Assembly: GCA_026984935.1 (NCBI GenBank)
Contig: JALSRD010000045.1
Span: forward strand, 1-60,720
Direction of reading: 5' to 3'
Length of the DNA stretch: 60,720 nt
Source: Desulfobacterales bacterium
GTDB lineage: Bacteria > Desulfobacterota > Desulfobacteria > Desulfobacterales > JALSRD01
In this document: positions 1-60,720 of the stretch, in pieces
Position numbering within the stretch: position 1 is the first letter of the stretch
Layout of the letters: each line of letters begins with the position of its first letter
Translations under genes and position numbers: made by a program
The notes under the pieces: generated by a model
What the model saw: the letters and a program-made list of their open reading frames with translations, nothing else
Database searches by the model: none
Told to the model about the DNA's origin: nothing

Positions 1-283
1 CGTAGGAAAAATTGACCGGCGCTTCCCTCCAAGCCAGAGTTTCCGGCGCAGCATTGCCGCCATTTTCAGCCGACGAAACAAAAAACACCGGGGTTTCACC
101 GTATTCTTGACGGTAGGTGCGCAGATCAAAATTGGGGTGCCGCCGGGTTAACAGGAAAACCGCATGCCCTCTTTTTTCTAGAAATTTGATCATGGACAGA
201 AACTGTGTGCCAATACCGCCATAAAAAAAAGGGACCACTTCCCGGGTGATGAAAAGGATGCGCTTTGGGGGCACGGTTGCCAT
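1..283 (-). CDS. glycosyltransferase family 4-like protein, N-terminal part (truncated by window edge)
   Basis: The reverse strand is open from an ATG at 283 to the edge of the window, giving 94 residues. The start MATVPPKRILFITREVVPFF followed by YGGIGTQFLSMIKFLEKRGH is the usual N-terminal beta-strand and glycine-rich loop of GT-B fold glycosyltransferases, in which the donor-independent N-terminal half binds the acceptor. It is the last visible gene of the polysaccharide cluster, downstream of the GDP-fucose synthase gene and on the same strand, so a role in assembling a fucose- or deoxyhexose-containing glycan is plausible. The donor-binding C-terminal half lies outside the window, so the sugar cannot be predicted. 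Confidence 0.75.
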   Translation of the reverse strand, partial: MATVPPKRILFITREVVPFFYGGIGTQFLSMIKFLEKRGHAVFLLTRRHPNFDLRTYRQEYGETPVFFVSSAENGGNAAPETLAWREAPVNFSY

Positions 284-362
284 TATGAGGTATCCAGTTG
301 TTTTGAATCTGGATAAACGGTTTACGGCTTTCGCTCAGTGCCGATCGGGGTTTCGCCTGTCG

Positions 363-1478
363 TCAAAACACTTTCAGGTATTGTGCATAGGTTCGCCGGA
401 TGCCCTCGCCCAGTGCTATGGAGGACTGCCAGCCCAGTTTTTTCACTTTCGAGACATCCAGCAGTTTTCTGGGCGTGCCGTCGGGTTTCGATGCGTCGAA
501 AATAATATCGCCTTTAAACCCCACGATGTCTTTAATCAGCAATGCAAGCTCGCGGATGGTGACATCCTTTCCGCACCCGATATTCAGCAGCGGGCCTGTG
601 GCGCAGTGCAAAATGGGATCCAGCACGCGGTCTTCCACATTCATGACACTGATGCAGGCATCCGCCATGTCATCGACGTGAAGGAATTCCCGTTTTGGCT
701 GACCGGTGCCCCACAAAGTGATGCCGGCGCGCCGCTGCAGGGCCCCATCGGCGCCGCCGCATTCCGAGATGACCCTGTCCGGTACGCGGTTTCCACATGC
801 CCGGCTGACAGAAACCAGATTGCACATCACGTCATCCGTAATTTTTCCGTATTGCCGTGCATCGGCGGATATTGCATTCCAGTCTCCCTGTTCAGCCATT
901 TTCCCTAAATGGAATTTGCGAATCAAAGCCGGCAAAACGTGGCTGCTTTCAAGGTCGAAGTTGTCACCGGGGCCGTATAGATTGGTGGGCATCACCGCCA
1001 CGAAACGCGTGCCGTACTGGCGGTTGTAAGCATGGCACATTTCCACGCCGGCGATCTTGGCAACGGCATAGGCGCGGTTGGTCGACTCCAACGGCCCGCT
1101 GAGCAGATATTCTTCCTTGATGGGCTGGGGACACATACGGGGATAAATACAGGAAGATCCAAGGAAAAGCATCCTCTTTACGCCGCACTTCCAGGCCGCC
1201 TGAATGACCTGCGTTTGAATGATCAGGTTTGTCCGGATGAACTCGGCCGGGTATGTATCGTTGGCCACGATCCCCCCAACTTTGGCCGCTGCCAGAAAAA
1301 CATAATCCGGGCGCACTTTTTTAAAAAAAGATTCGACGGCAGCCTGCCGTGTGAGATCCAGCTCGGCATGCGGCCGGGTGATCAGGCCTGCATATCCTTC
1401 GGCCTTCAATTTGCGCATCAGCGCCGACCCGACCAATCCGGTATGTCCGGCCACGTAAATTTTCGCTTTTTTATGCAT
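363..1478 (-). CDS. fcl: GDP-L-fucose synthase (GDP-4-keto-6-deoxymannose epimerase/reductase)
   Basis: The 371-residue protein is a short-chain dehydrogenase of the extended type. It has the N-terminal NADP loop GHTGLVGSA (residues 11-19), the catalytic serine in GSSCIYP and the YxxxK pair in YAVAK. It converts the product of GDP-mannose 4,6-dehydratase to GDP-L-fucose, and the gmd gene lies about 4.4 kb upstream on the same strand. About 45 extra residues sit between IRKFHLGK and LWGTGQPKREF. An insert at this place also occurs in a long subgroup of Fcl proteins, so I do not treat it as damage. The ATG at 1478 is preceded by GAGGCAGAC. About 540 bases separate it from the next gene. Confidence 0.9.
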   Translation of the reverse strand: MHKKAKIYVAGHTGLVGSALMRKLKAEGYAGLITRPHAELDLTRQAAVESFFKKVRPDYVFLAAAKVGGIVANDTYPAEFIRTNLIIQTQVIQAAWKCGVKRMLFLGSSCIYPRMCPQPIKEEYLLSGPLESTNRAYAVAKIAGVEMCHAYNRQYGTRFVAVMPTNLYGPGDNFDLESSHVLPALIRKFHLGKMAEQGDWNAISADARQYGKITDDVMCNLVSVSRACGNRVPDRVISECGGADGALQRRAGITLWGTGQPKREFLHVDDMADACISVMNVEDRVLDPILHCATGPLLNIGCGKDVTIRELALLIKDIVGFKGDIIFDASKPDGTPRKLLDVSKVKKLGWQSSIALGEGIRRTYAQYLKVF

Positions 1479-1603
1479 GTCTGCCTCGGCTTAAAACCTG
1501 GTTTCCTGGCCCTACTTCGATACCTGGAATGTCGATTCGCCCTGCAAAATGTTTTTCCACCGGTGCGAAAGTATTTTTACCTGAATTTTGCAAGCGTCGC
1601 GTT

Positions 1604-1692
1604 TGCCGCCTATACAAGACGCAGGGCATGCAGCTGTGGTATATAGACGCAAATGCCCTGCGACACAGTAGAGGCGGTAAAATCGGCGCTCC
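1604..1692. repeat. dispersed hairpin repeat, left copy
   Basis: Positions 1620-1629 (CGCAGGGCAT) and 1653-1662 (ATGCCCTGCG) form a perfect 10-bp inverted repeat. A second paired block flanks it, TGCCGCCT at 1604-1611 with AGGCGGTA at 1672-1679. The stretch 1645-1692 recurs in opposite orientation at 60671-60718 with 47 of 48 bases identical. This suggests a small mobile or structural repeat family with a long stem. It lies in the 537-base gap between fcl and the secreted-protein gene. Apart from this repeat and an AT-rich leader next to the secreted-protein gene, I see nothing else in the gap. Confidence 0.8.
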
Positions 1693-2015
1693 GGCAATCG
1701 GGGTCGCCAACCTTTTTTTGTTTTCTTTCCGGAAGGTTACTTTGTTTTTTGCTTTTCGTTTGCTTTTTTCCGCCGTTTGTGACATATATTCCACATTAAA
1801 TCAATTGCTTGGAAGAGTGTATGGGCTACAAAAAATGCGCCGGGGTTTGGGATTTGCCGATTTGGCACCGGCCGCAATGTGCAGGTAACGAAATATGTCT
1901 AAGTCAAAGTTTTCAAGATTTTCTGTACAGGATTCAGGCACTGATTTTAAGTGTCGTAGCAGGGTTTAATAAGGGGGGATTCCAAACGCTTTGAAAAGAG
2001 ACTTTTAAAGGGGGA

Positions 2016-3422
2016 ATGATGAAAAAAACCAAAAAGCGAAGTAAGTCGGTTTTGACTTTTTTATTTGTTTTCCTTTTGTCTTCTTTTGCGATTTCTTCTC
2101 CGATTTTTGGTGAAAATTCCTGCCGTGAGGTTTTTACGCAATCCGATGGTAATTCTCTTTGTAATCTATTGGTCTCCGAAGTCAAAAAGGGGGAAGACGT
2201 CTCTGAAATAATTGGAAGAGTCAAAAGTTTCGTTTTTGATAAGGTTCATATGGGCCAAAAAAGAGTTCTTCATAATCCTGACAAGTGCCATAAAATACAA
2301 GGTGTTAAAATAGACCTGTTTTGCGAGGATGCCAACAGGGTTAAAGTGGATGAGGATTTGACTTTTGGTAAAGCCACTTCTTCAACAATCAGTGTAAAAT
2401 CGTGCCAACATAATGAAAAGGAAAATGGCAAAGAGATTTTTGCACAGGTATCCGTTTTAATCTATTGGGCTCCTTCTGAAAATGATCCGATAATCCTCTC
2501 CGCTGATAAAAAGCAGTTGTCTCCTGATGAAACAAGTGAAGTTCAAATAAAATTAAAATGTGGTGATTGCTATCTTTCAGGCAAAAAGATTGCATTACAT
2601 TCAAGTGCCTCAGGAGAAATTTTCCCCCAAGAGGTCGTAACCGACAAAAACGGCATCGCCACCGCGGTGTTTAAGTTAAAAGAGCCGAAGTCAACTGAAG
2701 TTACAGCATCTTATCATGGATCAGAATCTACCCTTGTTTTTCATCCTGCACGCCTCTTGTGGAACCTCGAGGTTACCGTAAACCACAAAGGAAAAACATG
2801 CGCCAAAAGATACTTGGGGTGTACATTTAAACAACGCCAGCCGATATATTACAGTCAATTTACGTACCAGGCAAAATTTGAAAATATCCCCTTGAATAAT
2901 TATGTTGCATGGGCTTCGAATTATCCTATTATTCATTCTCCAATGAAAATGATTCCAATAGGAAAGCCCATAGGTGCCAAAAGCAGAGTGCATGCGAAGA
3001 CCAAATCATTTGACTTCGATCATCCCTGTGAAAACTGGCGTTGGAAGGAAAGGTCTTTTTCCGGCGCTGCCAAAGGCATTGTCTCTTTTGGGTTACCCCT
3101 GGGCAAAATCAAAAAACCCGCATCATTCATTATCTCATTTATTATGGGCGGTGTCCTGGAAACAGATAAGAAGAAAATTATTTACACGATGGACCCTCCC
3201 GGTCCTTATATAAGACAAAAGAATTTATCAGATTATTTTGGCCAATTTACAATGCCTGTTTACATCCCCTTTAAGAAGATAAAATCTCTTCAACCATTCT
3301 TGATAAACTATACTTTTTCCATGGGGGATTGCCAGAAAAAGACCCCTGGAACGGCAACAAACGTTGTGGGAACATGGAATTTTACATTTAAGTTTTATCC
3401 TGTAAGATTGCGGAAAACTTAA
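2016..3422 (+). CDS. secreted protein with a bacterial Ig-like domain, unknown function
   Basis: The 468-residue product begins with a basic stretch and a hydrophobic core (LTFLFVFLLSSFAISSPIFG), a clear signal peptide probably cleaved near residue 33. Residues about 150-245 (from SADKKQLSPDETSEVQIKLK through TDKNGIATAVFKL) match the pattern of Big-type Ig-like domains, in which a strand pair precedes a T-D-x-x-G-x-A signature. At least a dozen cysteines are spread over the mature part, suggesting disulfides outside the cytoplasm. Base composition is markedly AT-richer than all neighbours, and the gene opposes the flanking polysaccharide genes, so recent acquisition is likely. Two adjacent ATGs exist; the second (2019) is better spaced from AAAGGGGG. 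The function is not recognisable. Confidence 0.75.
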   Translation: MMKKTKKRSKSVLTFLFVFLLSSFAISSPIFGENSCREVFTQSDGNSLCNLLVSEVKKGEDVSEIIGRVKSFVFDKVHMGQKRVLHNPDKCHKIQGVKIDLFCEDANRVKVDEDLTFGKATSSTISVKSCQHNEKENGKEIFAQVSVLIYWAPSENDPIILSADKKQLSPDETSEVQIKLKCGDCYLSGKKIALHSSASGEIFPQEVVTDKNGIATAVFKLKEPKSTEVTASYHGSESTLVFHPARLLWNLEVTVNHKGKTCAKRYLGCTFKQRQPIYYSQFTYQAKFENIPLNNYVAWASNYPIIHSPMKMIPIGKPIGAKSRVHAKTKSFDFDHPCENWRWKERSFSGAAKGIVSFGLPLGKIKKPASFIISFIMGGVLETDKKKIIYTMDPPGPYIRQKNLSDYFGQFTMPVYIPFKKIKSLQPFLINYTFSMGDCQKKTPGTATNVVGTWNFTFKFYPVRLRKT

Positions 3423-3624
3423 CATTACAACGATACATACTATCTTTTGCACCGTCGAAGAAAAATCTCGCAAGACGAATAGGCACTGCCAGTATCGGCG
3501 CAGGGTCAACGTGGCATACGGTGAAGAGCAAAAATCACAAAAGGCTTTTGCAACGCCCCTATGCTTCCGATTTTATCTGTCAGAAAAAGCGCAGGCTGTC
3601 GGCCGTCAGAAAGTCGCAGTCGCG

Positions 3625-4977
3625 TCAGCCGACAATTCGATAACTGAATTTGAAGGGATGCCAGATCAGATACCAGATCGGATGATCCATGTCGGGTTTG
3701 ACATCGAAGACCGCCGCCAGTTCGATCAGGTCCAGAATCTGCTGGTCTTCCAGGCTGTGGGTATTGTTGACGGTATAATGAATCGTATAGGCCTGCATGG
3801 GCTTTAGTATGTTTTCAAAAGAAATGTCGACGATGATCCGGTCATTTCTTTTCAGCGCTGGAAAGGCATGCCCATACTCACGGCTCGTGCAATGCATGAT
3901 CTCGATGCCGTGCTTGTTCCTCACGATCAGGCAGCAGTTGAGTGCATCGATGTCCTGCAATACCTGGATATGTGCGCGCACGGTAATCTGCTCCCGGAAT
4001 CCGAAGGCGCTGCATTCCTGCTGATCCTGGTTCAGCAGCTCGATGCATTTAACCCGGGCCCCCCCGGTCCCGTAGCGGTAGGGCTTGACCCGTGCGTCGA
4101 ATTCCCGGCTGGTTTTAAACGCCGCGGAAGCAAAATTGGCCGACAGCAAACCACCGCTCTCATCTTCAGGCTCCCCGCCGGACTTTGACTGCGCTCGAGT
4201 CCTGTCATCCGGCTTCGGGGTGATCTTTTTGCGGTACTGTTCGCTGCGGATATCTTTCAGGTAAGCATCGGTGACCGGCAGGGCCCTGCCGATTTTTTCA
4301 ATCCGCCCTTTTTTGAGATAAATGGCGCGGTTACAAAGCTGGGGCACATGCTCCACCGCGTGCGTGACATACAAAATCGTAACCCCCCGGGCGACCAGCG
4401 CTTTCATGTGTTTGATGCACTTCGCCTGGAAGAAGGAGTCTCCGACAGCCAGCGCCTCATCCACCACCAGCAGGTTGGGGTCGATATTTGCCGTAACGGC
4501 GAATGCCAACCGGATGACCATTCCGCTGCTGTAAAGTTTGACGGGCTGTTCGATATATTCACCAATGTCGGCAAAGGCGATGATCTCGTCGAATTTTCGA
4601 TGGATTTCTTCCCTGCTAAGGCCCATTATCGTGGCATTTAGAAAAACGTTTTCGCGGCCGCTGAACTCCGGGTTGAAACCGGCGCCCAGCTCAAGCAGAG
4701 CGGAAATCCGGCCGTTGACGCGCACGCTTCCCGACGACGGCTGCAGGATACCGCAAATCAGCTGCAGCAACGTTGATTTGCCGCTGCCGTTTTTGCCGAT
4801 GATGCCGATAAATTCGCCCCTTTCCACCTGGAAGGACACATCGGTCAAGGCGTGAAACGGCCGATGGTACTTTTTGCGCAAAGGGTGGAAGATTTCTTTC
4901 ACCCGGTCCGTCTGCTTTTCGTACAGGTGATAGGTTTTGCTTAACTGTTTGACGTCTATGGCGATATTTTCAGACAT
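3625..4977 (-). CDS. wzt: polysaccharide ABC exporter ATPase with Wzt-type C-terminal domain
   Basis: This 450-residue protein powers export of a finished polysaccharide across the inner membrane. Walker A is GKNGSGKST (61-69), the ABC signature region YSSGM (149-153) and Walker B LLVVDE (169-174). Residues about 300-450 form an added beta-rich domain of the kind that in Wzt proteins recognises the non-reducing end of the O-polysaccharide. The start is the ATG at 4977 (MSENIAIDV). The frame stays open further upstream but there it overlaps the permease gene. Only two bases separate it from the permease stop, so the pair is co-transcribed. The chain terminus it recognises cannot be read from sequence. 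Confidence 0.9.
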   Translation of the reverse strand: MSENIAIDVKQLSKTYHLYEKQTDRVKEIFHPLRKKYHRPFHALTDVSFQVERGEFIGIIGKNGSGKSTLLQLICGILQPSSGSVRVNGRISALLELGAGFNPEFSGRENVFLNATIMGLSREEIHRKFDEIIAFADIGEYIEQPVKLYSSGMVIRLAFAVTANIDPNLLVVDEALAVGDSFFQAKCIKHMKALVARGVTILYVTHAVEHVPQLCNRAIYLKKGRIEKIGRALPVTDAYLKDIRSEQYRKKITPKPDDRTRAQSKSGGEPEDESGGLLSANFASAAFKTSREFDARVKPYRYGTGGARVKCIELLNQDQQECSAFGFREQITVRAHIQVLQDIDALNCCLIVRNKHGIEIMHCTSREYGHAFPALKRNDRIIVDISFENILKPMQAYTIHYTVNNTHSLEDQQILDLIELAAVFDVKPDMDHPIWYLIWHPFKFSYRIVG

Positions 4978-4979
4978 CA

Positions 4980-5786
4980 CTAGAGCACATCGGCAAACTG
5001 GGGTTTCAATTTTCTGAATGTCGTGGCGCCGACAAACAGGATACAGAGGGTGACAGACCAGAAATAGCCGGTTTGGTATGGGTGCCGCCAGAAGGGGAAG
5101 AAATAGATGAAAGACTCCCGGTATCCCTGAACGATATAAAACATGGGGTTGAGCTTGAATATATTTTTCATGCCGTGCGGCATCATGTCGATATTCCAAA
5201 AGACGGGGGTTACCCAGAAACCGACCTGGATGATGACCCCCACAATCTGGCCGACGTCGCGGATGAAGACGTTCAACGCCGAAACGGTCCATCCCAAACC
5301 AAGGACCAGAATCGTCATGCAAAACAGGTAGTAAAGCGATTGGAAAAAAAAGAAGCTGAACGCCATTTTCTGGAAAATGATCAGCCCCAGGAGGACGACG
5401 AGAAATACGCCATGGGCAATGTAGGCGCTCACGATTTTAACAACCGGTAGTATCTGGGAGGGAAACAGCGTCTTTTTAATCAGGTTGGCATTCTCAACAA
5501 CGGCAATGGCGCATCCGTTGAACGTGTCGGCAAACACAAACCAAACGGCCATACCGGCGGAAAGCCAGACAACGAAAGGCACGTTTTGTACCGGCCGGGC
5601 TCTGAACCCGTAGCTGAAAACGATCCAGAAAACCGTCACCATGACGATGGGATGCACGAATGTCCACAGAAATCCCAGAAAAGAGCCCACATAGCGGCTC
5701 TTGACCTCTCTTTTGGCCATGGAGAAGATCAGGTGCCTTTTTTCAAACACCAGTCGGGTAAAATCGATCACGCCGGTAACTCGCAT
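4980..5786 (-). CDS. wzm: polysaccharide ABC exporter permease
   Basis: The 268-residue membrane protein has about six hydrophobic segments and an amphipathic N-terminus ending in MAKREVKSRYVGSFLGFLW, the hallmark of ABC-2 type permeases of the TagG/Wzm/KpsM family. It would form a homodimeric channel with the adjacent ATPase, moving lipid-linked glycan to the periplasm. It sits between gmd and the ATPase gene on the same strand. No strong ribosome binding site precedes the ATG at 5786, so the exact start is less certain than the identity. Presence of this pair points to ABC-dependent rather than Wzx/Wzy-dependent assembly. Confidence 0.88.
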   Translation of the reverse strand: MRVTGVIDFTRLVFEKRHLIFSMAKREVKSRYVGSFLGFLWTFVHPIVMVTVFWIVFSYGFRARPVQNVPFVVWLSAGMAVWFVFADTFNGCAIAVVENANLIKKTLFPSQILPVVKIVSAYIAHGVFLVVLLGLIIFQKMAFSFFFFQSLYYLFCMTILVLGLGWTVSALNVFIRDVGQIVGVIIQVGFWVTPVFWNIDMMPHGMKNIFKLNPMFYIVQGYRESFIYFFPFWRHPYQTGYFWSVTLCILFVGATTFRKLKPQFADVL

Positions 5787-5836
5787 ATCAAATTCGTAAA
5801 GCGCCGGGAAATACCGCCACAGACCCTGTCAGGCGG

Positions 5837-6979
5837 CTACATATCGGCTTCGAAGGAAGGAATCATTTGATGACCGTTGTGGATGCACAGCTGCTCGAGA
5901 CGGGCCTCGTCCAGGTCATGGGCAACCATCTCCTGCACCATTTCTTCGAAACTGGTCTGCGGCCGCCAGCCCAGTTTGCGTTGCGCCTTTTCGGGGTTGC
6001 CGAGCAGGGTTTCAACTTCTGTGGGACGGAAATAGCGGCGGTCCACCCGCACCACCACCTGTCCGATTTTGGGTGGCGCCTGGATCTGGTTTCCAATGCC
6101 GGGAGGCAGGGCGCACGCCTTCACGACGCCGGTTTCGGAAGCACCGCTGCCATGCCAGTCGATTTTGATGCCCGCCGCATCAAAGGCCCGTTCGCAGAAT
6201 TCCCGCACGGAATGCTGCTCCCCCGTGGCGATGACGAAATCATCGGGTGCGTCCTGCTGCAGAATCAGCCACTGGGCGCGCACGTAATCGCGGGCGTGCC
6301 CCCAGTCGCGCAGCGAATCCAGGTTTCCTAGAAACACCTGTTTTTGCAGGCCCAGTGCGATGCGGGCCACCGCCCGTGTGATCTTGCGGGTTACAAAGGT
6401 TTCTCCGCGCCGGGGGGATTCATGATTGAACAGGATGCCGTTGCAGGCGAAAAGATCGTAAGCTTCGCGATAGTTCACCGTACACCAGTAGGCGTAGAGT
6501 TTGGCGCAGGCATAGGGCGATCGGGGATAAAAAGGGGTCTTTTCATTCTGGGGTACTTCCTGCACTTGGCCGTAAAGCTCGGAAGTCGATGCCTGGTAAA
6601 AACGTGTTTTTTTCTCCAGCCCCAAAATGCGGATGGCCTCCAGGATGCGCAGTGCTCCCAGGGCATCGACATTGGCCGTATATTCAGGGGAGTCGAAGGA
6701 AACCTTGACATGGCTCTGGGCCGCCAGGTTGTAGATTTCATCCGGGCGGGTTTCCTGTATGATGCGGATCAGATTGCCGGAATCGGTTAAGTCGCCGTAA
6801 TGCAGGCGAAATCTGACGTCTTCTTCGTGCGGATCCTGGTAAAGATGGTCCACCCGTTGGGTGTTGAACATGGAGCTGCGGCGCTTGATGCCGTGCACCT
6901 CGTATCCCTCTTTGATCAACAGTTCCGCCAGGTAGGCGCCGTCCTGCCCGGTGATGCCGGTGAGCAAGGCTCGTTTCAT
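5837..6979 (-). CDS. gmd: GDP-mannose 4,6-dehydratase
   Basis: The 380-residue protein starts [20 protein letters not shown], the diagnostic NADP-binding loop of GMD, followed by the arginine-rich [14 protein letters not shown] segment that binds nucleotide. TSELYG and YACAK supply the catalytic threonine/glutamate and tyrosine/lysine. It makes GDP-4-keto-6-deoxymannose, which Fcl in the same cluster would turn into GDP-L-fucose (or another enzyme into GDP-rhamnose). A stretch around residues 275-300 ([20 protein letters not shown]) looks like a small insert relative to the shortest homologues. It lies 18 bases downstream of rfbC on the same strand. Confidence 0.92.
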
Positions 6980-6997
6980 GGATTCGACCTTCTTCGC

Positions 6998-7582
6998 TTA
7001 AGGTTTTCGGGATTGTGTGTGCAGCTCCCGGTCATAGACCGGCAGCCGCTCGTCAGGCACTTCACCCAGCCGGGGGTATTTGGCATCTTTTTCAGACAGC
7101 AGCGGGCGTTCGACCGGCCAGTCGATGCCGATATCCGGATCGCACCACAGGATGCCGCCTTCACATTCCGGATGATAGTAATCGCTGCACTTGTACATAA
7201 ACAGCGCGGTTTTGCTGAGCAGGCAAAAACCGTGGGCAAAGCCCTCGGGGATAAACAACTGACGCTGGTTCTCGCTGGACAGCACGACACCCGTCCATTT
7301 GCCGAACGTCGGGGATGCGCGCCGGATGTCCACCGCCACATCGAAGACTTCGCCCTGCAGCACCTGGACCAGCTTGGCCTGCGCATGCGGCAGCTGGTAG
7401 TGCAGGCCGCGCAGCGTGTCCTGTACGGAAAATGACAGGTTGTCCTGCACGAAGGCCGCACCGATTCCCATCTCGAAATAGCGCCGCCGGTTATAGCTCT
7501 CCATGAAGTAGCCGCGTGCGTCGCCGAAAACCACAGGTTCGATGACTTTGACGTCCTTCAGGTGCGTATCGCTGATTTTCAT
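6998..7582 (-). CDS. rfbC: dTDP-4-dehydrorhamnose 3,5-epimerase family protein
   Basis: The 194-residue cupin has the RmlC hallmarks: FGDARGYFMESYN near residue 20, the catalytic histidine in RGLHYQ, and IPEGFAHGF around residue 115. In classical pathways it epimerises dTDP-4-keto-6-deoxyglucose on the way to dTDP-L-rhamnose. No rmlA, rmlB or rmlD is visible in the window, so either those genes lie elsewhere or this enzyme acts on another 4-keto sugar nucleotide, possibly a GDP- or UDP-linked one made in this cluster. It lies 18 bases after the decarboxylase gene in the same operon. Confidence 0.88.
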   Translation of the reverse strand: MKISDTHLKDVKVIEPVVFGDARGYFMESYNRRRYFEMGIGAAFVQDNLSFSVQDTLRGLHYQLPHAQAKLVQVLQGEVFDVAVDIRRASPTFGKWTGVVLSSENQRQLFIPEGFAHGFCLLSKTALFMYKCSDYYHPECEGGILWCDPDIGIDWPVERPLLSEKDAKYPRLGEVPDERLPVYDRELHTQSRKP

Positions 7583-7600
7583 GGCCGGAGATTCCGTATT

Positions 7601-8581
7601 TTATTTTTCGACGGCACCTGCGCCGCTGTTCGAAGCCATGCTTTCTCTGAAATAGGCCACCGTCTGCTTCAGCCCGCTATCCAGGTCCACTGTCGGCTGC
7701 CAGCCGAGCCGCTCGCGTGCCAAGCGGATGTCCGGCCGGCGCCGCAGGGGGTCGTCTTGGGGCAATGGATCGAAGTTGATACGCGAGGAAGAGCCCGTCA
7801 GGTCGACGACCTTGCGGGCCAGTTGGAGAATGGTGAATTCGTCCGGGTTTCCGAGATTCAGCGGACCGATGAAGTCCGGCGGGGCATTCATCATGCGCAT
7901 CAGCCCCTCGATCAGGTCGTCCACAAAACAGAACGAACGCGACTGCGAACCATCACCGAATACCGTGATATCCCTCCCGGAAAGGGCTTGGACGATGAAG
8001 TTGCTGACCACACGGCCATCGTTGGGGTGCATGCGCGGACCATAGGTGTTGAAGATGCGTACCACGCGGATGTCCACACCGTTCTGGCGGTGGTAGTCGA
8101 AAAAAAGGGTTTCCGCGCAACGCTTGCCCTCGTCGTAGCAGGAACGCGGACCGGTGGTGTTGACATTGCCCCAGTAGTCTTCCGGCTGCGGGTGCACCAG
8201 GGGGTCGCCGTACACCTCGCTGGTCGAGGCCTGCAGGATGCGTGCATGCACACGCTTGGCCAGCCCCAGCATGTTGATGGCGCCCATGACACTGGTTTTG
8301 ATGGTTTTGACCGGATTGTGCTGGTAGTGGATGGGCGATGCCGGACAGGCCAGGTTGTAGATCTGATCGACCTCCAGCAGGATGGGCTGCACCAGATCGT
8401 GCCGGATCAGTTCGAAATTCGGCCGTCCCAGCAGGTGCGCGATATTGCGCCGGCTGCCGGTGAAAAAATTGTCCAGGCACAAAACATCGTGTCCCTGGGC
8501 GACCAGGCGGTCACACAGATGCGATCCCAGAAAGCCGGCTCCGCCGGTCACCAGGATACGACGCGTTTCGTGAAACTTCAT
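7601..8581 (-). CDS. uxs: UDP-glucuronate decarboxylase (UDP-xylose synthase)
   Basis: The extended SDR protein begins [20 protein letters not shown] with the GxxGxxG NAD loop. It carries the UXS-type segments [20 protein letters not shown] and SCYDEGKR with the YxxxK catalytic pair. It would convert UDP-glucuronate, made by the UDP-glucose dehydrogenase encoded just upstream, to UDP-xylose. I chose the ATG at 8581 (326 residues) because GGAG lies six bases before it. A longer frame from 8653 would add 24 residues unlike the family and overlap the ugd stop. Together ugd and uxs imply a pentose in the surface glycan. Confidence 0.88.
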
Positions 8582-8645
8582 GGGCCACTCCATTTCGGTG
8601 TTCCGTTTGTCGGAGGGGGTTGCCGGGCTGCAGCAGCTGTGCTTT

Positions 8646-10031
8646 TCAGTCAAAATGGGTCAACGGCGGCTTCCCGATGGCATAGACGTTGAACCCGATG
8701 TCGTGCAGTTTCCGGTGATCGACGATATTGCGGCCGTCAAAGACAAAAGCCGGTTTTGCCATACATCGATAGATCCTGCGAAAATCCAGTTCGCGATACA
8801 ACGCCCACTCCGTCATCACCGCCAGGGCATGGGCGCCTTCGGCCGCCTCGTAGGGGTCTTTTACGTAGGAAACCCGTTTTCCGGCGGCCCCCAGGTCCCT
8901 GCGTGCATTGTCCAGCGCCTTGGGATCGGAAACGACCAGCTCGGCCTTTTCCTCCAGCAGCCGCTTACAGACATGGATGGCCGGGCTCTCACGCGTATCG
9001 CCGGTATCGGCTTTGAACGCAAATCCCAGGATGCAGATCTTTTTGCCGGCCAGGGTGTTGAACATGGCCGTCAGCATGAGGCGCACAAAGCGCTCTTTCT
9101 GGTAGTCGTTGATGTGCACCACTTTTTCCCAGTATTCGGCCACATCGTCGAGTCCGTAAAAGCGGCAGATATACACCAGGTTGAGGATGTCCTTCTTGAA
9201 ACAGGAACCGCCGAACCCCACACTGGCATTCAGGAAACGACTGCCGATCCTTTTATCGCGTCCCACGGCACCGGCCACACGCGTGACATCGGCATCCGTC
9301 TTTTCACACAGGGCTGAAATGGCATTGATGGATGAAATGCGCTGGGCCAGAAAGGCGTTGGAAACCAGTTTGGACAGTTCGCTGCTCCAGATGTCCGAAG
9401 TGATGATGCTCTCTGTCGGCACCCAGTTGCGGTAGATTTCAACCAACTGATCGCGTGCCTGCAATCCGCTCTCGGTCAGACGCGAACCGACGAGCACACG
9501 GTCCGGATTTTCAAGATCCCGAATCGCCGTGCCTTCGGCCAGAAATTCCGGATTGGAAAGGACCTCGAAATGCACATGGCTGTCATTGGACTTCAGGATC
9601 CTCTCCATGGCCAGGGCTGTTTTTACCGGCAGGGTGCTTTTTTCAACGATAATTTTGGGCGACTCCGCACAGGCCAGAATCGTGCGTGCGGTCTTTTCCC
9701 AGTATTGCAGGTCCGCGGCCATGCCGGCGCCCAAGCCGTAGGTCTTGGTCGGTGTGTTGACGCTCACAAAAATGATGTCGGCCTGCCGGATGCCGTCTTC
9801 GATGTCGGTGCTGAAGAACAGATTCCGGCCCCGTGCGGCGGCAACGACCGCATCGAGCCCCGGCTCATAAATGGGCAGCGCGTCGGAGTTCCACTGCGCA
9901 ATGCGCTCGGCATTGATATCCACAACGGTGACACGGTACTGTGGACACTTGGCGGCGATCATGGCCATGGTGGGTCCGCCCACATACCCGGCGCCGATGC
10001 ACAGGATCTTTTTTTCAAAATTCGGTTCCAT
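8646..10031 (-). CDS. ugd: UDP-glucose 6-dehydrogenase, eukaryote-like long form
   Basis: The 461-residue protein oxidises UDP-glucose to UDP-glucuronate in two NAD-dependent steps. The N-terminal loop is [20 protein letters not shown], and the catalytic cysteine is Cys277 in [11 protein letters not shown]. The length, the LPIYEPGLD segment and the overall pattern are closer to the animal-type UGDH (catalytic Cys276 in human) than to short bacterial Ugd proteins. A GAGGGGG stretch precedes the ATG. It is the first gene of the polysaccharide operon on this strand, directly feeding the downstream decarboxylase. Confidence 0.92.
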
Positions 10032-10094
10032 TGTTTTGCGCCCCCTCTAAAAAACCCGCCTGCTTTTGTACCCGGTTGTCTGTCGATTGACACC

Positions 10095-10676
10095 TTATTG
10101 CATGATGACGATATCGCGTTTCGCTATACCATGTTCCACAAGTCTTTCGTAGATAGGCTCGTGATAGTCAACTGTTGTAATCAGCAGCTTGTCGAACGCT
10201 ATGATGCCAAGCTCGTCCAGGGTCAGGATTTTCATCCCGAAAAATTTTTCACCGCTCTTGCGTTCATCCACCACGGCTTTCAGTTCGAGAGCGGTGTCCT
10301 GCAGCGAAAGAAAGGCGATCTCGGCAAAATCTCCAACCCCGTAAAAGGCCATGCGCCGCACGCCACTTTCGTCAAGCGCCGTAAACAGCTTTTTCAGTTT
10401 GCGGCGCGCCTCCTTGAAGTAGCGGTAGGAAAACTGAATGTATTCGTAAGTCAACTGTGTCTTCTCGGCGGCGCCCTTGGGCGTCAGGATATACTTGACA
10501 CGATTTTTGGGAATCGTGGTAATCTTGAAGTACCCCTTCTGGGCCAGGCGTTTGATAAAGGAATTCACCAACCCCAATGAAATATTGAGCTTCTTGGCCA
10601 GATCCCTCTGGCTGGGAGCACCACTTTGGTCAATCTCTTCGAGCAGCTGCAGTGTTCGAAAATCCTGGGTGTCCAT
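10095..10676 (-). CDS. winged-helix regulator with C-terminal sugar/CoA-like sensor domain
   Basis: Residues about 1-75 of this 193-residue protein form a winged helix (SQRDLAKKLNISLGLVNSFI as helix-turn-helix, then YFKITTIPKNRVKYILTPKG as wing), like MarR-type regulators found beside exopolysaccharide clusters. Residues about 105-193 (RRMAFYGVGDFAEIAFLSLQ, then VVDERKSGEKFFGMKILTLD) resemble the Rossmann-like N-terminal fold of PglD-type or CoA-binding proteins. I infer that it senses a nucleotide-linked metabolite and controls the polysaccharide genes, which begin 63 bases downstream on the same strand. A possible operator lies upstream at 10907-10945. Confidence 0.7.
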   Translation of the reverse strand: MDTQDFRTLQLLEEIDQSGAPSQRDLAKKLNISLGLVNSFIKRLAQKGYFKITTIPKNRVKYILTPKGAAEKTQLTYEYIQFSYRYFKEARRKLKKLFTALDESGVRRMAFYGVGDFAEIAFLSLQDTALELKAVVDERKSGEKFFGMKILTLDELGIIAFDKLLITTVDYHEPIYERLVEHGIAKRDIVIMQ

Positions 10677-10906
10677 CAGAGTGATATCGTCGGTTTCAAG
10701 GTCGCGTGTCGAAAAAGCACAGCTCCGCCTGGTGGATTGCGATGCTGATAAGCGAAAACCATCTGTTTTTTCAGTATTTTTGTTTAGCCAAAAAGAATGT
10801 TCAGCTTTTGAACACGATCGGCGGCAAATGTCAAGCGGAAATGTCGCCCCGCACGCGCCACTGGCATGCCGTACCGTTAGCCGGCAGAATGGAATTGGAA
10901 AATCAG

Positions 10907-10945
10907 GTCAGTTATGGTATATTTTGGTATATTTTCTAAACTGAC
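10907..10945. promoter_or_regulatory. nested repeat, candidate operator
   Basis: A perfect 7-bp inverted repeat, GTCAGTT at 10907-10913 and AACTGAC at 10939-10945, encloses two exact tandem copies of GGTATATTTT (10916-10925 and 10926-10935). It lies in the 336-base divergent gap between the winged-helix regulator gene and the plus-strand membrane-protein gene, so it is well placed to control one or both. The rest of this gap is AT-rich without further recognisable features. The assignment as operator is inference. Confidence 0.45.
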
Positions 10946-11012
10946 AGGCGGAGGCAATCTTCATAAAGGGTATCGGAACTAAATCCGGGCTTGAAAACCT
11001 TGGCGGGCGTTT

Positions 11013-11759
11013 ATGAAACACGTGAAAGACAAAAGCCGCATCGGCATCGCCGCTTTTCTGGAAAAGAAAGAAATCAAGGATTATTTCGATACGCTCTTTT
11101 TCCTGATCGGCGGCATCGAATTCATTATCTTTATTGTCCACTTTATTGGTTCCATGGGACCCGGCAAGGGGCCCTTTCCCTGGAAACAGTACTTTTTCGT
11201 ATCCTTTCTGGCGCCGGTGGTGCTGATGTTTATCGTGGGCCTGATCGTCGTCGGCTTCAACTATTACCTGTTCGGCAATCAGAAAACGCCTTTCGATCTC
11301 GAAGAAAACCCCTTCGTGGGAACCCGCATCAAGCGCTTCGGCCACAGCTTTAAATTCCTGTTTTCCATCCTGCAGCAGGTGCCGGTGCTGGTCGGCCTGT
11401 TCGTTCTGGGGATCGGTTCGGTGGTTTTGTTCAAGCTGGATGCGATCTTAAAGGTGCTGGGGCATATCGGCGAAAAGGCCGCCTTTTATCTTTTCGTGAT
11501 CTTGTGCGTGCTGGTCTCCGGAACACTTGTTTTTCTTTTGCTCTGGCTCTATGGCCAGTTCAAACTCCACAAGTATCAGATTCAACGCCAGTGGGAGTAC
11601 CGCCACAAGGTCATCGAAACGGCGGGGCTGATCATTCTCGACAACAACGTCATCTGTGACAAGGATGGCAACATCATTTCTCCCGGCGAAGGGGTTGAAG
11701 CCATCGAAAACCAGACGCGAGAGACGCCTCCCGTCGCCGAAAAACGGCGCTTGAAGTGA
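11013..11759 (+). CDS. multi-pass membrane protein of unknown function
   Basis: The 248-residue product has four strong hydrophobic segments (about residues 27-46, 62-85, 122-143 and 155-182). They are followed by a soluble C-terminal tail of about 65 residues, basic at first (QFKLHKYQIQRQWEYRHKVI) and ending in a predicted beta turn (LDNNVICDKDGNIISPGEG). I do not recognise the family. It is monocistronic, divergent from the regulator gene and convergent with the E1-like gene, with only 22 bases between the two stops. The ribosome binding site before the ATG at 11013 is weak, so the start may differ. Confidence 0.6.
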   Translation: MKHVKDKSRIGIAAFLEKKEIKDYFDTLFFLIGGIEFIIFIVHFIGSMGPGKGPFPWKQYFFVSFLAPVVLMFIVGLIVVGFNYYLFGNQKTPFDLEENPFVGTRIKRFGHSFKFLFSILQQVPVLVGLFVLGIGSVVLFKLDAILKVLGHIGEKAAFYLFVILCVLVSGTLVFLLLWLYGQFKLHKYQIQRQWEYRHKVIETAGLIILDNNVICDKDGNIISPGEGVEAIENQTRETPPVAEKRRLK

Positions 11760-11781
11760 TGCGCTCTGCGGACGCGGCCGC

Positions 11782-13041
11782 TTACCATTTCTCCGCGCCG
11801 GCTGCGCCGTAAAAGATGTTTTGGGGCGCATGTCCGTCCAGCAGCCGGCGGCAGGCATCCACCATGAAACCGGCCACCACCTGGTTGGTCATGATCACCG
11901 AGGGATCCGGTTGGTAGCTGCAGGACGCCCTGGAACCTGAGCTGCCGGTAATTTTTCGCGCGGCCACGACATCGTAAAGGCCCAGAAGTTCAGCCGGTGT
12001 GGGCCCTTTTGCATGCGGGTCATATACAATCACCTGGCCGGTCTCAACGCCGGTACCGCCGCTGATGAGCACTTTTTGGCCCGCCCGGCACGTCTCGCTG
12101 AGCGCGATGCGGCTCTCGAAGTTATCCACGCAGTCGAAGACCACCTGGTAATCCGAAATATCGCTGGCAGCGTCGAAGCGCCGGACCGCGGCGTCGGTTT
12201 CCATCCGGTAGAAACGCTTCAGCCGCCGGCTGAGCGTTTCCGCCTTGCTCTGGCCGACCGCATCGTACAGCAGCACCTGGCGGTTCAGGTTTGTCGTCTC
12301 CACCGTATCCGGGTCCATGAAGGTGACCCGTGTAAAACCGCTGAAAGCCAGCCCCAGCCCCACAAAATTTCCCAGCGCGCCGGCGCCCACGACCAGGATT
12401 TTCGGCATCGCTCCGGGAGCCGGCACTGTTTTACGCACATATTGGACCACCTCGGGTGAGACCGGACGCTGCATCAGGATGTTTTTCGTATCCTCCAGCA
12501 CCAAGCCCGCGGCAATGATATCCAGCACGCCGTCATCGAAATGCGCCGCCGGAAGGTTGTAGGGCGGCAGGATGCGCCGGATATCCTCCCATTCGCGCCC
12601 CCGCCGGTAGCAGAAAATGCGCAAGCCGCGCTGTGAACCTTTTTCGAACAAAAACCCCCGGATGACGGGCATGTTCCGGGAGAAGCCCTGATTCAAAAGC
12701 AGCTTGCCGGCCAGTGCGAACCGGCTCAGGTCGACGATCAGATCGCAGCGCCCGAGCAGGTCGTCCGCCAAAGGATAAGTATAGTACCCTTTTATGTGTG
12801 CCAGTTCGAGCCGTGGATTCAGCCGCCGGGCCGCTCCGGTCAGCACCTTGTCGAGCACGGGTGCGATGGCGACCACCTGGTTGATGCCCAGCGCCGCCGC
12901 GGACAGAACGTAAATTGATGCCAGCCGGTCATCGTCACCCACCACGCAGATCCGCGCCCGCCCGACGGCGTCCTGGTCCCAGCCCGCGATCCTGAGTTGC
13001 CGATCCAGCCGCGCTTCATCGATAGCCGCCGGTTTGCCCAT
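11782..13041 (-). CDS. two-domain E1-like (ThiF-family) activating enzyme
   Basis: The 419-residue protein contains two Rossmann halves. The N-terminal half (about 12-205) starts RQLRIAGWDQDAVGRARICV but its nucleotide loop reads VVGDDDRLAS, lacking the glycine motif, so it is probably inactive. The C-terminal half (about 213-419) is intact: GAGALG at 219-224, the acidic residue in DPDTVETTNLNRQ (243-255), D303/D306 in DCVDNFESR, and a cysteine at 374 in SRASCSYQPDPSV, where E1-like proteins often carry the thioester cysteine. It would adenylate a ubiquitin-like C-terminus. It is the last gene of the six-gene operon, three bases after the JAMM gene. The partner protein is not proven. Confidence 0.85.
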   Translation of the reverse strand: MGKPAAIDEARLDRQLRIAGWDQDAVGRARICVVGDDDRLASIYVLSAAALGINQVVAIAPVLDKVLTGAARRLNPRLELAHIKGYYTYPLADDLLGRCDLIVDLSRFALAGKLLLNQGFSRNMPVIRGFLFEKGSQRGLRIFCYRRGREWEDIRRILPPYNLPAAHFDDGVLDIIAAGLVLEDTKNILMQRPVSPEVVQYVRKTVPAPGAMPKILVVGAGALGNFVGLGLAFSGFTRVTFMDPDTVETTNLNRQVLLYDAVGQSKAETLSRRLKRFYRMETDAAVRRFDAASDISDYQVVFDCVDNFESRIALSETCRAGQKVLISGGTGVETGQVIVYDPHAKGPTPAELLGLYDVVAARKITGSSGSRASCSYQPDPSVIMTNQVVAGFMVDACRRLLDGHAPQNIFYGAAGAEKW

Positions 13042-13044
13042 TGC

Positions 13045-13839
13045 CTACATGCGCTCGATGTTTTCCGCCCGTGCGGCGGGGTTTATGGCGTCCCTGACGA
13101 TCTGTTCCAACGCACGGGCATCGGCGTCCGCAAAAAGCGGCGGCGTATCGTGCACCACGAGTTCGGCCTCCTGAAAGTCCACCGACGTTTCTTTCGAAAG
13201 CACGGCGGTTTTTTTGTAGTGCACCTCCTGCACGTGCCACCCACTGTCTCCGATGACGATGGCGTAACTGAAGCCGCCGTAAACGCTTTCCAGCAGTCGG
13301 GCGGCTGTCACGGGGCGATCGGTGACAAGCGTCACGCTGCCCTCCTGCAGCCGTTGCGGCGTATATTGGTTTTCGGCCAGCAGGCTGAGGTCCCCGATAA
13401 TGACTTCCCTCTTGGACAGCACACGCTTGGCGCGCGAGGTGACGAAATCGAGTACGGTGAGGTGATTTTTGCGGTCCGTTTCGGAAAAATGCGCGTATTT
13501 CAGAACGCCGTGGGAGTGTATCCAGCCGTTGATGAGCCGGTCCGGTGGCAGCGACGTCTGAAAGGCGGCGATGGGCTGCGCCGCCAGCGCCGTATACTCG
13601 ATGCGGTTCTGGTCGTTGGGCGGCAACCCGACATCGACGATGAGCTCCGGATGTGCCGCTTCCGCCAGCGTAAAGCCGTACCATTCGAAGCTGCGCCCGT
13701 GGATCTCGCGAACCAGTTGACTGATCTTAAACGCTTTGTCCCGGGCGTATGAGGTCATGAAGACCTTCTGCGGCAGGTGCGCCAGAACGACTTCCTCCGG
13801 CGGCCGGCGTTTTAGCGCCGACAGGCTCTTGATCCTCAC
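13045..13839 (-). CDS. JAMM/JAB-domain metalloprotease (candidate deconjugase)
   Basis: The 264-residue protein carries a complete JAMM zinc site in about the first 130 residues: Glu52 in SFEWYG, His108 and His110 in WIHSHG, Ser119 and Asp122 in HFSETD. Spacing is HxHx8SxxD, close to the canonical x7. Such enzymes hydrolyse isopeptide bonds or trim precursors of ubiquitin-like proteins. Residues about 150-264 are an extra domain rich in beta strands that I do not recognise. The start is a GTG at 13839 overlapping the TGA of the ClpX-like gene (GTGA), implying coupled translation. Its position between the unfoldase and E1-like genes argues for removal of a modifier during unfolding. Confidence 0.85.
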   Translation of the reverse strand: MRIKSLSALKRRPPEEVVLAHLPQKVFMTSYARDKAFKISQLVREIHGRSFEWYGFTLAEAAHPELIVDVGLPPNDQNRIEYTALAAQPIAAFQTSLPPDRLINGWIHSHGVLKYAHFSETDRKNHLTVLDFVTSRAKRVLSKREVIIGDLSLLAENQYTPQRLQEGSVTLVTDRPVTAARLLESVYGGFSYAIVIGDSGWHVQEVHYKKTAVLSKETSVDFQEAELVVHDTPPLFADADARALEQIVRDAINPAARAENIERM

Positions 13840-14939
13840 CGCAGCCTCGCCTGCATATAGTTTTCGTCAACCACCAACTCTCCGGTATAATTCCCCGGCA
13901 GGTCGTACATGTCCTCTATCAGCACCCGGTGCAAAATGCCGGTCAGGCCGCGCGCTCCGGTGCCCTCACGCTGCGCCAGGCGGGCGACTTCGGACAGGGC
14001 GGCGTCCGTGAATTTCAATTCGATCCCCCATGCCCGCAGATCCTCCACATAAGCCAGCAGCGGGCTGTCTTCACTGCGCGTCATGATGCGCCGGAGGTCC
14101 CGGGATGTCAACGCGTCATAGACGATTTTGACCGGAAAGCGCCCCATGAGCTGACGTTCCATGCCAAAGGACACCAGGTCTTCGGACAGCAGGTAGTCCT
14201 GCCAGTCGCCCGTATAATTCTGCTTTTGCATGCGTTTCTTAACCAGCTGATCCAGGTTTTCATACGCGCCGCCGGCGATGAACAGGACATGCCGGGTGGA
14301 CAAAAGGATTCTTTCGCGCCCGATTTCGATGCTGTTTTCCACACCCTCGACGAGTTTCAGCAACCCTTTCTGCACCCCCTTGCCGGACACGTCCTTGAAG
14401 GCCACGCCGTCCGTGGCGATCTTGTCGATCTCGTCCAGGTACACGATGCCCATCTGCGCCACGTGGGGGTTGCCGCCGGCGATCAGCAAAAGGTCCACCA
14501 GAATGTCGTTGGCGTTCTGGCCCACGTAACCCACTTCGGAAAAACGCGTCAGATCCTCCTCGATGAAAGGGACGCCCACCAGCGCCGAAGCGGTTGCGCT
14601 GCTGTAGGTTTTGCCGCAGCCGGTGGGCCCCACGAGCAGGATGTTGGCCTTGGGCGTTTTGGCGGTCCGAAGGGCGATGTCGATGTCTCCGCCGGTTTCG
14701 ATCAGGGCCTCTTTCAGCGCGTTGGCCAGCCGTTTGTAGTGAAAGGCAATGGCCGTGGCGATCACCTTTTTGCCCTTTGTCTGGCCGATCACGAAGCGGT
14801 CCATCTGCGCCTTCAGGTCGGCCGGTGTTTGGTTGAATTCGATAATGTTCTGCACGGCCTCACTGGTCTGCTGGGCACGCTGGGCGCGTATTTTCTCCTC
14901 GATCAGCTGCCTTTTCTCATCGGACAGTCTGTCGTTCAT
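13836..14939 (-). CDS. ClpX-like AAA+ unfoldase without zinc domain or ClpP-docking loop
   Basis: The 367-residue protein follows ClpX through the AAA+ core: Walker A GPTGCGKT (104-111), pore loop GYVGQ (137-141), Walker B YLDEID (167-172), arginine-finger region GRFPV (266-270) and sensor 2 GARGL (328-332) followed by MYDLPG. It lacks the N-terminal zinc-binding dimerisation domain. The IGF/L loop that docks ClpP is absent: the equivalent stretch reads KKRMQKQNYTGDWQDYLLSE. The RKH pore loop is also missing. It therefore probably unfolds substrates without ClpP. The start at 14939 has GGAGAAGCC before it and overlaps the upstream stop (ATGA). An earlier in-frame ATG at 14981 lies inside the upstream gene. 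Confidence 0.85.
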   Translation of the reverse strand: MNDRLSDEKRQLIEEKIRAQRAQQTSEAVQNIIEFNQTPADLKAQMDRFVIGQTKGKKVIATAIAFHYKRLANALKEALIETGGDIDIALRTAKTPKANILLVGPTGCGKTYSSATASALVGVPFIEEDLTRFSEVGYVGQNANDILVDLLLIAGGNPHVAQMGIVYLDEIDKIATDGVAFKDVSGKGVQKGLLKLVEGVENSIEIGRERILLSTRHVLFIAGGAYENLDQLVKKRMQKQNYTGDWQDYLLSEDLVSFGMERQLMGRFPVKIVYDALTSRDLRRIMTRSEDSPLLAYVEDLRAWGIELKFTDAALSEVARLAQREGTGARGLTGILHRVLIEDMYDLPGNYTGELVVDENYMQARLR

Positions 14940-15592
14940 GGCTTCTCCGTTTTGGTCTCCGGTTTTCCTGAAAAGTTCCATCCGGCGGTAGGCGGACCCA
15001 CCGGGAAAACTCGTTGTGGCAGGTCACTATTCGATTTTTCGATCACCCCGGCCAGAACGCGCAGGTATGCGAGTTGCTTTGCAAGTGCATCCAGCCGCCG
15101 GCGCGTTTTGTCCTCCGGGGACTCGTCTAGGGTGCGCAAAACATCCATTTGCCGTGACAGCTCCTTTATCCGGCGGCGGACGCGTTCACCCATCAGCAGC
15201 GTGCCGAAATGGCATTTTTGCAGCCGGTCCGCCGGAATATGGGGATTGAGGCCGTACAGCCTGCGGCATACAAGAATTTCTTCCGGCGCGGTGACGTAAT
15301 CGAGGTATGGGCAGTCGATTTTTCGTATGATGGACCCGGCCAGATCGTACGCACGGCTGTGCAGCAGGACGAACAGGGGCATCTCCAAAGGCGCCTTAGG
15401 CGGCAGCCTAAGCGGTTGACGGAGCAGGTCGCGTCCGGGCTCCATAGCGGCCGCGTCGAGTTGCTTTAAAAAGGTATCTTCCAGGCCGTAGACGCCGACG
15501 ATGCTGCCGATGCGGTCGAACAGGGTCCGCTTAAAAGCGCTTTTCCGGTGCGTGTGCGCACGTTTCGCCTTGATGTTTGCAACAAGATCCAT
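14936..15592 (-). CDS. unrecognised helical protein of the ubiquitin-like operon
   Basis: I do not recognise this 218-residue protein. It appears mainly alpha-helical, with a probable coiled coil around residues 133-185 (RVRRRIKELSRQMDVLRTLD and following). It has a low-complexity tail rich in proline, lysine and threonine. Three cysteines lie in KIDCPYL, EILVCRR and QKCHFG. The start ATG shares a base with the stop of the preceding gene (TGATG at 15592) and its stop overlaps the ClpX-like start. This double coupling implies a fixed stoichiometry, perhaps as an adaptor or scaffold between the E2-like protein and the unfoldase. That role is inference only. Confidence 0.65.
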   Translation of the reverse strand: MDLVANIKAKRAHTHRKSAFKRTLFDRIGSIVGVYGLEDTFLKQLDAAAMEPGRDLLRQPLRLPPKAPLEMPLFVLLHSRAYDLAGSIIRKIDCPYLDYVTAPEEILVCRRLYGLNPHIPADRLQKCHFGTLLMGERVRRRIKELSRQMDVLRTLDESPEDKTRRRLDALAKQLAYLRVLAGVIEKSNSDLPQRVFPVGPPTAGWNFSGKPETKTEKP

Positions 15593-16770
15593 CAGATCAA
15601 ATCGTTTTTCACCTCCACCTGTCCAGACAGGACGTCAGGGTGATCGGATGGGATGCGCAGGTCTTCAAAATGGACGGCTGTTTCTTCAGCCGCAGGGTCC
15701 AGGCGGTGATAGCCGTTGCGTCGGCGGCGGTCGTAGCCGTAGAACAGGGCGTTCAAGCCGGCCTCTAAAACGGCAATAGCCGCCGGGGGCGTGAACTTTC
15801 CGGGCAAGGTGAAATCGCCCATGCAGATCTCCTGTCCTGAAGCATGGCGGTATAAAAAAGGATGCTTGTATTTTTCCAGCACCCTGGGTTTCAGAACACC
15901 GTGAGTGGAAAGCGCCACCCGGCAATCCGGGAAAAGGTAGATGCGGCCGTAAAAGTCTTTCAAGGCAAAAGGCCCGGTGTGTTTGTAAATGATATATTCC
16001 CCGGTGCCGTCGACACGGTAAAAGCCGAATCCGTCGATCTCCAGCCAGCCTCTGCGTGCCAGGTGCACCAGTACCTCGGCTTGCGAATCAGGCAGTTTTT
16101 CGGACGGCGCCTGGGTGTGCAGCATTTTTTGCAAGCGCCTTTTCTGTGCATCCAGATACCGGGCGCGGGCCGCATGCCGCAGCCAGTCGTCCAGCACACG
16201 GCCGGAAACCGGCCCCGGTGTGAGGGGCCGGATGGGCGCTATCTGCTTTTCAAGGCGGGACAGCATCTGCCGCAGGTCTTTTTTCCCCTGCTTCGGCCGG
16301 GATTCGCCTGAACGTTTCCCGCCGGTGCCGAGCTTAGCTGTAATCAGGCCGAAAATTTCTTTTTTGTCGCCGGGGCAGCGGCGAAAACCTTTGCTGCGCC
16401 TCACGAAATGGGGCATCACCTCAAATAAGATGGCCATCAACAGTGCATCGATGCCGCCTGAATCACAGGCACGCGTGTATTCATCAAATTCGGATTTTAT
16501 ATCGGCCGCCCACCGGCTGTCCAAAAGAGCGTAATTTTCCACCAGTGAATCCAGCTGCACGGTTTGCACGAAGCGCCTGCCCCTCCTTTCGATCACCAGT
16601 GGCGGATCCACCGTTGGGCCAGAGTCTTGTCGGCCGCCGCATACCGGCCGTGCCGCGGCTTCTCTTGCAATGCTGGGGTCCAGCAGCAGCGGCGCATACA
16701 AGACCTCGTGCTGCACGATAAATTCGATGTCCGAATCCCGATCCCGCGGTTGCCGCCAAAATAGTGTCAT
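15592..16770 (-). CDS. protein with C-terminal E2/UBC-like domain
   Basis: The 392-residue protein ends with a segment that follows the ubiquitin-conjugating E2 pattern. A beta-meander (YGRIYLFPDCRVAL) leads to KYKHPFLY, matching the E2 HPN/HPxxY step. Then comes GQEICMGDF, with Cys316 in the active-site position, and FTPPAAIAVLEAGLNALF, like the E2 helix after W-x-P. It also recalls PRTRC protein B/Prok-E2 family D in length and arrangement. The N-terminal 230 residues are unrecognised and contain a basic linker. I prefer the ATG at 16770. A TTG at 16779 would add three residues. It follows the first gene by 12 bases and couples to the next by TGATG. Confidence 0.6.
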   Translation of the reverse strand: MTLFWRQPRDRDSDIEFIVQHEVLYAPLLLDPSIAREAAARPVCGGRQDSGPTVDPPLVIERRGRRFVQTVQLDSLVENYALLDSRWAADIKSEFDEYTRACDSGGIDALLMAILFEVMPHFVRRSKGFRRCPGDKKEIFGLITAKLGTGGKRSGESRPKQGKKDLRQMLSRLEKQIAPIRPLTPGPVSGRVLDDWLRHAARARYLDAQKRRLQKMLHTQAPSEKLPDSQAEVLVHLARRGWLEIDGFGFYRVDGTGEYIIYKHTGPFALKDFYGRIYLFPDCRVALSTHGVLKPRVLEKYKHPFLYRHASGQEICMGDFTLPGKFTPPAAIAVLEAGLNALFYGYDRRRRNGYHRLDPAAEETAVHFEDLRIPSDHPDVLSGQVEVKNDLI

Positions 16771-16782
16771 GTTGCGCAAATC

Positions 16783-17205
16783 TCAACGGCCGACGGCATC
16801 TGTTGAACGATTGCTGGTGCGGCATTTTCGGCCGCGCCATCGGCCGCCCTCCTGGGGTTTGATGGCGCGCACCGGCACATAGAGGTATTTTTCGCCGGCC
16901 TGGGTTTCCTCGACCACGGCAAAGTCGATGGCCGGGTCATCCACCGCATGCCCCCTGCACAGCAGCATGCCGCCGTCGAGCTGGCTGTTGATCTCTTCCA
17001 GAACCAGTTGTTCCTCGATGCTCAGGTTCTTTTTGTCGAGCAATTTCCGACACAGTTTGCGGAGCGATTTGCCCTCATAGTCACCGGGCGCAAACACATC
17101 AATGAGGCCCTCGGCGGCCTGTCCGGGCATGATTTCGACAACCAGCGGCAGCATTTTTTCCAAAACGTCTGCCTGCAGCGCCTTTTCCGGCACCGGTTTG
17201 TTCAT
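16783..17205 (-). CDS. small protein, first gene of the ubiquitin-like operon (possible modifier precursor)
   Basis: The 140-residue protein is not recognised. It opens the operon with a near-consensus AGGAGG eleven bases before the ATG, so it may be the most strongly translated member. Predicted order is strand (MLPLVVEIM), strand (GLIDVFAP), long helices (SLRKLCRKLL, SIEEQLVLEEINSQL), strands (GMLLCRGH, AIDFAVVEE, KYLYVPVRAI). It then has KPQEGG (116-121) and a basic tail of 19 residues. The Gly-Gly after a final strand would suit a ubiquitin-like protein trimmed by the JAMM enzyme, and no other candidate modifier exists in the operon. This is a hypothesis, since sequence alone does not show a beta-grasp fold. 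Confidence 0.6.
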   Translation of the reverse strand: MNKPVPEKALQADVLEKMLPLVVEIMPGQAAEGLIDVFAPGDYEGKSLRKLCRKLLDKKNLSIEEQLVLEEINSQLDGGMLLCRGHAVDDPAIDFAVVEETQAGEKYLYVPVRAIKPQEGGRWRGRKCRTSNRSTDAVGR

Positions 17206-17375
17206 TGTACCCTGCCTCCTTGAGATAAAAGCCTGCGTTCACTATTTTCTGTTTAGCAGCTCTTTGCCCGGCTGTCAAAACGGCTATTCATTTATCACCA
17301 GCGACGGTTTCCGGGGAAACACGGCATGGCACCCCGGCACACCGGTTCCCGCACGCCTTCGGCGTCAGAGTTTAT

Positions 17376-17404
17376 TTGACATACACGGATTCCGGCTTTA
17401 TTTT
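17376..17404 (+). promoter_or_regulatory. sigma-70-like promoter upstream of the cNMP-binding protein gene
   Basis: TTGACA at 17376-17381 and TATTTT at 17399-17404 are separated by 17 bases. The site would give a leader of about 210 bases before the gene at 17621. The 415-base gap 17206-17620 otherwise holds no gene that I can support. The opposite-strand promoter of the ubiquitin-like operon should also lie in it, but I could not pick a convincing one. Confidence 0.5.
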
Positions 17405-17620
17405 CAGACAGAAGCGCATCACCGCTGACGTCAAATCGATTCTACAAGGGCTCTTATTGCTTCTGCCGTGGTTTTCTCCTTTTTGCCGGTCCGCTTCTTT
17501 CCGCCTGTGTGACCCGAACCTGTATTTTAAGTTCTCAGCCAGCGTGCACCTCCCGGTTCCTTTAAGCGCCAGCGCGCAGATCCATACCGCCTTTAACTGC
17601 ACACGGAAAGGAGGCCGCCC

Positions 17621-18115
17621 ATGTATTTCAAACAAGCCGACATATTCTGGGGAATGGACAGGGATTTTGTCAAGAAAATCATGGACATCGGCGAAAAAGA
17701 ATCCTGCCGCGGAGGAGATTTCCTTTTTCAGACCGGTGATCCGGCACGCTACTTTTATATCCTGTTGAAGGGTGCCGTCAAGCTGCGCCGCGAAGAAATC
17801 GGCCAGACCGTATACACTGCCAGCCATGCCGGTGAAGCCTTCGGCTGGTCGAGTCTCATCGGGCGGGAAAACTACTCGGCTTCGGCGATGTGTACCGGCC
17901 CGGCTTCTCTGCTGAAATTTGACCGTGATGTTCTGCTCAAGCGCATCGAGGATGACCCGCCGAGCGGTATGCTGTTTTTCAGGGGCCTTGCCGGCGTGCT
18001 GGGAAACCGCCTGCTCAACAGTTACACCATGATGTCGGCATACAGCCACAGCCGGATGCCGCCTTCACAGGGCATCAGCACGTCGGATGCAGCGGCGGAG
18101 ACTTACGATGGCTGA
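17621..18115 (+). CDS. cyclic-nucleotide-binding (Crp-like sensor) domain protein without DNA-binding domain
   Basis: The 164-residue protein is a single cNMP-binding beta-roll: GGDFLFQTGDPARYFYILLK opens the roll, GEAFGWSSLIGRENYSASAM gives the phosphate-binding cassette region, and a C-terminal helix follows. The protein ends about where the helix-turn-helix of a Crp/Fnr regulator would begin, so it cannot bind DNA itself. AAGGAGG precedes the ATG. It sits just upstream of the cobalamin promoter and riboswitch but has its own promoter, so a link to B12 is only positional. It may act on a partner protein. Confidence 0.75.
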   Translation: MYFKQADIFWGMDRDFVKKIMDIGEKESCRGGDFLFQTGDPARYFYILLKGAVKLRREEIGQTVYTASHAGEAFGWSSLIGRENYSASAMCTGPASLLKFDRDVLLKRIEDDPPSGMLFFRGLAGVLGNRLLNSYTMMSAYSHSRMPPSQGISTSDAAAETYDG

Positions 18116-18143
18116 CGGCGTCCAACCGGCTCCGGGATTTCAG

Positions 18144-18172
18144 TTGACAACCACGGTGACAGAATCTATATA
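18144..18172 (+). promoter_or_regulatory. strong sigma-70-like promoter of the cobalamin operon
   Basis: TTGACA at 18144-18149 and TATATA at 18167-18172 have the optimal 17-base spacing. The predicted start near 18179 falls exactly at the 5' edge of the cobalamin riboswitch, which supports both assignments. Confidence 0.75.
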
Positions 18173-18177
18173 GGAGC

Positions 18178-18380
18178 AGCAAGGTGCCGACAGGCTCAAT
18201 AGGGAATCCCGTTCGAATCGGGAGCGGTCCCGCCGCTGTAACTCCTCCCTTTCGCTTTTCTGCAGAAAGAATTAAGAAAGGGGACTTCTCTGGTTAGCGT
18301 ATGCCACTGTTCCGATTAATCGGGATGGGAAGGCCGCCGGAGGAGCAGAGAAGCCAGAAGACCTGCCTTGCCGCCGATGC
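18178..18380 (+). ncRNA. cobalamin (adenosylcobalamin-class) riboswitch
   Basis: The leader contains the conserved blocks in order: GGTGCC at 18183, AATAGGGAATC at 18200, CGGTCCCGCCGCTGTAACTC around 18224, GCCACTG at 18303, GGGATGGGAAGG at 18321, and the B12 box AGCCAGAAGACCTGCC at 18352-18367. The variable arm between 18248 and 18295 is long and AT-rich. It lies between a strong promoter and an intrinsic terminator upstream of a corrinoid-type ABC transporter and the cobalamin biosynthesis genes. B12 binding would therefore end transcription of the whole operon. Confidence 0.95.
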
Positions 18381-18441
18381 CGCGGCGCTCCGATGGTAAA
18401 GGGCGTCCGGCTACCTCATAGGGTTAAGAAACTGGGTGCAG

Positions 18442-18474
18442 CCCTTCATGACAGATGTCGTGGAGGGTTTTTTT
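18442..18474 (+). terminator. intrinsic terminator acting as riboswitch expression platform
   Basis: CCCTTCATGAC (18442-18452) pairs with GTCGTGGAGGG (18457-18467) over all 11 positions, counting two G-U pairs, around a four-base loop. Seven T residues (18468-18474) follow. It begins about 75 bases after the B12 box, the place expected for the switch. In-frame GTG and ATG codons at 18436 and 18448 lie before or inside the hairpin, which argues against them as permease starts. Confidence 0.85.
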
Positions 18475-18528
18475 GTTGACGTCCGCGTTCTGCCAACGCG
18501 GCAAAAATACGCTTTTCCCGGAGAAACC

Positions 18529-19575
18529 TTGCAGACCGGCTTCAGAAATGCCCTTTCCACGGGCGTACAGATGGCGCTGCTGGCCGTTGTGCTGGCCGCT
18601 ACGGTCATCGCCTCCACCGCCATGGGATACATCCAGGTGCCGCTTTCGGACGTACCCAGAATCCTGGCCGCACGCCTGCTGGGCCGGCCTGAACTGACGG
18701 CCGGTATGCGCCAGATCTTCCCGGCGGTTGTTTTCGACGTGCGCCTGCCAAGGATCCTGTCGGCGGCCATCGTAGGCGGCGGTCTGGCCGTCTCGGGCGC
18801 CGCTTTCCAGGGGATTTTATTAAACCCGCTGGCCGACCCCTACACTCTGGGTGTTTCCGCCGGTGCCGCGTTCGGCGCCTCGCTGGCCATTGTTTTAAAC
18901 ATCCACCTGCTGGGCTTGCACTCGGTACCGCTGTTTGCCTTTTCGGGGGCTGTACTGACCCTGCTGCTCGTGGTTTTCCTGGCCTCCGACGCCGAAGGCC
19001 TGTCGTCCAACAACCTGATTCTGGCAGGTATCATCGTGGCTGCTATCCTGTCGGCAGGCATCAGCTTTCTGAAGTACGTCGCCGATGAACAGGTTGCCGT
19101 GATCATTTTCTGGCTCATGGGCAGTTTCGGCTCCAAGACGTGGAGTGACGTGGGTCTCACCGCCCTATGGGTTGCCGCCGGCTACGGCATTCTGGTTTTT
19201 TACGCACGGGACCTGAACCTGCTCTCGCTGGGCAGCCGGGCGGCCTCCTCACTGGGTGTCAACATGCGCCGAACCCCGTTGCTGCTGCTGGTGACAGCCT
19301 CCCTGATTGCCGCCGTGTGCGTTTCCATCTCCGGCATCATCGGCTTCGTGGGGCTTCTGGTGCCTCACATGATGCGCAACCTGACCGGTCCGGACAACCG
19401 CCGGCTTATGCCGGCCTGTCTGCTGGCGGGCGCCATCCTGCTGTTGTGGGCCGATACGGTCATACGCGCCCTTTTACCTCATGAGATTCCCATCGGTGTC
19501 CTGACGGCCCTGATCGGCGGGCCTTTTTTCTGCCTGATCTTCCGCCGCCAACAGAGCGGCCGGAGGGGATTTTGA
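18529..19575 (+). CDS. FecCD/BtuC-type ABC transporter permease, probably for corrinoids
   Basis: The 348-residue protein has about nine or ten hydrophobic segments. It carries the family signatures RLPRILSAAIVGGGLAVSGA, NPLADPYTLGVSAGAAFGAS and ISGIIGFVGLLVPHMMRNL of permeases importing B12, haem or siderophores. The placement directly behind a cobalamin riboswitch makes corrinoid or cobalt-complex import likely. I set the start at the TTG at 18529, which has GGAG five bases before it. Earlier GTG/ATG codons lie in the terminator hairpin. No periplasmic binding-protein gene follows, so that subunit must be encoded elsewhere. Confidence 0.88.
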   Translation: MQTGFRNALSTGVQMALLAVVLAATVIASTAMGYIQVPLSDVPRILAARLLGRPELTAGMRQIFPAVVFDVRLPRILSAAIVGGGLAVSGAAFQGILLNPLADPYTLGVSAGAAFGASLAIVLNIHLLGLHSVPLFAFSGAVLTLLLVVFLASDAEGLSSNNLILAGIIVAAILSAGISFLKYVADEQVAVIIFWLMGSFGSKTWSDVGLTALWVAAGYGILVFYARDLNLLSLGSRAASSLGVNMRRTPLLLLVTASLIAAVCVSISGIIGFVGLLVPHMMRNLTGPDNRRLMPACLLAGAILLLWADTVIRALLPHEIPIGVLTALIGGPFFCLIFRRQQSGRRGF

Positions 19576-19577
19576 CG

Positions 19578-20393
19578 ATGGGCTTTTCGCTGGCACACGT
19601 CGATTTCGCATACCAGAAACGGCCGGTTTTCAATGACCTTTCATTGGTTATGGAACCTGGGCGGTTTTACGGGCTGATCGGGCCCAACGGCTGCGGCAAG
19701 ACCACCCTGCTGGACCTGCTCTGCGGCCTGCGGCAGCCAGACCGCGGCAGCATCCGTTTCAGGGGCCGGGACCTGCGTGCTTTTTCGAAAAAAGAGCTGG
19801 CGCGCCAGGTGGCCCTGGTGCCACAGGATTTTTTCATCAACTTTCCGTTCAGCGCCGAAGAAGTCGTCATGATGGGGCGCTACCCCCGCCTGCCACGCTT
19901 TGCCGCGCCGTCGGCATTCGACCGCAAGTTCGTTAAACGGATCATGTCGGACACCGACACCGTAAATTTCCATGACCGCATGGTCACGGCGTTGAGCGGC
20001 GGTGAGCGCCAGCGCGTGGTGTTCGCCCGTGCCCTGGCCCAGGACACCCCTGTGCTGGTCTTAGACGAGGCCACCTCGAATCTCGACATTGCCCACAGCC
20101 TGGCGCTGTTGGATCTGGCGGCCCGGGGCGTGTACGATGCGGGCAAAACCGTGATTGCCAGTTTTCAGGACATCAACCTGGCAGCCGCTTTTTGCAGCCA
20201 CCTGGTCCTGATGCAGCCCGGCCGCATCGTGGCCCAGGGACCCACGGACAAAATTTTAACCGCAGAGCGCATCGAACGGGTGTTCGGCGTCGCCGCCAAG
20301 GTGTATTTCGATGCCTACGCCAACGCCAGGCAGGTGGTTTTCAAGGCCCCGCGGCACAAAATACAGGAGGCGGAACCATCAAAGGAATACTGA
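19578..20393 (+). CDS. FecE/BtuD-type ABC transporter ATPase
   Basis: The 271-residue ATPase has Walker A GPNGCGKTT near residue 35, the Q-loop in ALVPQDF, the signature LSGGERQR and Walker B VLVLDEATSNLD. It would drive the preceding permease in corrinoid uptake. GGAGGGG lies nine bases before the ATG at 19578, two bases after the permease stop. Its 3' end overlaps the start of cbiA by about 16 bases, so transport and biosynthesis genes are transcribed as one unit. Confidence 0.9.
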   Translation: MGFSLAHVDFAYQKRPVFNDLSLVMEPGRFYGLIGPNGCGKTTLLDLLCGLRQPDRGSIRFRGRDLRAFSKKELARQVALVPQDFFINFPFSAEEVVMMGRYPRLPRFAAPSAFDRKFVKRIMSDTDTVNFHDRMVTALSGGERQRVVFARALAQDTPVLVLDEATSNLDIAHSLALLDLAARGVYDAGKTVIASFQDINLAAAFCSHLVLMQPGRIVAQGPTDKILTAERIERVFGVAAKVYFDAYANARQVVFKAPRHKIQEAEPSKEY

Positions 20394-21769
20394 TCGGCGG
20401 CAGCAGCAGCGGGTCCGGCAAAACCAGCATCGCCCTGGGGCTGATGGCGGCCTTTGCGCGCCGCGGCCTGAAGGTGGCGCCCTTCAAGGTGGGTCCGGAT
20501 TTCATCGATCCCGGCCATCACAGCCTTATCGCCGGCTGCACCAGCCGCAACCTGGACGGCTGGATGCTGGACCGAGCCTACAACCGTTCGCTTTTCAAAC
20601 GACACGCCGGTCAGGCCGACATGGCCGTCATTGAGGGTGTGATGGGCCTTTACGACGGCTTTTCCGGCCGCAGCGAGGCCGGCTCTTCGGCCCAGATGGC
20701 CAAATGGCTGGGGGTGCCGGTGCTTTTGGCGGTCGATGCCCGCAGCATGGCACGCAGCGCTGCCGCACTGGTTATGGGGTTCGAACGTTTCGACCCGCGG
20801 ATCGCCTTTGCCGGCGTGGTTTTCAACCGCGTGGGCAGCCCACGGCATCTGGCCTATCTGAAGGAAGCCCTGGCGGGCCATGTGAAAATGCCCTGTCTGG
20901 GCGGACTGCCGCGCCAGCCGCAGATTCGCATTCCCGAGCGACACCTGGGGCTGGTGACATACGAAGACCACCACCTTGATGCAGCCTCCCGAAACCTTTT
21001 GGCCGAATGGGTCGAAACCGGCATGGACATCGACAGGTTGATCCGGGATCTGCCCGATCTGCATCCGGATGCCGTGGGAAAACCCCGCGACACCACGGCG
21101 CAATCCACCGGCGGCCCGCGCATCGGCGTTGCCCGCGACAAAGCTTTTTGTTTTTACTACGCGGACAATCTGGACCTGCTGGAAGCTGCCGGTGCCCGTC
21201 TGGTTTACTTTTCGCCCCTGTACGATACCGCACTGCCGCAGGATCTGGACGGGTTGTACCTCGGCGGCGGCTATCCTGAACTCAAGGCCGCCGCCCTCAG
21301 CCAAAACGAAAACCTGCGCCGCCAGATCGCGGCCGGCAGCCGTGCCGGCATGCCCATCTATGCTGAATGCGGAGGGTTCATGTACCTCTGCCGGCAACTG
21401 GAGGACACCACCGGCCGGCCCTATCCCATGTGCGGCTGTTTCCCCATGGATTCCCGCATGCTGGGGCGCCTGAAATCCCTGGGCTACCGTGAGGTGACCC
21501 TGCGCCGGAACGGACTGCTGGGCACATCCGGCACGGTGATCCGCGGGCATGAATTCCACTACTCGGACATCAGCGCACCGCCGGCTCAAATCGAAAGGCT
21601 GTACCAGGTCAGTGACCGATCGGGTATCCGGCAGGTGCAGGAAGGTTTTGTAACCGGCCGTACTCTGGGCAGCTACTACCACCTGCACTTCGGCAGCTGC
21701 CCCCGCGCTGCGCAAAGCTTTGTCAATCACTGCCGCCAATATCGTCAGGAAAGGAGTCTTGGATCATGA
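20378..21769 (+). CDS. cbiA: cobyrinate a,c-diamide synthase
   Basis: The 463-residue enzyme amidates carboxylates a and c of cobyrinate using glutamine and ATP. The dethiobiotin-synthetase-like N-terminus reads GGSSSGSGKTSIALGLMAAF, and the C-terminal glutaminase half has the nucleophile cysteine in YAECGGFMYL. The start is unusual. The only codon well placed after AGGAGG (20365-20370) is an ATC at 20378, in frame and seven bases away, and no ATG, GTG or TTG lies within reach. A longer frame from 20192 would run through the ATPase gene. The gene overlaps the ATPase end and couples to cbiC by ATGA. Confidence 0.88.
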   Translation: MKGILIGGSSSGSGKTSIALGLMAAFARRGLKVAPFKVGPDFIDPGHHSLIAGCTSRNLDGWMLDRAYNRSLFKRHAGQADMAVIEGVMGLYDGFSGRSEAGSSAQMAKWLGVPVLLAVDARSMARSAAALVMGFERFDPRIAFAGVVFNRVGSPRHLAYLKEALAGHVKMPCLGGLPRQPQIRIPERHLGLVTYEDHHLDAASRNLLAEWVETGMDIDRLIRDLPDLHPDAVGKPRDTTAQSTGGPRIGVARDKAFCFYYADNLDLLEAAGARLVYFSPLYDTALPQDLDGLYLGGGYPELKAAALSQNENLRRQIAAGSRAGMPIYAECGGFMYLCRQLEDTTGRPYPMCGCFPMDSRMLGRLKSLGYREVTLRRNGLLGTSGTVIRGHEFHYSDISAPPAQIERLYQVSDRSGIRQVQEGFVTGRTLGSYYHLHFGSCPRAAQSFVNHCRQYRQERSLGS

Positions 21770-22401
21770 AACCCGCAGATATTGAACAGTTGAGCTTTCA
21801 GATCATCGAACGTGAAGCCGGCGCCCATGGCTTCAGCCGGGACCAGTGGGCGATCGTGCGCCGCATGATTCATACCTCGGCTGATTTCGACTATATTCAA
21901 AATGTGCGCTTCCATGCGCAGGCCGTTTCGCAGGGCATGGCGGCCATCGCCGCCGGTAAGGCCATCTTCACCGACACCCGCATGGCCCGGGCCGGTATCA
22001 GCCCCTGGCGGCTGAAGCCCTTCGGCACCGCAGTACACTGTCTCATCGGCGACCCGGCGGTTGCCGAAAAAGCCCGCTTAAACAACCATACGCGCGCAGC
22101 CGCGGCTGTCGAGGCCGCCGCCCGGAAAATGGCCGGCGGTATCTACGTGATCGGCAACGCTCCCACGGCGCTGCTCAAGCTCATCGAACTGATCCAGGGC
22201 CAACAGGCCCGGCCGGCCCTGGTCGTCGGTCTGCCGGTGGGGTTTGTCAACGCCGCCGAGTCCAAGGCCGCCCTGCTTGCAAGCGGTATCGTCAGCATCA
22301 CCAATGTGGGACGCAAAGGCGGTTCCAACGTGGCCGCCAGTGTGGTCAACGCCCTGGCACAGCTGGCACTGGAGGCCCGTTCGGCACAAAGCGACGACTA
22401 A
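21766..22401 (+). CDS. cbiC: cobalt-precorrin-8 methylmutase
   Basis: The 211-residue enzyme shifts the C11 methyl group to C12, giving cobyrinate. The catalytic histidine is in RRMIHTSADFD (about residue 37). GLPVGFVNAAESK and TNVGRKGGSNVAASVVNAL are conserved CbiC/CobH stretches. The start overlaps the cbiA stop (ATGA). About 120 AT-rich bases follow before cbiL, the only sizeable gap within the operon. A secondary promoter could lie there, but I do not see a clear one. Confidence 0.93.
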   Translation: MKPADIEQLSFQIIEREAGAHGFSRDQWAIVRRMIHTSADFDYIQNVRFHAQAVSQGMAAIAAGKAIFTDTRMARAGISPWRLKPFGTAVHCLIGDPAVAEKARLNNHTRAAAAVEAAARKMAGGIYVIGNAPTALLKLIELIQGQQARPALVVGLPVGFVNAAESKAALLASGIVSITNVGRKGGSNVAASVVNALAQLALEARSAQSDD

Positions 22402-22520
22402 TTATAGTTGCTATTATATGCATTAACCTACAGTTGTATGATTAATTGAATGTAACGGTTTATGTTATTGCGTTTTAACTTATTCGAGCTTGGTACCGCG
22501 TCAAGCAAAGGAACCTGAAC

Positions 22521-23264
22521 ATGCAAGCGCAATCTTACCCGGGCACGCTGTACGGCATCGGCGTAGGTCCCGGCGATCCGGAACTGGTACCCGTCAAATC
22601 GGCACGCATCCTGGGACAGGTGGACATCGTCTATACGGCCGCCTCCACGAAGAATGATTACAGCCTGGCGGTGCAGATCGCCCGGGAGTTCATTCCGGCA
22701 ACCACCCGTGTGGAAAAACTTCACTTTCCCATGACGCACGACCACGGCACCAAGAAACGGGCCTGGCGCGATAACGCCCGGCAGATCATCAGCGGTCTGG
22801 AGAAGGGCGAAAGCGCCGCCTTTCTCACCCTGGGAGACCCCCTCACCTACTCGACTTATGGCTACCTGCTGCGCTACATTCGCAGCCAGGCGCCTGACAT
22901 TCCCGTTGCCACCATTCCGGGCATCACCTCCTACCAGGCGGCAGCAGCCTGCCTGAACCTGCCGCTGGTGGAAGGTGAAGAGTCCCTGATGGTCGTTTCC
23001 GGAGCCCGCGGCGGGCAGCGGTTGCGCCAGATGTCCCGAAAACCGGAAACCGTGGTTTTCCTGAAAGCCTACCGCAACGTCGACGACATCAGCGCGGCCA
23101 TCGCCGAGTCCGATTGCTATGAACACCACGTGGCCGTATCACGCTGCGGGCGTCCGGACCAGCGGGTCATTCAGGACATAGATACCCTTTCCAGCCAGCG
23201 GCCTGATTACTGGACCTTGATCATTGCCAAGCGAAAAAAAAGAAATGGCCCATACATCGACTAA
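22521..23264 (+). CDS. cbiL: cobalt-precorrin-2 C20-methyltransferase
   Basis: The 247-residue SAM-dependent enzyme starts with the tetrapyrrole methylase signature GTLYGIGVGPGDPELVPVKS. It has FLTLGDPLTYSTYGYLLRYI and ATIPGITSYQAAAACLNLPL, which mark the C20 group. It performs the first committed methylation after precorrin-2. AAAGGAAC precedes the ATG. Its 3' end overlaps the next gene by about 20 bases. Confidence 0.93.
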   Translation: MQAQSYPGTLYGIGVGPGDPELVPVKSARILGQVDIVYTAASTKNDYSLAVQIAREFIPATTRVEKLHFPMTHDHGTKKRAWRDNARQIISGLEKGESAAFLTLGDPLTYSTYGYLLRYIRSQAPDIPVATIPGITSYQAAAACLNLPLVEGEESLMVVSGARGGQRLRQMSRKPETVVFLKAYRNVDDISAAIAESDCYEHHVAVSRCGRPDQRVIQDIDTLSSQRPDYWTLIIAKRKKRNGPYID

Positions 23265-24300
23265 ACCGCGCTACACCGCCCTGGCGGTCTCACTGGCGAT
23301 TTCGGCGGCGGTGTTGGCCTTGGGCGTGGCCCTGCATGCCGGCCTGGAGATACCCCTCGTCGTATCGAAGCTGCTGTGGCCTCTGGGCCGGCTGCTTTTG
23401 TTCATCGCCGTGGGATTGGCTGTCGGACAGATCATCGAAGCCTCCGGCTGGACCGGCTACCTGGCCTTTTTCGCCCGGCCTTTTTTCCGTTTCGGTCACC
23501 TCGGCAGCCGCTGCAGTGCAGCCTTTACCACCGCCTTTTTCTCGGGTACGGCAGCCAACGCCATGCTGCTGGGCTATTACCAAGAAGGTCATATCACCCG
23601 GAGACAGCTCTTTCTGACCAACCTGGTAAACCAGCTGCCGGCGTTTTTCCTGCACCTGCCGACCACCTTTTTTATCGTGATTCCGCTGACCGGTTGGGCC
23701 GGTGGCCTCTACTTCATCATCACCTTCGCCGCCGCCCTGTTGCGCACGACTTGCTTTCTGTTGTACGGTCACTTCAAACTGCCCGATCCGCAGGCATCGC
23801 CGGACATGTCAGACACCGGGCCGGCGCCGGGCTGCAAAAGTTCGAAAACCACGCTGCTCGGGGCCCTGCGCACAAAACTTCCGCGGCGCCTGAGCGGTAT
23901 CGCCGTATTTGTGATTCCCATTTATGTGTTCGTTTTTACACTGAATGCCGCTGGAGTTTTCAACTGGCTGCGGCACTGGCTGGCGACCTATGTGACCACG
24001 CGCTTCATTCCCATGGAGTCGCTTTCACTGGTTGTTTTGAGCTTTGCCGCCGAATTTACATCGGGCTTTGCCGCTGCCGGTGCATTGCTCGATTCCGGCA
24101 TACTGACGGTCAAGCAGACCGTGCTGGCACTGCTGATCGGCAATATCGTGGCATTTCCCATCCGTGCGCTGCGCCACCAGGTCCCGCGCTATATCGGGAT
24201 TTTTTCTCCCAAGCTGGGAAGCCAGCTGATGCTGCTGGGCCAGGGTTCCCGTATCCTGAGCCTGATTCTGGTTGGCATGTTATACTATTTTTTCGGTTAA
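23245..24300 (+). CDS. Gate-domain (nucleoside-recognition-like) membrane protein in the cobalamin operon
   Basis: The 351-residue protein has about eight hydrophobic segments and two copies of the Gate-type module. These include FFSGTAANAMLLGYYQEGHI in the first half and LSFAAEFTSGFAAAGALLDS in the second, as in SpmA/YjiH-like proteins. Its substrate is unknown. It is embedded between cbiL and cbiD with overlapping or four-base junctions, so transport of cobalt, a corrinoid intermediate or a related solute is likely but unproven. I took the ATG at 23245. A TTG at 23224 would extend further into cbiL. Confidence 0.8.
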   Translation: MAHTSTKPRYTALAVSLAISAAVLALGVALHAGLEIPLVVSKLLWPLGRLLLFIAVGLAVGQIIEASGWTGYLAFFARPFFRFGHLGSRCSAAFTTAFFSGTAANAMLLGYYQEGHITRRQLFLTNLVNQLPAFFLHLPTTFFIVIPLTGWAGGLYFIITFAAALLRTTCFLLYGHFKLPDPQASPDMSDTGPAPGCKSSKTTLLGALRTKLPRRLSGIAVFVIPIYVFVFTLNAAGVFNWLRHWLATYVTTRFIPMESLSLVVLSFAAEFTSGFAAAGALLDSGILTVKQTVLALLIGNIVAFPIRALRHQVPRYIGIFSPKLGSQLMLLGQGSRILSLILVGMLYYFFG

Positions 24301-24303
24301 GCC

Positions 24304-25422
24304 ATGGCAAATAAAAGGCGCCGCAAATTGAAAAGCGGCTTTACCACCGGTACGGCGGCTGCCGCTGCGGCCAAGGCGGCCTTCACCTGCCTGGTTGCGC
24401 AAAAGTGCCCGCAGAAAGTGGACATCCGGCTGCTGACCGGCAACCGCCTGCAGATCCCAGTGGACAGTTGCCGGCGCCTGGCGGACACCCAGGCGGTCTG
24501 TACGGTGGTCAAAGACGCCGGCGATGATCCGGACGTCACCCACGGCGCACGCATCGGGGCCATCGTCACCCTGGAAAAACATTTTTTTAAATCAGCGGCC
24601 GGCGTGCAGAAAATTATCATTAGTGGCGGGCAGGGGGTTGGACGCGTCACCAAACCGGGGCTGGAGGTGCCGGTGGGTGAAGCGGCCATCAACCCGGGTC
24701 CGCGCGAAATGATCCGCCAGGGTCTCGAAGAAGCCGGGCTCGGCCGTCTGGGCCGATCGCCTGTCAGTGTCGAAATTTTCGTCCCCCGGGGGGAAGTGCT
24801 GGCGAAAAAGACCTTAAACGCCCGTCTGGGTATTGTGGGCGGCATTTCCATTCTGGGAACCACCGGCGTCGTAAAGCCCATGTCCCACGAAGCCTATATC
24901 GCCACCATCCGGGCATCGCTGGATGTGGCCCTTGCCGTGGGTGTTCAGCACCTGGTGTTCACCACCGGCCGCCGCAGCGAACGCTTCGCGCAAAAGCACT
25001 GGCCGCGCCTTCCCGAAGAGGCCTTCGTGCAGATCGGCGATTTTTTCAAAGACGCGCTGGTTTTGGCCGCTGCACGCGGCTTCGAACGCCTGACACTGGC
25101 GGTTTTTTTCGGTAAGGCCGTTAAGATGGCCCAGGGCGTGCCGCACACGCATGCCGCCAAATCCACCCTGACCCTGGCGCATCTGTCCCGCTGGGCGCTG
25201 GAGCTGACCGGTGACCGGCAGCTGGGGGCGCGCATCGCGGCGGCCAACACGGCCCGCCAGGCTTTCGATTATCTCCACCCGGCGCACCCGCAGGTGATCG
25301 CGGCCGTGGGACGTAAAATCGTGGCCGCGGCGACAGCCTTTGCCGGAGAGGCTCTGGACATCGACAGCACGATTTTCGATTTCAACGGCAACATCATTTA
25401 TGTTTCGAAAGGCCCAAGATGA
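24304..25422 (+). CDS. cbiD: cobalt-precorrin-5B C1-methyltransferase
   Basis: The 372-residue protein begins KSGFTTGTAAAAAAKAAF, the CbiD fingerprint, and includes TKPGLEVPVGEAAINPGPRE. CbiD belongs only to the anaerobic pathway and methylates C1 after ring contraction. No Shine-Dalgarno is visible, and it starts four bases after the upstream stop, so it probably relies on translational coupling. Its end overlaps cbiET by ATGA. Confidence 0.94.
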   Translation: MANKRRRKLKSGFTTGTAAAAAAKAAFTCLVAQKCPQKVDIRLLTGNRLQIPVDSCRRLADTQAVCTVVKDAGDDPDVTHGARIGAIVTLEKHFFKSAAGVQKIIISGGQGVGRVTKPGLEVPVGEAAINPGPREMIRQGLEEAGLGRLGRSPVSVEIFVPRGEVLAKKTLNARLGIVGGISILGTTGVVKPMSHEAYIATIRASLDVALAVGVQHLVFTTGRRSERFAQKHWPRLPEEAFVQIGDFFKDALVLAAARGFERLTLAVFFGKAVKMAQGVPHTHAAKSTLTLAHLSRWALELTGDRQLGARIAAANTARQAFDYLHPAHPQVIAAVGRKIVAAATAFAGEALDIDSTIFDFNGNIIYVSKGPR

Positions 25423-26636
25423 CAACCCGCCCGGTATGCGTGATCGGCCTGGGACTGAATCCCGATGACCTGACCGCACGCCACAAAGCCATCATTGAAA
25501 AAGCCGACCTGCTGGTGGGCGGCCGGCGGCACCTGGAATTCTTCAAAGACCTGGCCGTCGAAAAACGCCGCATCGGCCGCGACCTGGAAGCGCTGGTCGA
25601 AGACATCCGCGCGTGCATGGACGAAAGGTCCATCGTGGTGCTGGCCTCCGGCGACCCGCTCTTTTTCGGGATCGGCGGCTATCTGGTCCGAGAGCTGGGC
25701 CGCGCCAGGGTGCAGCTGCACCCCAACGTCACGGCCGCGGCCGCGGCTTTTGCACGCCTGGGCGAACCCTGGAGCCTGGCCGGACTGGTGAGCCTGCACG
25801 GCCGCGAGACGGAGCTGGAGCTGCTGACCGTGCTGCGGGAAAAAGACCTGGTGGCCGTTTACACCGACCGGAACAAAGACCCGTCCTGGGTGGCGCGCTT
25901 CCTGATGGATTTCGGTGTGACCTGGTTTGAGATGGGCGTCTGCCAACAACTGGGACTGCCGTCCGAACGCATCAGCTGGCACCGGCTGAAAACAGCCGCC
26001 GGCCTGACCTTTGCCGACCCCAACCTGGTGATCTTGCGGCGCACGGACAACCGTGTGCCGGAAAGGTGCGGCCCGGGTGCGCCGGACGGACTTTTCGAAC
26101 ATACCCGGGGCCTGATCACCAAAGCCGAGGTCCGGGCCGTTACGCTCGCCAAACTTACCCTCAAAACCGGCCAGATCATGTGGGACCTGGGCGCCGGCAG
26201 CGGGTCGGTGGGGCTGGAGGCCGCCGGACTTCTGCGACACGGCGCCGTCTGGGCCGTCGAAAAAAACGCCGCACGCTGCGATCAGATCGCTGCCAACCGG
26301 CGGCGCTTCGGCGTCACCAATCTCAAGGTGGTGCACGGCAGACTGCCCGCCGCACTGACGGAGCTGCCCGACCCGCAGCGCGTTTTCGTGGGCGGCGGCG
26401 GCAGAGACCTCAGCACCATCGTGGACCGCGCCGCCCGACGCCTGCCGACCGGCGGTGTGCTGGTGGCCAACACGGTGCTGCTCGAAAATATACAGTCCAC
26501 GATGGACGTTCTCAAAGCCGGCGGCCTTGGCGTCGATGTCACGCAGGTGCAGGTCAGCCGCAAAAGCGACATGCCATGGGGAATGCGCCTGGCCGCCGAA
26601 AACCCGGTGTTTGTCATATCCGGGGAAAAACCATGA
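25419..26636 (+). CDS. cbiET: fused cobalt-precorrin-7 C5-methyltransferase / C15-methyltransferase-decarboxylase
   Basis: The 405-residue protein joins CbiE (about 1-200; VCVIGLGLNPDDLTARHKAI, IVVLASGDPLFFGIGGYLV) to CbiT (about 215-405; LKTGQIMWDLGAGSGSVGLE as the SAM loop). It methylates C5 and C15 and removes the acetate carboxyl at C12. Fusion of these two steps is also known as CobL in the aerobic route. The neighbouring cbiD and cbiG place it in the anaerobic route. The ATG overlaps the cbiD stop. Confidence 0.93.
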   Translation: MTTRPVCVIGLGLNPDDLTARHKAIIEKADLLVGGRRHLEFFKDLAVEKRRIGRDLEALVEDIRACMDERSIVVLASGDPLFFGIGGYLVRELGRARVQLHPNVTAAAAAFARLGEPWSLAGLVSLHGRETELELLTVLREKDLVAVYTDRNKDPSWVARFLMDFGVTWFEMGVCQQLGLPSERISWHRLKTAAGLTFADPNLVILRRTDNRVPERCGPGAPDGLFEHTRGLITKAEVRAVTLAKLTLKTGQIMWDLGAGSGSVGLEAAGLLRHGAVWAVEKNAARCDQIAANRRRFGVTNLKVVHGRLPAALTELPDPQRVFVGGGGRDLSTIVDRAARRLPTGGVLVANTVLLENIQSTMDVLKAGGLGVDVTQVQVSRKSDMPWGMRLAAENPVFVISGEKP

Positions 26637-26649
26637 GGAGAACCCGCCG

Positions 26650-27438
26650 ATGACAACTGCTTCCAACCGCCATCCCGTGGTCTTTGTGGGCGCCGGCCCC
26701 GGCGATCCGGAGCTGATCACGGTCAAGGGCCGGCGCGCGCTCGAACAGGCCGACCTGATCATCTATGCCGGCTCGCTGGTGCCCGAGGCCGTGCTCGCGT
26801 GGGCGCGCCCTGAAACGCGCCGCGTCAACAGCGCCGGCCTGCACATGGAGTCCATCATTGCTGAAATCAAGAGTGCATACCATACCGGCGGGCGCGTGAT
26901 CCGCCTGCACACCGGCGATCCGAGCCTGTATGGCGCCGTGTTCGAACAGATGGCCGAACTCAACCGGCTGGACATACCCTTTAAGGTCATTCCGGGCGTC
27001 ACGGCGGCCTTTGCCGCCGCCGCGGCCATGGGCATCGAATACACCCTGCCGCAGGTTTCACAGACGCTGATATTGACCCGCATGGCGGGCCGCACCCCGG
27101 TGCCCGAAGCCGAAAAACTCGCCGCTCTGGCTGCCCACCGTTCCAGCATGGCCATTTATCTGAGTATCTCGCTGATCGACGAGGTCCAGACGGTTTTATG
27201 CACCCACTATGGCAAGGACGCCCCTTGTGCCGTGGTATACCGTGTCAGCCAGCCGGAAGAAAAGATCATCACCACCACCGCCGGAAAACTGGCGCAGACG
27301 GTGCGCCGCGAGAAAATCACACGCCAGGCGCTGATCATCGCGGGGCAGGTGCTGGCCGTCAGCCTGGAAACGCTGGCGCACCGCTCACGGCTTTACGACA
27401 AGGAGTTTTCGCATGCCTTCCGCCGCTGCAAAACCTGA
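26650..27438 (+). CDS. cbiF: cobalt-precorrin-4 C11-methyltransferase
   Basis: The 262-residue methylase has VFVGAGPGDPELITVKGRRA at the N-terminus and VIRLHTGDPSLYGAVFEQM, which mark CbiF/CobM. The ATG at 26650 is preceded by GAGGAG that overlaps the cbiET stop. A longer upstream frame is a reading of cbiET in another phase. The 3' end overlaps cbiG by 26 bases. Confidence 0.93.
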   Translation: MTTASNRHPVVFVGAGPGDPELITVKGRRALEQADLIIYAGSLVPEAVLAWARPETRRVNSAGLHMESIIAEIKSAYHTGGRVIRLHTGDPSLYGAVFEQMAELNRLDIPFKVIPGVTAAFAAAAAMGIEYTLPQVSQTLILTRMAGRTPVPEAEKLAALAAHRSSMAIYLSISLIDEVQTVLCTHYGKDAPCAVVYRVSQPEEKIITTTAGKLAQTVRREKITRQALIIAGQVLAVSLETLAHRSRLYDKEFSHAFRRCKT

Positions 27439-28534
27439 CGCCGGTGGCAGCCTGGCGGTGTGGGCCCTGACTCCCAGGGCGGCTGAAGTGGCCCGACGCA
27501 TCAGCCGTGCCAGGCCGGGTGTCCACCTGCGCCTTTCACAAACCGCGTCCGGCGGACGTCTGCCGGACGGTGCACGGAGTTTCAATCGTCTGGCGGATGC
27601 ACTGGCCGGCGAATTTTCAGCCCACGACGGGCACGTCTTCGTCATGGCCAGCGGCATTGTGGTGCGCCTGATCGCACCGTTGCTGGACCGCAAGACCCGG
27701 GACCCCGCCGTGGTGGTCGTCGACGAGGACGCCCGCCATGCCATCAGCCTGGTGTCCGGACACATCGGCGGCGCCAATGCCCTGGCTGTCGAGATGGCCC
27801 GTATCCTGGGTGCACGCCCCGTGATTACCACCGCCACGGATGTCAACGCCCTGCCGGCCATCGACGTGATGGCCGTCGAGCAGGATCTTTTGATTGAAAA
27901 TCCCGGTGCTATCCGGTATGTCAGCATGGCCCTGCTGAAAGGAGAAAAACCGGCGTTGTATGACCCCCACGGCCTGCTGGCGCAAAAACTGCCCCAGGCG
28001 ACACGGGTTGACGGCCCCTCGGAAGCCGATATCATCGCGGGGCTTGGCGGTGCCGCCGCCGCGGTTTTCATCGACGATCGCTGCGTGGACCTGCCGCCGC
28101 AAACGCTGATCCTGCGGCCGCGCAGCCTGGTGGTCGGCATGGGCTGCAACCGCGGCACGCCGTCAGGTGAAATGCGCGCACTGCTTGGCCAGGTGCTGGC
28201 CGACAGGCGCCTGGCCGCCGGCAGTATTTTTTGCCTGGCCAGCATCGATATCAAACGCGACGAACCCGGCCTGCTGGAATTGGCCGATGAACTCAACGTC
28301 GACATCCGATTTTTCAGCCGCGCGCAGTTGAACGCGGTTTCTTCCGTGCCCACTCCTTCGGAGATGGTCCGCAAACACACAGGAGCAAGCAGCGTATGCG
28401 AAGCAGCAGCTCTGAGAGCCGCCAAAACGTCCGTGCTGGTGGTGCCCAAACAGAAGACCGCCAACGTGACGGTGGCCATCGCACGCATCGATTGTATATC
28501 GTCGGCATCGGACCCGGCAGCGCCGACCAACTGA
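27413..28534 (+). CDS. cbiG: cobalt-precorrin-5A hydrolase
   Basis: The 373-residue protein opens the delta-lactone and releases acetaldehyde. The N-terminal and central parts contain MASGIVVRLIAPLLDRKTRD and VVVDEDARHAISLVSGHIGG. The C-terminal CbiG domain has VVGMGCNRGTPSGEMRALL and ends VPKQKTANVTVAIAR. AAGGAG precedes the ATG. The last 139 bases overlap the annotated start of cbiH, and at least 45 of them are shared between the conserved core of CbiH and the last residues of CbiG. Confidence 0.93.
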   Translation: MPSAAAKPDAGGSLAVWALTPRAAEVARRISRARPGVHLRLSQTASGGRLPDGARSFNRLADALAGEFSAHDGHVFVMASGIVVRLIAPLLDRKTRDPAVVVVDEDARHAISLVSGHIGGANALAVEMARILGARPVITTATDVNALPAIDVMAVEQDLLIENPGAIRYVSMALLKGEKPALYDPHGLLAQKLPQATRVDGPSEADIIAGLGGAAAAVFIDDRCVDLPPQTLILRPRSLVVGMGCNRGTPSGEMRALLGQVLADRRLAAGSIFCLASIDIKRDEPGLLELADELNVDIRFFSRAQLNAVSSVPTPSEMVRKHTGASSVCEAAALRAAKTSVLVVPKQKTANVTVAIARIDCISSASDPAAPTN

Positions 28535-29313
28535 CGCCGCAGGCCCACCGGGTGCTTTCCGATGCAGATGTGGTGGCCGGCTACGGTACCTACATCGACC
28601 TGATCCGTCCACTGATTGCCGGCAAAACCGTCATCGTAACGCCCATGAAGGGCGAAGTCGAGCGCGCCCAGGCCGTCATCGATGCCGCACTTGGCGGCCG
28701 CTGCTGTGCGCTGGTGTCTTCCGGCGACGCCGGCATCTACGCCATGGCCGGCCTGATCCTGGAACTCTGCCGGCTGCGCCACATTGCCATAGCGGATTGC
28801 CAAGGGCATACGGCGGCCGGCGGGAAAGAGCCTGTTTTGCATGTCGTAATCGTGCCCGGCGTGCCGGCCCTGTGCGCCGGTGCCGCGCTTCTGGGTGCCC
28901 CGCTGACCCATGACTTTGCCGTCATCAGCCTGAGCGATCTGCTGACGCCGTGGGAAGTGATCCAGAAGCGTCTGGATGCTGCGGCGGCCGCCGATTTCGT
29001 AATCGTACTCTACAATCCCAAAAGCCGCAAAAGAAACTGGCAGCTGACAGCGGCCCAGCAGATCGTTTTGCGCCACCGCGCACCGCAGACTCCGGCGGGC
29101 ATCGTCACACGGGCCGGCCGTGACGGCCAGCATGTGCAGGTGGTTTCCCTGGACCAGCTGCACCGTGCAGCGGTGGACATGCAAACAACGCTGTTTATCG
29201 GCAACTCCAGCACCTTTTCCTATTGCGGGCGTGTGGTCACGCCACGCGGGTATGCCATGAAATATGCATTGAAAGACACGCCCGCCTTCGACGACGGCAC
29301 CAAACCGCTGTGA
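28396..29313 (+). CDS. cbiH: cobalt-precorrin-3 C17-methyltransferase
   Basis: The conserved methylase core starts at LYIVGIGPGSADQLTPQAHR and includes VSSGDAGIYAMAGLILEL and VLYNPKSRKRNWQL, typical of the ring-contracting CbiH/CobJ. The ATG at 28396 has AGGAG about ten bases upstream but gives a 32-residue hydrophilic leader unlike the family and a 139-base overlap with cbiG. A TTG at 28492, right at the core, is the alternative but lacks a ribosome binding site. The identity is secure and the start is open. Confidence 0.92.
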   Translation: MRSSSSESRQNVRAGGAQTEDRQRDGGHRTHRLYIVGIGPGSADQLTPQAHRVLSDADVVAGYGTYIDLIRPLIAGKTVIVTPMKGEVERAQAVIDAALGGRCCALVSSGDAGIYAMAGLILELCRLRHIAIADCQGHTAAGGKEPVLHVVIVPGVPALCAGAALLGAPLTHDFAVISLSDLLTPWEVIQKRLDAAAAADFVIVLYNPKSRKRNWQLTAAQQIVLRHRAPQTPAGIVTRAGRDGQHVQVVSLDQLHRAAVDMQTTLFIGNSSTFSYCGRVVTPRGYAMKYALKDTPAFDDGTKPL

Positions 29314-29335
29314 TGCGGTTTCGGAGGCAGATGGC

Positions 29336-30868
29336 ATGAAAGCCTTGATCAGCAAAATCAGACGATCCGGGAAACCGGCTGCGTGCATGGCCGTGCTGGG
29401 CACCGGCTCAGACGTGGGCAAAAGCATTGTGGTGACCGCCCTTTGCCGAATTTTTGCCGGCCATGGCCTGCGTGTGGCGCCTTTCAAGGCCCAGAACATG
29501 TCCAACAACTCCGGTGTGACGCCCGAGGGGCTGGAGATGGGCCGCGCCCAGATCGTACAGGCCGAAGCCGCGCGCATGGCACCGCATGTGGACATGAACC
29601 CCATCTTGCTTAAGCCCACCAGCGAGGTGGGCGCTCAGGTGGTGGTACGCGGCGTGGCCCGCCAAAACTGCAGTGCCGCCGAGTACCACTGTGAAAAACA
29701 AGACCTCTTCGAGACGGCTGGCGCCTCCCTGGACCGGTTGCGCCGGGACTACGATCTTGTCATCATGGAAGGCGCCGGTTCCTGCGCCGAAGTCAACCTC
29801 ATGGCCCACGACATCGTCAACCTGCCCATGGCCGCCTATGCCGACGCCGCCGCACTTTTGGTGGGCGACATCCACCGCGGCGGCGTTTTCGCCCAGATCG
29901 TGGGTACGCTGGCCTGCCTGCCGCCGGACGACCGCCGACGCATCCGCAGCATCCTGATCAACCGCTTCCGCGGCGACATCACCCTGTTTTCCACCGGCTG
30001 CCAATGGATTGAAAATAAAACCGGCCGGCCGGTGGTGGGCGTACTGCCCTGGTTCGACCACATCCACATCGACGCCGAGGACTCCGTCGTTATTGAAAAG
30101 CCCGTCGATCCCAAAGCCGATGCGGGTTCGGGGGCGGCTGTGGCGGTGATCCGTCTGCCGCACATCGCCAATTTCACCGACTTCGAACCCCTGGCACGTG
30201 TGCCGGAGCTGCAGCTGGTCTACCTCCAGGCACCGCGTGCGCTGTCCGGCTTTGCCGCGGTCATCCTGCCCGGCTCCAAAAACACGCGCGCCGACCTGGC
30301 GTGGCTCGAATCCGTCGGCTGGAGCGAACGGCTCAAGGCGTACGCCCAAAACGGTGGTCACGTGCTGGGCATCTGCGGCGGTTTCCAGATGCTGGGGAGG
30401 AAAGTCCACGACCCCCACGGGCTGGAGGGCCGCCCCGGCAGCAGTGCCGGCCTCGGCCTTTTGCCCGTGGAAACGACCCTGCAGGCGCCCAAGACCACCT
30501 CGTTGACGCGCTTTTCGTGGGGCCGGGCGCGGGGCAGCGGATACGAAATCCACATGGGCACCACCCGCCGGCTGGGCGGAAACGACTTTCTGACACTACA
30601 CGCACGCAACGCCGCAACCTGCAGCGATACCGACGGCTGCACGGACCGCCAAAACGGCGCCATGGGCACCTACCTGCACGGATTTTTCGACAACCCCGAA
30701 ATTGTGCGTAAATGGCTGGCGCACATCGGACTGGCGCATCTCGACGTCGATTCTCAATTCGGCTCCGAAGCGCGCCAGCGCCAGTACGATCTTCTGGCGT
30801 CGCATTTCGAAAAGCACATCGATCTGACGACTCTCACCAACACGTTGCTTTTGGGAGAATACCTGTGA
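29336..30868 (+). CDS. cobQ: cobyric acid synthase
   Basis: The 510-residue glutamine-dependent amidase adds the amide groups b, d, e and g. It begins with a P-loop-like GTGSDVGKSIVVTALCRIF and APFKAQNMSNNSGVTPEG, and has the glutaminase cysteine in LGICGGFQMLGR about residue 345. GGAGG lies eight bases before the ATG. In cbi nomenclature it is cbiP. The end overlaps the cobU GTG start. Confidence 0.94.
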   Translation: MKALISKIRRSGKPAACMAVLGTGSDVGKSIVVTALCRIFAGHGLRVAPFKAQNMSNNSGVTPEGLEMGRAQIVQAEAARMAPHVDMNPILLKPTSEVGAQVVVRGVARQNCSAAEYHCEKQDLFETAGASLDRLRRDYDLVIMEGAGSCAEVNLMAHDIVNLPMAAYADAAALLVGDIHRGGVFAQIVGTLACLPPDDRRRIRSILINRFRGDITLFSTGCQWIENKTGRPVVGVLPWFDHIHIDAEDSVVIEKPVDPKADAGSGAAVAVIRLPHIANFTDFEPLARVPELQLVYLQAPRALSGFAAVILPGSKNTRADLAWLESVGWSERLKAYAQNGGHVLGICGGFQMLGRKVHDPHGLEGRPGSSAGLGLLPVETTLQAPKTTSLTRFSWGRARGSGYEIHMGTTRRLGGNDFLTLHARNAATCSDTDGCTDRQNGAMGTYLHGFFDNPEIVRKWLAHIGLAHLDVDSQFGSEARQRQYDLLASHFEKHIDLTTLTNTLLLGEYL

Positions 30869-31407
30869 ATCCGGTTTGTTTTATCATCGGCGGTTGCCGC
30901 AGCGGGAAGAGCGGCTATGCTTTGGAATGCGCCACGCGCATGCCCGGTTTACGGAAACTCTTCGTGGCCACCTGCCGGCCGGCCGACGACGAAATGCGCA
31001 CGCGTGTGCACCGCCACCAGCAGCACCGCAGCCAGGCCTGGCAGACCCTTGAAGTTCCACTGGCGCTTGCCGAAACACTTCAGGCCCAGGAATTACACCA
31101 GGACGTCATCCTGGTGGACTGCCTGACGTTGTGGGTCAGCAACCTGATGGAAAAGAGCGGTGCGAAGGCACACGACCATCGTGTGGAGCAGCAGATTGAA
31201 AAACTGGCGGCGAGACTCGAAGCCGTGCGCTGCCCCGTTTTTGTGGTCTCCAACGAAATCGGCGCCGGCATCGTGCCGCAAAACGGCTTGGCACGGCGCT
31301 ACCGGGATCTGGTGGGTCTGGCCAACCAACGTGTGGCTGCCGTGGCCGGCCGCGTGGTATGGACGGTGGCCGGCATTCCGGTGCCCGTCAAGGGAGACCT
31401 GCCATGA
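30865..31407 (+). CDS. cobU: adenosylcobinamide kinase / guanylyltransferase
   Basis: The 180-residue bifunctional enzyme has the P-loop IIGGCRSGKSGYALE, the HRHQQHRSQAW segment containing the guanylylated histidine region, and VDCLTLWVSNLM. It phosphorylates and guanylylates adenosylcobinamide for nucleotide-loop assembly. I set the start at the GTG at 30865, overlapping the cobQ stop (GTGA) with GGGAG before it. A longer frame lies inside cobQ. Confidence 0.92.
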   Translation: MNPVCFIIGGCRSGKSGYALECATRMPGLRKLFVATCRPADDEMRTRVHRHQQHRSQAWQTLEVPLALAETLQAQELHQDVILVDCLTLWVSNLMEKSGAKAHDHRVEQQIEKLAARLEAVRCPVFVVSNEIGAGIVPQNGLARRYRDLVGLANQRVAAVAGRVVWTVAGIPVPVKGDLP

Positions 31408-32132
31408 AGCGGCTCATTGCAGCACTGCAGTTTCTGACCATCCTGCCGCTGGGCCGGCCGCAGCCGCTGGCGCCGGCAGCCATGGTGCCTCTGTTCCCCA
31501 TCGCGGGGCTGGTTGTGGGGGGTCTGCTGGCGGCCGGTGACCTGCTGGCCGGCGGCGTCTGGCCCCGCCCGGTCGCGTCGGCCGTGGACGTGGTGCTGCT
31601 GGCCATCATCACCGGCGCCCTGCACATCGACGGCCTGGGCGATACGGCCGACGGCATCTTCAGCCGCCGGGGAAGGCAGCGGGCCCTCGAGATCATGAAG
31701 GACAGCCGTCTGGGCACCATGGGGCTTGTGGCCATCATCGCCGGCCTGGGCATCAAGTATGCCGCGCTGGCGGCCCTTACCCGGCAGCGTTTCCTGATAC
31801 TGTTGATCATCCCGGCGCTTTCGCGCTCCAGCGCCCTGTTCGGCATGCGCGCCCTGCCCTACGGACGCCCCCAGGGTGGTACGGGCCAGGCCTTTTTTGA
31901 AGAGCCCCTTGCGCGCCGCAACCTGCGCTGGGTCCTGGTGCCTGCCGGACTGGCGCTTTTATGCGGACTACGGGGTATCCTGCTGCTGGCGCTGTGCGCC
32001 CTGACGACCGCCGCCGTGATCAGCTATTACCGCCGCAAAATGGCTTGCATCACCGGCGACATGCTGGGCGCCATGATCGAGACCGTCGAAGCGCTGCTCT
32101 TTCTGGTGGCCTGCGCCGGAGGCGCGTCATGA
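31404..32132 (+). CDS. cobS: adenosylcobinamide-GDP ribazoletransferase (cobalamin synthase)
   Basis: The 242-residue integral membrane protein has about six hydrophobic segments and the family motifs HIDGLGDTADGIFS and MKDSRLGTMG. It joins alpha-ribazole phosphate to GDP-cobinamide at the membrane. The ATG overlaps the cobU stop (ATGA), and its own stop overlaps the next start, so translation is coupled on both sides. Confidence 0.93.
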   Translation: MKRLIAALQFLTILPLGRPQPLAPAAMVPLFPIAGLVVGGLLAAGDLLAGGVWPRPVASAVDVVLLAIITGALHIDGLGDTADGIFSRRGRQRALEIMKDSRLGTMGLVAIIAGLGIKYAALAALTRQRFLILLIIPALSRSSALFGMRALPYGRPQGGTGQAFFEEPLARRNLRWVLVPAGLALLCGLRGILLLALCALTTAAVISYYRRKMACITGDMLGAMIETVEALLFLVACAGGAS

Positions 32133-33253
32133 TATGGGGACATGGCGGCAACATCCATGCCGCCGCCGCCGAACTCGGCTGCCGTCCGTCTGAAATCGTG
32201 GACATGAGCAGCAACGTCAACCCCCTGGGGCCGCCGCCGGGCCTGCTCGCGCATCTCAAGACGCAGATCCACACCGTCTGCGCCCTGCCGGAAGTCGATG
32301 CCGGCGGGATGACGGCGGCCTTTGCCCGCAGGTACGGTCTTTGCACCCAAAACGTGCTGGCCGCCAACGGCACCACGCATTTCATCTACAGTCTGCCGCG
32401 TGCCCTTGGTACGCGGCGGGCCCTGATCATGGGGCCCACCTACGCCGACTATGCCACGGCCTGCGAAAGAGCCCGGGTGCCATTTGCGTTCTGGTACGCA
32501 GGCGCCGCAAACGCGTTTTTCCCCGACCTCGAAGAGGCCTTGGCGCAAAACCGTGATGCCGACACCATTTTCTTCTGCAATCCCAACAACCCCACCGGCG
32601 CGCTGCTGCCGCCGGCCGCCATCGCCGGCTTCTGCCGCCGCCATCCTCAGGTACGGGTGGTGCTCGACGAGTCCTACCTGCCCTTTGCGGCACCCGCCAA
32701 GGCCCGGACGCTGATCGATGCGCGCATCAACAACCTGATCGTACTCAATTCACTATCCAAGATCTTCCGGATTCCGGGCCTGCGCATCGGCTTCTTGTCC
32801 GCGTCCGGCGATGTCATCAAGGCCCTGGACCGCTTCGCGGTGCCCTGGAACGTCAACGCCCTGGCCCAGGTCGCCGTCAAGTACCTCATGTCCCACACTC
32901 CGGAAACGGAGGCTTTCATCGCCCGCAGCCGGGAGCACATCGAGGCCGAGAGAACGTGTTTGCAAAAGCGTCTCGGTGCCGTCTGCGGTCTCAGCATTTT
33001 CCCCAGTGAAACCTCCTTTGTGCTGCTAAAACTGCCCGACCGCCACCGGGCGCCAGACGTTCAACGGCAACTGCTGAAGCAGCGCATCCTGATACGCGAC
33101 TGCAGCAACTTCGCCGGCCTTTCGGTACAGTATATCCGGATCTCATTGAAGACCCGCCAGGCTAACCGGCGCCTGACCGAAGCATTGATGGACCTGATGG
33201 CGTCGACTCCTCTATCCACCACAAGGCCGGCGGCTGGCTGCAGGAGGATTTGA
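32129..33253 (+). CDS. cobD: threonine-phosphate decarboxylase (PLP, aspartate aminotransferase fold)
   Basis: The 374-residue fold-type I PLP enzyme starts MIWGHGGNIHAAAAELGC and contains MSSNVNPLGPP, FCNPNNPTGALL and the PLP lysine in LNSLSKIFRIPGLRIGF. HisC-like enzymes share the fold, but its place between cobS and cbiB and the GGN start favour the CobD type that makes aminopropanol phosphate for the nucleotide loop. The ATG overlaps the cobS stop. The name follows Salmonella usage. Confidence 0.88.
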   Translation: MIWGHGGNIHAAAAELGCRPSEIVDMSSNVNPLGPPPGLLAHLKTQIHTVCALPEVDAGGMTAAFARRYGLCTQNVLAANGTTHFIYSLPRALGTRRALIMGPTYADYATACERARVPFAFWYAGAANAFFPDLEEALAQNRDADTIFFCNPNNPTGALLPPAAIAGFCRRHPQVRVVLDESYLPFAAPAKARTLIDARINNLIVLNSLSKIFRIPGLRIGFLSASGDVIKALDRFAVPWNVNALAQVAVKYLMSHTPETEAFIARSREHIEAERTCLQKRLGAVCGLSIFPSETSFVLLKLPDRHRAPDVQRQLLKQRILIRDCSNFAGLSVQYIRISLKTRQANRRLTEALMDLMASTPLSTTRPAAGCRRI

Positions 33254-33254
33254 G

Positions 33255-34217
33255 ATGCTTTCCGCCGGGTCGTTGCTCGTATTGCCGGCCGCCTTTCTGC
33301 TGGACGTTAGCGCTGGCGACCCGCCGCGCCTGCCCCACCCGGTGCGCTGGATGGGAAAGGCCATCGTCTTTTGCGAGCCGCGTTTTCGGCGTCTCGCGCT
33401 TCCCACAATCCTTTGCGGCGGCCTTTTTACGGCCTGCCTGGTCCTTGCCGCCTGGATTCTTGCCGCTGCTTTGCTGGCCCTTAGCGGGCGTCTACACCCC
33501 TTTTTGCGGACTGCAGCCGAAATCCTGCTGGTCTACTACAGCATCTCGACGCGCAGCCTGGCCGATGCCGCCGCCGACGTACATAGGACCATCGATGGGC
33601 AGGGACTTCATGCGGCCAGGAAAAAACTGGCCATGATCGTCGGCCGCGATGTCGCGCACCTTGATGAATTCGCCGTGCGCCGGGCGCTGGTGGAAACACT
33701 TGCCGAAAACCTGGTCGACGGCGTCATCAGCCCGCTGTTTTACGCTGCCATCGGCGGTGCGCCGCTGGCCGTGGCCTACAAGATGGTCAACACCCTGGAT
33801 TCCATGGTGGGCTATAAGAACGAAACTTACCGTCGGTTCGGCAAGGCTGCGGCACGCCTGGACGATGCGGCCAATTTCCTGCCGGCCCGCCTGGCCGTGC
33901 CCGTCATCGCCGCTGCCGCCCGTTTGCTGGGTCTTTCGGCAAAGGCCACGCTGAAAACCGCCTTTCGTGAGGGATCGCACCACGCCAGCCCCAACGCCGG
34001 CTACCCGGAAGCCGCCTTTGCCGGCGCCCTCTCAGTGCGACTGAATGGTCCCAATACCTACGGCGGCCGTCAGGTCGCGAAACCCTGGGTCGGCATTGCC
34101 TTCGGCGAGACCCACGCGCCGCATGTACACCGTGCCTGTGGCCTGATGTGGCTGTCGTCGTTGCTCTTCCTGATGCTGGCATGGGGGCTTGAACTCGGTA
34201 TTGCGCTTCTCTTCTGA
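33255..34217 (+). CDS. cbiB: adenosylcobinamide-phosphate synthase
   Basis: The 320-residue membrane protein has LDVSAGDPPRLPHPVRWMGK near the start, ETLAENLVDGVISPLFYAAI and NTLDSMVGYKNETYRRFGKA, all diagnostic for CbiB. It attaches aminopropanol (phosphate) to cobyric acid. AGGAGG lies eight bases upstream of the ATG, and the preceding stop is one base away. It is the last gene of the riboswitch-controlled operon. Confidence 0.94.
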   Translation: MLSAGSLLVLPAAFLLDVSAGDPPRLPHPVRWMGKAIVFCEPRFRRLALPTILCGGLFTACLVLAAWILAAALLALSGRLHPFLRTAAEILLVYYSISTRSLADAAADVHRTIDGQGLHAARKKLAMIVGRDVAHLDEFAVRRALVETLAENLVDGVISPLFYAAIGGAPLAVAYKMVNTLDSMVGYKNETYRRFGKAAARLDDAANFLPARLAVPVIAAAARLLGLSAKATLKTAFREGSHHASPNAGYPEAAFAGALSVRLNGPNTYGGRQVAKPWVGIAFGETHAPHVHRACGLMWLSSLLFLMLAWGLELGIALLF

Positions 34218-34224
34218 CAGTGTT

Positions 34225-34256
34225 AAAAGGCGCCCCAGAGCCTCGGCGTTTTTTTC
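34225..34256 (+). terminator. probable terminator of the cobalamin operon
   Basis: AAAAGGCGCC is followed after a short loop by GGCG and a run of seven T residues. CGCC/GGCG forms the base of the stem and the A run can extend it against the T tract. The stem is short, so efficiency is uncertain, but the position just after cbiB fits. The following 160 bases before the UPF0182 gene hold nothing else I can name. Confidence 0.5.
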
Positions 34257-34416
34257 AGCCGGTTTTAAACGTCCGGCTTGCTTTACACAAACAACTCTGA
34301 CAGACTACGTCCCATCGAAAATGGTTCATCGTGTCGCACCGCCCCCCACCAGGTCCCAAACCTCCTGCGGGCGCAAACGTTAATTTCGCTATAGATCCCA
34401 ACATCGGAGCTTTTCA

Positions 34417-37140
34417 ATGAAACACCGCTCGGGCATCATTTCACTGGTAATCGTGGCCGCGGCCGTATTGGCCATGCTCACTCTTTTTGTCAATTATTAC
34501 GGCGACTGGCTGTGGTTCCGCCACCTGGGGTTCGGCGGGGTCTTTACCACCATTCTGATTACCAAGATACTGATGTTTATAGTTTATTTTATAATTTTCG
34601 CAGCTGCGGCAGCGCTGAACATCAGTGTGGCGCATAAAATTTCCCGGCCCACGTATGTTGTCAGGGAATTCAACCCCGAAGACCAAATCACCGCACTGGA
34701 CCTCATCTTCGCACCCGGCCGCTCCAAATACGCCTGGACGGCCATCACCCTGCTGGCCGCCATTGTCATGGGGCTGGGCGCCGTTAGCTACTGGGACGTG
34801 GTTTTGAAATCCCTGCATGCTTCCAAATTCGGGGTCAGCGATCCGATTTTTTCAAAAGATGCCGGCTTTTACGTTTTTCGCCTGCCCCTGTACCACTTTC
34901 TGCAGGGCTGGTATCTCTACGCACTGCTGATGGTCACCGCGGCCACGCTGCTGTGCTACCATACCCGCCAGGCGGTTACCTTCGACGCCAACCAGCTGTT
35001 CGTTTATCCCAGGGCCGGCGTTCACCTCGCCATCCTGGGGTCTCTGTTCGTGCTGGGCATTGCCTGGATGTACCGGCTGCACCTCTACGACACCCTGTAC
35101 TCCACCCGCGGCGTGGCCTACGGCACCAGTTACACGGATGTACACGCGCTGATTCCGGCCTACTGGGTGCTGGTGGTGTTGGCCCTGGCACTGGCCACCA
35201 CCTTGCTCATCAGCGCATTTCTGGAAAAATGGAAGCTCATCTTTTACGCCACGGCTGTTTTTGTTGCCGTGATCGTCGTCGCCGGCTGGATTTATCCCTA
35301 TCTTTTGCAGCGCTATGTGGTTAAACCCAACGAAGTCACCAAGGAATCCCCGTACATCATCAACAATATCCGCTTTACACGCCTGGGATACGGTCTCAAC
35401 AAAATTCATGAAAAACAGTTTCCCATGGACCACCCTGTCACCTATGCCGACATCCAGAAAAACCGCGCCACCATTAAAAACATCCGCCTGTGGGACCGCC
35501 GTCCGCTGATCCAGACCTACAAACAGCTCCAGGAAATCCGCCTGTACTACGATTTTAAAAGCGTCGACGTGGACCGCTACAATTTCGGCATCCCCCAGGA
35601 AGTCGCCTTAGCCGCGCGGGAATTGCCTCCGTCCCAAATCCCCCTGCGCGCCAGAACATGGGTCAATACGCATCTCATTTACACCCATGGCTACGGTGTG
35701 GTGATGAATCCCGTCAACGAGGTCACTGCTGAAGGCATGCCGAAATTCATCCTGAAAGACATCCCGCCGCGCGCCAGTGTCGCACTCAAGATTTCGCGTC
35801 CGGAAATCTACTACGGTGAAGAGACCGACACCTATGCCATCGTGCGCAGCAAAACCAAAGAGTTCGACTATCCCAAAGGCAACCAGAACGTTTACACCAC
35901 CTATCAGGGAGACGGCGGCGTGCAGCTGTCCAGCTGGCTGCGAAAAATAGTTTACGCCTGGCAGTTTTCGGATATCAAAATTCTTTTGACCGGATACGTA
36001 ACCGACCATTCCCGTATCATGCTGCATCGCATCATCACAGATCGGGATGAAACCATCGCACCTTTTTTATCCTACGATTCGGACCCCTATATCGTTGTCG
36101 GCGAAGACGGCCGGCTCTACTGGATTCACGACGCCTACACCACGTCGAACATGTACCCCTATTCCGAACCCATTACCGAATCGCGGCGCACCCGGGGGTT
36201 CAACTACATCCGCAACTCGGTCAAAGTGGTCATCGATGCGTTCAACGGAAAGGTCAGCTACTACGTGGTCGATCCCGACGATCCCATGGTCCGGACCTAT
36301 CAGAAGATCTTCCCCAGTCTTTTCAAGCCCATCAGCGCCATGCCCGCATTTTTGAAAAAACACCTGCGTTACCCCACGGATCTGTTTACCGTCCAGGCTG
36401 AAATGTACAATGTGTACCACATGAAAGATCCCAAGGTTTTCTACAACCAGGAAGACCTGTGGAATATTCCCCATGAGATCTACCAGGGCAAAGAACAGAA
36501 GATGATTCCGTATTACATCATCATGAAACTGCCCGGTGCCTCGTCAGAAGAGTTTATTCTAATGCTCCCGCTGACACCGTCTAAAAAAAACAATATGGTT
36601 TCCTGGATGTGTGCCCGCTGTGACGGCGAACATTACGGCGAACTGGTGGTCTACAAACTGTCCAAGGAAAAACTGATCTACGGCCCCATGCAGATGGAAG
36701 CACGCATCAACCAGAAACCGGATATTTCCTCGAAACTGACCCTCTGGGGCCAGAAGGGTTCCAGCGTTATCCGGGGCAACCTGCTCATCATTCCCATTGA
36801 CCAGTCGTTCATCTACGTCGAGCCGGTCTACCTGCAGTCGGAACAAAGCGAAATGCCGGAGCTGAAACGCGTCGTGGTGGCTTTTGGTGAGCAGCTGGAA
36901 ATGCGCACCAATCTGGACCAGGCGCTGCGGGCAGTTTTCAAGGTTGAGGGCATCCCCCCGAAACAGGCGCAGCAGGCCATGGCCGGCCACGCCGTGGGCA
37001 TCCTGCCCGAGATGGCCCGCAAAGCGCTGAACCACTACAACCGCGCGCTGGAGGCCCTGAGGGCCGGCAACTGGGGACAGTACGGGCAGGAACTGGACCA
37101 GGTGAAGCGCATTCTGGAGGATATATCCCGCAAGCGCTGA
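34417..37140 (+). CDS. UPF0182 family membrane protein
   Basis: The 907-residue protein has seven hydrophobic segments in its first about 300 residues (including the paired stretch LFVNYYGDWLWFRHLGFGGV typical of the family). A large, probably extracytoplasmic domain follows with DLIFAPG-type and tyrosine-rich segments such as YGLNKIHEKQFPMDHPVTYA and YPTDLFTVQAEMYNVYHMKD. The function of UPF0182 proteins is unknown. GGAG precedes the ATG. It is separated from cbiB by a probable terminator and from the methyltransferase gene by about 40 bases, so the latter two may be co-transcribed. Confidence 0.85.
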   Translation: MKHRSGIISLVIVAAAVLAMLTLFVNYYGDWLWFRHLGFGGVFTTILITKILMFIVYFIIFAAAAALNISVAHKISRPTYVVREFNPEDQITALDLIFAPGRSKYAWTAITLLAAIVMGLGAVSYWDVVLKSLHASKFGVSDPIFSKDAGFYVFRLPLYHFLQGWYLYALLMVTAATLLCYHTRQAVTFDANQLFVYPRAGVHLAILGSLFVLGIAWMYRLHLYDTLYSTRGVAYGTSYTDVHALIPAYWVLVVLALALATTLLISAFLEKWKLIFYATAVFVAVIVVAGWIYPYLLQRYVVKPNEVTKESPYIINNIRFTRLGYGLNKIHEKQFPMDHPVTYADIQKNRATIKNIRLWDRRPLIQTYKQLQEIRLYYDFKSVDVDRYNFGIPQEVALAARELPPSQIPLRARTWVNTHLIYTHGYGVVMNPVNEVTAEGMPKFILKDIPPRASVALKISRPEIYYGEETDTYAIVRSKTKEFDYPKGNQNVYTTYQGDGGVQLSSWLRKIVYAWQFSDIKILLTGYVTDHSRIMLHRIITDRDETIAPFLSYDSDPYIVVGEDGRLYWIHDAYTTSNMYPYSEPITESRRTRGFNYIRNSVKVVIDAFNGKVSYYVVDPDDPMVRTYQKIFPSLFKPISAMPAFLKKHLRYPTDLFTVQAEMYNVYHMKDPKVFYNQEDLWNIPHEIYQGKEQKMIPYYIIMKLPGASSEEFILMLPLTPSKKNNMVSWMCARCDGEHYGELVVYKLSKEKLIYGPMQMEARINQKPDISSKLTLWGQKGSSVIRGNLLIIPIDQSFIYVEPVYLQSEQSEMPELKRVVVAFGEQLEMRTNLDQALRAVFKVEGIPPKQAQQAMAGHAVGILPEMARKALNHYNRALEALRAGNWGQYGQELDQVKRILEDISRKR

Positions 37141-37183
37141 TACGCCTGACAGACCGCATGGCGTGCCTGGTGGAAGACCGTCC

Positions 37184-37813
37184 ATGAGACATCTGCGGAA
37201 AAGATACTACGATGCATTTGCGGGATACTATGACCGTTTTGTGGCCTTTCACTCCCGTGACGCCCGGGACGGTCTGAGGAGCTTCTTGTCCGGCAGAGTC
37301 CCGGTACAAGAAGGTGATTTCGTCCTTGACATCTGCACCGGTACCGGCACCTTGCTGGGTTTTCTGCGCCAGAAGGTGGGCCCAACGGGACTCGTCGTGG
37401 GCCTCGATTTCTCACCGGGCATGCTCAAGGTCTGCAAAATGAAAGTCGGAAAGCATGCCGACATCGCCCTGTTGCAATCCGACGCCGCGCGCCTTCCTTT
37501 TAAAGACAACTGTTTCAGCGCCCTGACCTGTTCGCATGCTTTTTACGAGTTGAAGGGGAAAACGCAGCAACAAATGCTGCGCGAAGCGGCCCGGGTCCTC
37601 AAGCCCGGAAAACCCCTCTTCATCATGGAGCACGACCTGCCGGAAAACCCCTTGATCCGCATGCTGCTATATATTCGACTGCTCTCCATGGGCACCAGAC
37701 AGGCCGTCACGACGTTGAGACATGAAAAAGAGGTGCTGCAAAAACATTTCGCGCATGTGGAAAAAGTAACGACACCCGGGAGGCGGTCCAAGATCATGGT
37801 TTGCCGCAATTGA
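37184..37813 (+). CDS. class I SAM-dependent methyltransferase (UbiE/MenG-like)
   Basis: The 209-residue protein starts MRHLRKRYYDAFAGYYDRFV and has the SAM loop VLDICTGTGTLLGFL, the acidic residue in VVGLDFSPGML, and ARLPFKDNCFSALTC, the pattern of small-molecule methyltransferases related to UbiE. The substrate is unknown. I chose the ATG at 37184, with GGAAGA seven bases before it, over a GTG at 37163. It follows the UPF0182 gene on the same strand. Confidence 0.75.
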   Translation: MRHLRKRYYDAFAGYYDRFVAFHSRDARDGLRSFLSGRVPVQEGDFVLDICTGTGTLLGFLRQKVGPTGLVVGLDFSPGMLKVCKMKVGKHADIALLQSDAARLPFKDNCFSALTCSHAFYELKGKTQQQMLREAARVLKPGKPLFIMEHDLPENPLIRMLLYIRLLSMGTRQAVTTLRHEKEVLQKHFAHVEKVTTPGRRSKIMVCRN

Positions 37814-37879
37814 TGCGGCCGGCGCGTTTCCCGGCCATTGACACCTGCACAGACGATAAAGCATAAAACGCGGTCTTAT

Positions 37880-38099
37880 TTTTTCCCAAGCGAAATGTCC
37901 GCAAGTCCTGGCGGTGCCGGTCAGCACCAGCACCGCAACCTCCGGGGCGCGGTTGACCCAACGGGCCGTAGCGATAATATCGTCGCCAGTGCGGTCCCGG
38001 TCAGGGTGTTGGTGTTGCCCACATCATCGCGCCGGAGCGTCAGCAGCACCGCACGGCCTCAACCTGCAGCCGGGCATCGGGTAACCGGGACAGTTCCAT
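37880..38099 (-). pseudogene. decayed N-terminal fragment of a crotonase (enoyl-CoA hydratase) gene
   Basis: Behind GAGGAGGAAGG, an ATG at 38099 opens MELSRLPDARLQVE and then hits a stop after 19 codons. Shifting frame gives AVLLTLRRDDVGNTNTLTGT, and a second shift gives DDIIATARWVNRAPEVAVLV followed by LTGTART. Put together these follow the first 65 or so residues of a crotonase (strand, NTLTG, helix, VLVLTGTGRTFxAG), after which homology stops. Two frameshifts and loss of the rest mark it as a remnant. It lies in the 663-base gap before the acyl-CoA cluster, whose members include two intact crotonases. Confidence 0.6.
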
Positions 38100-38389
38100 G
38101 CGACCTTCCTCCTCATCTTTTCTCCAGTGCTCGATGTCCGGGGTCTATGTCTGGGATGCGTTTCCCGGAAGAATTTCCATGTTCTCTATCTGAAAAGACG
38201 CCGAGTTCTCTGTCCGAAAAACGCCGATATGCAATCACCGGGACCTGGTTTTCCCGAAAGTACAGGTATTTTGGTGCCGGTCTTGCCAACTCCGCATGGA
38301 CTCGCGACAGGCGATTGGCACCGCCAACGGGCCCCGGGCATGCTGCCGCCGGGGATCTTGGACTGTCCGTAATGAAGCCCATTTTTTTC

Positions 38390-38418
38390 TTGACTCCCCC
38401 TAATCGTAGCTGTAATGT
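38390..38418 (+). promoter_or_regulatory. candidate promoter of the acyl-CoA cluster
   Basis: TTGACT at 38390-38395 and TAATGT at 38413-38418 are 17 bases apart, 58 bases before the SDR gene. The -10 box is weak. A direct repeat GTAGCT/GTAGCT (38406 and 38417) overlaps it and could bind a regulator. The region 38110-38389 upstream carries nothing I can assign. Confidence 0.45.
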
Positions 38419-38476
38419 AGCTTTTATATAACTTTTAGAGTGGCTGCGCTGCCGGCTGCGAAAGAGAGGACGAAAC

Positions 38477-39226
38477 ATGCTGCTGGAAAACAAAAACGCC
38501 ATCGTGACGGGCGGCTCCCAGGGGATCGGCACCGCAACATCCCTCGAACTGGCACGCGAGGGCGCCAATGTCTGCCTGACCTACCGCAAGCACGCCGACG
38601 AAGCCTTTGCCGTGCGCGACGAAATCATCGGCATGGGCCGCCAGGCGCTGGCGCTGCAATGCGATATCGCCTCCTTTGACGAAGCCCGCCGGGTGGTTGA
38701 GGCCGCGTCTGCGGAATTCGGACGCATCGACATCCTGGTCAACAACGCCGGCATGAACTGGGACGGCGTGTGTTGGAAGATGAGCGAGGAACAGTGGGAT
38801 CGGGTGATCGCCGTTAATTTAAAGGGATACTTTAATTTTGTACGCCATGTGGCGCCCATGTTAAAGGAACAGCGTTCCGGTAAAATTATCAATGTAACCT
38901 CGATCAACGGCCTGCGGGGCAAGTTCGGACAGACCAACTACTCGGCCTCCAAGGCCGGCATCATCGGCTACACCAAGGCCCTGGCCAAGGAGCTGGGCGC
39001 CTTCGGCGTGAACGTCAACGCCGTGGCACCGGGTCTTATCGAAACGGCCATGCTGAAGCAATCCGAGGCGCGGGACAAAATCGTGGACATGGCGCTGGCC
39101 GAAATCGTCTTAAAGCGCGTCGGCCAGCCCGAGGATCTGGCCAATGTGATTGCCTTTCTGGCATCGGAAAAGGCACGCCACATTACCGGCGAGATCATCA
39201 AGGTCGACGGCGGACAGTACATTTAA
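38477..39226 (+). CDS. short-chain dehydrogenase (FabG-like 3-hydroxyacyl dehydrogenase)
   Basis: The 249-residue SDR has the NAD(P) loop TGGSQGIGTATS, NNAG at about residue 90, and the catalytic serine, YSASK and downstream PGLIETAML segment. It could act as a 3-oxoacyl-ACP reductase, but its place directly before a thiolase/DUF35 pair recalls BbsC/BbsD-type dehydrogenases that oxidise 3-hydroxyacyl-CoA in aromatic degradation. I therefore leave the gene symbol open. GAGAGGACG precedes the ATG. It is the first gene of the module. Confidence 0.85.
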   Translation: MLLENKNAIVTGGSQGIGTATSLELAREGANVCLTYRKHADEAFAVRDEIIGMGRQALALQCDIASFDEARRVVEAASAEFGRIDILVNNAGMNWDGVCWKMSEEQWDRVIAVNLKGYFNFVRHVAPMLKEQRSGKIINVTSINGLRGKFGQTNYSASKAGIIGYTKALAKELGAFGVNVNAVAPGLIETAMLKQSEARDKIVDMALAEIVLKRVGQPEDLANVIAFLASEKARHITGEIIKVDGGQYI

Positions 39227-39320
39227 AACAATGCACCGGGTCAGATTATCGTCAAGATCACCAAACGCCGAACAAACCGGCGAGTTGGCACAAACCATCC
39301 AAGACTAGACAGGAGAGAGC

Positions 39321-40487
39321 ATGGGAAAAGTCGCCATCATCGGAGTCGGCCAGAGCGCCTTCGTACGCCAGTACCCCGGTTCCATCCGCGAACTGGCTTT
39401 CGAGGGGTTCAAGGCAGCCATGCTGGATGCCGAACTGGCCACCGAACAAATCGACGCATCAGTGATCTGCTCGGCACCAGAATATGACAAACAGCGCTCA
39501 CCGGCCGGCGTTTTCGCCGAGTACCTGGGGCTGAACCCGCAGCCCACATTTTATGTGGAATCGCTGTGCTCTTCCAGCAGCATGGGCGTGCGCCTGGCCT
39601 ATTCGCTGGTGGAATCGGGCCTGCACGACACGGTGGCCGTGATCGGTTTCCAGAAGATGTCCGAGATCACCTCTTCCGAGTCCCAGGAGCGCATGGGCCG
39701 CGGTGCCGACATCCAGTGGGAAAGCCCCTTCGGCACCATGATGCCGGCCTACTATGCCATGTTCGCTCAGGCCCACATGGCAACCTACGGCACCACCCTG
39801 GAAGACCTGGCATTGATCCGCGTCAAGGCGTCCACCTACGGCCAGATCAACGCACTGGCCGTGTACCGCAAGGCCGTTACCGAAGAAATGCTGGCCGATC
39901 CAGAAAGCTTCATGGCCGGCCCGGTGGCCAGCCCGCTGCGGGTGGGCGACTGCTGCGCCAACGCCGACGGCAGTTCCTGCGTCATCGTCACCAACGAAAA
40001 AAAGGCCAAAGCCTGGTGCAAAAAACCCGTCTGGATCCTGGGCTTGGGCGCCGCTACGGCCAGTGTCAACCTGGCCGGCCGCGAAATGCTGACCGGGCTT
40101 TCGGCCGCCCGCCGGGCGGCCGACCAGGCCTATGCCATGGCCGGTGTGGGTCCGGCGGACATCGACGTGGCCGAGGTGCACGACTGTTTTACCATCGCCG
40201 AAATGATGGCTTACGAAAACCTGGGCTTCGCTGCGCCCGGACAGGGCCCGGAGCTCATCCGCAGCAGGGCCACCTATAAGGAGGGACAAATCCCGGTCAA
40301 CGTTGACGGCGGTCTGCTCTCCAAGGGACATCCCATCGGCGCCACCGGTGGTTCGCAGATCCGCACCATCGTTCTGCAGCTGCGCGGCGAAGCCGGTGAC
40401 ATGCAGGTAAACGACCCGGCCATCGGTCTGGTACACAATATCGGCGGCGTGGGGCTGTATGGCAACGTCACCATTCTGGGGAGGTAA
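39321..40487 (+). CDS. SCP-x/BbsB-type thiolase
   Basis: The 388-residue protein has the thiolase fold with the nucleophile cysteine in VESLCSSSSMGV (about residue 81), the HDCFT motif and GHPIGATGG near the end. The usual second cysteine near the C-terminus is replaced: HNIGGVGLYGNV stands where CxGG is expected, as in SCP-x-type thiolases that work with a DUF35 partner. The next gene, two bases away, encodes that partner. Likely substrate is a branched or aryl 3-oxoacyl-CoA. It is not a standard acetoacetyl-CoA thiolase. Confidence 0.85.
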   Translation: MGKVAIIGVGQSAFVRQYPGSIRELAFEGFKAAMLDAELATEQIDASVICSAPEYDKQRSPAGVFAEYLGLNPQPTFYVESLCSSSSMGVRLAYSLVESGLHDTVAVIGFQKMSEITSSESQERMGRGADIQWESPFGTMMPAYYAMFAQAHMATYGTTLEDLALIRVKASTYGQINALAVYRKAVTEEMLADPESFMAGPVASPLRVGDCCANADGSSCVIVTNEKKAKAWCKKPVWILGLGAATASVNLAGREMLTGLSAARRAADQAYAMAGVGPADIDVAEVHDCFTIAEMMAYENLGFAAPGQGPELIRSRATYKEGQIPVNVDGGLLSKGHPIGATGGSQIRTIVLQLRGEAGDMQVNDPAIGLVHNIGGVGLYGNVTILGR

Positions 40488-40489
40488 CC

Positions 40490-40933
40490 ATGGGCAAAAA
40501 AAAGGAAATCGACACGCGCTTCGCCAAATTCGGCACGGTCAGCTTCACCGCCACCACCCGGGTGAACGACTTTGTCAGCCACCTGGATGACGGGCGCATC
40601 ACCGGCACGCGCTGTGTGGACTGCGGCACGCGGTTTTTCCCGCCGCGCAACGACTGCTTCAAGTGCCTTTCCAGCCACGTGGAGTGGTTCGACGTCACCG
40701 GCACCGGCAGACTGGTGACATACAGCCGCCTGAAATACGCCCCGGTGGGGTTTGAAAACGACCTGCCTTACTGTATCGCACTGGCCGACTACGGCGATTT
40801 CAAGGTCTTCGGGCGTCTGGCCGACGGTTTAAAGGACGACGATATCGAGATCGGCATGGCCGTCAAAACCCGGGCCAACCATCTGCCGAACGGGCAGCTG
40901 AACTATGTATTCGAAAAGGCCGACACCGCCTGA
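40490..40933 (+). CDS. DUF35 zinc-ribbon/OB-fold thiolase partner (BbsA-like)
   Basis: The 147-residue protein has a rubredoxin-like zinc ribbon (RCVDCGTRFFPPRNDCFKC, two CxxC pairs) followed by an OB-fold region (GTGRLVTYSRLKYAPVGFEN). Such proteins bind acyl-CoA and form complexes with SCP-x-type thiolases. It follows the thiolase with a two-base gap, and GGGGAGG overlaps the thiolase end. The pair resembles BbsA/BbsB of benzylsuccinate beta-oxidation in arrangement, though the natural substrate is not shown. Confidence 0.85.
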   Translation: MGKKKEIDTRFAKFGTVSFTATTRVNDFVSHLDDGRITGTRCVDCGTRFFPPRNDCFKCLSSHVEWFDVTGTGRLVTYSRLKYAPVGFENDLPYCIALADYGDFKVFGRLADGLKDDDIEIGMAVKTRANHLPNGQLNYVFEKADTA

Positions 40934-40999
40934 CCACGACTGATGGCTGCCGACTTGCCTCCGCCTGTTTTGGAGAAATTTAAGAAAGAGGAACAAAAA

Positions 41000-41770
41000 A
41001 TGACCCCTTCGCAGACCGTCAAACTCGCCATCGAGGATCAGGTGGCCCGCATCACCCTCGACCGGCCCAAACACAACGTGTTTACCATCGGTATGATCGA
41101 AGAACTCAATGCCCTGCTGGCGCGCCTCGCCGAAGACAACAGCATCAAGTGCGTGGTCCTTTTCGGCGAAGGCCCCAGCTGGTGTGCCGGCGTGGACGTC
41201 GGCGACCACAAAGCGGAGATGGTCGATCGGATGATTGCCGTCTTCAAGCGTTCCTTCGAACTGATCGAGGCCATCGAAGCACCCATCATCGCCGCCGTTC
41301 ACGGCGCCTGCCTGGGCGGCGGTATGGAATACGCCATTGCCTGCGACCTGATCATCGCTTCCGAAAAAGCCACCTTCGGACAACCCGAGGTGCGGCTCGG
41401 CTTTCTGCCGCCCTATGCCGCCGTCCGCCTGCCGCAGCTGGTGGGCCCGGCAAAAGCCATCGAGATCTGCGCCGGTGGGCGGATCTACTCGGCTGCCGAC
41501 GCCCAGACGCTGGGCTTTGTCAGCCAGGTGACCCGTGAAGACGATTTCACATCCACCGTCGCAAAACGCATCCAGGATTTCAAAAACGCCAGCCCGCTGA
41601 TTTTACGTCTGAACAAACGCGCCGTGAAGCAGCACACCCGGATGACCTTTGACGAAGCGCTTTCTGCTGTCAACGATCTTTTCCTAAACACCCTGATGAA
41701 GACCCAAGACACGGCTGAGGGCATGGCCAGCTTTTTCGAAAAACGCCGGCCCCGGTGGAAAAACCGCTGA
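41000..41770 (+). CDS. crotonase resembling cyclohexa-1,5-dienecarbonyl-CoA hydratase
   Basis: The 256-residue crotonase has the oxyanion-hole segments GPSWCAGVDVGDH and GACLGGGMEYAIACD. Its GVDVxxHxxxxVDRM run, QPEVRLGFLPPYAAVRLP and C-terminal EGMASFFEKRRPRWK resemble the dienoyl-CoA hydratases (Dch/BamR) of anaerobic benzoyl-CoA degradation more than general enoyl-CoA hydratases. No benzoyl-CoA reductase genes are present here, so the substrate stays open. I took the ATG at 41000 with GAGGAAC upstream. A start at 40943 would add 19 residues without a ribosome binding site. Confidence 0.78.
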   Translation: MTPSQTVKLAIEDQVARITLDRPKHNVFTIGMIEELNALLARLAEDNSIKCVVLFGEGPSWCAGVDVGDHKAEMVDRMIAVFKRSFELIEAIEAPIIAAVHGACLGGGMEYAIACDLIIASEKATFGQPEVRLGFLPPYAAVRLPQLVGPAKAIEICAGGRIYSAADAQTLGFVSQVTREDDFTSTVAKRIQDFKNASPLILRLNKRAVKQHTRMTFDEALSAVNDLFLNTLMKTQDTAEGMASFFEKRRPRWKNR

Positions 41771-41872
41771 TTTTCGGGTTTCGTACCCGCTAACAAAAAA
41801 TGTGAAACCGCAGGCAACTGCCGGAAAAACCGACGCCAGGTGCCCGGCGGAAGGAATGTCAGGAGGTTCAAC

Positions 41873-43912
41873 ATGGCTCAAATCAATAAAATGGGCGTCA
41901 TCGGCGCCGGCAATATGGGCAGCGGCATCGCCCAGAAAATCGCCCAAGAAGGCATCCCCGTGGTGATGGTGGACATCAAACAGGAATTTGTCGACCGTGG
42001 CATGGGTACCATCCAAAAGATGCTGGACGAGGGCGTGGCGCGCAAGATCTTTTCGCCGCAGCAGGCCGACGAGATCCTGGGGCGCGTCAGCGGCACCACC
42101 GACATGGCGGCCGTGGCCGATGCGGATCTCGTCATCGAAGCGGTTTTCGAGGATAAAAAGGTGAAATCCGACCTCTTTCAGCGCCTGGACGAAATCTGTG
42201 CGCCGGCCACCATTCTGGCCACCAACACTTCCAGCTTCTACGTCCGTGAATTCGCCACCCAAACCCACCGCCCGGACCGCTTCATCGGCTTGCACTACTT
42301 CTTTCATCCGGCCAAGAACCGGCTGCTGGAAGTCATCCCCCACGAGGGCACCAGCCGGGCAACGCTCGAAAAAAGCCTGCTGGCGGCCAAGCTGCACGGC
42401 AAGACCCCCATCGTGGTCAAGGACGCGCCGGGGTTCTGCGTCAACCGGTTTTTCGTCCCCTTTTTGAACGAGGCCGCCCGCATGCTCGAAGAGCAACTGG
42501 CCAACATCCCCACCATCGAGAAAGCCGCCAAGCAGGCCTTTCGCATCGGCATGGGCGCCTTCGAGCTGATGAACGTCACCGGCATCCCCATCGCCGTGCA
42601 TGCGGCCACCACGCTGGGGGAAGAGCTGGGGCCTTTTTACGCACCTGCCGATATTCTGCGAGCGCAGATGCAGAAGCAAGAGAACTGGGACCTTACCGGT
42701 ACGGTGGATGAATCCGCCATAGAATCCATTGCCGACCGCTTCTTCGGTGTTTGTCTGGGGGTCGCCGCCGCATTGGTGGACGAAGGCGTGGCTTCCATCG
42801 AGGACACCGACCGCGGTGCCAAGATCGGGCTACGCTGGAGTGCCGGGCCCTTCGAAATCATGAACCGCATCGGCATCGACAAGACCTGCGCGGTGGTCGA
42901 AGCCATTTGCCAACGTTACCCGGACTTCACCTTCCCGAAGATCCTGGCGCGCCAGAGACAGGCGGGAAAGCCGTTCGCCTTCTCTTTCGTGGACCTGGAC
43001 ATCAAAGACAACGCGGCCTTTATCACGATCAATCGGCCCGAGGCCATGAACGCCCTGAACGAAACCGTGGTCGACCAGCTGGAAGCACGCTTCAGCGAAG
43101 CGGAGCAGAACCCTGCGGTTGCCGCCGTCGTCTTCCAGGGCGCCGGCAAGGCTTTCGTAGCCGGGGCCGACATCAAGTACTTCGTGGACAAGATCAAGGC
43201 CGGGCGTATTGACGACATCGTGGCCTTCACGCGCCGGGGCCACGAACTTCTGCTGCGCATCGAAAATTCAAAAAAGCTGACCATCGCGCTGATCGACGGA
43301 CTGTCGCTGGGCGGCGGCAGCGAACTGGCCCTGGCCTGCCGGGCCATCATCGGTACGCCGGCCGGTTCCATGGCCTTCCCGGAAACCGGCATCGGCATCT
43401 ATCCGGGTCTGGGCGGGATGCTGCGCCTGGCCCGGCACGTGGGGCCCGAACTGGCGAAGTATTACGTCTTTACCGGCGCGCCCCTCAGCATGGCGGATGC
43501 CGCCGCTCTGGGCATCGTCTCAAAAGTGGTGGCCCCGGCCGAGGTGGCAGATGCCGTGCAATCGCTGATTGCCGCACCGGCGAAAGACAAGTATACGCCG
43601 GTTGAAATCCCGGCACACCTCCAGCCGCTGGCGGAAACCTGCAGTCCGGAAAACGTCCAGCGCCTGCTGGTCGGCCAGCCGCCCCGGGGTGTACCCGACG
43701 AATTGGCCGCCAAAACCACCAAGATCATCGGCTACAAAGCACCGCTGGCCGTCGAACTGGCCAACCGCATCATCGACGCCCAGGTCGGAAAACCCATGCG
43801 TGAGGCCGTCGAGATCGAACTTGGCCACCTGGCCGAGATCTTCTCCACCGCCGACGCCCTGGAAGGCCTTTCGTCCGTTGGGCGCCGCCGGCCGGCATAC
43901 AAGGGCGCCTGA
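41873..43912 (+). CDS. 3-hydroxyacyl-CoA dehydrogenase / enoyl-CoA hydratase fusion (dehydrogenase first)
   Basis: Residues about 1-385 form the NAD-dependent 3-hydroxyacyl-CoA dehydrogenase (MGVIGAGNMGSGIAQKIAQE; GLHYFFHPAKNRLLEVIP), and about 390-679 a crotonase with both glutamates in GGGSELALACR and FPETGIGIYPGLGG. FadB and FadJ carry the crotonase first. This order is the reverse, as known for fused enzymes in several archaea and some anaerobes. It performs hydration and oxidation of an enoyl-CoA, feeding the thiolase. AGGAGG lies seven bases before the ATG at 41873. A GC-rich hairpin without T tract follows at 43958-43980. Confidence 0.88.
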   Translation: MAQINKMGVIGAGNMGSGIAQKIAQEGIPVVMVDIKQEFVDRGMGTIQKMLDEGVARKIFSPQQADEILGRVSGTTDMAAVADADLVIEAVFEDKKVKSDLFQRLDEICAPATILATNTSSFYVREFATQTHRPDRFIGLHYFFHPAKNRLLEVIPHEGTSRATLEKSLLAAKLHGKTPIVVKDAPGFCVNRFFVPFLNEAARMLEEQLANIPTIEKAAKQAFRIGMGAFELMNVTGIPIAVHAATTLGEELGPFYAPADILRAQMQKQENWDLTGTVDESAIESIADRFFGVCLGVAAALVDEGVASIEDTDRGAKIGLRWSAGPFEIMNRIGIDKTCAVVEAICQRYPDFTFPKILARQRQAGKPFAFSFVDLDIKDNAAFITINRPEAMNALNETVVDQLEARFSEAEQNPAVAAVVFQGAGKAFVAGADIKYFVDKIKAGRIDDIVAFTRRGHELLLRIENSKKLTIALIDGLSLGGGSELALACRAIIGTPAGSMAFPETGIGIYPGLGGMLRLARHVGPELAKYYVFTGAPLSMADAAALGIVSKVVAPAEVADAVQSLIAAPAKDKYTPVEIPAHLQPLAETCSPENVQRLLVGQPPRGVPDELAAKTTKIIGYKAPLAVELANRIIDAQVGKPMREAVEIELGHLAEIFSTADALEGLSSVGRRRPAYKGA

Positions 43913-44141
43913 AATGCCGCAGGCAACATGAGACTTGCTTTAGATTCCGGCCCGGCTGGCCCGCCGGAACAGGGCGGGCCCCATGAAATAACCCCGGCCG
44001 GCCGAAAATCCGGTCGGGAAGCGCCGTTTAACCCGTAAGCCCTATGCTCTGCATAAGCTGGCTTGGGCGGTTTGGGCACGGAAGATTCAGACCCTTTACA
44101 CCCGGATCACTCCCCGGTTTTATTAGAAAAGGACAGCCGCC

Positions 44142-46004
44142 ATGCACAAGCTACTGACAGACGATCCCGGCCGCAAAATGATGCTGCTGGGCAACGAGGC
44201 CATCGCCCGCGGGGCCATCGAAGCCGGTGTGGCCGTGGCCACCACTTACCCCGGCACGCCATCATCCGAGATTTCCTTCAACCTTTTCCAGATGTCACAG
44301 GAAAGCGACCTTTACTTCGAGTATTCCACCAACGAGAAGGTCGCCCTGGAAGTCGCCGCCGCCGCGGCCAACGCCGGCGTACGCGCCTTTTGCATGATGA
44401 AGCACGTGGGCATGAACGTGGCCGCCGACGCCCTGATGACCCTGGCATACGTGGGCACCAAGGCCGGTCTGGTGGTGCTCACCGCCGACGACCCTTTCCT
44501 GTTCTCCAGCCAGAACGAACAGGACAACCGCTATTACGGCAAACTCTCGGGGCTGCCGGTACTCGAACCCTCGTCGACAGATGAAGCCCGGGAAATGCTG
44601 ATCTATGCCTTCGATCTGTCCGAACAGCTGCAGGAACCGGTCATCTTCCGCACCACCACACGCATCAACCATTCTTCGGGCGAAGTGACCCTGGGCGCGA
44701 TCACGCCGCCGCTTACGCACGGAGACTTTGCCAAGGACCCCATGAACTATGTCACCGTACCGGCGGTTTCGCGCCAACTGCACGTCAAATTGCTGAAAAA
44801 TTATGCCAAAGCGCTCGAACTGTCTGAAGGCTCCACCTACAATATTGTCAGCGGCCAGGGCAGCGGCGGCATTATCTGCAACGGTGTCAGTTACAACTAT
44901 GTGCTTGACGCCGTCGACGACCTGGACATCGCAGACCGCGTCAAGGTGCTGCGTATGGGCTTTTCGCATCCCATGCCGGCCGGGCGCATCAAGGATTTTC
45001 TGAAAACCTGCGACAAGGTGCTGATCGTCGAAGAAGGCGAGCCGGTGATGGAGGAGGCTGTCAAAGCCCTTGCCCAGGAAGCCGGACTGACATTGCCCAT
45101 CTGCGGCAAGCGCGATGACCTGTTCTCCCGTTTGTACGAATTCGATCCGGGCATGGTGCGCCGCTGCCTGGCGCGCTACTTCGATGTGGCTTACACGCCG
45201 CCGGTGGCCGTGGACACTTCGGATGTCCCCGAGCTTCCCATGCGTCCGCCCAACCTGTGCGCCGGCTGCTCCCACCGGGCCACCTATCTGGAGGTGAGAA
45301 AAGCCGCCGACGCCCTAGATATGGAAACCATCTACCCCACGGACATCGGCTGCTACACCCTGGGTCTGCTGCCGCCCCTTTCCATGGCCGACTTTTTGAT
45401 CTGCATGGGTTCATCGGTGGGGACGGCATGTGGCTTCTCCAAAGTCACGGGCAAGAAAGTGATCGGTTTTATCGGCGACTCGACCTTCTTTCACTCCGGC
45501 ATCCCGGGTTTGATCAACGCGGTCTTCAACCGCCACAACTACACCCTGGTGATTCTCGACAACGGCATCACGGCCATGACCGGACACCAGCCCAACCCGG
45601 GGGTGGACATGTCGGTTTTCAACCTGGAGGGCTACGGCCGCATTTCAATTGAAAAGGTGGTGCGTGCGCTGGGTGTCGATCACGTGACGGTCATCAAACC
45701 TTACAAGGTCAACAAAAGTATCCAGGCCATCCAGGAGGCGCTGCAGTTCGAAGGGGTGTCGGTGATTATCTCGGAAGAGCCCTGTGCCCTGTTCGCCCAG
45801 AGCTACAAGCTGCGGAAAAAGCGCGCCTTTTTCATCAGCGAGGCGTGCAAGAATCACCGCGACTGCATCGACCAGCTGGCCTGCCCGGCCTTTTACATCG
45901 AAGCCGAACGCGTCAAAATTGATGCGGCCGCATGCATCGGCTGCGCGGTCTGTGCGCAGATCTGCCCGGAAAACGCTATCCGGCCTGTCAAAGCCGCCGG
46001 CTGA
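44142..46004 (+). CDS. iorA: indolepyruvate ferredoxin oxidoreductase, alpha subunit
   Basis: The 620-residue subunit oxidatively decarboxylates arylpyruvates (indole-, phenyl-, hydroxyphenylpyruvate) to arylacetyl-CoA with ferredoxin as acceptor. The N-terminal pyrimidine-binding part has TTYPGTPSSEISFNLF, and the thiamine diphosphate site reads IGFIGDSTFFHSGIPGL. The C-terminal ferredoxin domain shows one full cluster motif CIGCAVCAQICPENA, and a looser cysteine set before it (ACKNHRDCIDQLACPAF). It begins a pair with iorB and precedes paaK, pointing to aromatic amino acid catabolism. Confidence 0.92.
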   Translation: MHKLLTDDPGRKMMLLGNEAIARGAIEAGVAVATTYPGTPSSEISFNLFQMSQESDLYFEYSTNEKVALEVAAAAANAGVRAFCMMKHVGMNVAADALMTLAYVGTKAGLVVLTADDPFLFSSQNEQDNRYYGKLSGLPVLEPSSTDEAREMLIYAFDLSEQLQEPVIFRTTTRINHSSGEVTLGAITPPLTHGDFAKDPMNYVTVPAVSRQLHVKLLKNYAKALELSEGSTYNIVSGQGSGGIICNGVSYNYVLDAVDDLDIADRVKVLRMGFSHPMPAGRIKDFLKTCDKVLIVEEGEPVMEEAVKALAQEAGLTLPICGKRDDLFSRLYEFDPGMVRRCLARYFDVAYTPPVAVDTSDVPELPMRPPNLCAGCSHRATYLEVRKAADALDMETIYPTDIGCYTLGLLPPLSMADFLICMGSSVGTACGFSKVTGKKVIGFIGDSTFFHSGIPGLINAVFNRHNYTLVILDNGITAMTGHQPNPGVDMSVFNLEGYGRISIEKVVRALGVDHVTVIKPYKVNKSIQAIQEALQFEGVSVIISEEPCALFAQSYKLRKKRAFFISEACKNHRDCIDQLACPAFYIEAERVKIDAAACIGCAVCAQICPENAIRPVKAAG

Positions 46005-46047
46005 AAAGCTTTTGAACCTCAACCCACAGACAGGACACCTTATCGAT

Positions 46048-46641
46048 ATGGATACCACGAGACTGATCATTGTTGCAGTGGGCGGACAGGGCAACCTGCT
46101 GGCATCCAGCGTGCTCGGCCAGGCCGCCCTGCTGGCCGGAATTCCGGTACACATGAGTGAAATCCACGGCATGGCCCAACGCGGTGGCGTGGTCGAATCC
46201 GCCATGGTTTTTGGCAAGGCGCGCAGCCCGATCATTTCAGACGGCGAAGCCGATGTGCTGGTGGGCTTCGAGCCTCTGGAAACCCTGCGCTCCCTGAAAA
46301 GGTGCAGCGCACGGTCCGTTGCCGTGACCAACCTGGCGCCGCTGGCTCCCTTTACCGTGGCCATCGGGCAGGGAACCTATCCGGATGTGGAGGCGCTGCA
46401 GGCGCTGATCCGCCAAAAAACCCGACGCCTGATCGCCATGGATGCCGCTGCCCTGGCCGCAGAAGCCGGGAATCCGCGGGCCCTCAACATGGTTCTTCTG
46501 GGGGCGCTGATCCAAACCGGCGTGCTGCCCATGACCGCCGAACACGTTCAGAGCGCCATGCGCACGCACACCAAAAAAGCGTTTCTGGAATCCAACCTAA
46601 AGGCCTTTGATCTCGGTTTTGCAGCCGCCGGGAAGCTTTGA
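46048..46641 (+). CDS. iorB: indolepyruvate ferredoxin oxidoreductase, beta subunit
   Basis: The 197-residue gamma-type domain protein has VAVGGQGNLLASSVLGQAAL and HMSEIHGMAQRGGVVESAM, the signature of 2-oxoacid oxidoreductase beta/gamma subunits of the Ior type, which bind CoA. I set the start at the ATG at 46048. The frame stays open upstream but there overlaps iorA. It lies 43 bases after iorA and forms the heterodimer with it. Confidence 0.92.
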   Translation: MDTTRLIIVAVGGQGNLLASSVLGQAALLAGIPVHMSEIHGMAQRGGVVESAMVFGKARSPIISDGEADVLVGFEPLETLRSLKRCSARSVAVTNLAPLAPFTVAIGQGTYPDVEALQALIRQKTRRLIAMDAAALAAEAGNPRALNMVLLGALIQTGVLPMTAEHVQSAMRTHTKKAFLESNLKAFDLGFAAAGKL

Positions 46642-46718
46642 AGCCTGCAACCGCCGCAAAAGGCGGCCGGCCTGAAGAAAAAAGCCCTTTGCGCCACTCA
46701 CAGTAAGGAGGAAAAACG

Positions 46719-48026
46719 ATGCTCTGGAACAAGAAAGCGGAAACCATGACGGTGGAAGCGCTACAGAAACTGCAGCTGGAAAAACTGCGCGAAACGGTTG
46801 CCCGGGTGCAGAAGAAAGTGCCCTTCTACCGCCGTAAATTCAAAGAGGCCGGCATCAAGCCCGATGATATCCAGCGTCTGGAGGATGTGGCCAAACTGCC
46901 CTTTACGGTAAAAACCGACCTGCGCGACGAGTACCCTTTTGGCCTGTGCGCCGTGCCTTTCAAAGACGTGGTGCGTGTACACGCCTCTTCGGGCACCACC
47001 GGAAAACCGATCACCGGCCCCTACACGGCGGATGACCTCGGTTTCTGGGCCGAGTGCATGGCACGCAATTTCACCGCCGCCGGCGTCACCGGTGAGGACA
47101 TCGTTCAGAATGCCTACGGCTACGGCCTGTTCACCGGCGGCCTGGGCTTCCACCTGGGCGCATCTCTGGTGAAATGTGCGGTCGTTCCCACCAGTTCCGG
47201 ACTCACCGAGCGCCAGATAACGATCATGAAGGATTTCGGCTCCACGGTGCTGTGCTGCACACCGTCCTATGCCCTGACCATCGCCGAGCGCGCCGAAGAA
47301 ATGAAGATCAACGTCCGCGACCTGCCGCTGCGTGTCGGCATCTTCGGAGCCGAGCCCTGGACAACCCCCATGCGCCAGGAAATCGAGGCCCGGCTGGGCA
47401 TCAAGGCCATGGAAGCCTACGGGCTCACCGAACTGGGCGGGCCGGGAGTGGCCTTCGACTGCGAGGCCCAGGACGGTCTGCACATCAACGAGGACCACTA
47501 CCTGGCGGAAATCGTGGATCCGGTGACCTTCGAACCCGTACCGGAAGGGGAAAAAGGCGAACTGATCTTCACTTCGCTGCAGCGCCAGGCCATGCCCATG
47601 ATTCGATACCGCACCAAGGACATCACACGTCTGCGGCGCGAAAAATGCGCCTGCGGCCGGACCCTGGTCAAGATGGACAAAGTCTTCGGGCGCACGGACG
47701 ATATGCTGATCATCAGCGGCGTCAATGTCTTCCCCTCCCAGATCGAAGCGCTCCTGTTGGAAATCGAAGAGGTCGAGCCCCAGTACCGCCTGGTGGTGCG
47801 CAAAAAAGGCTACCTCGATCAGCTCATCGTGCAGGTGGAAGGCAGAAAGGAAGTTTATGAAGCCGGCGCGGAAAAGCGCTTCGAAATCGAGGCCAAGATC
47901 GCCGGCCACATCAAAGGCATGATGGGCATCAGCGTCGAGGTCAACCTGGTGGAACCCAAGTTTATCGCCCGCAGCGAGGGCAAAGCGCTGCGCGTGGTGG
48001 ACGAGCGCCCCAAACAGCTGCGCTGA
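46719..48026 (+). CDS. paaK: phenylacetate-CoA ligase
   Basis: The 435-residue adenylate-forming enzyme carries the AMP-binding loop HASSGTTGKPITGPY, FGAEPWTTPMR and YGLTELGGPGVAFDC typical of PaaK. It activates phenylacetate (or a related aryl acid) to its CoA ester, or could run toward acid plus ATP from the arylacetyl-CoA produced by Ior. AAGGAGG precedes the ATG. It is the last gene of the acyl-CoA module. Confidence 0.92.
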   Translation: MLWNKKAETMTVEALQKLQLEKLRETVARVQKKVPFYRRKFKEAGIKPDDIQRLEDVAKLPFTVKTDLRDEYPFGLCAVPFKDVVRVHASSGTTGKPITGPYTADDLGFWAECMARNFTAAGVTGEDIVQNAYGYGLFTGGLGFHLGASLVKCAVVPTSSGLTERQITIMKDFGSTVLCCTPSYALTIAERAEEMKINVRDLPLRVGIFGAEPWTTPMRQEIEARLGIKAMEAYGLTELGGPGVAFDCEAQDGLHINEDHYLAEIVDPVTFEPVPEGEKGELIFTSLQRQAMPMIRYRTKDITRLRREKCACGRTLVKMDKVFGRTDDMLIISGVNVFPSQIEALLLEIEEVEPQYRLVVRKKGYLDQLIVQVEGRKEVYEAGAEKRFEIEAKIAGHIKGMMGISVEVNLVEPKFIARSEGKALRVVDERPKQLR

Positions 48027-48353
48027 CTGCGGGGCATCAAAAAAAATAATGCAGGCCGGCCGCACGCTGTTGCGCCCGCTGAAACTGGAAATTCGTGAAA
48101 CCGGATCCTGCGTTCAAGCGGTCGCCTGCATTGTTTTAACATTTCAGCCTCTTTGCCCAATGTGGCAGGCGCTTGCAGACTATCGACGATTTCGTAAAAA
48201 GTTCGGATTTTTTCGCTCGCCCAAACCTTTTCAAAAGCTGTGCAACATTGCGCCAAATCCCGAAAACGTTGTCGCTTTTCTCCTCAAACAGCCTGGGGTT
48301 TTCAACGCTCAACGATGCACAGCGCTTTTAGACGAAAAGTCTTAAAACCCGCT

Positions 48354-48386
48354 CGAAAGCGACTTTTTAGGAGCCTGTCGCTTTCG
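48354..48386. repeat. inverted repeat in the gap after paaK
   Basis: CGAAAGCGAC (48354-48363) and GTCGCTTTCG (48377-48386) are perfect 10-bp arms around 13 bases. No T run follows, so this is not a typical intrinsic terminator. The 477-base gap 48027-48503 otherwise contains AT-richer sequence with only a weak 98-codon frame that I do not accept as a gene. Confidence 0.55.
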
Positions 48387-48503
48387 TCTGCAGATACTGT
48401 AGAAACGATCGATCCCGTAAATCCTCCTTTTTCCTTGACCGCAACAAACCGGTCCCGATAAAATACCCACTACTGCTTTTTTCATGTAAACCGGCGCTCA
48501 GGG

Positions 48504-50441
48504 ATGGTGGCGACGCAGATGCCCTCGAACACACCCAAATTCGGCCCAGGTGAAAAAACCTCCGGTATTGGTCCGGCGAGCTACCGTGTCCTGCTGGATT
48601 TTCTACCCGATCCGGTGTTTGTACTGGACATGCAGTACCGCCTCACCTATGTCAACCCGGCCTTTGTCAAAACCTTCGGCTGGCAGTTTGAGGAAATCGC
48701 AGGGCGGCAAATCCCCTTTATCCCCGAGAACCTGAAAGCTGAAACGCGGGCAGGCTCCCGCCGCCTGCTGCGTGAGAAGGTGATTCACGGCATCCACACC
48801 CAACGCCTGACCAAAGAAGGCCGGCTGCTCGACGTGGTCCTGGACTGTGCGCTGTTTTATGAAGAAGCGGATCAAACGCCCTCCGGCCAGGTGGTCATTT
48901 TGCGTGATGTGACTCGTGAGAGACGCACGGCGCGCAGCAACCAGGCGCTGTTTCGCATTGCCATGGCCCTGCCGCGCTACCGCCGGCTGGACGAACTGCT
49001 GGAATTCATCATCAAGGAAGTCCAGGACCTGATCGGCGCACGGGGCGCATCGGTCATCCTGCTGGATGAGCGCCGCCGGGAATTTTTCATCCGTGTGGCC
49101 TCTTTCGATGACAGGGCGGCCGGAAAAAAAATGCGCGAAATCCGCTTTCCCGCCGACCAGGGGGTGGCCGGACAGGTGCTCAAGACCGGCAAACCGCTCA
49201 TCGTGCCGGACACTTCCCAAAGCCCGTATTTCTTCCGGCAGGTGGACCGGCAGGTGGGCTACCGCACCCTGAACATGCTCGATGTGCCCATCCAGACGCA
49301 GTCACGCACCATCGGTGTGCTGTGCGCCGTCAACAAGAAGCAGGGGGCGTTCGACGATGCCGACATGCAGCTTCTGGCCACTGTGGGCTCCATGGTGGCG
49401 CTGCCGCTGGAGAACGCGCGTATCAACGATGCCCTCAAACGCTCCTACGAAGAACTGAAAAGCGTGAACCGTGCCAAGGGCCGCGTGATTCATCATCTTT
49501 CCCATGAGCTGAAGACACCCGTGGCGGTGCTTGCCGCTTCGCTGAACCTGTTGGCCAGAAAACTTCCCGCCTCCGGCATTCGTGGCTGGCAGCGTACTAT
49601 AGAGCGCTCCCAGCGCAACCTCAAACGGCTGCTGGACATGCAGTACGAAATCGAGGATATCCTGCACCAGCGCCGGTTCGAGACCTACCGCATGCTCTCT
49701 GTGCTTCTGGATTCCTGTTCGGATGTCATCGAGGCCCTGGCTGCAGAGCAACTGCAGAGCGAGGATGCCACGGCCGCCATCCGCCGGCGTATAGACGAAC
49801 TTTTCGGTCCCACTGAGGCCGTCTGCCATGACATCCGGCTGGCACGTTTCACCCGTCGGCGCATCGATGGCCTGCGGCCGTACTTTGCCCACCGCCGCCT
49901 GTCACTGAAAGTTGAGACGACATCCGATGCTGTCGTTCGGATTCCCGAAGACGTGCTGGCGAAAGTCATCGACGGCCTGGTGCGCAACGCCGTGGAAAAC
50001 ACGCCCGACGGCGCACGTATCGAGGTGCGCGTACAAGACCGCCGGAATGGTCCGTTGCTCGAAGTCCGGGACTGCGGTGTCGGTATCCAGAAGGAGGACC
50101 GGCGCCTGATCTTCGAAAACTACTTTCCGTCTCAGGACCTTTCGCAGTATGCGACGCGCAAGCCTTATGACTTCAATGCCGGCGGCAAGGGGTTCGACCT
50201 GCTGCGCATGAAGATTTTTTCCGAACGTTACCATTTCACAATCGACCTGCGTTCCCGCCGCTGCAAATTTTTACGCGTTGCCGACGACCGATGTCCCGGC
50301 GATACAGCTGCCTGCCGCCACCTGAAAGAGCCCGGCGATTGTCTGGAGACCGGCGGTACATCCGTACAGGTGCAGTTTCGTTCGGCGGCCAGTACTGACA
50401 GCCGTCTGCGGGAGGTTTGTACTCTGGAAGAGAGCCTGTAA
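48504..50441 (+). CDS. PAS-GAF sensor histidine kinase
   Basis: The 645-residue soluble kinase has a PAS domain (about 25-140; FLPDPVFVLDMQYRLTYVNP), a GAF domain (about 150-305) and a kinase module. The phosphoacceptor is His334 in LSHELKTP, followed by an N box VIDGLVRNAVENTPDGARI and G1 VRDCGVGIQ. No membrane segment is seen, so it senses a cytoplasmic signal. A small downstream kinase and a regulator follow within a few bases. The ribosome binding site at 48504 is poor. A second ATG lies at 48519. Confidence 0.85.
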   Translation: MVATQMPSNTPKFGPGEKTSGIGPASYRVLLDFLPDPVFVLDMQYRLTYVNPAFVKTFGWQFEEIAGRQIPFIPENLKAETRAGSRRLLREKVIHGIHTQRLTKEGRLLDVVLDCALFYEEADQTPSGQVVILRDVTRERRTARSNQALFRIAMALPRYRRLDELLEFIIKEVQDLIGARGASVILLDERRREFFIRVASFDDRAAGKKMREIRFPADQGVAGQVLKTGKPLIVPDTSQSPYFFRQVDRQVGYRTLNMLDVPIQTQSRTIGVLCAVNKKQGAFDDADMQLLATVGSMVALPLENARINDALKRSYEELKSVNRAKGRVIHHLSHELKTPVAVLAASLNLLARKLPASGIRGWQRTIERSQRNLKRLLDMQYEIEDILHQRRFETYRMLSVLLDSCSDVIEALAAEQLQSEDATAAIRRRIDELFGPTEAVCHDIRLARFTRRRIDGLRPYFAHRRLSLKVETTSDAVVRIPEDVLAKVIDGLVRNAVENTPDGARIEVRVQDRRNGPLLEVRDCGVGIQKEDRRLIFENYFPSQDLSQYATRKPYDFNAGGKGFDLLRMKIFSERYHFTIDLRSRRCKFLRVADDRCPGDTAACRHLKEPGDCLETGGTSVQVQFRSAASTDSRLREVCTLEESL

Positions 50442-50444
50442 CGC

Positions 50445-51290
50445 ATGAACTTGACGAAGCATACCAAAAACCCTCTGCCGGCAGCAAGCGACGACCGGCG
50501 CCCCGATTTTTTTCGCGAGCTGCAAATCGAATTTTTGATCCACGAACTCAAGGGGCCGGTATCCGTCGCCGAAACCGGAATCCGCACGCTCCTGGAGCAG
50601 CGCGAAAAATTCGGTCCCCTTTCGCCGCGCCAGGAAAAAACGCTCAAAAGGGCATTGCGCAACATCCGCAAAACCCGCCAGATGATGCATCACCTGCTGG
50701 AAATCGGACGCTCCCAGTCGGGCTGTTTTGCCTGCGCCTGTTTTTTTCCGGCGGAAGTCGTTTTCGATACCCTGGTGGAAGCCCTCGAAGTCATGCAGGG
50801 GGGTATTTGCGAACAGCTGGCCGCCGCCGCCGATGAAAAAGTCCGGCGCGATGTCCTGGCCGCGAACGGCATTCATCTGGTCGTGGACGCCAGCGCGTTG
50901 CAGGTACAGGTGCTGCAGGACGAAATCAAGTTTCGGCAAATCGTGGGCAACCTGATCAAAAACGCGCTGCACTACCGCCGGCAGACGCTCCGTCTGCACC
51001 TGACGGCTGAAGGCGGTCGGGTGGTTTTTGAGGTGTGCGACGACGGTCCCGGCATCGCGCCCCGACATCACGAGATGGTTTTCCGGCGCTATGCCCAGAT
51101 TGAGACCGATGGCGCACCGAACCGCAGCGGGCACGGCCTTGGGCTGGCCGGTGCACTGGTTCTGGCCAAAAGCATGGGCGGTGATATCGAGCTCGAAAGC
51201 AAAAAAGGCCGCGGTGCCACATTCCGCCTGATACTGCCGGTCAGCATGGCGCAGACGCCGGCCGAACAAAATCGCAACACTTCCATCTGA
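50445..51290 (+). CDS. sensor-less histidine kinase
   Basis: The 281-residue protein starts almost directly with the dimerisation helix, with His33 in FLIHELKGPVSVAETG. It continues with the N box IVGNLIKNALHYRRQTLRLH, the G1 segment CDDGPGIAPRHHEMVF and G2 GHGLGLAGALVLAKSMGG. It has no sensor domain, so input probably comes through the preceding PAS-GAF kinase, three bases upstream, perhaps by heterodimerisation or phosphotransfer, or by protein contact. Its target is likely the next gene's regulator. Confidence 0.82.
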   Translation: MNLTKHTKNPLPAASDDRRPDFFRELQIEFLIHELKGPVSVAETGIRTLLEQREKFGPLSPRQEKTLKRALRNIRKTRQMMHHLLEIGRSQSGCFACACFFPAEVVFDTLVEALEVMQGGICEQLAAAADEKVRRDVLAANGIHLVVDASALQVQVLQDEIKFRQIVGNLIKNALHYRRQTLRLHLTAEGGRVVFEVCDDGPGIAPRHHEMVFRRYAQIETDGAPNRSGHGLGLAGALVLAKSMGGDIELESKKGRGATFRLILPVSMAQTPAEQNRNTSI

Positions 51291-51310
51291 CCTAAGAAAA
51301 GGAGCCTGCA

Positions 51311-51868
51311 ATGGTGCAAAGCGAATCGCATCTTTCCGGAAAACACATCCTGGCCGTGGACGATGAACAGGACATTCTGGAAACCATCGAAGACATACTG
51401 GACATGGCCCGCGTGGACACAGCCCGGGATTTCGAAAGCGCGTCTGCGAAAATCCGCGAGGGGAAATACGACCTGGCCATTCTCGACATCATGGGTGTCG
51501 ACGGGCTGAAGCTTCTCGAAAAAACCGTGGCAAGGGGGATTCCCACGGTCATGCTGACAGCCCACGCCGTCAACCCCGAAACCCTGATGACCTCCATCCG
51601 CAAAGGTGCCATCTCCTACCTGCCCAAGGAGATGCTGGCCGAACTGGATACCCTTTTAGATGACCTCCTGGGTGCCCATGCACGCGGTGAAGCCCCCTGG
51701 AAGCTGCTTTTCAACCGTCTGGGGGATTACTTCGACGAGCGTTTCGGGCCGGACTGGAAACAAAAGGATGAGGCTTTCTGGTTGGATTTCGACCGCACCT
51801 ATCAGGTCAGCCGCGGCATCCGCGAGAGGCTTTTGCACGACCCGAAAATTACGGACAAGGGGGTCTGA
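51311..51868 (+). CDS. response regulator with unusual non-DNA-binding C-terminus
   Basis: Residues about 8-130 are a receiver domain: acidic pair in AVDDEQD (16-19), phosphoacceptor Asp59 in LAILDIMG, threonine in VMLTAHA and the lysine in SYLPKEM. The remaining 55 residues ([20 protein letters not shown] and following) are helical and acidic without a helix-turn-helix, so output is probably protein-protein. It closes the three-gene signalling cassette beside the acyl-CoA module. Its 3' end overlaps hutI convergently by 20 bases. Confidence 0.82.
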
Positions 51869-53105
51869 GCACACCCTTGAAAACCACCTGCCGGCAGGGG
51901 TTGTAGCCCATGAAGTAGGCCAGCTCGGACGGATCCGCGATATCCCATAAAACGAAATCCGCCTGCTTGCCCGGCTCCAGCGTACCGATACGTTGCGCCA
52001 GGCCCAAAGCATGCGCGGCGTTGCGGGTCACCCCGGCCAGGGCCTCCTCGGGCGTTAAACCAAACAGCGTGCAGGCCATGTTGAGCATGAGCAGCAGTGA
52101 GCCGCACGGGCTGCTGCCCGGGTTGCTGTCCGTAGCCACGGCCATGGGAAGACCCAGGCGACGGAAGTCCGCCACCGGCGGCCGGCGGGTTTCGCGCAGG
52201 AAGTAAAAGGCCCCCGGCAGCAGCACGGCCACGCTGCCGGCCGACGCCAGGGACCGGATGCCGTCTTCGGAAACATACTCCAGGTGATCAGCCGAAAGCG
52301 CCCCCAGCCGGGCGGCCAGGGCGGCACCGCCCGAGTCCGAGAGCTGCTCGGCATGCAGCTTCAGCGAAAACCCCAGCGCCTGGGCGGCGTGCAAAAAGCG
52401 CTCGGCCTGCCGCGGTGTGAAGGCGATGCGTTCGCAAAAGGCGTCCGCGGTCGTGGCCAGCTTGCGGCGTGCCACTTCCGGCAGCAGCTGTTCACAGACG
52501 AAATCGATATAGTCGTCCGCACGGCCGTTAAACTCCGGCGGCAGGGCATGTGCGCCCAGAAAAGTCGGGCAAATCCGCACCGGCAGCGCCTCCGCCAGTC
52601 GCCGGGCCACACGCAGCTGGCGCAGTTCGGTTTCAAAATCCAGGCCGTAGCCGGACTTGATTTCGACGGTCGTGACACCCTCGGCCAATAGCGAGGCCAG
52701 CCGCGGCAGGCTTTGGTCAAAGAGGGTCTGCTCGTCGGCCTGGCGGGTGGCCCGCACCGTTGCCAGGATCCCGCCCCCGGACCGGGCGATCTGCTCGTAG
52801 GAAAGGCCTTTCAGACGCTGTTCAAATTCCCCGGCGCGACAGCCGGCATAAACCAGGTGGGTGTGGCAATCCACCAGGCCCGGCGTTATCCAGCGTCCAT
52901 GACCGTCGTGCACCTGACGCGCCGCGGCGCGAATCTGCGGCGGCAACCGTCGCGCCCGGCCCACCCAGGCAAGCTTGTCACCGGCCACGGCCAGGGCGCC
53001 GTCATCGATGCGGCCATAGGGTGCATCCCCGGCCAGGGTGGCTAAATGCACGTTGATCCACAGCGCATCGACACCAGAGGTTTTTTGGGGCTCAGAACGA
53101 CGCAT
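51849..53105 (-). CDS. hutI: imidazolonepropionase
   Basis: The 418-residue amidohydrolase has the metal-binding [20 protein letters not shown] near residue 80, [11 protein letters not shown] and [20 protein letters not shown], which identify HutI of histidine degradation. It hydrolyses imidazolonepropionate to formiminoglutamate. No hutH, hutU or formiminoglutamate hydrolase gene accompanies it here, so the rest of the pathway must be elsewhere. It is transcribed toward the signalling cassette and appears monocistronic. Confidence 0.92.
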
Positions 53106-53160
53106 CGCTGCCTTTCAATACCGCCTTTGCCCTACCAGGCGGAAAAACGGCGTAATTTGC

Positions 53161-54162
53161 TCATTCGTCCAGCGCAACAACCTTACGCCCCACAGATTCT
53201 CCTTTCAGCATCTTGTCGATGCTCTCATCCAACTGCGCCAGAGGAATTTCAGTGGCCAGCGTATTCAGGCTGTCGAGTTTCCATTCACCGGCGAGTTTCC
53301 GCCAGACTTCCAGCCGCGGACCGTAGGGACAGCTGGCCGAATCGATGCCGATGAGGCGCACCCCCCGCAGGATGAAAGGGTAAACCGTGGTCTCCAGTGC
53401 AGCCCCGCCCACGTTGCCGCAGCAGGTCACCACCGCCCGCTGACGGGTGGATTTCAGGGTTGCCGCCAGGTAGGCGCCGCCTACGGTGTCCACGGCAGCG
53501 GCCCAGCGGGCTTTTAACAGCGGCCGGCCGCTATCGTCGAGGACTTTGTCGCGTTGGATCACGGATGTGGCGCCCAGGCCTGTTAAATAATCCTGTGCGT
53601 CCGCCTTGCCACTGGCGGCAACCACTTCAAATCCGGATCTGGCCAGCAGTGCAACGGCCATGCTGCCTACCCCGCCGCTAGCACCGCTCACCAGCACTTC
53701 CCCCTGCTCAGGCGTCACGCCGCCCTTGATCAGCTCGGTCACCGACAGAGCGGCTGTAAACCCGGCGGTGCCGTATATCATGCTCTCTTTTACCGTCAGA
53801 CCGGCAGGCATCTTGACGACCCAGCGGGCCGGCACACGGATGTACTGCCCAAAGCCGCCGGCGGTGTTCATGCCCAGATCGTAGCCGGTCACCAGCACGG
53901 TGTCGCCGGATGCAAAGTCAGGGCTTTCGCTCTCGGCTACCAGACCTGCGGCGTCGATGCCCGGCGTGTGGGGGTACACCTTGGTGACACCGCGGTTGCC
54001 GATGGCTGAAAGGGCATCTTTGTAGTTCAGCGATGAGTATTCGACCCTGATCAGCACCTCACCCGCCGGAAGGTCGGCCAGCGACCGTTCTTCGATGCGG
54101 CGCGTAAAACGGCCTTTACCGGTTTCGCGCACCACCAATGCTTTGAAATTGTCTCTGGTCAT
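53161..54162 (-). CDS. acrylyl-CoA reductase/quinone oxidoreductase of the YhdH/AcuI family
   Basis: The 333-residue medium-chain dehydrogenase begins FKALVVRETGKGRFTRRIEE and carries YSSLNYKDALSAIGNRGVTK and VSGASGGVGSMAVALLARSG (NADP loop), the pattern of YhdH/AcuI, which reduces acrylyl-CoA to propionyl-CoA. Zinc-binding cysteines of classical alcohol dehydrogenases are absent. I set the start at the ATG at 54162, preceded by GGAGGGTGT. The frame stays open 46 codons further upstream but without family similarity. It stands apart from hutI by about 55 bases. Confidence 0.88.
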   Translation of the reverse strand: MTRDNFKALVVRETGKGRFTRRIEERSLADLPAGEVLIRVEYSSLNYKDALSAIGNRGVTKVYPHTPGIDAAGLVAESESPDFASGDTVLVTGYDLGMNTAGGFGQYIRVPARWVVKMPAGLTVKESMIYGTAGFTAALSVTELIKGGVTPEQGEVLVSGASGGVGSMAVALLARSGFEVVAASGKADAQDYLTGLGATSVIQRDKVLDDSGRPLLKARWAAAVDTVGGAYLAATLKSTRQRAVVTCCGNVGGAALETTVYPFILRGVRLIGIDSASCPYGPRLEVWRKLAGEWKLDSLNTLATEIPLAQLDESIDKMLKGESVGRKVVALDE

Positions 54163-54283
54163 ACACCCTCCTTCTATCAACTCAATGAACCCAAGATTAG
54201 AAATCAGGGCAAGTGCGGCGCGTTTACAGTCTGAAAGAGAAAAGTTGCCGACGGCACTTGAACGGACTTTTTGCTCAGACAAC

Positions 54284-54310
54284 AAACCCCACAAACCCAA
54301 TAAACCCAGG
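54284..54310. repeat. degenerate 9-base tandem repeat, left flank of the moaD-lon pair
   Basis: AAACCC recurs at 54284, 54293 and 54302, exactly nine bases apart (units AAACCCCAC, AAACCCAAT, AAACCCAGG). A related repeat in the opposite orientation lies at 57068-57090 on the other side of the pair. Confidence 0.5.
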
Positions 54311-54315
54311 TAGCG

Positions 54316-54588
54316 CTACCCTCCGGCCAGCAGCAAAGTCACGTGAATCCGGTCGCCGTCGGCCGTCGGTTTGCGCAACTCATCGGGGTAGGCGGTCTCC
54401 ATGTTCAGATAGATCTCCAGATTGCGCTGCAGCCGGCCCTGACGGTCGAACAGCACACCTTTCAAAGCAGGGAACTTTTCGATCAGGGCGTCGAGACAGG
54501 CACCTACCGTAGCGCCTTCCACCGCCACCTCGCTGTTGCCGCCGGCCAAAGGGCGGTGAGTGGGGTGCAGATGAATCTTTACCGGCAT
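54316..54588 (-). CDS. ThiS/MoaD-family sulfur-carrier (beta-grasp) protein
   Basis: The 90-residue protein begins MPVKIHLHPTHRPLAGG, has the helix TVGACLDALIEKFPALKGVL and ends DGDRIHVTLLLAGG with the terminal Gly-Gly needed for adenylation and thiocarboxylation. It would donate sulfur in molybdopterin/tungstopterin or another cofactor pathway. An E1-like partner is not adjacent. The E1-like gene at 11.8-13.0 kb belongs to a different operon. Its start overlaps the last 10 bases of the Lon-type gene, so the two are co-translated. Confidence 0.85.
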   Translation of the reverse strand: MPVKIHLHPTHRPLAGGNSEVAVEGATVGACLDALIEKFPALKGVLFDRQGRLQRNLEIYLNMETAYPDELRKPTADGDRIHVTLLLAGG

Positions 54589-57020
54589 GTACAGCCCCTT
54601 TCCGCTACTGTCTCTTCGGACAAAGCCTTGAATTCCGCTTTCAGCTGCAGCGATCGCCTGAGATAGCCGCGTATCTTGGCCTGGGCACGGCCGTAGATAC
54701 TTTCAGGAGGGTATTCCCCCGACGGACCGGGGGTGCCGGCCGCAACGTTCGTCAGAATTTCGATCCCTTCCTGAACCGTCGATACGGCATAAACATGGAA
54801 ACGCCGCCGGTTGACCGCACGCACGAGTTCTCCTTTGAGCGCCAGGTTTCTCACATTGGCGCGTGGAATGACAACACCCTGCCGTCCGTTTAATCCCTTG
54901 GCCCGGCAGACATCGAAAAACCCCTCGATTTTCTGGTTCACACCGCCGATGGCCTGGATCTGCCCCTTTTGGTTGACCGAACCGGTAACCGCAATCCCCT
55001 GGTAAATTGGAATGCCCGACAGGCTCGATAAGATGGCGTACAGTTCCGTGGACGAGGCGCTGTCCCCGTCGATGCCGCCGTAACTCTGCTCAAAGGTGAT
55101 GCTAATCGAAAGGCTCAAGGGCATATGCTGTGCAAAGACCCGGCCCAGGTAGCCGGAAAGAATCAGGACCCCCTTGTCGTGGGTTTTCCCACTGAGTTTG
55201 GATTCGCGTTCGATGTTGATGACGCCTTTTTGCCCCATGAACGTCTCGGCCGTGATGCGCGCGGGACGCCCGAAGGAAAAATCCCCGATCTGGTAGACGG
55301 CCAGTGCATTGACCTGCCCTACGGCCGAGCCGCTGACATCCACCATGAGGGTACCGTCTACATAGGCCTGCTGCATTTTTTCCTCGTAGAGGTTGTAGCG
55401 GAAGCGGTGCTCCGCCAACGCGCGGCGCACGTGTTTTTCGCCAACGCTGTGCGCTTTATTCCTGCGTGCCCAGTAATCCGCCTCCTTCAGAAGCCCCAAC
55501 ACGGGCCCGAGCCTCAGCGATAGCCGCTCCTTGTCGGCCACCTGTTTCTGGCTGAATTCCACGACAGCGGCGACCCCGTGCGGCGTCAGGGGCAGCAGAT
55601 TCTCCTCACGGCAGACCCTGGCCACAAAACGGGCATAGCTGTCAAGTGTTTCGGCGTTGCGCGCCACCTGGTCGTCAAAGTCAGCCCGCACCCGGAAAAT
55701 TTTGTTAAACCCGGGATCAGAATTCTGCAGCTGCTGAAACAGCCCATAACTGCCCACTAAAATGACTTTGACATCCAGCGGCAGCGGTTCTGGCCGCAGG
55801 GAGGCACTACCGAAGCCCGTGCCAGCTGTGGCATCTTCGATATGCAAAAGCTTGTTGCGCAATGCGCGTTTAAGTGCCTCCCAGACATAAGGACTGGCGA
55901 GCACCGACGCCATTTCCAGAATCAAAAAACCCCCGTTGGCATTCAACAGCGAACCGGCCTGCACCATGGTAAAATCGGTGCTCAACATACCACGGTGAAC
56001 CCGCTTTTCGATTTTTCCGAAAACGTTCTGGTAGGTGGGGTTGGTTTCAAAGATAACGGGGGCCCCCCGGCCCGCACTGCGATCGACGAGCACGTTGACC
56101 TGGTAGATGTTGAAACCGTCCGCAGCACGATGGCCGTCGGGGGCCGTATTTTCCCGGTCACCGTCAACCGCCGGCAGAAAGCGTCCGACGTTTTCGATCA
56201 TGTCAGCCTCGGCCTGGTCGAAAAACTCGATCATGCCGTTCCACTTGCGGTAATGCTCCCGCAGAATGTCGATGCGGCCCCTGACAACAAACCGGGCCAC
56301 CTCGGCGGCCAGCTTATCGGCGTCGGTTTGCAGCGCCTGGCGGAGGGCGGCGCTTTTGCGGATGGTATCTTCAATGTCGGCTTGCATGCTGCGGATGCCG
56401 TCCTCAATCTGGCGGCGCGCGGACGCCGCCAGGCCCTGGAACATCTCCTGGCTCATGGGTTGTCCGTCGGCCAGCGGAATGGTCTGAAATCCGGCCTGCG
56501 TTCTATTAATTTGAAGGCCTTTGGCAGCCGCAACTTTTTCCAGGCGCTTGAAGAGGCGCTGCTGCCGGCGGGAATACTTCTCTTCGAGCGCCCTGACGCG
56601 TTCGCGGTAGGCATCGGCGGCAAAAGCACGCGGCAGCTGGACTTCCAGGTCGCTGATGACGCGTGCCATCTGTTTTTGGAACACACCGGCTTTGCCCGGC
56701 GGCACCGCTACGGCGATGGGGCGGAAGTTATCCTTGAAATTATTGACCAGGCACCAGTCACAAGGCAGCGGCAGACGTTCGGCATGGCGCTTGACCAGCT
56801 CGCGCACGATGCTCGATTTGCCGGTACCCTCGACACCGGTGACAAAAATATTGTAGCCGTGACTCTGCATGTCAAGCCCGAATTCGATGGCCCGCACGGC
56901 ACGCTCCTGGCCGATAACCCTGTCCAGCGGATCAATATGGGCCGTACTTTTAAATTTAAACAGTTTGTGATCGCAGTCACAGCGCAGATCCTGGACGGTA
57001 AGTTCATTTTCTGCTGCCAC
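54579..57020 (-). CDS. ATP-dependent Lon-type protease (LonB-like, AAA_32)
   Basis: The 813-residue protein has an N-terminal P-loop VTGVEGTGKSSIVRELVKR near residue 60, a long helical insert (about 160-290), a Walker B-like GGFLILEMASVL, and a C-terminal Lon protease domain. The catalytic pair is Ser654 in GDSAS and Lys697 in VNQK, 43 residues apart as in Lon. It lacks the LAN substrate domain of LonA. It degrades regulatory or damaged proteins in the cytoplasm. Its 3' end overlaps the MoaD-like gene. Confidence 0.9.
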   Translation of the reverse strand: MAAENELTVQDLRCDCDHKLFKFKSTAHIDPLDRVIGQERAVRAIEFGLDMQSHGYNIFVTGVEGTGKSSIVRELVKRHAERLPLPCDWCLVNNFKDNFRPIAVAVPPGKAGVFQKQMARVISDLEVQLPRAFAADAYRERVRALEEKYSRRQQRLFKRLEKVAAAKGLQINRTQAGFQTIPLADGQPMSQEMFQGLAASARRQIEDGIRSMQADIEDTIRKSAALRQALQTDADKLAAEVARFVVRGRIDILREHYRKWNGMIEFFDQAEADMIENVGRFLPAVDGDRENTAPDGHRAADGFNIYQVNVLVDRSAGRGAPVIFETNPTYQNVFGKIEKRVHRGMLSTDFTMVQAGSLLNANGGFLILEMASVLASPYVWEALKRALRNKLLHIEDATAGTGFGSASLRPEPLPLDVKVILVGSYGLFQQLQNSDPGFNKIFRVRADFDDQVARNAETLDSYARFVARVCREENLLPLTPHGVAAVVEFSQKQVADKERLSLRLGPVLGLLKEADYWARRNKAHSVGEKHVRRALAEHRFRYNLYEEKMQQAYVDGTLMVDVSGSAVGQVNALAVYQIGDFSFGRPARITAETFMGQKGVINIERESKLSGKTHDKGVLILSGYLGRVFAQHMPLSLSISITFEQSYGGIDGDSASSTELYAILSSLSGIPIYQGIAVTGSVNQKGQIQAIGGVNQKIEGFFDVCRAKGLNGRQGVVIPRANVRNLALKGELVRAVNRRRFHVYAVSTVQEGIEILTNVAAGTPGPSGEYPPESIYGRAQAKIRGYLRRSLQLKAEFKALSEETVAERGCTCR

Positions 57021-57067
57021 ACGCCACCTCCGGCACTATAGCCGTTTATCGGGTCTTTGGGCTACTT

Positions 57068-57090
57068 GGGTTGATTGGGTTGATTGGGTT
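57068..57090. repeat. 9-base tandem repeat, right flank of the moaD-lon pair
   Basis: GGGTTGATT occurs at 57068-57076 and 57077-57085, followed by a partial GGGTT. TTCGTAA is also repeated just after (around 57097-57110). The unit is nearly the reverse complement of the one at 54284-54310. Confidence 0.6.
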
Positions 57091-57176
57091 CTTTGATTCG
57101 TAATTCGTAATTTTTCTTTGCTGCGGCCGGAGGAATCTGTTCTTGTTCAACCAGGGTTCGAACCCAGCGGCGGCTA

Positions 57177-57743
57177 TCAGAGGCCGATGTCGTCGGCCAC
57201 CTCGCGCATGCCCATAATCACGTCTTCGATGAGTTCACTGACCTCGACGTCGAGCATGGCAGCCCCCTTGGCGATGATTTCGCGATTGACGCCGGCGGCA
57301 AAACCTTTCTGTTTCCATTTCTTGCGCACCGACTTGGGCTTCATGTCGCGCACACTTTTCGAAGGCCGCACCAGTGCGCAGGCCGTCACCAGTCCGGTGA
57401 GTTCATCGATGGCGAAAAGCGTTTTTTCCAGCAGGCTTTCAGGTTCTATATCGGTGCAGATGCCCCATCCGTGGGAAACCACGGCCCGGATGTAATCCGG
57501 CGGCCATCCGTTCTGCATGAGGATTTCACGCGTTTTGGCACAGTGCTGCTCGGGATACTGTTCGTAATCCAGGTCGTGAATCAGCCCGATCACACCCCAT
57601 TTTTCTTCGTCTTCCGAATACTTGCGGGCCATGTAGCGCATCACCCCTTCCACGGCCAGGGCGTGATGGATCAGCGAGGGAGTCCGGTTGTAGGTCTTGA
57701 GCAGTTTCAACGCATCTTGGCGATTCGGCGCATTCGTCTCCAT
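57177..57743 (-). CDS. HD-domain phosphohydrolase
   Basis: The 188-residue protein has the HD metal-binding set: His in LIHHALAVEG (about residue 25), the HD pair in GLIHDLDYEQ, His in VVSHGWG and the Asp in AIDELTGL. Such small HD proteins hydrolyse nucleotides or phosphate esters, and the substrate is not predictable. I chose the ATG at 57743 with GGGGA upstream. A GTG at 57782 would add 13 residues. It is divergent from the RACo-like gene, with about 220 bases between them. Confidence 0.82.
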   Translation of the reverse strand: METNAPNRQDALKLLKTYNRTPSLIHHALAVEGVMRYMARKYSEDEEKWGVIGLIHDLDYEQYPEQHCAKTREILMQNGWPPDYIRAVVSHGWGICTDIEPESLLEKTLFAIDELTGLVTACALVRPSKSVRDMKPKSVRKKWKQKGFAAGVNREIIAKGAAMLDVEVSELIEDVIMGMREVADDIGL

Positions 57744-57962
57744 GGGCTTTTCCCCTTTCAGAGCGATATTTTTCTTTCTCACGGCAACTTTCGCATAAAA
57801 GGCAGAACTTCGTCAAGCCCCGGCAGTTCAGAAAAGCAGTCGGGGAAATGGCACAAACCGCTTTGCAACACCAAAAGGGCGTCGAAATATATTTGTTCTT
57901 GCACCGGGCTTGTGGTAGAAAACATGCCCTATAACGCTAACGCAAGCTGTTGGAGAAGCCAA

Positions 57963-59828
57963 ATGACAAAAAAATCCTGCCGGGTTAAATTCGAACCTGT
58001 GGGAAGCTTAACAACGGTCGATGGCGGCACCACCGTTGCCGAAGCGGCTTGTGCAGTGAATGCTTCTTTCCTGCGCAGCGACTGCGGCGGCATGGGCCTG
58101 TGCGGAAAATGCCGTGTCATGGCCGATCCGCCGACGGCCTTGTCTGCATTGAGTGAATCCGAGCTGGACATTTTAACCACCGAAGAAATTCAGCAGTCAT
58201 GGCGGCTGGCCTGTCAGGCCCGCGTGCAAAGCGACCTGACGGTTGTTCTTCCTGCGCAGATGGCGGACAGCCGCGAGGCCAGGGGAAAAACGGGGCTTTC
58301 CGGGAATTTCCCGGTAAACCCTGCCGTCCGGCGCATCGTTCTTTCCAACAGCAAACTACCCGAACCGCAGCACGGCATCCAGATGGATCTTGCCAGCTGG
58401 GTAGCCCAAAAGGCGCGCAAAGCGACCGGCCAGGATGTCTTCATTGAAGACCTCGGCGCACTGCGCCAGCTGAGCCACCCGGCGGCCTCAGCCGGTGAAA
58501 TCACGCTGGTGAAACATTTCGAAAAAGGCGTCACCGCTGTTTTGCCCGGAAACCGGCCCCAGAGCCTGGGGCTGGCAGTGGACATGGGAACCACCACTTT
58601 GGCTGCCTATCTATGTGACCTGAAAAGCGGCCAGATCCTGGCATCGGCAGCCTCGGTCAATCCGCAGCGGCGCTTTGGAGAGGATGTGATCAGCAGGATT
58701 GCCATGGCCGATCAGCGGAAAGACGGCCTGGAGATCCTCAACCGGCTGATCATCGACGGCATCAACTACCTTATAAGCCGCTGCACCGCACAAATCGGTG
58801 CCGATACTGCAGATATTGACGAAGTCGCCATCGTGGGCAACACCACCATGGAGAGAATATTTATCGGTTTTCATCCGCACGGGCTGGGTGTGTCGCCTTA
58901 CCTTCCGGTCCTGAGCACACCGCGCAACCTCAGCGCGTCAGAAATCGGACTGAAACTGAACCCCGGCACAAACCTGTATCTGTTCCCGGTGATTTCCGGT
59001 TTCGTGGGCGGCGACACCATCGGCGCCGTGATCGCCGACGGTCCGCATCTCAGGGACGAAACATGCCTGATCGTCGATATCGGCACCAATGGAGAGCTGG
59101 TGCTTGGCAGCCGCCACAATCTGTGGGCCACCAGCTGCGCCACCGGACCGGCCCTTGAAGGCGCACAGATCTCATGCGGCATGCGGGCGGTTTCCGGGGC
59201 GATTCACGAAGTCAGTGTGGACCCATCCAGCGGTCTGCCCCGTTGGTCGGTGCTGGGCGATGATGGGCATATCGCTCCCATGGGCATCTGCGGTTCGGGA
59301 ATCATCGATGCCATGGCGGTCATGCGCAGAATCGGCGTCCTGCTTCCCAACGGTCGGCTGAAAGAAGGCATGCCGGGCGTGGTCTGCGACCCAAACGGTA
59401 TCGGCAGGGAATACATTCTGGTCCCGGCGGAAAGAAGCGGCACGCAACGCAACATCAGCATCCTGCTCCAGGATGTGCGGCAGTTCCAACTGGCGAAATC
59501 GGCTCTTTACGTGGGCATCGAACTGCTCATGAAATATGCCGGTGTGGCAAATGTAATGCGTACGGTTCTGACAGGTGCATTCGGAACGCGATTCAACTGG
59601 CAAAACGCCGTTGCCGTCGGTATGCTTCCCCGCCAAGCGCTGCAGGCGGAAGTTCTGTCGCTGGAAAACTTGGCCGGGGTGGGGGCAATCATGGCGTTGC
59701 TGGACAAAAACCAGCGGGCCCGGGCGGCCTCACTTGCCCGCACGACGCGATTCATCGAGCTGTCAATGGATCCAGAGTTCAATCGCCGTTTTCCGCAAGC
59801 CACCGCGTTTCCGCCACTTGCCGAATAA
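57963..59828 (+). CDS. RACo/RamA-like corrinoid-protein reductive activator ([2Fe-2S] + ASKHA ATPase)
   Basis: The 621-residue protein has an N-terminal plant-type ferredoxin domain with Cys41, Cys47, Cys50 and Cys84 (CGGMGLCGKC and RLACQ). A linker follows, then a large ASKHA-fold domain with LGLAVDMGTTTLAAYLCDL (about 200) and LIVDIGTNGELVLG (about 365). RACo-type proteins use ATP to drive reduction of the inactive Co(II) state of corrinoid proteins, for example in methyltransferase systems. GGAG precedes the ATG at 57963. No corrinoid methyltransferase gene is adjacent, so its client is unknown. The cobalamin operon in the same window supplies the cofactor. Confidence 0.9.
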   Translation: MTKKSCRVKFEPVGSLTTVDGGTTVAEAACAVNASFLRSDCGGMGLCGKCRVMADPPTALSALSESELDILTTEEIQQSWRLACQARVQSDLTVVLPAQMADSREARGKTGLSGNFPVNPAVRRIVLSNSKLPEPQHGIQMDLASWVAQKARKATGQDVFIEDLGALRQLSHPAASAGEITLVKHFEKGVTAVLPGNRPQSLGLAVDMGTTTLAAYLCDLKSGQILASAASVNPQRRFGEDVISRIAMADQRKDGLEILNRLIIDGINYLISRCTAQIGADTADIDEVAIVGNTTMERIFIGFHPHGLGVSPYLPVLSTPRNLSASEIGLKLNPGTNLYLFPVISGFVGGDTIGAVIADGPHLRDETCLIVDIGTNGELVLGSRHNLWATSCATGPALEGAQISCGMRAVSGAIHEVSVDPSSGLPRWSVLGDDGHIAPMGICGSGIIDAMAVMRRIGVLLPNGRLKEGMPGVVCDPNGIGREYILVPAERSGTQRNISILLQDVRQFQLAKSALYVGIELLMKYAGVANVMRTVLTGAFGTRFNWQNAVAVGMLPRQALQAEVLSLENLAGVGAIMALLDKNQRARAASLARTTRFIELSMDPEFNRRFPQATAFPPLAE

Positions 59829-59857
59829 CACGCTGCGCGGCTCTTTCCGGATACGCT

Positions 59858-60310
59858 TCAGATCAGCTGCGGACGGCAGATTTTCTTCAGGTCCCAGGCC
59901 TTGATTTTAAAAGATTTGTCGTGGACGCCGGGATTGAAATAGACCCAGTCTTTTTTCGTCAGATCGGAATCCATGTAAACCGGAAGGGAGGTCAGGTGGC
60001 CGAAAGGCGGTACGCAACCCACCTCGCAGCCGACTGCCTCGCTGACCTCTTCGGGCTTGGCGAAAGAAACCTTTTTAGTCTGCATGCCGGCGGCCGTCTC
60101 TTTCCAGTTCACGCGTTTGTTGCCGGGCAGCACCATCACCACCAGCCGGCCCTCCCTGGTTTTCAACACCAGCGACTTGACCGTCTCGGCCTCCTTGACG
60201 CCCAGCACCTGCGCCATCACGGGGTTGGTGTAAACCGGCTCATGTTCGACAACTTCGTAACTTACTTTCTGTTCTTCCAGCATGCGCACAATTTTTTCTT
60301 CCAGGGTCAT
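59858..60310 (-). CDS. ybaK: YbaK/ProX-family aminoacyl-tRNA deacylase
   Basis: The 150-residue protein contains VSYEVVEHEPVYTNPVMAQV, VKSLVLKTREGRLVVMVLPG and GCEVGCVPPFGHLTSLPVYM, the order of conserved segments in YbaK/ProX-type editing domains, which hydrolyse mischarged tRNAs such as Cys-tRNA(Pro) or Ala-tRNA(Pro). Which amino acid is edited is not certain, so the symbol is tentative. It is convergent with the RACo-like gene, 29 bases apart. Confidence 0.8.
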   Translation of the reverse strand: MTLEEKIVRMLEEQKVSYEVVEHEPVYTNPVMAQVLGVKEAETVKSLVLKTREGRLVVMVLPGNKRVNWKETAAGMQTKKVSFAKPEEVSEAVGCEVGCVPPFGHLTSLPVYMDSDLTKKDWVYFNPGVHDKSFKIKAWDLKKICRPQLI

Positions 60311-60670
60311 TTCAACACTCCGGCAGGATGATCATCATCGACAACTTAAATTTCAAAAATTATATTATAAGTTTATTGGTTTGGCAATGAATTTGTGCTC
60401 CGCCCGGACGCTTTGCGGGACAAACGGTTTTGATTGCCGGAACCAGGCTTTCTGGTCCTGAAGCAAGGCCTTAAGCGCAATTCCATGTCCGGATTAGACA
60501 GGCTTGTAAAACCGGACTTATTAGGACCTGAATCTTGCACAGACAATTTTGAAAACTTATAAAATTGTAATGTTATCTCATGGTTGTCTATGAATGCAGC
60601 GCGATAATTTTTAGCGTCATTGGTATGTTCGGAAACCTTCCATTTTGACTTCAAAATTGTCTGCCCTGCG

Positions 60671-60720
60671 GGAGCGCCGATTTTACCGCCTCTACTGTGT
60701 TGCAGGGCATTTGCGTCTGT
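60671..60720. repeat. dispersed hairpin repeat, right copy (cut by window edge)
   Basis: Bases 60671-60718 match 1645-1692 in reverse complement with one mismatch (47 of 48). GCAGGGCAT at 60702-60710 is the arm that pairs in the left copy. The partner arm would lie beyond the window. The preceding gap 60311-60670 is AT-rich near 60350-60380 and holds no gene that I can support. Confidence 0.8.

Follow-up and report, generated by a model that had tools for sequence, protein, structure and literature searches.

A candidate ubiquitin-like conjugation operon with a ClpX-like unfoldase in bacteria related to sulfate reducers

Can a bacterium encode in one operon both a ubiquitin-like tagging pathway and a motor for the tagged proteins? 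In the literature that we covered, the accounts of bacterial E1/E2-type ubiquitin-like pathways include no dedicated unfoldase; one is present in Pup-type tagging, with other chemistry. The question is raised by six genes in a 60,720-nucleotide stretch of DNA from a Desulfobacterales bacterium (contig JALSRD010000045.1; hereafter the window), for which an earlier note, made without database searches, had proposed a modifier pathway feeding an unfoldase. Our analysis supports this overall reading: the operon is likely to be a complete chromosomal pathway of ubiquitin-like conjugation and deconjugation joined to a dedicated unfoldase. Conjugation, the substrates and the action of the unfoldase on conjugates remain inferred.

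The six genes lie on the minus strand from 17205 to 11782, with junctions, from gene 1 to gene 6, of 12 bases, TGATG, ATGA, GTGA and 3 bases; the same-strand operon claimed earlier held to the base. A ribosome-binding-site-like AAGGAGG (17215..17221, minus strand, assigned from its sequence) stands upstream of gene 1.

Scattered homologues would have refuted the earlier note, and they are not scattered. Profiles of the modifier, the E2-like protein and the JAMM protease each single out one identical set of 20 among 395 genomes of the phylum, and all 20 modifier-bearing genomes also carry genes 3, 4 and 6, with the E1 at full length in 20/20. The block occurs as a unit, and its carriers belong to a group of mainly uncultured relatives of sulfate reducers. 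We do not regard the set as a product of chance, because the same six genes recur jointly and every neighbouring gene family is limited to at most five of 31 loci (neighbours were not individually annotated). The position of the E1 gene varies: it precedes gene 1 in 7 loci, follows gene 5 in 12 (the window included) and lies elsewhere in others. Six of the genomes examined have it away from the block, one of the six owing to a block divided between contigs; a genome with genes 1-3 on one contig and genes 4-6 on another was also seen. Several loci were treated as the same contigs, judged by their length (L012/L010, L019/L060, L020/L069, L023/L062, L028/L064, L029/L065, and L024 with contig C95 of G439). 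The count of 20 omits one weak stray match each for the modifier and JAMM profiles: the gene 1 match in G297 (5.5e-4), whose reading frame resembles by eye a response-regulator/HD-GYP-type protein, and the gene 5 match in G396 (1.7e-4). Spread outside the phylum was addressed by one pattern scan only, whose two peptide patterns may miss diverged members.

The assignment of the tag itself rests on gene 1 (16783..17205, minus strand), which encodes 140 residues with a predicted beta-grasp core at about residues 18-121, a single domain of about 100 residues. The motif PQEGG (codons 16843..16857, minus strand), ending in the predicted mature C-terminus G121, was present in all 34 distinct relatives found (identical copies removed), for which the search pattern itself had demanded PQEGG. 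Independently of that pattern, it was present in 20/20 strong profile matches and in 19/19 loci bearing gene 1. Behind the motif the relatives carry tails of 0-151 residues, with a stop codon directly after GG in 5 of the 34 and a GNAT acetyltransferase fused behind GG in three (confirmed with Pfam for two of these). The window protein has a 19-residue tail (16786..16842, minus strand) that is predicted to be removed. A GG followed by a variable tail, from bare stop to GNAT fusion, mirrors eukaryotic ubiquitin precursors. The AF2 model has a core pLDDT of about 90, and in its VIA comparison with SUMO, ISG15, NEDD8 and ubiquitin the glycines fall in register at a moderate Z of about 6; 48 of the 50 listed rows are these and other ubiquitin-like proteins. 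A Z below 8 might by itself mean no more than a common fold, Foldseek returned no match for the model at E <= 0.001, and sequence family searches with genes 1, 2 and 3 gave nothing usable. What defines a ubiquitin-like protein (Ubl) here, a beta-grasp fold with a C-terminal GG, is nevertheless met, the fold resting on the AF2 model and the moderate VIA score. Given the conserved GG, the variable tails and the modelled fold, gene 1 is probably a ubiquitin-like modifier, with the fold a model prediction.

Gene 6 (11782..13041, minus strand; 419 residues) contains a ThiF/E1 domain (Pfam PF00899, E 1.8e-32) and is built of two ThiF-like halves. The degenerate N-terminal half (12427..13041, minus strand; IAD-like) matches MoeB by profile over residues 8-199 (E 2.2e-4), and with E up to 1 admitted, 12 of the 17 members match the ThiF-type NCBIfam model PRK08328 there (best 3.8e-6). 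Aligned against each other with hhalign, the two halves show only weak similarity (probability 4.7, E 0.0085). Among PDB entries, the active C-terminal half (AAD; 11782..12426, minus strand) scores best with yeast ubiquitin E1 (5.2e-20), ahead of MoeB (2.6e-18) and ThiF (5.1e-16), both of which also match strongly; the grouping with cofactor-sulfurylation enzymes that would have contradicted the earlier note was thus not seen. GxGxxG, D243, N251, R254, K266, D306 and C374 are invariant in 17/17 relatives, so that the adenylation residues and the cysteine expected of an E1 are all in place. C374 (codon 11920..11922, minus strand) is the one invariant Cys of the active half; its catalytic role, like the activity of the enzyme, is inferred.

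The weakest link is gene 2 (15592..16770, minus strand), which encodes 392 residues from the ATG at 16770 within a frame open from a TTG at 16779. Its candidate catalytic Cys, C319 in the 395-residue numbering (codon 15823..15825, minus strand), lies 13 residues past an invariant H306 in an HP...Cys motif and is kept in 19/19 rows. Confidence in the AF2 model is middling (pLDDT 75.5). Ubiquitin-conjugating enzymes make up 30 of the model's 50 VIA rows, which favours the E2-like fold proposed before; the top two rows are not E2 enzymes, and helical chains with no relation to E2 lead the list or tie for its lead. Foldseek found nothing significant for this model, and sequence searches did not detect the E2 domain. 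The best local hhalign alignment of the E2-like region with human UBE2D2 stops about one residue past Cys319/Cys85, and we do not count it as evidence because 14 of 60 shuffles equalled its score; global alignments were worthless. Viral E2s were sought as a comparison set, and none were found. An E2-like function is predicted from structure alone, by a middling model and without significant sequence support.

Gene 5 (13045..13839, minus strand) meets the definition of a JAMM metalloprotease by its motif E52...H108-S-H110-x8-S119-x2-D122, whose residues are invariant in 21/21 relatives (codons of HSH-x8-S-x2-D, 13474..13518, minus strand, from their alignment). Pfam Prok-JAB matches 10 of the 21 members (E up to 5; best 0.0027), the window protein itself is unmatched, and PDB profile searches with gene 5 retrieved no JAMM. 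It is predicted to be both the tail-processing enzyme and the deconjugase.

Gene 4 (13836..14939, minus strand) encodes 367 residues from an ATG at 14939, the most likely start (in the ATGA) by alignment with relatives. It matches Pfam AAA_2 (3.1e-17) and the NCBIfam ClpX models (best 1.5e-76, yet at 258 bits short of the cut-off, 359). Like ClpX it has an AAA+ core, a pore loop and a small domain, and its Walker A/B motifs, GYVG pore motif and GAR motif do not vary across 18/18 rows; unlike ClpX it scores below the NCBIfam cut-offs and lacks the zinc domain, and its ClpP-docking and RKH loops are deleted (neither CxxC nor [ILVM]GF occurs in any of the 18 rows). The genome's own ClpX retains both zinc domain and ClpP-docking loop, and its gene adjoins ClpP. 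Gene 4 is thus likely to be a ClpX-like, segregase-like unfoldase independent of ClpP, with the unfolding of conjugates inferred. Gene 4 shares 4 bases with gene 5 in 22/22 loci of one locus set; in a second set (n=18) the overlap is 4 bases in 14 and 1 base in 1, and the two genes are 14-16 bases apart in 3, all of one family. As a side observation, the ClpX-like proteins in mobile-element collections have less than 60% identity to gene 4.

Gene 3 (14936..15592, minus strand) encodes a protein without assigned function, with a conserved core of about 137 residues and a variable tail in the alignment of relatives; no Pfam family matched it. Taken together, the E1-like enzyme, the JAMM protease with a full zinc motif and the ClpX-like AAA+ protein of the earlier note all held, the two halves of the E1 having been missed; its E2-like domain is supported by fold and not by sequence; its remark that no obvious protease is present gains support from gene 4, which has no ClpP-docking loop; and of its two unknowns, gene 1 is now a probable modifier and gene 3 stays unexplained.

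How might these parts work together? The JAMM protease would first trim the variable tail of gene 1 and expose GG, a step inferred from a tail pattern that is itself shown. The E1 would then adenylate GG and load the modifier on Cys374; here too the residues are shown and the activity is inferred. The E2-like protein would take over the modifier on Cys319 and hand it to substrate proteins; no E3 was found. Gene 3 is perhaps a substrate or a motor adaptor, again by inference. Finally, the ClpX-like ring without a ClpP-docking loop may unfold or extract modified proteins while the JAMM protease strips the modifier. Parallels for this inferred step are Rpn11, which acts above the proteasomal ATPases, and the Cdc48-type segregase, which works with a deubiquitinase.

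Several known systems come close to this arrangement. Bil (BilABCD, bacterial ISG15-like) encodes a Ubl, an E1 with IAD and AAD, an E2 and a JAMM protein in one operon, and BilC opens the C-terminus of BilA (PMC11354881). The six-gene set has counterparts of these four, the E2 by predicted fold only and gene 6 meeting the IAD-plus-AAD architecture with the reservation that the direct comparison of its halves is weak. In contrast to Bil, where BilA has two Ubl domains in tandem and the Cys domain of BilD spans about 80 residues (PMC11354881), gene 1 has one such domain and the corresponding stretch of gene 6 only about 33 residues; the CEHH motif of BilB (PMC11354881) is missing from gene 2 (E/H/H at +6/+8/+13 of C319 in 0/19 rows), and the ClpX-like motor and gene 3 are extra. 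Operon type 6d of Iyer et al. 2006, to which we take PRTRC to belong, combines genes for a Ubl with C-terminal glycine, a helical protein, an E2-like protein, a JAB protein and an E1 (PMC1779556). No AAA+ protein is described for it, the words ClpX and AAA being absent from the main text, and its E2, without the classical His, carries one downstream that is absolutely conserved (PMC1779556), whereas gene 2 has H306 before the Cys and no invariant His downstream. Membership of PRTRC is not supported: the PRTRC ThiF NCBIfam model reached 55.4 bits against a cut-off of 144.75, and with E up to 1 allowed, genes 1-5 drew no NCBIfam PRTRC match.

The Caldiarchaeum ubiquitin operon has a pro-ubiquitin with a tail after GG, an Rpn11-like JAMM that trims and deconjugates, an E1 and an E2 (PMC5654768); it is archaeal and includes a RING E3, with no unfoldase in the relevant passages and the word AAA absent (PMC5654768). 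CBASS Cap2/Cap3 supplies E1, E2 and JAB enzymes, with E1 and E2 domains together in Cap2 (PMC10097602), whereas here the E1 and the E2-like protein are separate genes; its tag is a cGAS-like enzyme and not a Ubl, and no unfoldase is named in the relevant passages (PMC10097602). The 6A-MBL NCBIfam model, at 54.2 bits against a cut-off of 320, likewise does not place gene 6 among the CBASS E1-E2 or 6A-MBL proteins. Pup-Mpa/ARC proteasome tagging and UBact share with the six-gene set a bacterial protein tag leading to an AAA+ unfoldase, and differ from it in lacking its E1, E2-like and JAMM enzymes and its ClpX-type motor; Pup lacks the beta-grasp fold, and its ligation involves neither E1 nor E2. 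In the 26S proteasome cap (Rpt ring and Rpn11) and the Cdc48 segregase, an AAA+ ring handles ubiquitin conjugates together with a DUB of the JAMM or another type. The six-gene arrangement recalls the eukaryotic cap, with a motor that is instead ClpX-like and has no known peptidase partner. We found no description of the six-gene set in the literature searched, in keeping with the earlier note, which knew of none; Chambers 2024, Gong 2025 and Ye 2026 and the papers that define the Bub operons lay outside that literature, and a description there is not excluded.

A bolder reading, which we hold to be as likely wrong as right, has an AAA+ machine derived from ClpX, with no peptidase, pull apart proteins that a beta-grasp modifier and its own E1, E2 and JAMM have marked, and recycle the tag. 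On this reading bacteria would have evolved the logic of a segregase or proteasome cap from ClpX, along a path independent of Cdc48, Rpt and Mpa. If tagging is indeed coupled to unfolding, the core logic of the ubiquitin-proteasome and Cdc48 systems would have been rebuilt around a bacterial ClpX-like motor in one six-gene set, and the co-evolution of tag, motor and deconjugase would become testable.

Three other explanations deserve consideration. Like Bil or CBASS, the pathway could serve anti-phage defence by tagging phage (or defence) proteins, with the unfoldase then dismantling the tagged assemblies. In its favour, the characterised bacterial relatives by gene content, Bil and CBASS Cap2/Cap3, have been assigned to defence (PMC10097602, PMC13373217), and the set is patchy in one family (10/22 genomes; 8/15 of the more complete ones). 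Against it, JAMM is present in 7/7 genomes of another family, no relatives of it were found in phage and plasmid collections, and pattern scans of viral contigs found no JAMM, modifier or E1 relatives. Moreover, no neighbour family exceeds the five of 31 loci given above (with the same gap in annotation), and the PADLOC hits amount to E1-E2 models confined to the ThiF domain (best 4.2e-16), along with weak matches of gene 4 to IetA and further ATPases. We consider a defence role unlikely.

Alternatively, the Ubl pathway could be real and the unfoldase could remodel its enzymes or an unmodified client, not conjugates. The flexible gene order (in 7 loci the E1 comes ahead of gene 1, in 12 it follows gene 5, and in others it is away) and the genome with genes 1-3 and 4-6 on separate contigs are compatible with this. 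On the other hand, the unfoldase and JAMM genes overlap in 22/22 and 15/18 loci of the two sets and the unfoldase accompanies the modifier in 20/20 genomes, and we doubt this explanation as well.

Least plausible is a sulfur-carrier or small-molecule pathway in which a carrier of the MoaD/ThiS/CysO type, encoded by gene 1, would be activated as thiocarboxylate and JAMM would clear the product: the MoeB and ThiF matches of the active E1 half and the existence of JAMM enzymes with Ubl sulfur carriers (CysO/Mec) speak for it, whereas it would leave the E2-like protein, the AAA+ motor and the tandem E1 needless, no neighbour gene family recurs widely, ThiS and MoaD are shorter than gene 1, ubiquitin E1 is the best E1 match and the gene 1 model resembles SUMO and ISG15.

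Our analysis establishes the parts of the operon, their conserved residues and their co-inheritance: the six-gene block is a chromosomal unit, inherited as a set. The placement of six genes on the minus strand of the window (17205-11782), as described in the earlier note, held, as did the junctions of 12 bases, TGATG, ATGA, GTGA and 3 bases; an AAGGAGG motif lies upstream of gene 1. The search of genomes for a conserved block, which that note had called for, showed that homologues are not scattered, with all six genes occurring in the same 20 of 395 genomes of a phylum sample. Three mutually unrelated profiles, for genes 1, 2 and 5, matched 21, 20 and 21 genomes, respectively, and marked an identical set of 20 once a single weak stray match was set aside for gene 1 and another for gene 5. 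Genes 3 and 4 are also present in all 20, and a full-length E1 gene (gene 6) adjoins the block in 15 of them, the window included, and is located elsewhere in the other five.

The JAMM gene (gene 5) was found in 3 of the 96 genomes first searched, including the window's own, and a profile built from these three sequences identified 21 loci in a GTDB-species collection, all labelled as deltaproteobacterial or Desulfobacterota type save one 'uncultured bacterium'. Gene order is 1-2-3-4-5 wherever the contig is long enough; the E1 gene either follows gene 5 or precedes gene 1, except at one locus (L012, below). One locus, L024, carries only genes 4-6 because the block of its genome (G439) is split over two contigs, the other of which (L071) carries genes 1-3; at L028, gene 3 was detected only with closer queries. 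At a further locus, L012, the E1 gene is on a separate contig and the ClpX-like gene (6892-8004, on a contig shared with L010) is broken by an in-frame stop at codon 212, for which sequence error or decay are both conceivable. The JAMM gene is present in 7/7 genomes of one family versus 10/22 of another. No JAMM relatives were found in phage and plasmid records, nor did pattern scans of viral contigs find relatives of the JAMM, modifier or E1 proteins.

Previously labelled as unknown, gene 1 probably encodes the modifier, its reactions being inferred. Conservation extends up to a PQEGG motif, present in 34/34 distinct sequences found, and ends there, with tails of 0 to 151 residues beyond it. 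A stop codon directly follows the GG in five sequences, and in three a GNAT acetyltransferase is fused behind it (loci L013 and L019, 4389-5207; L061, 7299-8111, minus strand); in the two of these checked, L013 and L019, the domain is Pfam Acetyltransf_1 (9.2e-18 and 8.6e-19). The fusion is reminiscent of ubiquitin-ribosomal-protein fusions. GG followed by a variable tail is how ubiquitin, SUMO and NEDD8 precursors are built, and the arrangement is also that of Caldiarchaeum pro-ubiquitin, whose nine-residue tail is removed by an Rpn11-like JAMM (PMC5654768). The AlphaFold core is confident (pLDDT about 90 over residues 21-115), with the order beta-beta-alpha-alpha-beta-beta-beta. When models were aligned by VIA besides Foldseek, 48 of the 50 rows for gene 1 were SUMO, ISG15, NEDD8, FAT10, Caldiarchaeum ubiquitin or other ubiquitin-like proteins (Z 5.8-6.7), and in two rows the aligned range closes with residue 121, the last glycine of PQEGG, opposite SUMO2 residue 93 or ISG15 residue 157, which we take to be the last glycines of those proteins. 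Z scores below 8 are weak if taken alone; the best Foldseek match was LC3B (E 0.014).

The C-terminal half of the E1-like protein (gene 6) has invariant adenylation residues and Cys374 (17/17). Grouping with cofactor-sulfurylation enzymes would have counted against the proposal; for this active half, yeast ubiquitin E1 is the best PDB match (5.2e-20), ahead of MoeB (2.6e-18). The N-terminal half lacks the GxGxxG motif. It matches MoeB from end to end (E 2.2e-4 on the whole sequence and 0.016 on the single stretch), and a ThiF-type model hits this half in 12 of the 17 members when E up to 1 is allowed; direct comparison between the two halves is weak. An inactive half followed by an active one is the layout of ubiquitin E1 and BilD. 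Cys374 lies only some 33 residues beyond the MoeB match, which leaves too little room for a BilD-type Cys domain (PMC11354881).

For gene 2, an E2-like identity is likely as a model prediction, unsupported by sequence tests. H306-P307 and Cys319 are invariant (19/19), and the model (pLDDT 75.5) shows a helix, a large helical insertion, a strand meander, the Cys loop and a helix. The E2 resemblance that had been proposed was seen in the VIA alignment, where 30/50 rows, counted by title and length, were E2 enzymes (Z 4.3-5.5 over 107-129 residues); unrelated helical chains top that list and equal the E2 rows in Z. Foldseek gave no significant match with this model, and sequence tests did not confirm the identity.

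In the unfoldase encoded by gene 4, the Walker A and B motifs, the GYVG pore loop and the GAR sensor are retained in 18/18 rows. A stretch of 13 residues is absent where the genome's own ClpX has an MGF-bearing loop, which we take to be the ClpP-docking loop; the zinc domain and RKH loop are missing too. The genome separately encodes ClpX adjoining ClpP, and HslU adjoining an HslV-like proteasome-family gene. Gene 4 thus appears to be a motor uncoupled from ClpP, a likely but inferred reading with which the earlier view of an unfoldase without an obvious protease agrees. Gene 5 overlaps gene 4 by four bases in all 22 loci of one set; in a second set of 18, the overlap is four bases in 14 and one base in one, and the genes are 14-16 bases apart in three. 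A motor paired with a JAMM recalls the Rpt ring with Rpn11. Separately, locus L003 (G000:C68) encodes a third ClpX-like protein (582 aa) that carries an IGF-type loop and is much extended at its C-terminus, and in which the zinc motif is missing; a similar 612-aa frame occurs in genome G302 (L108).

Gene 3, whose conserved core spans roughly 137 residues and is helical by eye only, matched no known family; an adaptor or ligase is a mere guess. In the pathway we propose, the tail of gene 1 would be trimmed, the modifier would be activated and then transferred, and tagged proteins would be unfolded and deconjugated; every one of these reactions (trimming, activation, transfer, unfolding, deconjugation) is inferred.

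On the basis of comparison with type 6d, Bil, CBASS, PRTRC and Pup-Mpa, we consider that the block most probably belongs with bacterial ubiquitin-like conjugation systems, conjugation itself being inferred, and is set apart by its own unfoldase. Iyer et al. 2006 described operon types 6a-6e, of which type 6d comprises a Ubl, a helical protein, E2, JAB and E1 (PMC1779556); its E2 differs from gene 2, and the words ClpX and AAA are absent from the main text of that paper. Pup-Mpa offers the nearest bacterial tag-plus-unfoldase logic, yet with other chemistry.

The flanks of the block look ordinary: one side has genes for a MarR-type regulator and a hydrophobic protein, and the other has a cobalamin riboswitch and a gene for a cyclic-nucleotide-binding protein. 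No gene family other than the six recurs beside the block in more than five of 31 loci. The divergent cyclic-nucleotide-binding (Crp-like) gene adjoining gene 1 (17621-18115, plus strand) is not of a recurring family. The riboswitch (18165-18384, plus strand; Rfam RF00174, 76.9 bits) precedes genes resembling transport genes. In five sample loci (L014, L062, L064, L065 and L068) the block is adjoined by a gene whose long product falls in a single blastp cluster and, by eye, resembles heterodisulfide reductase.
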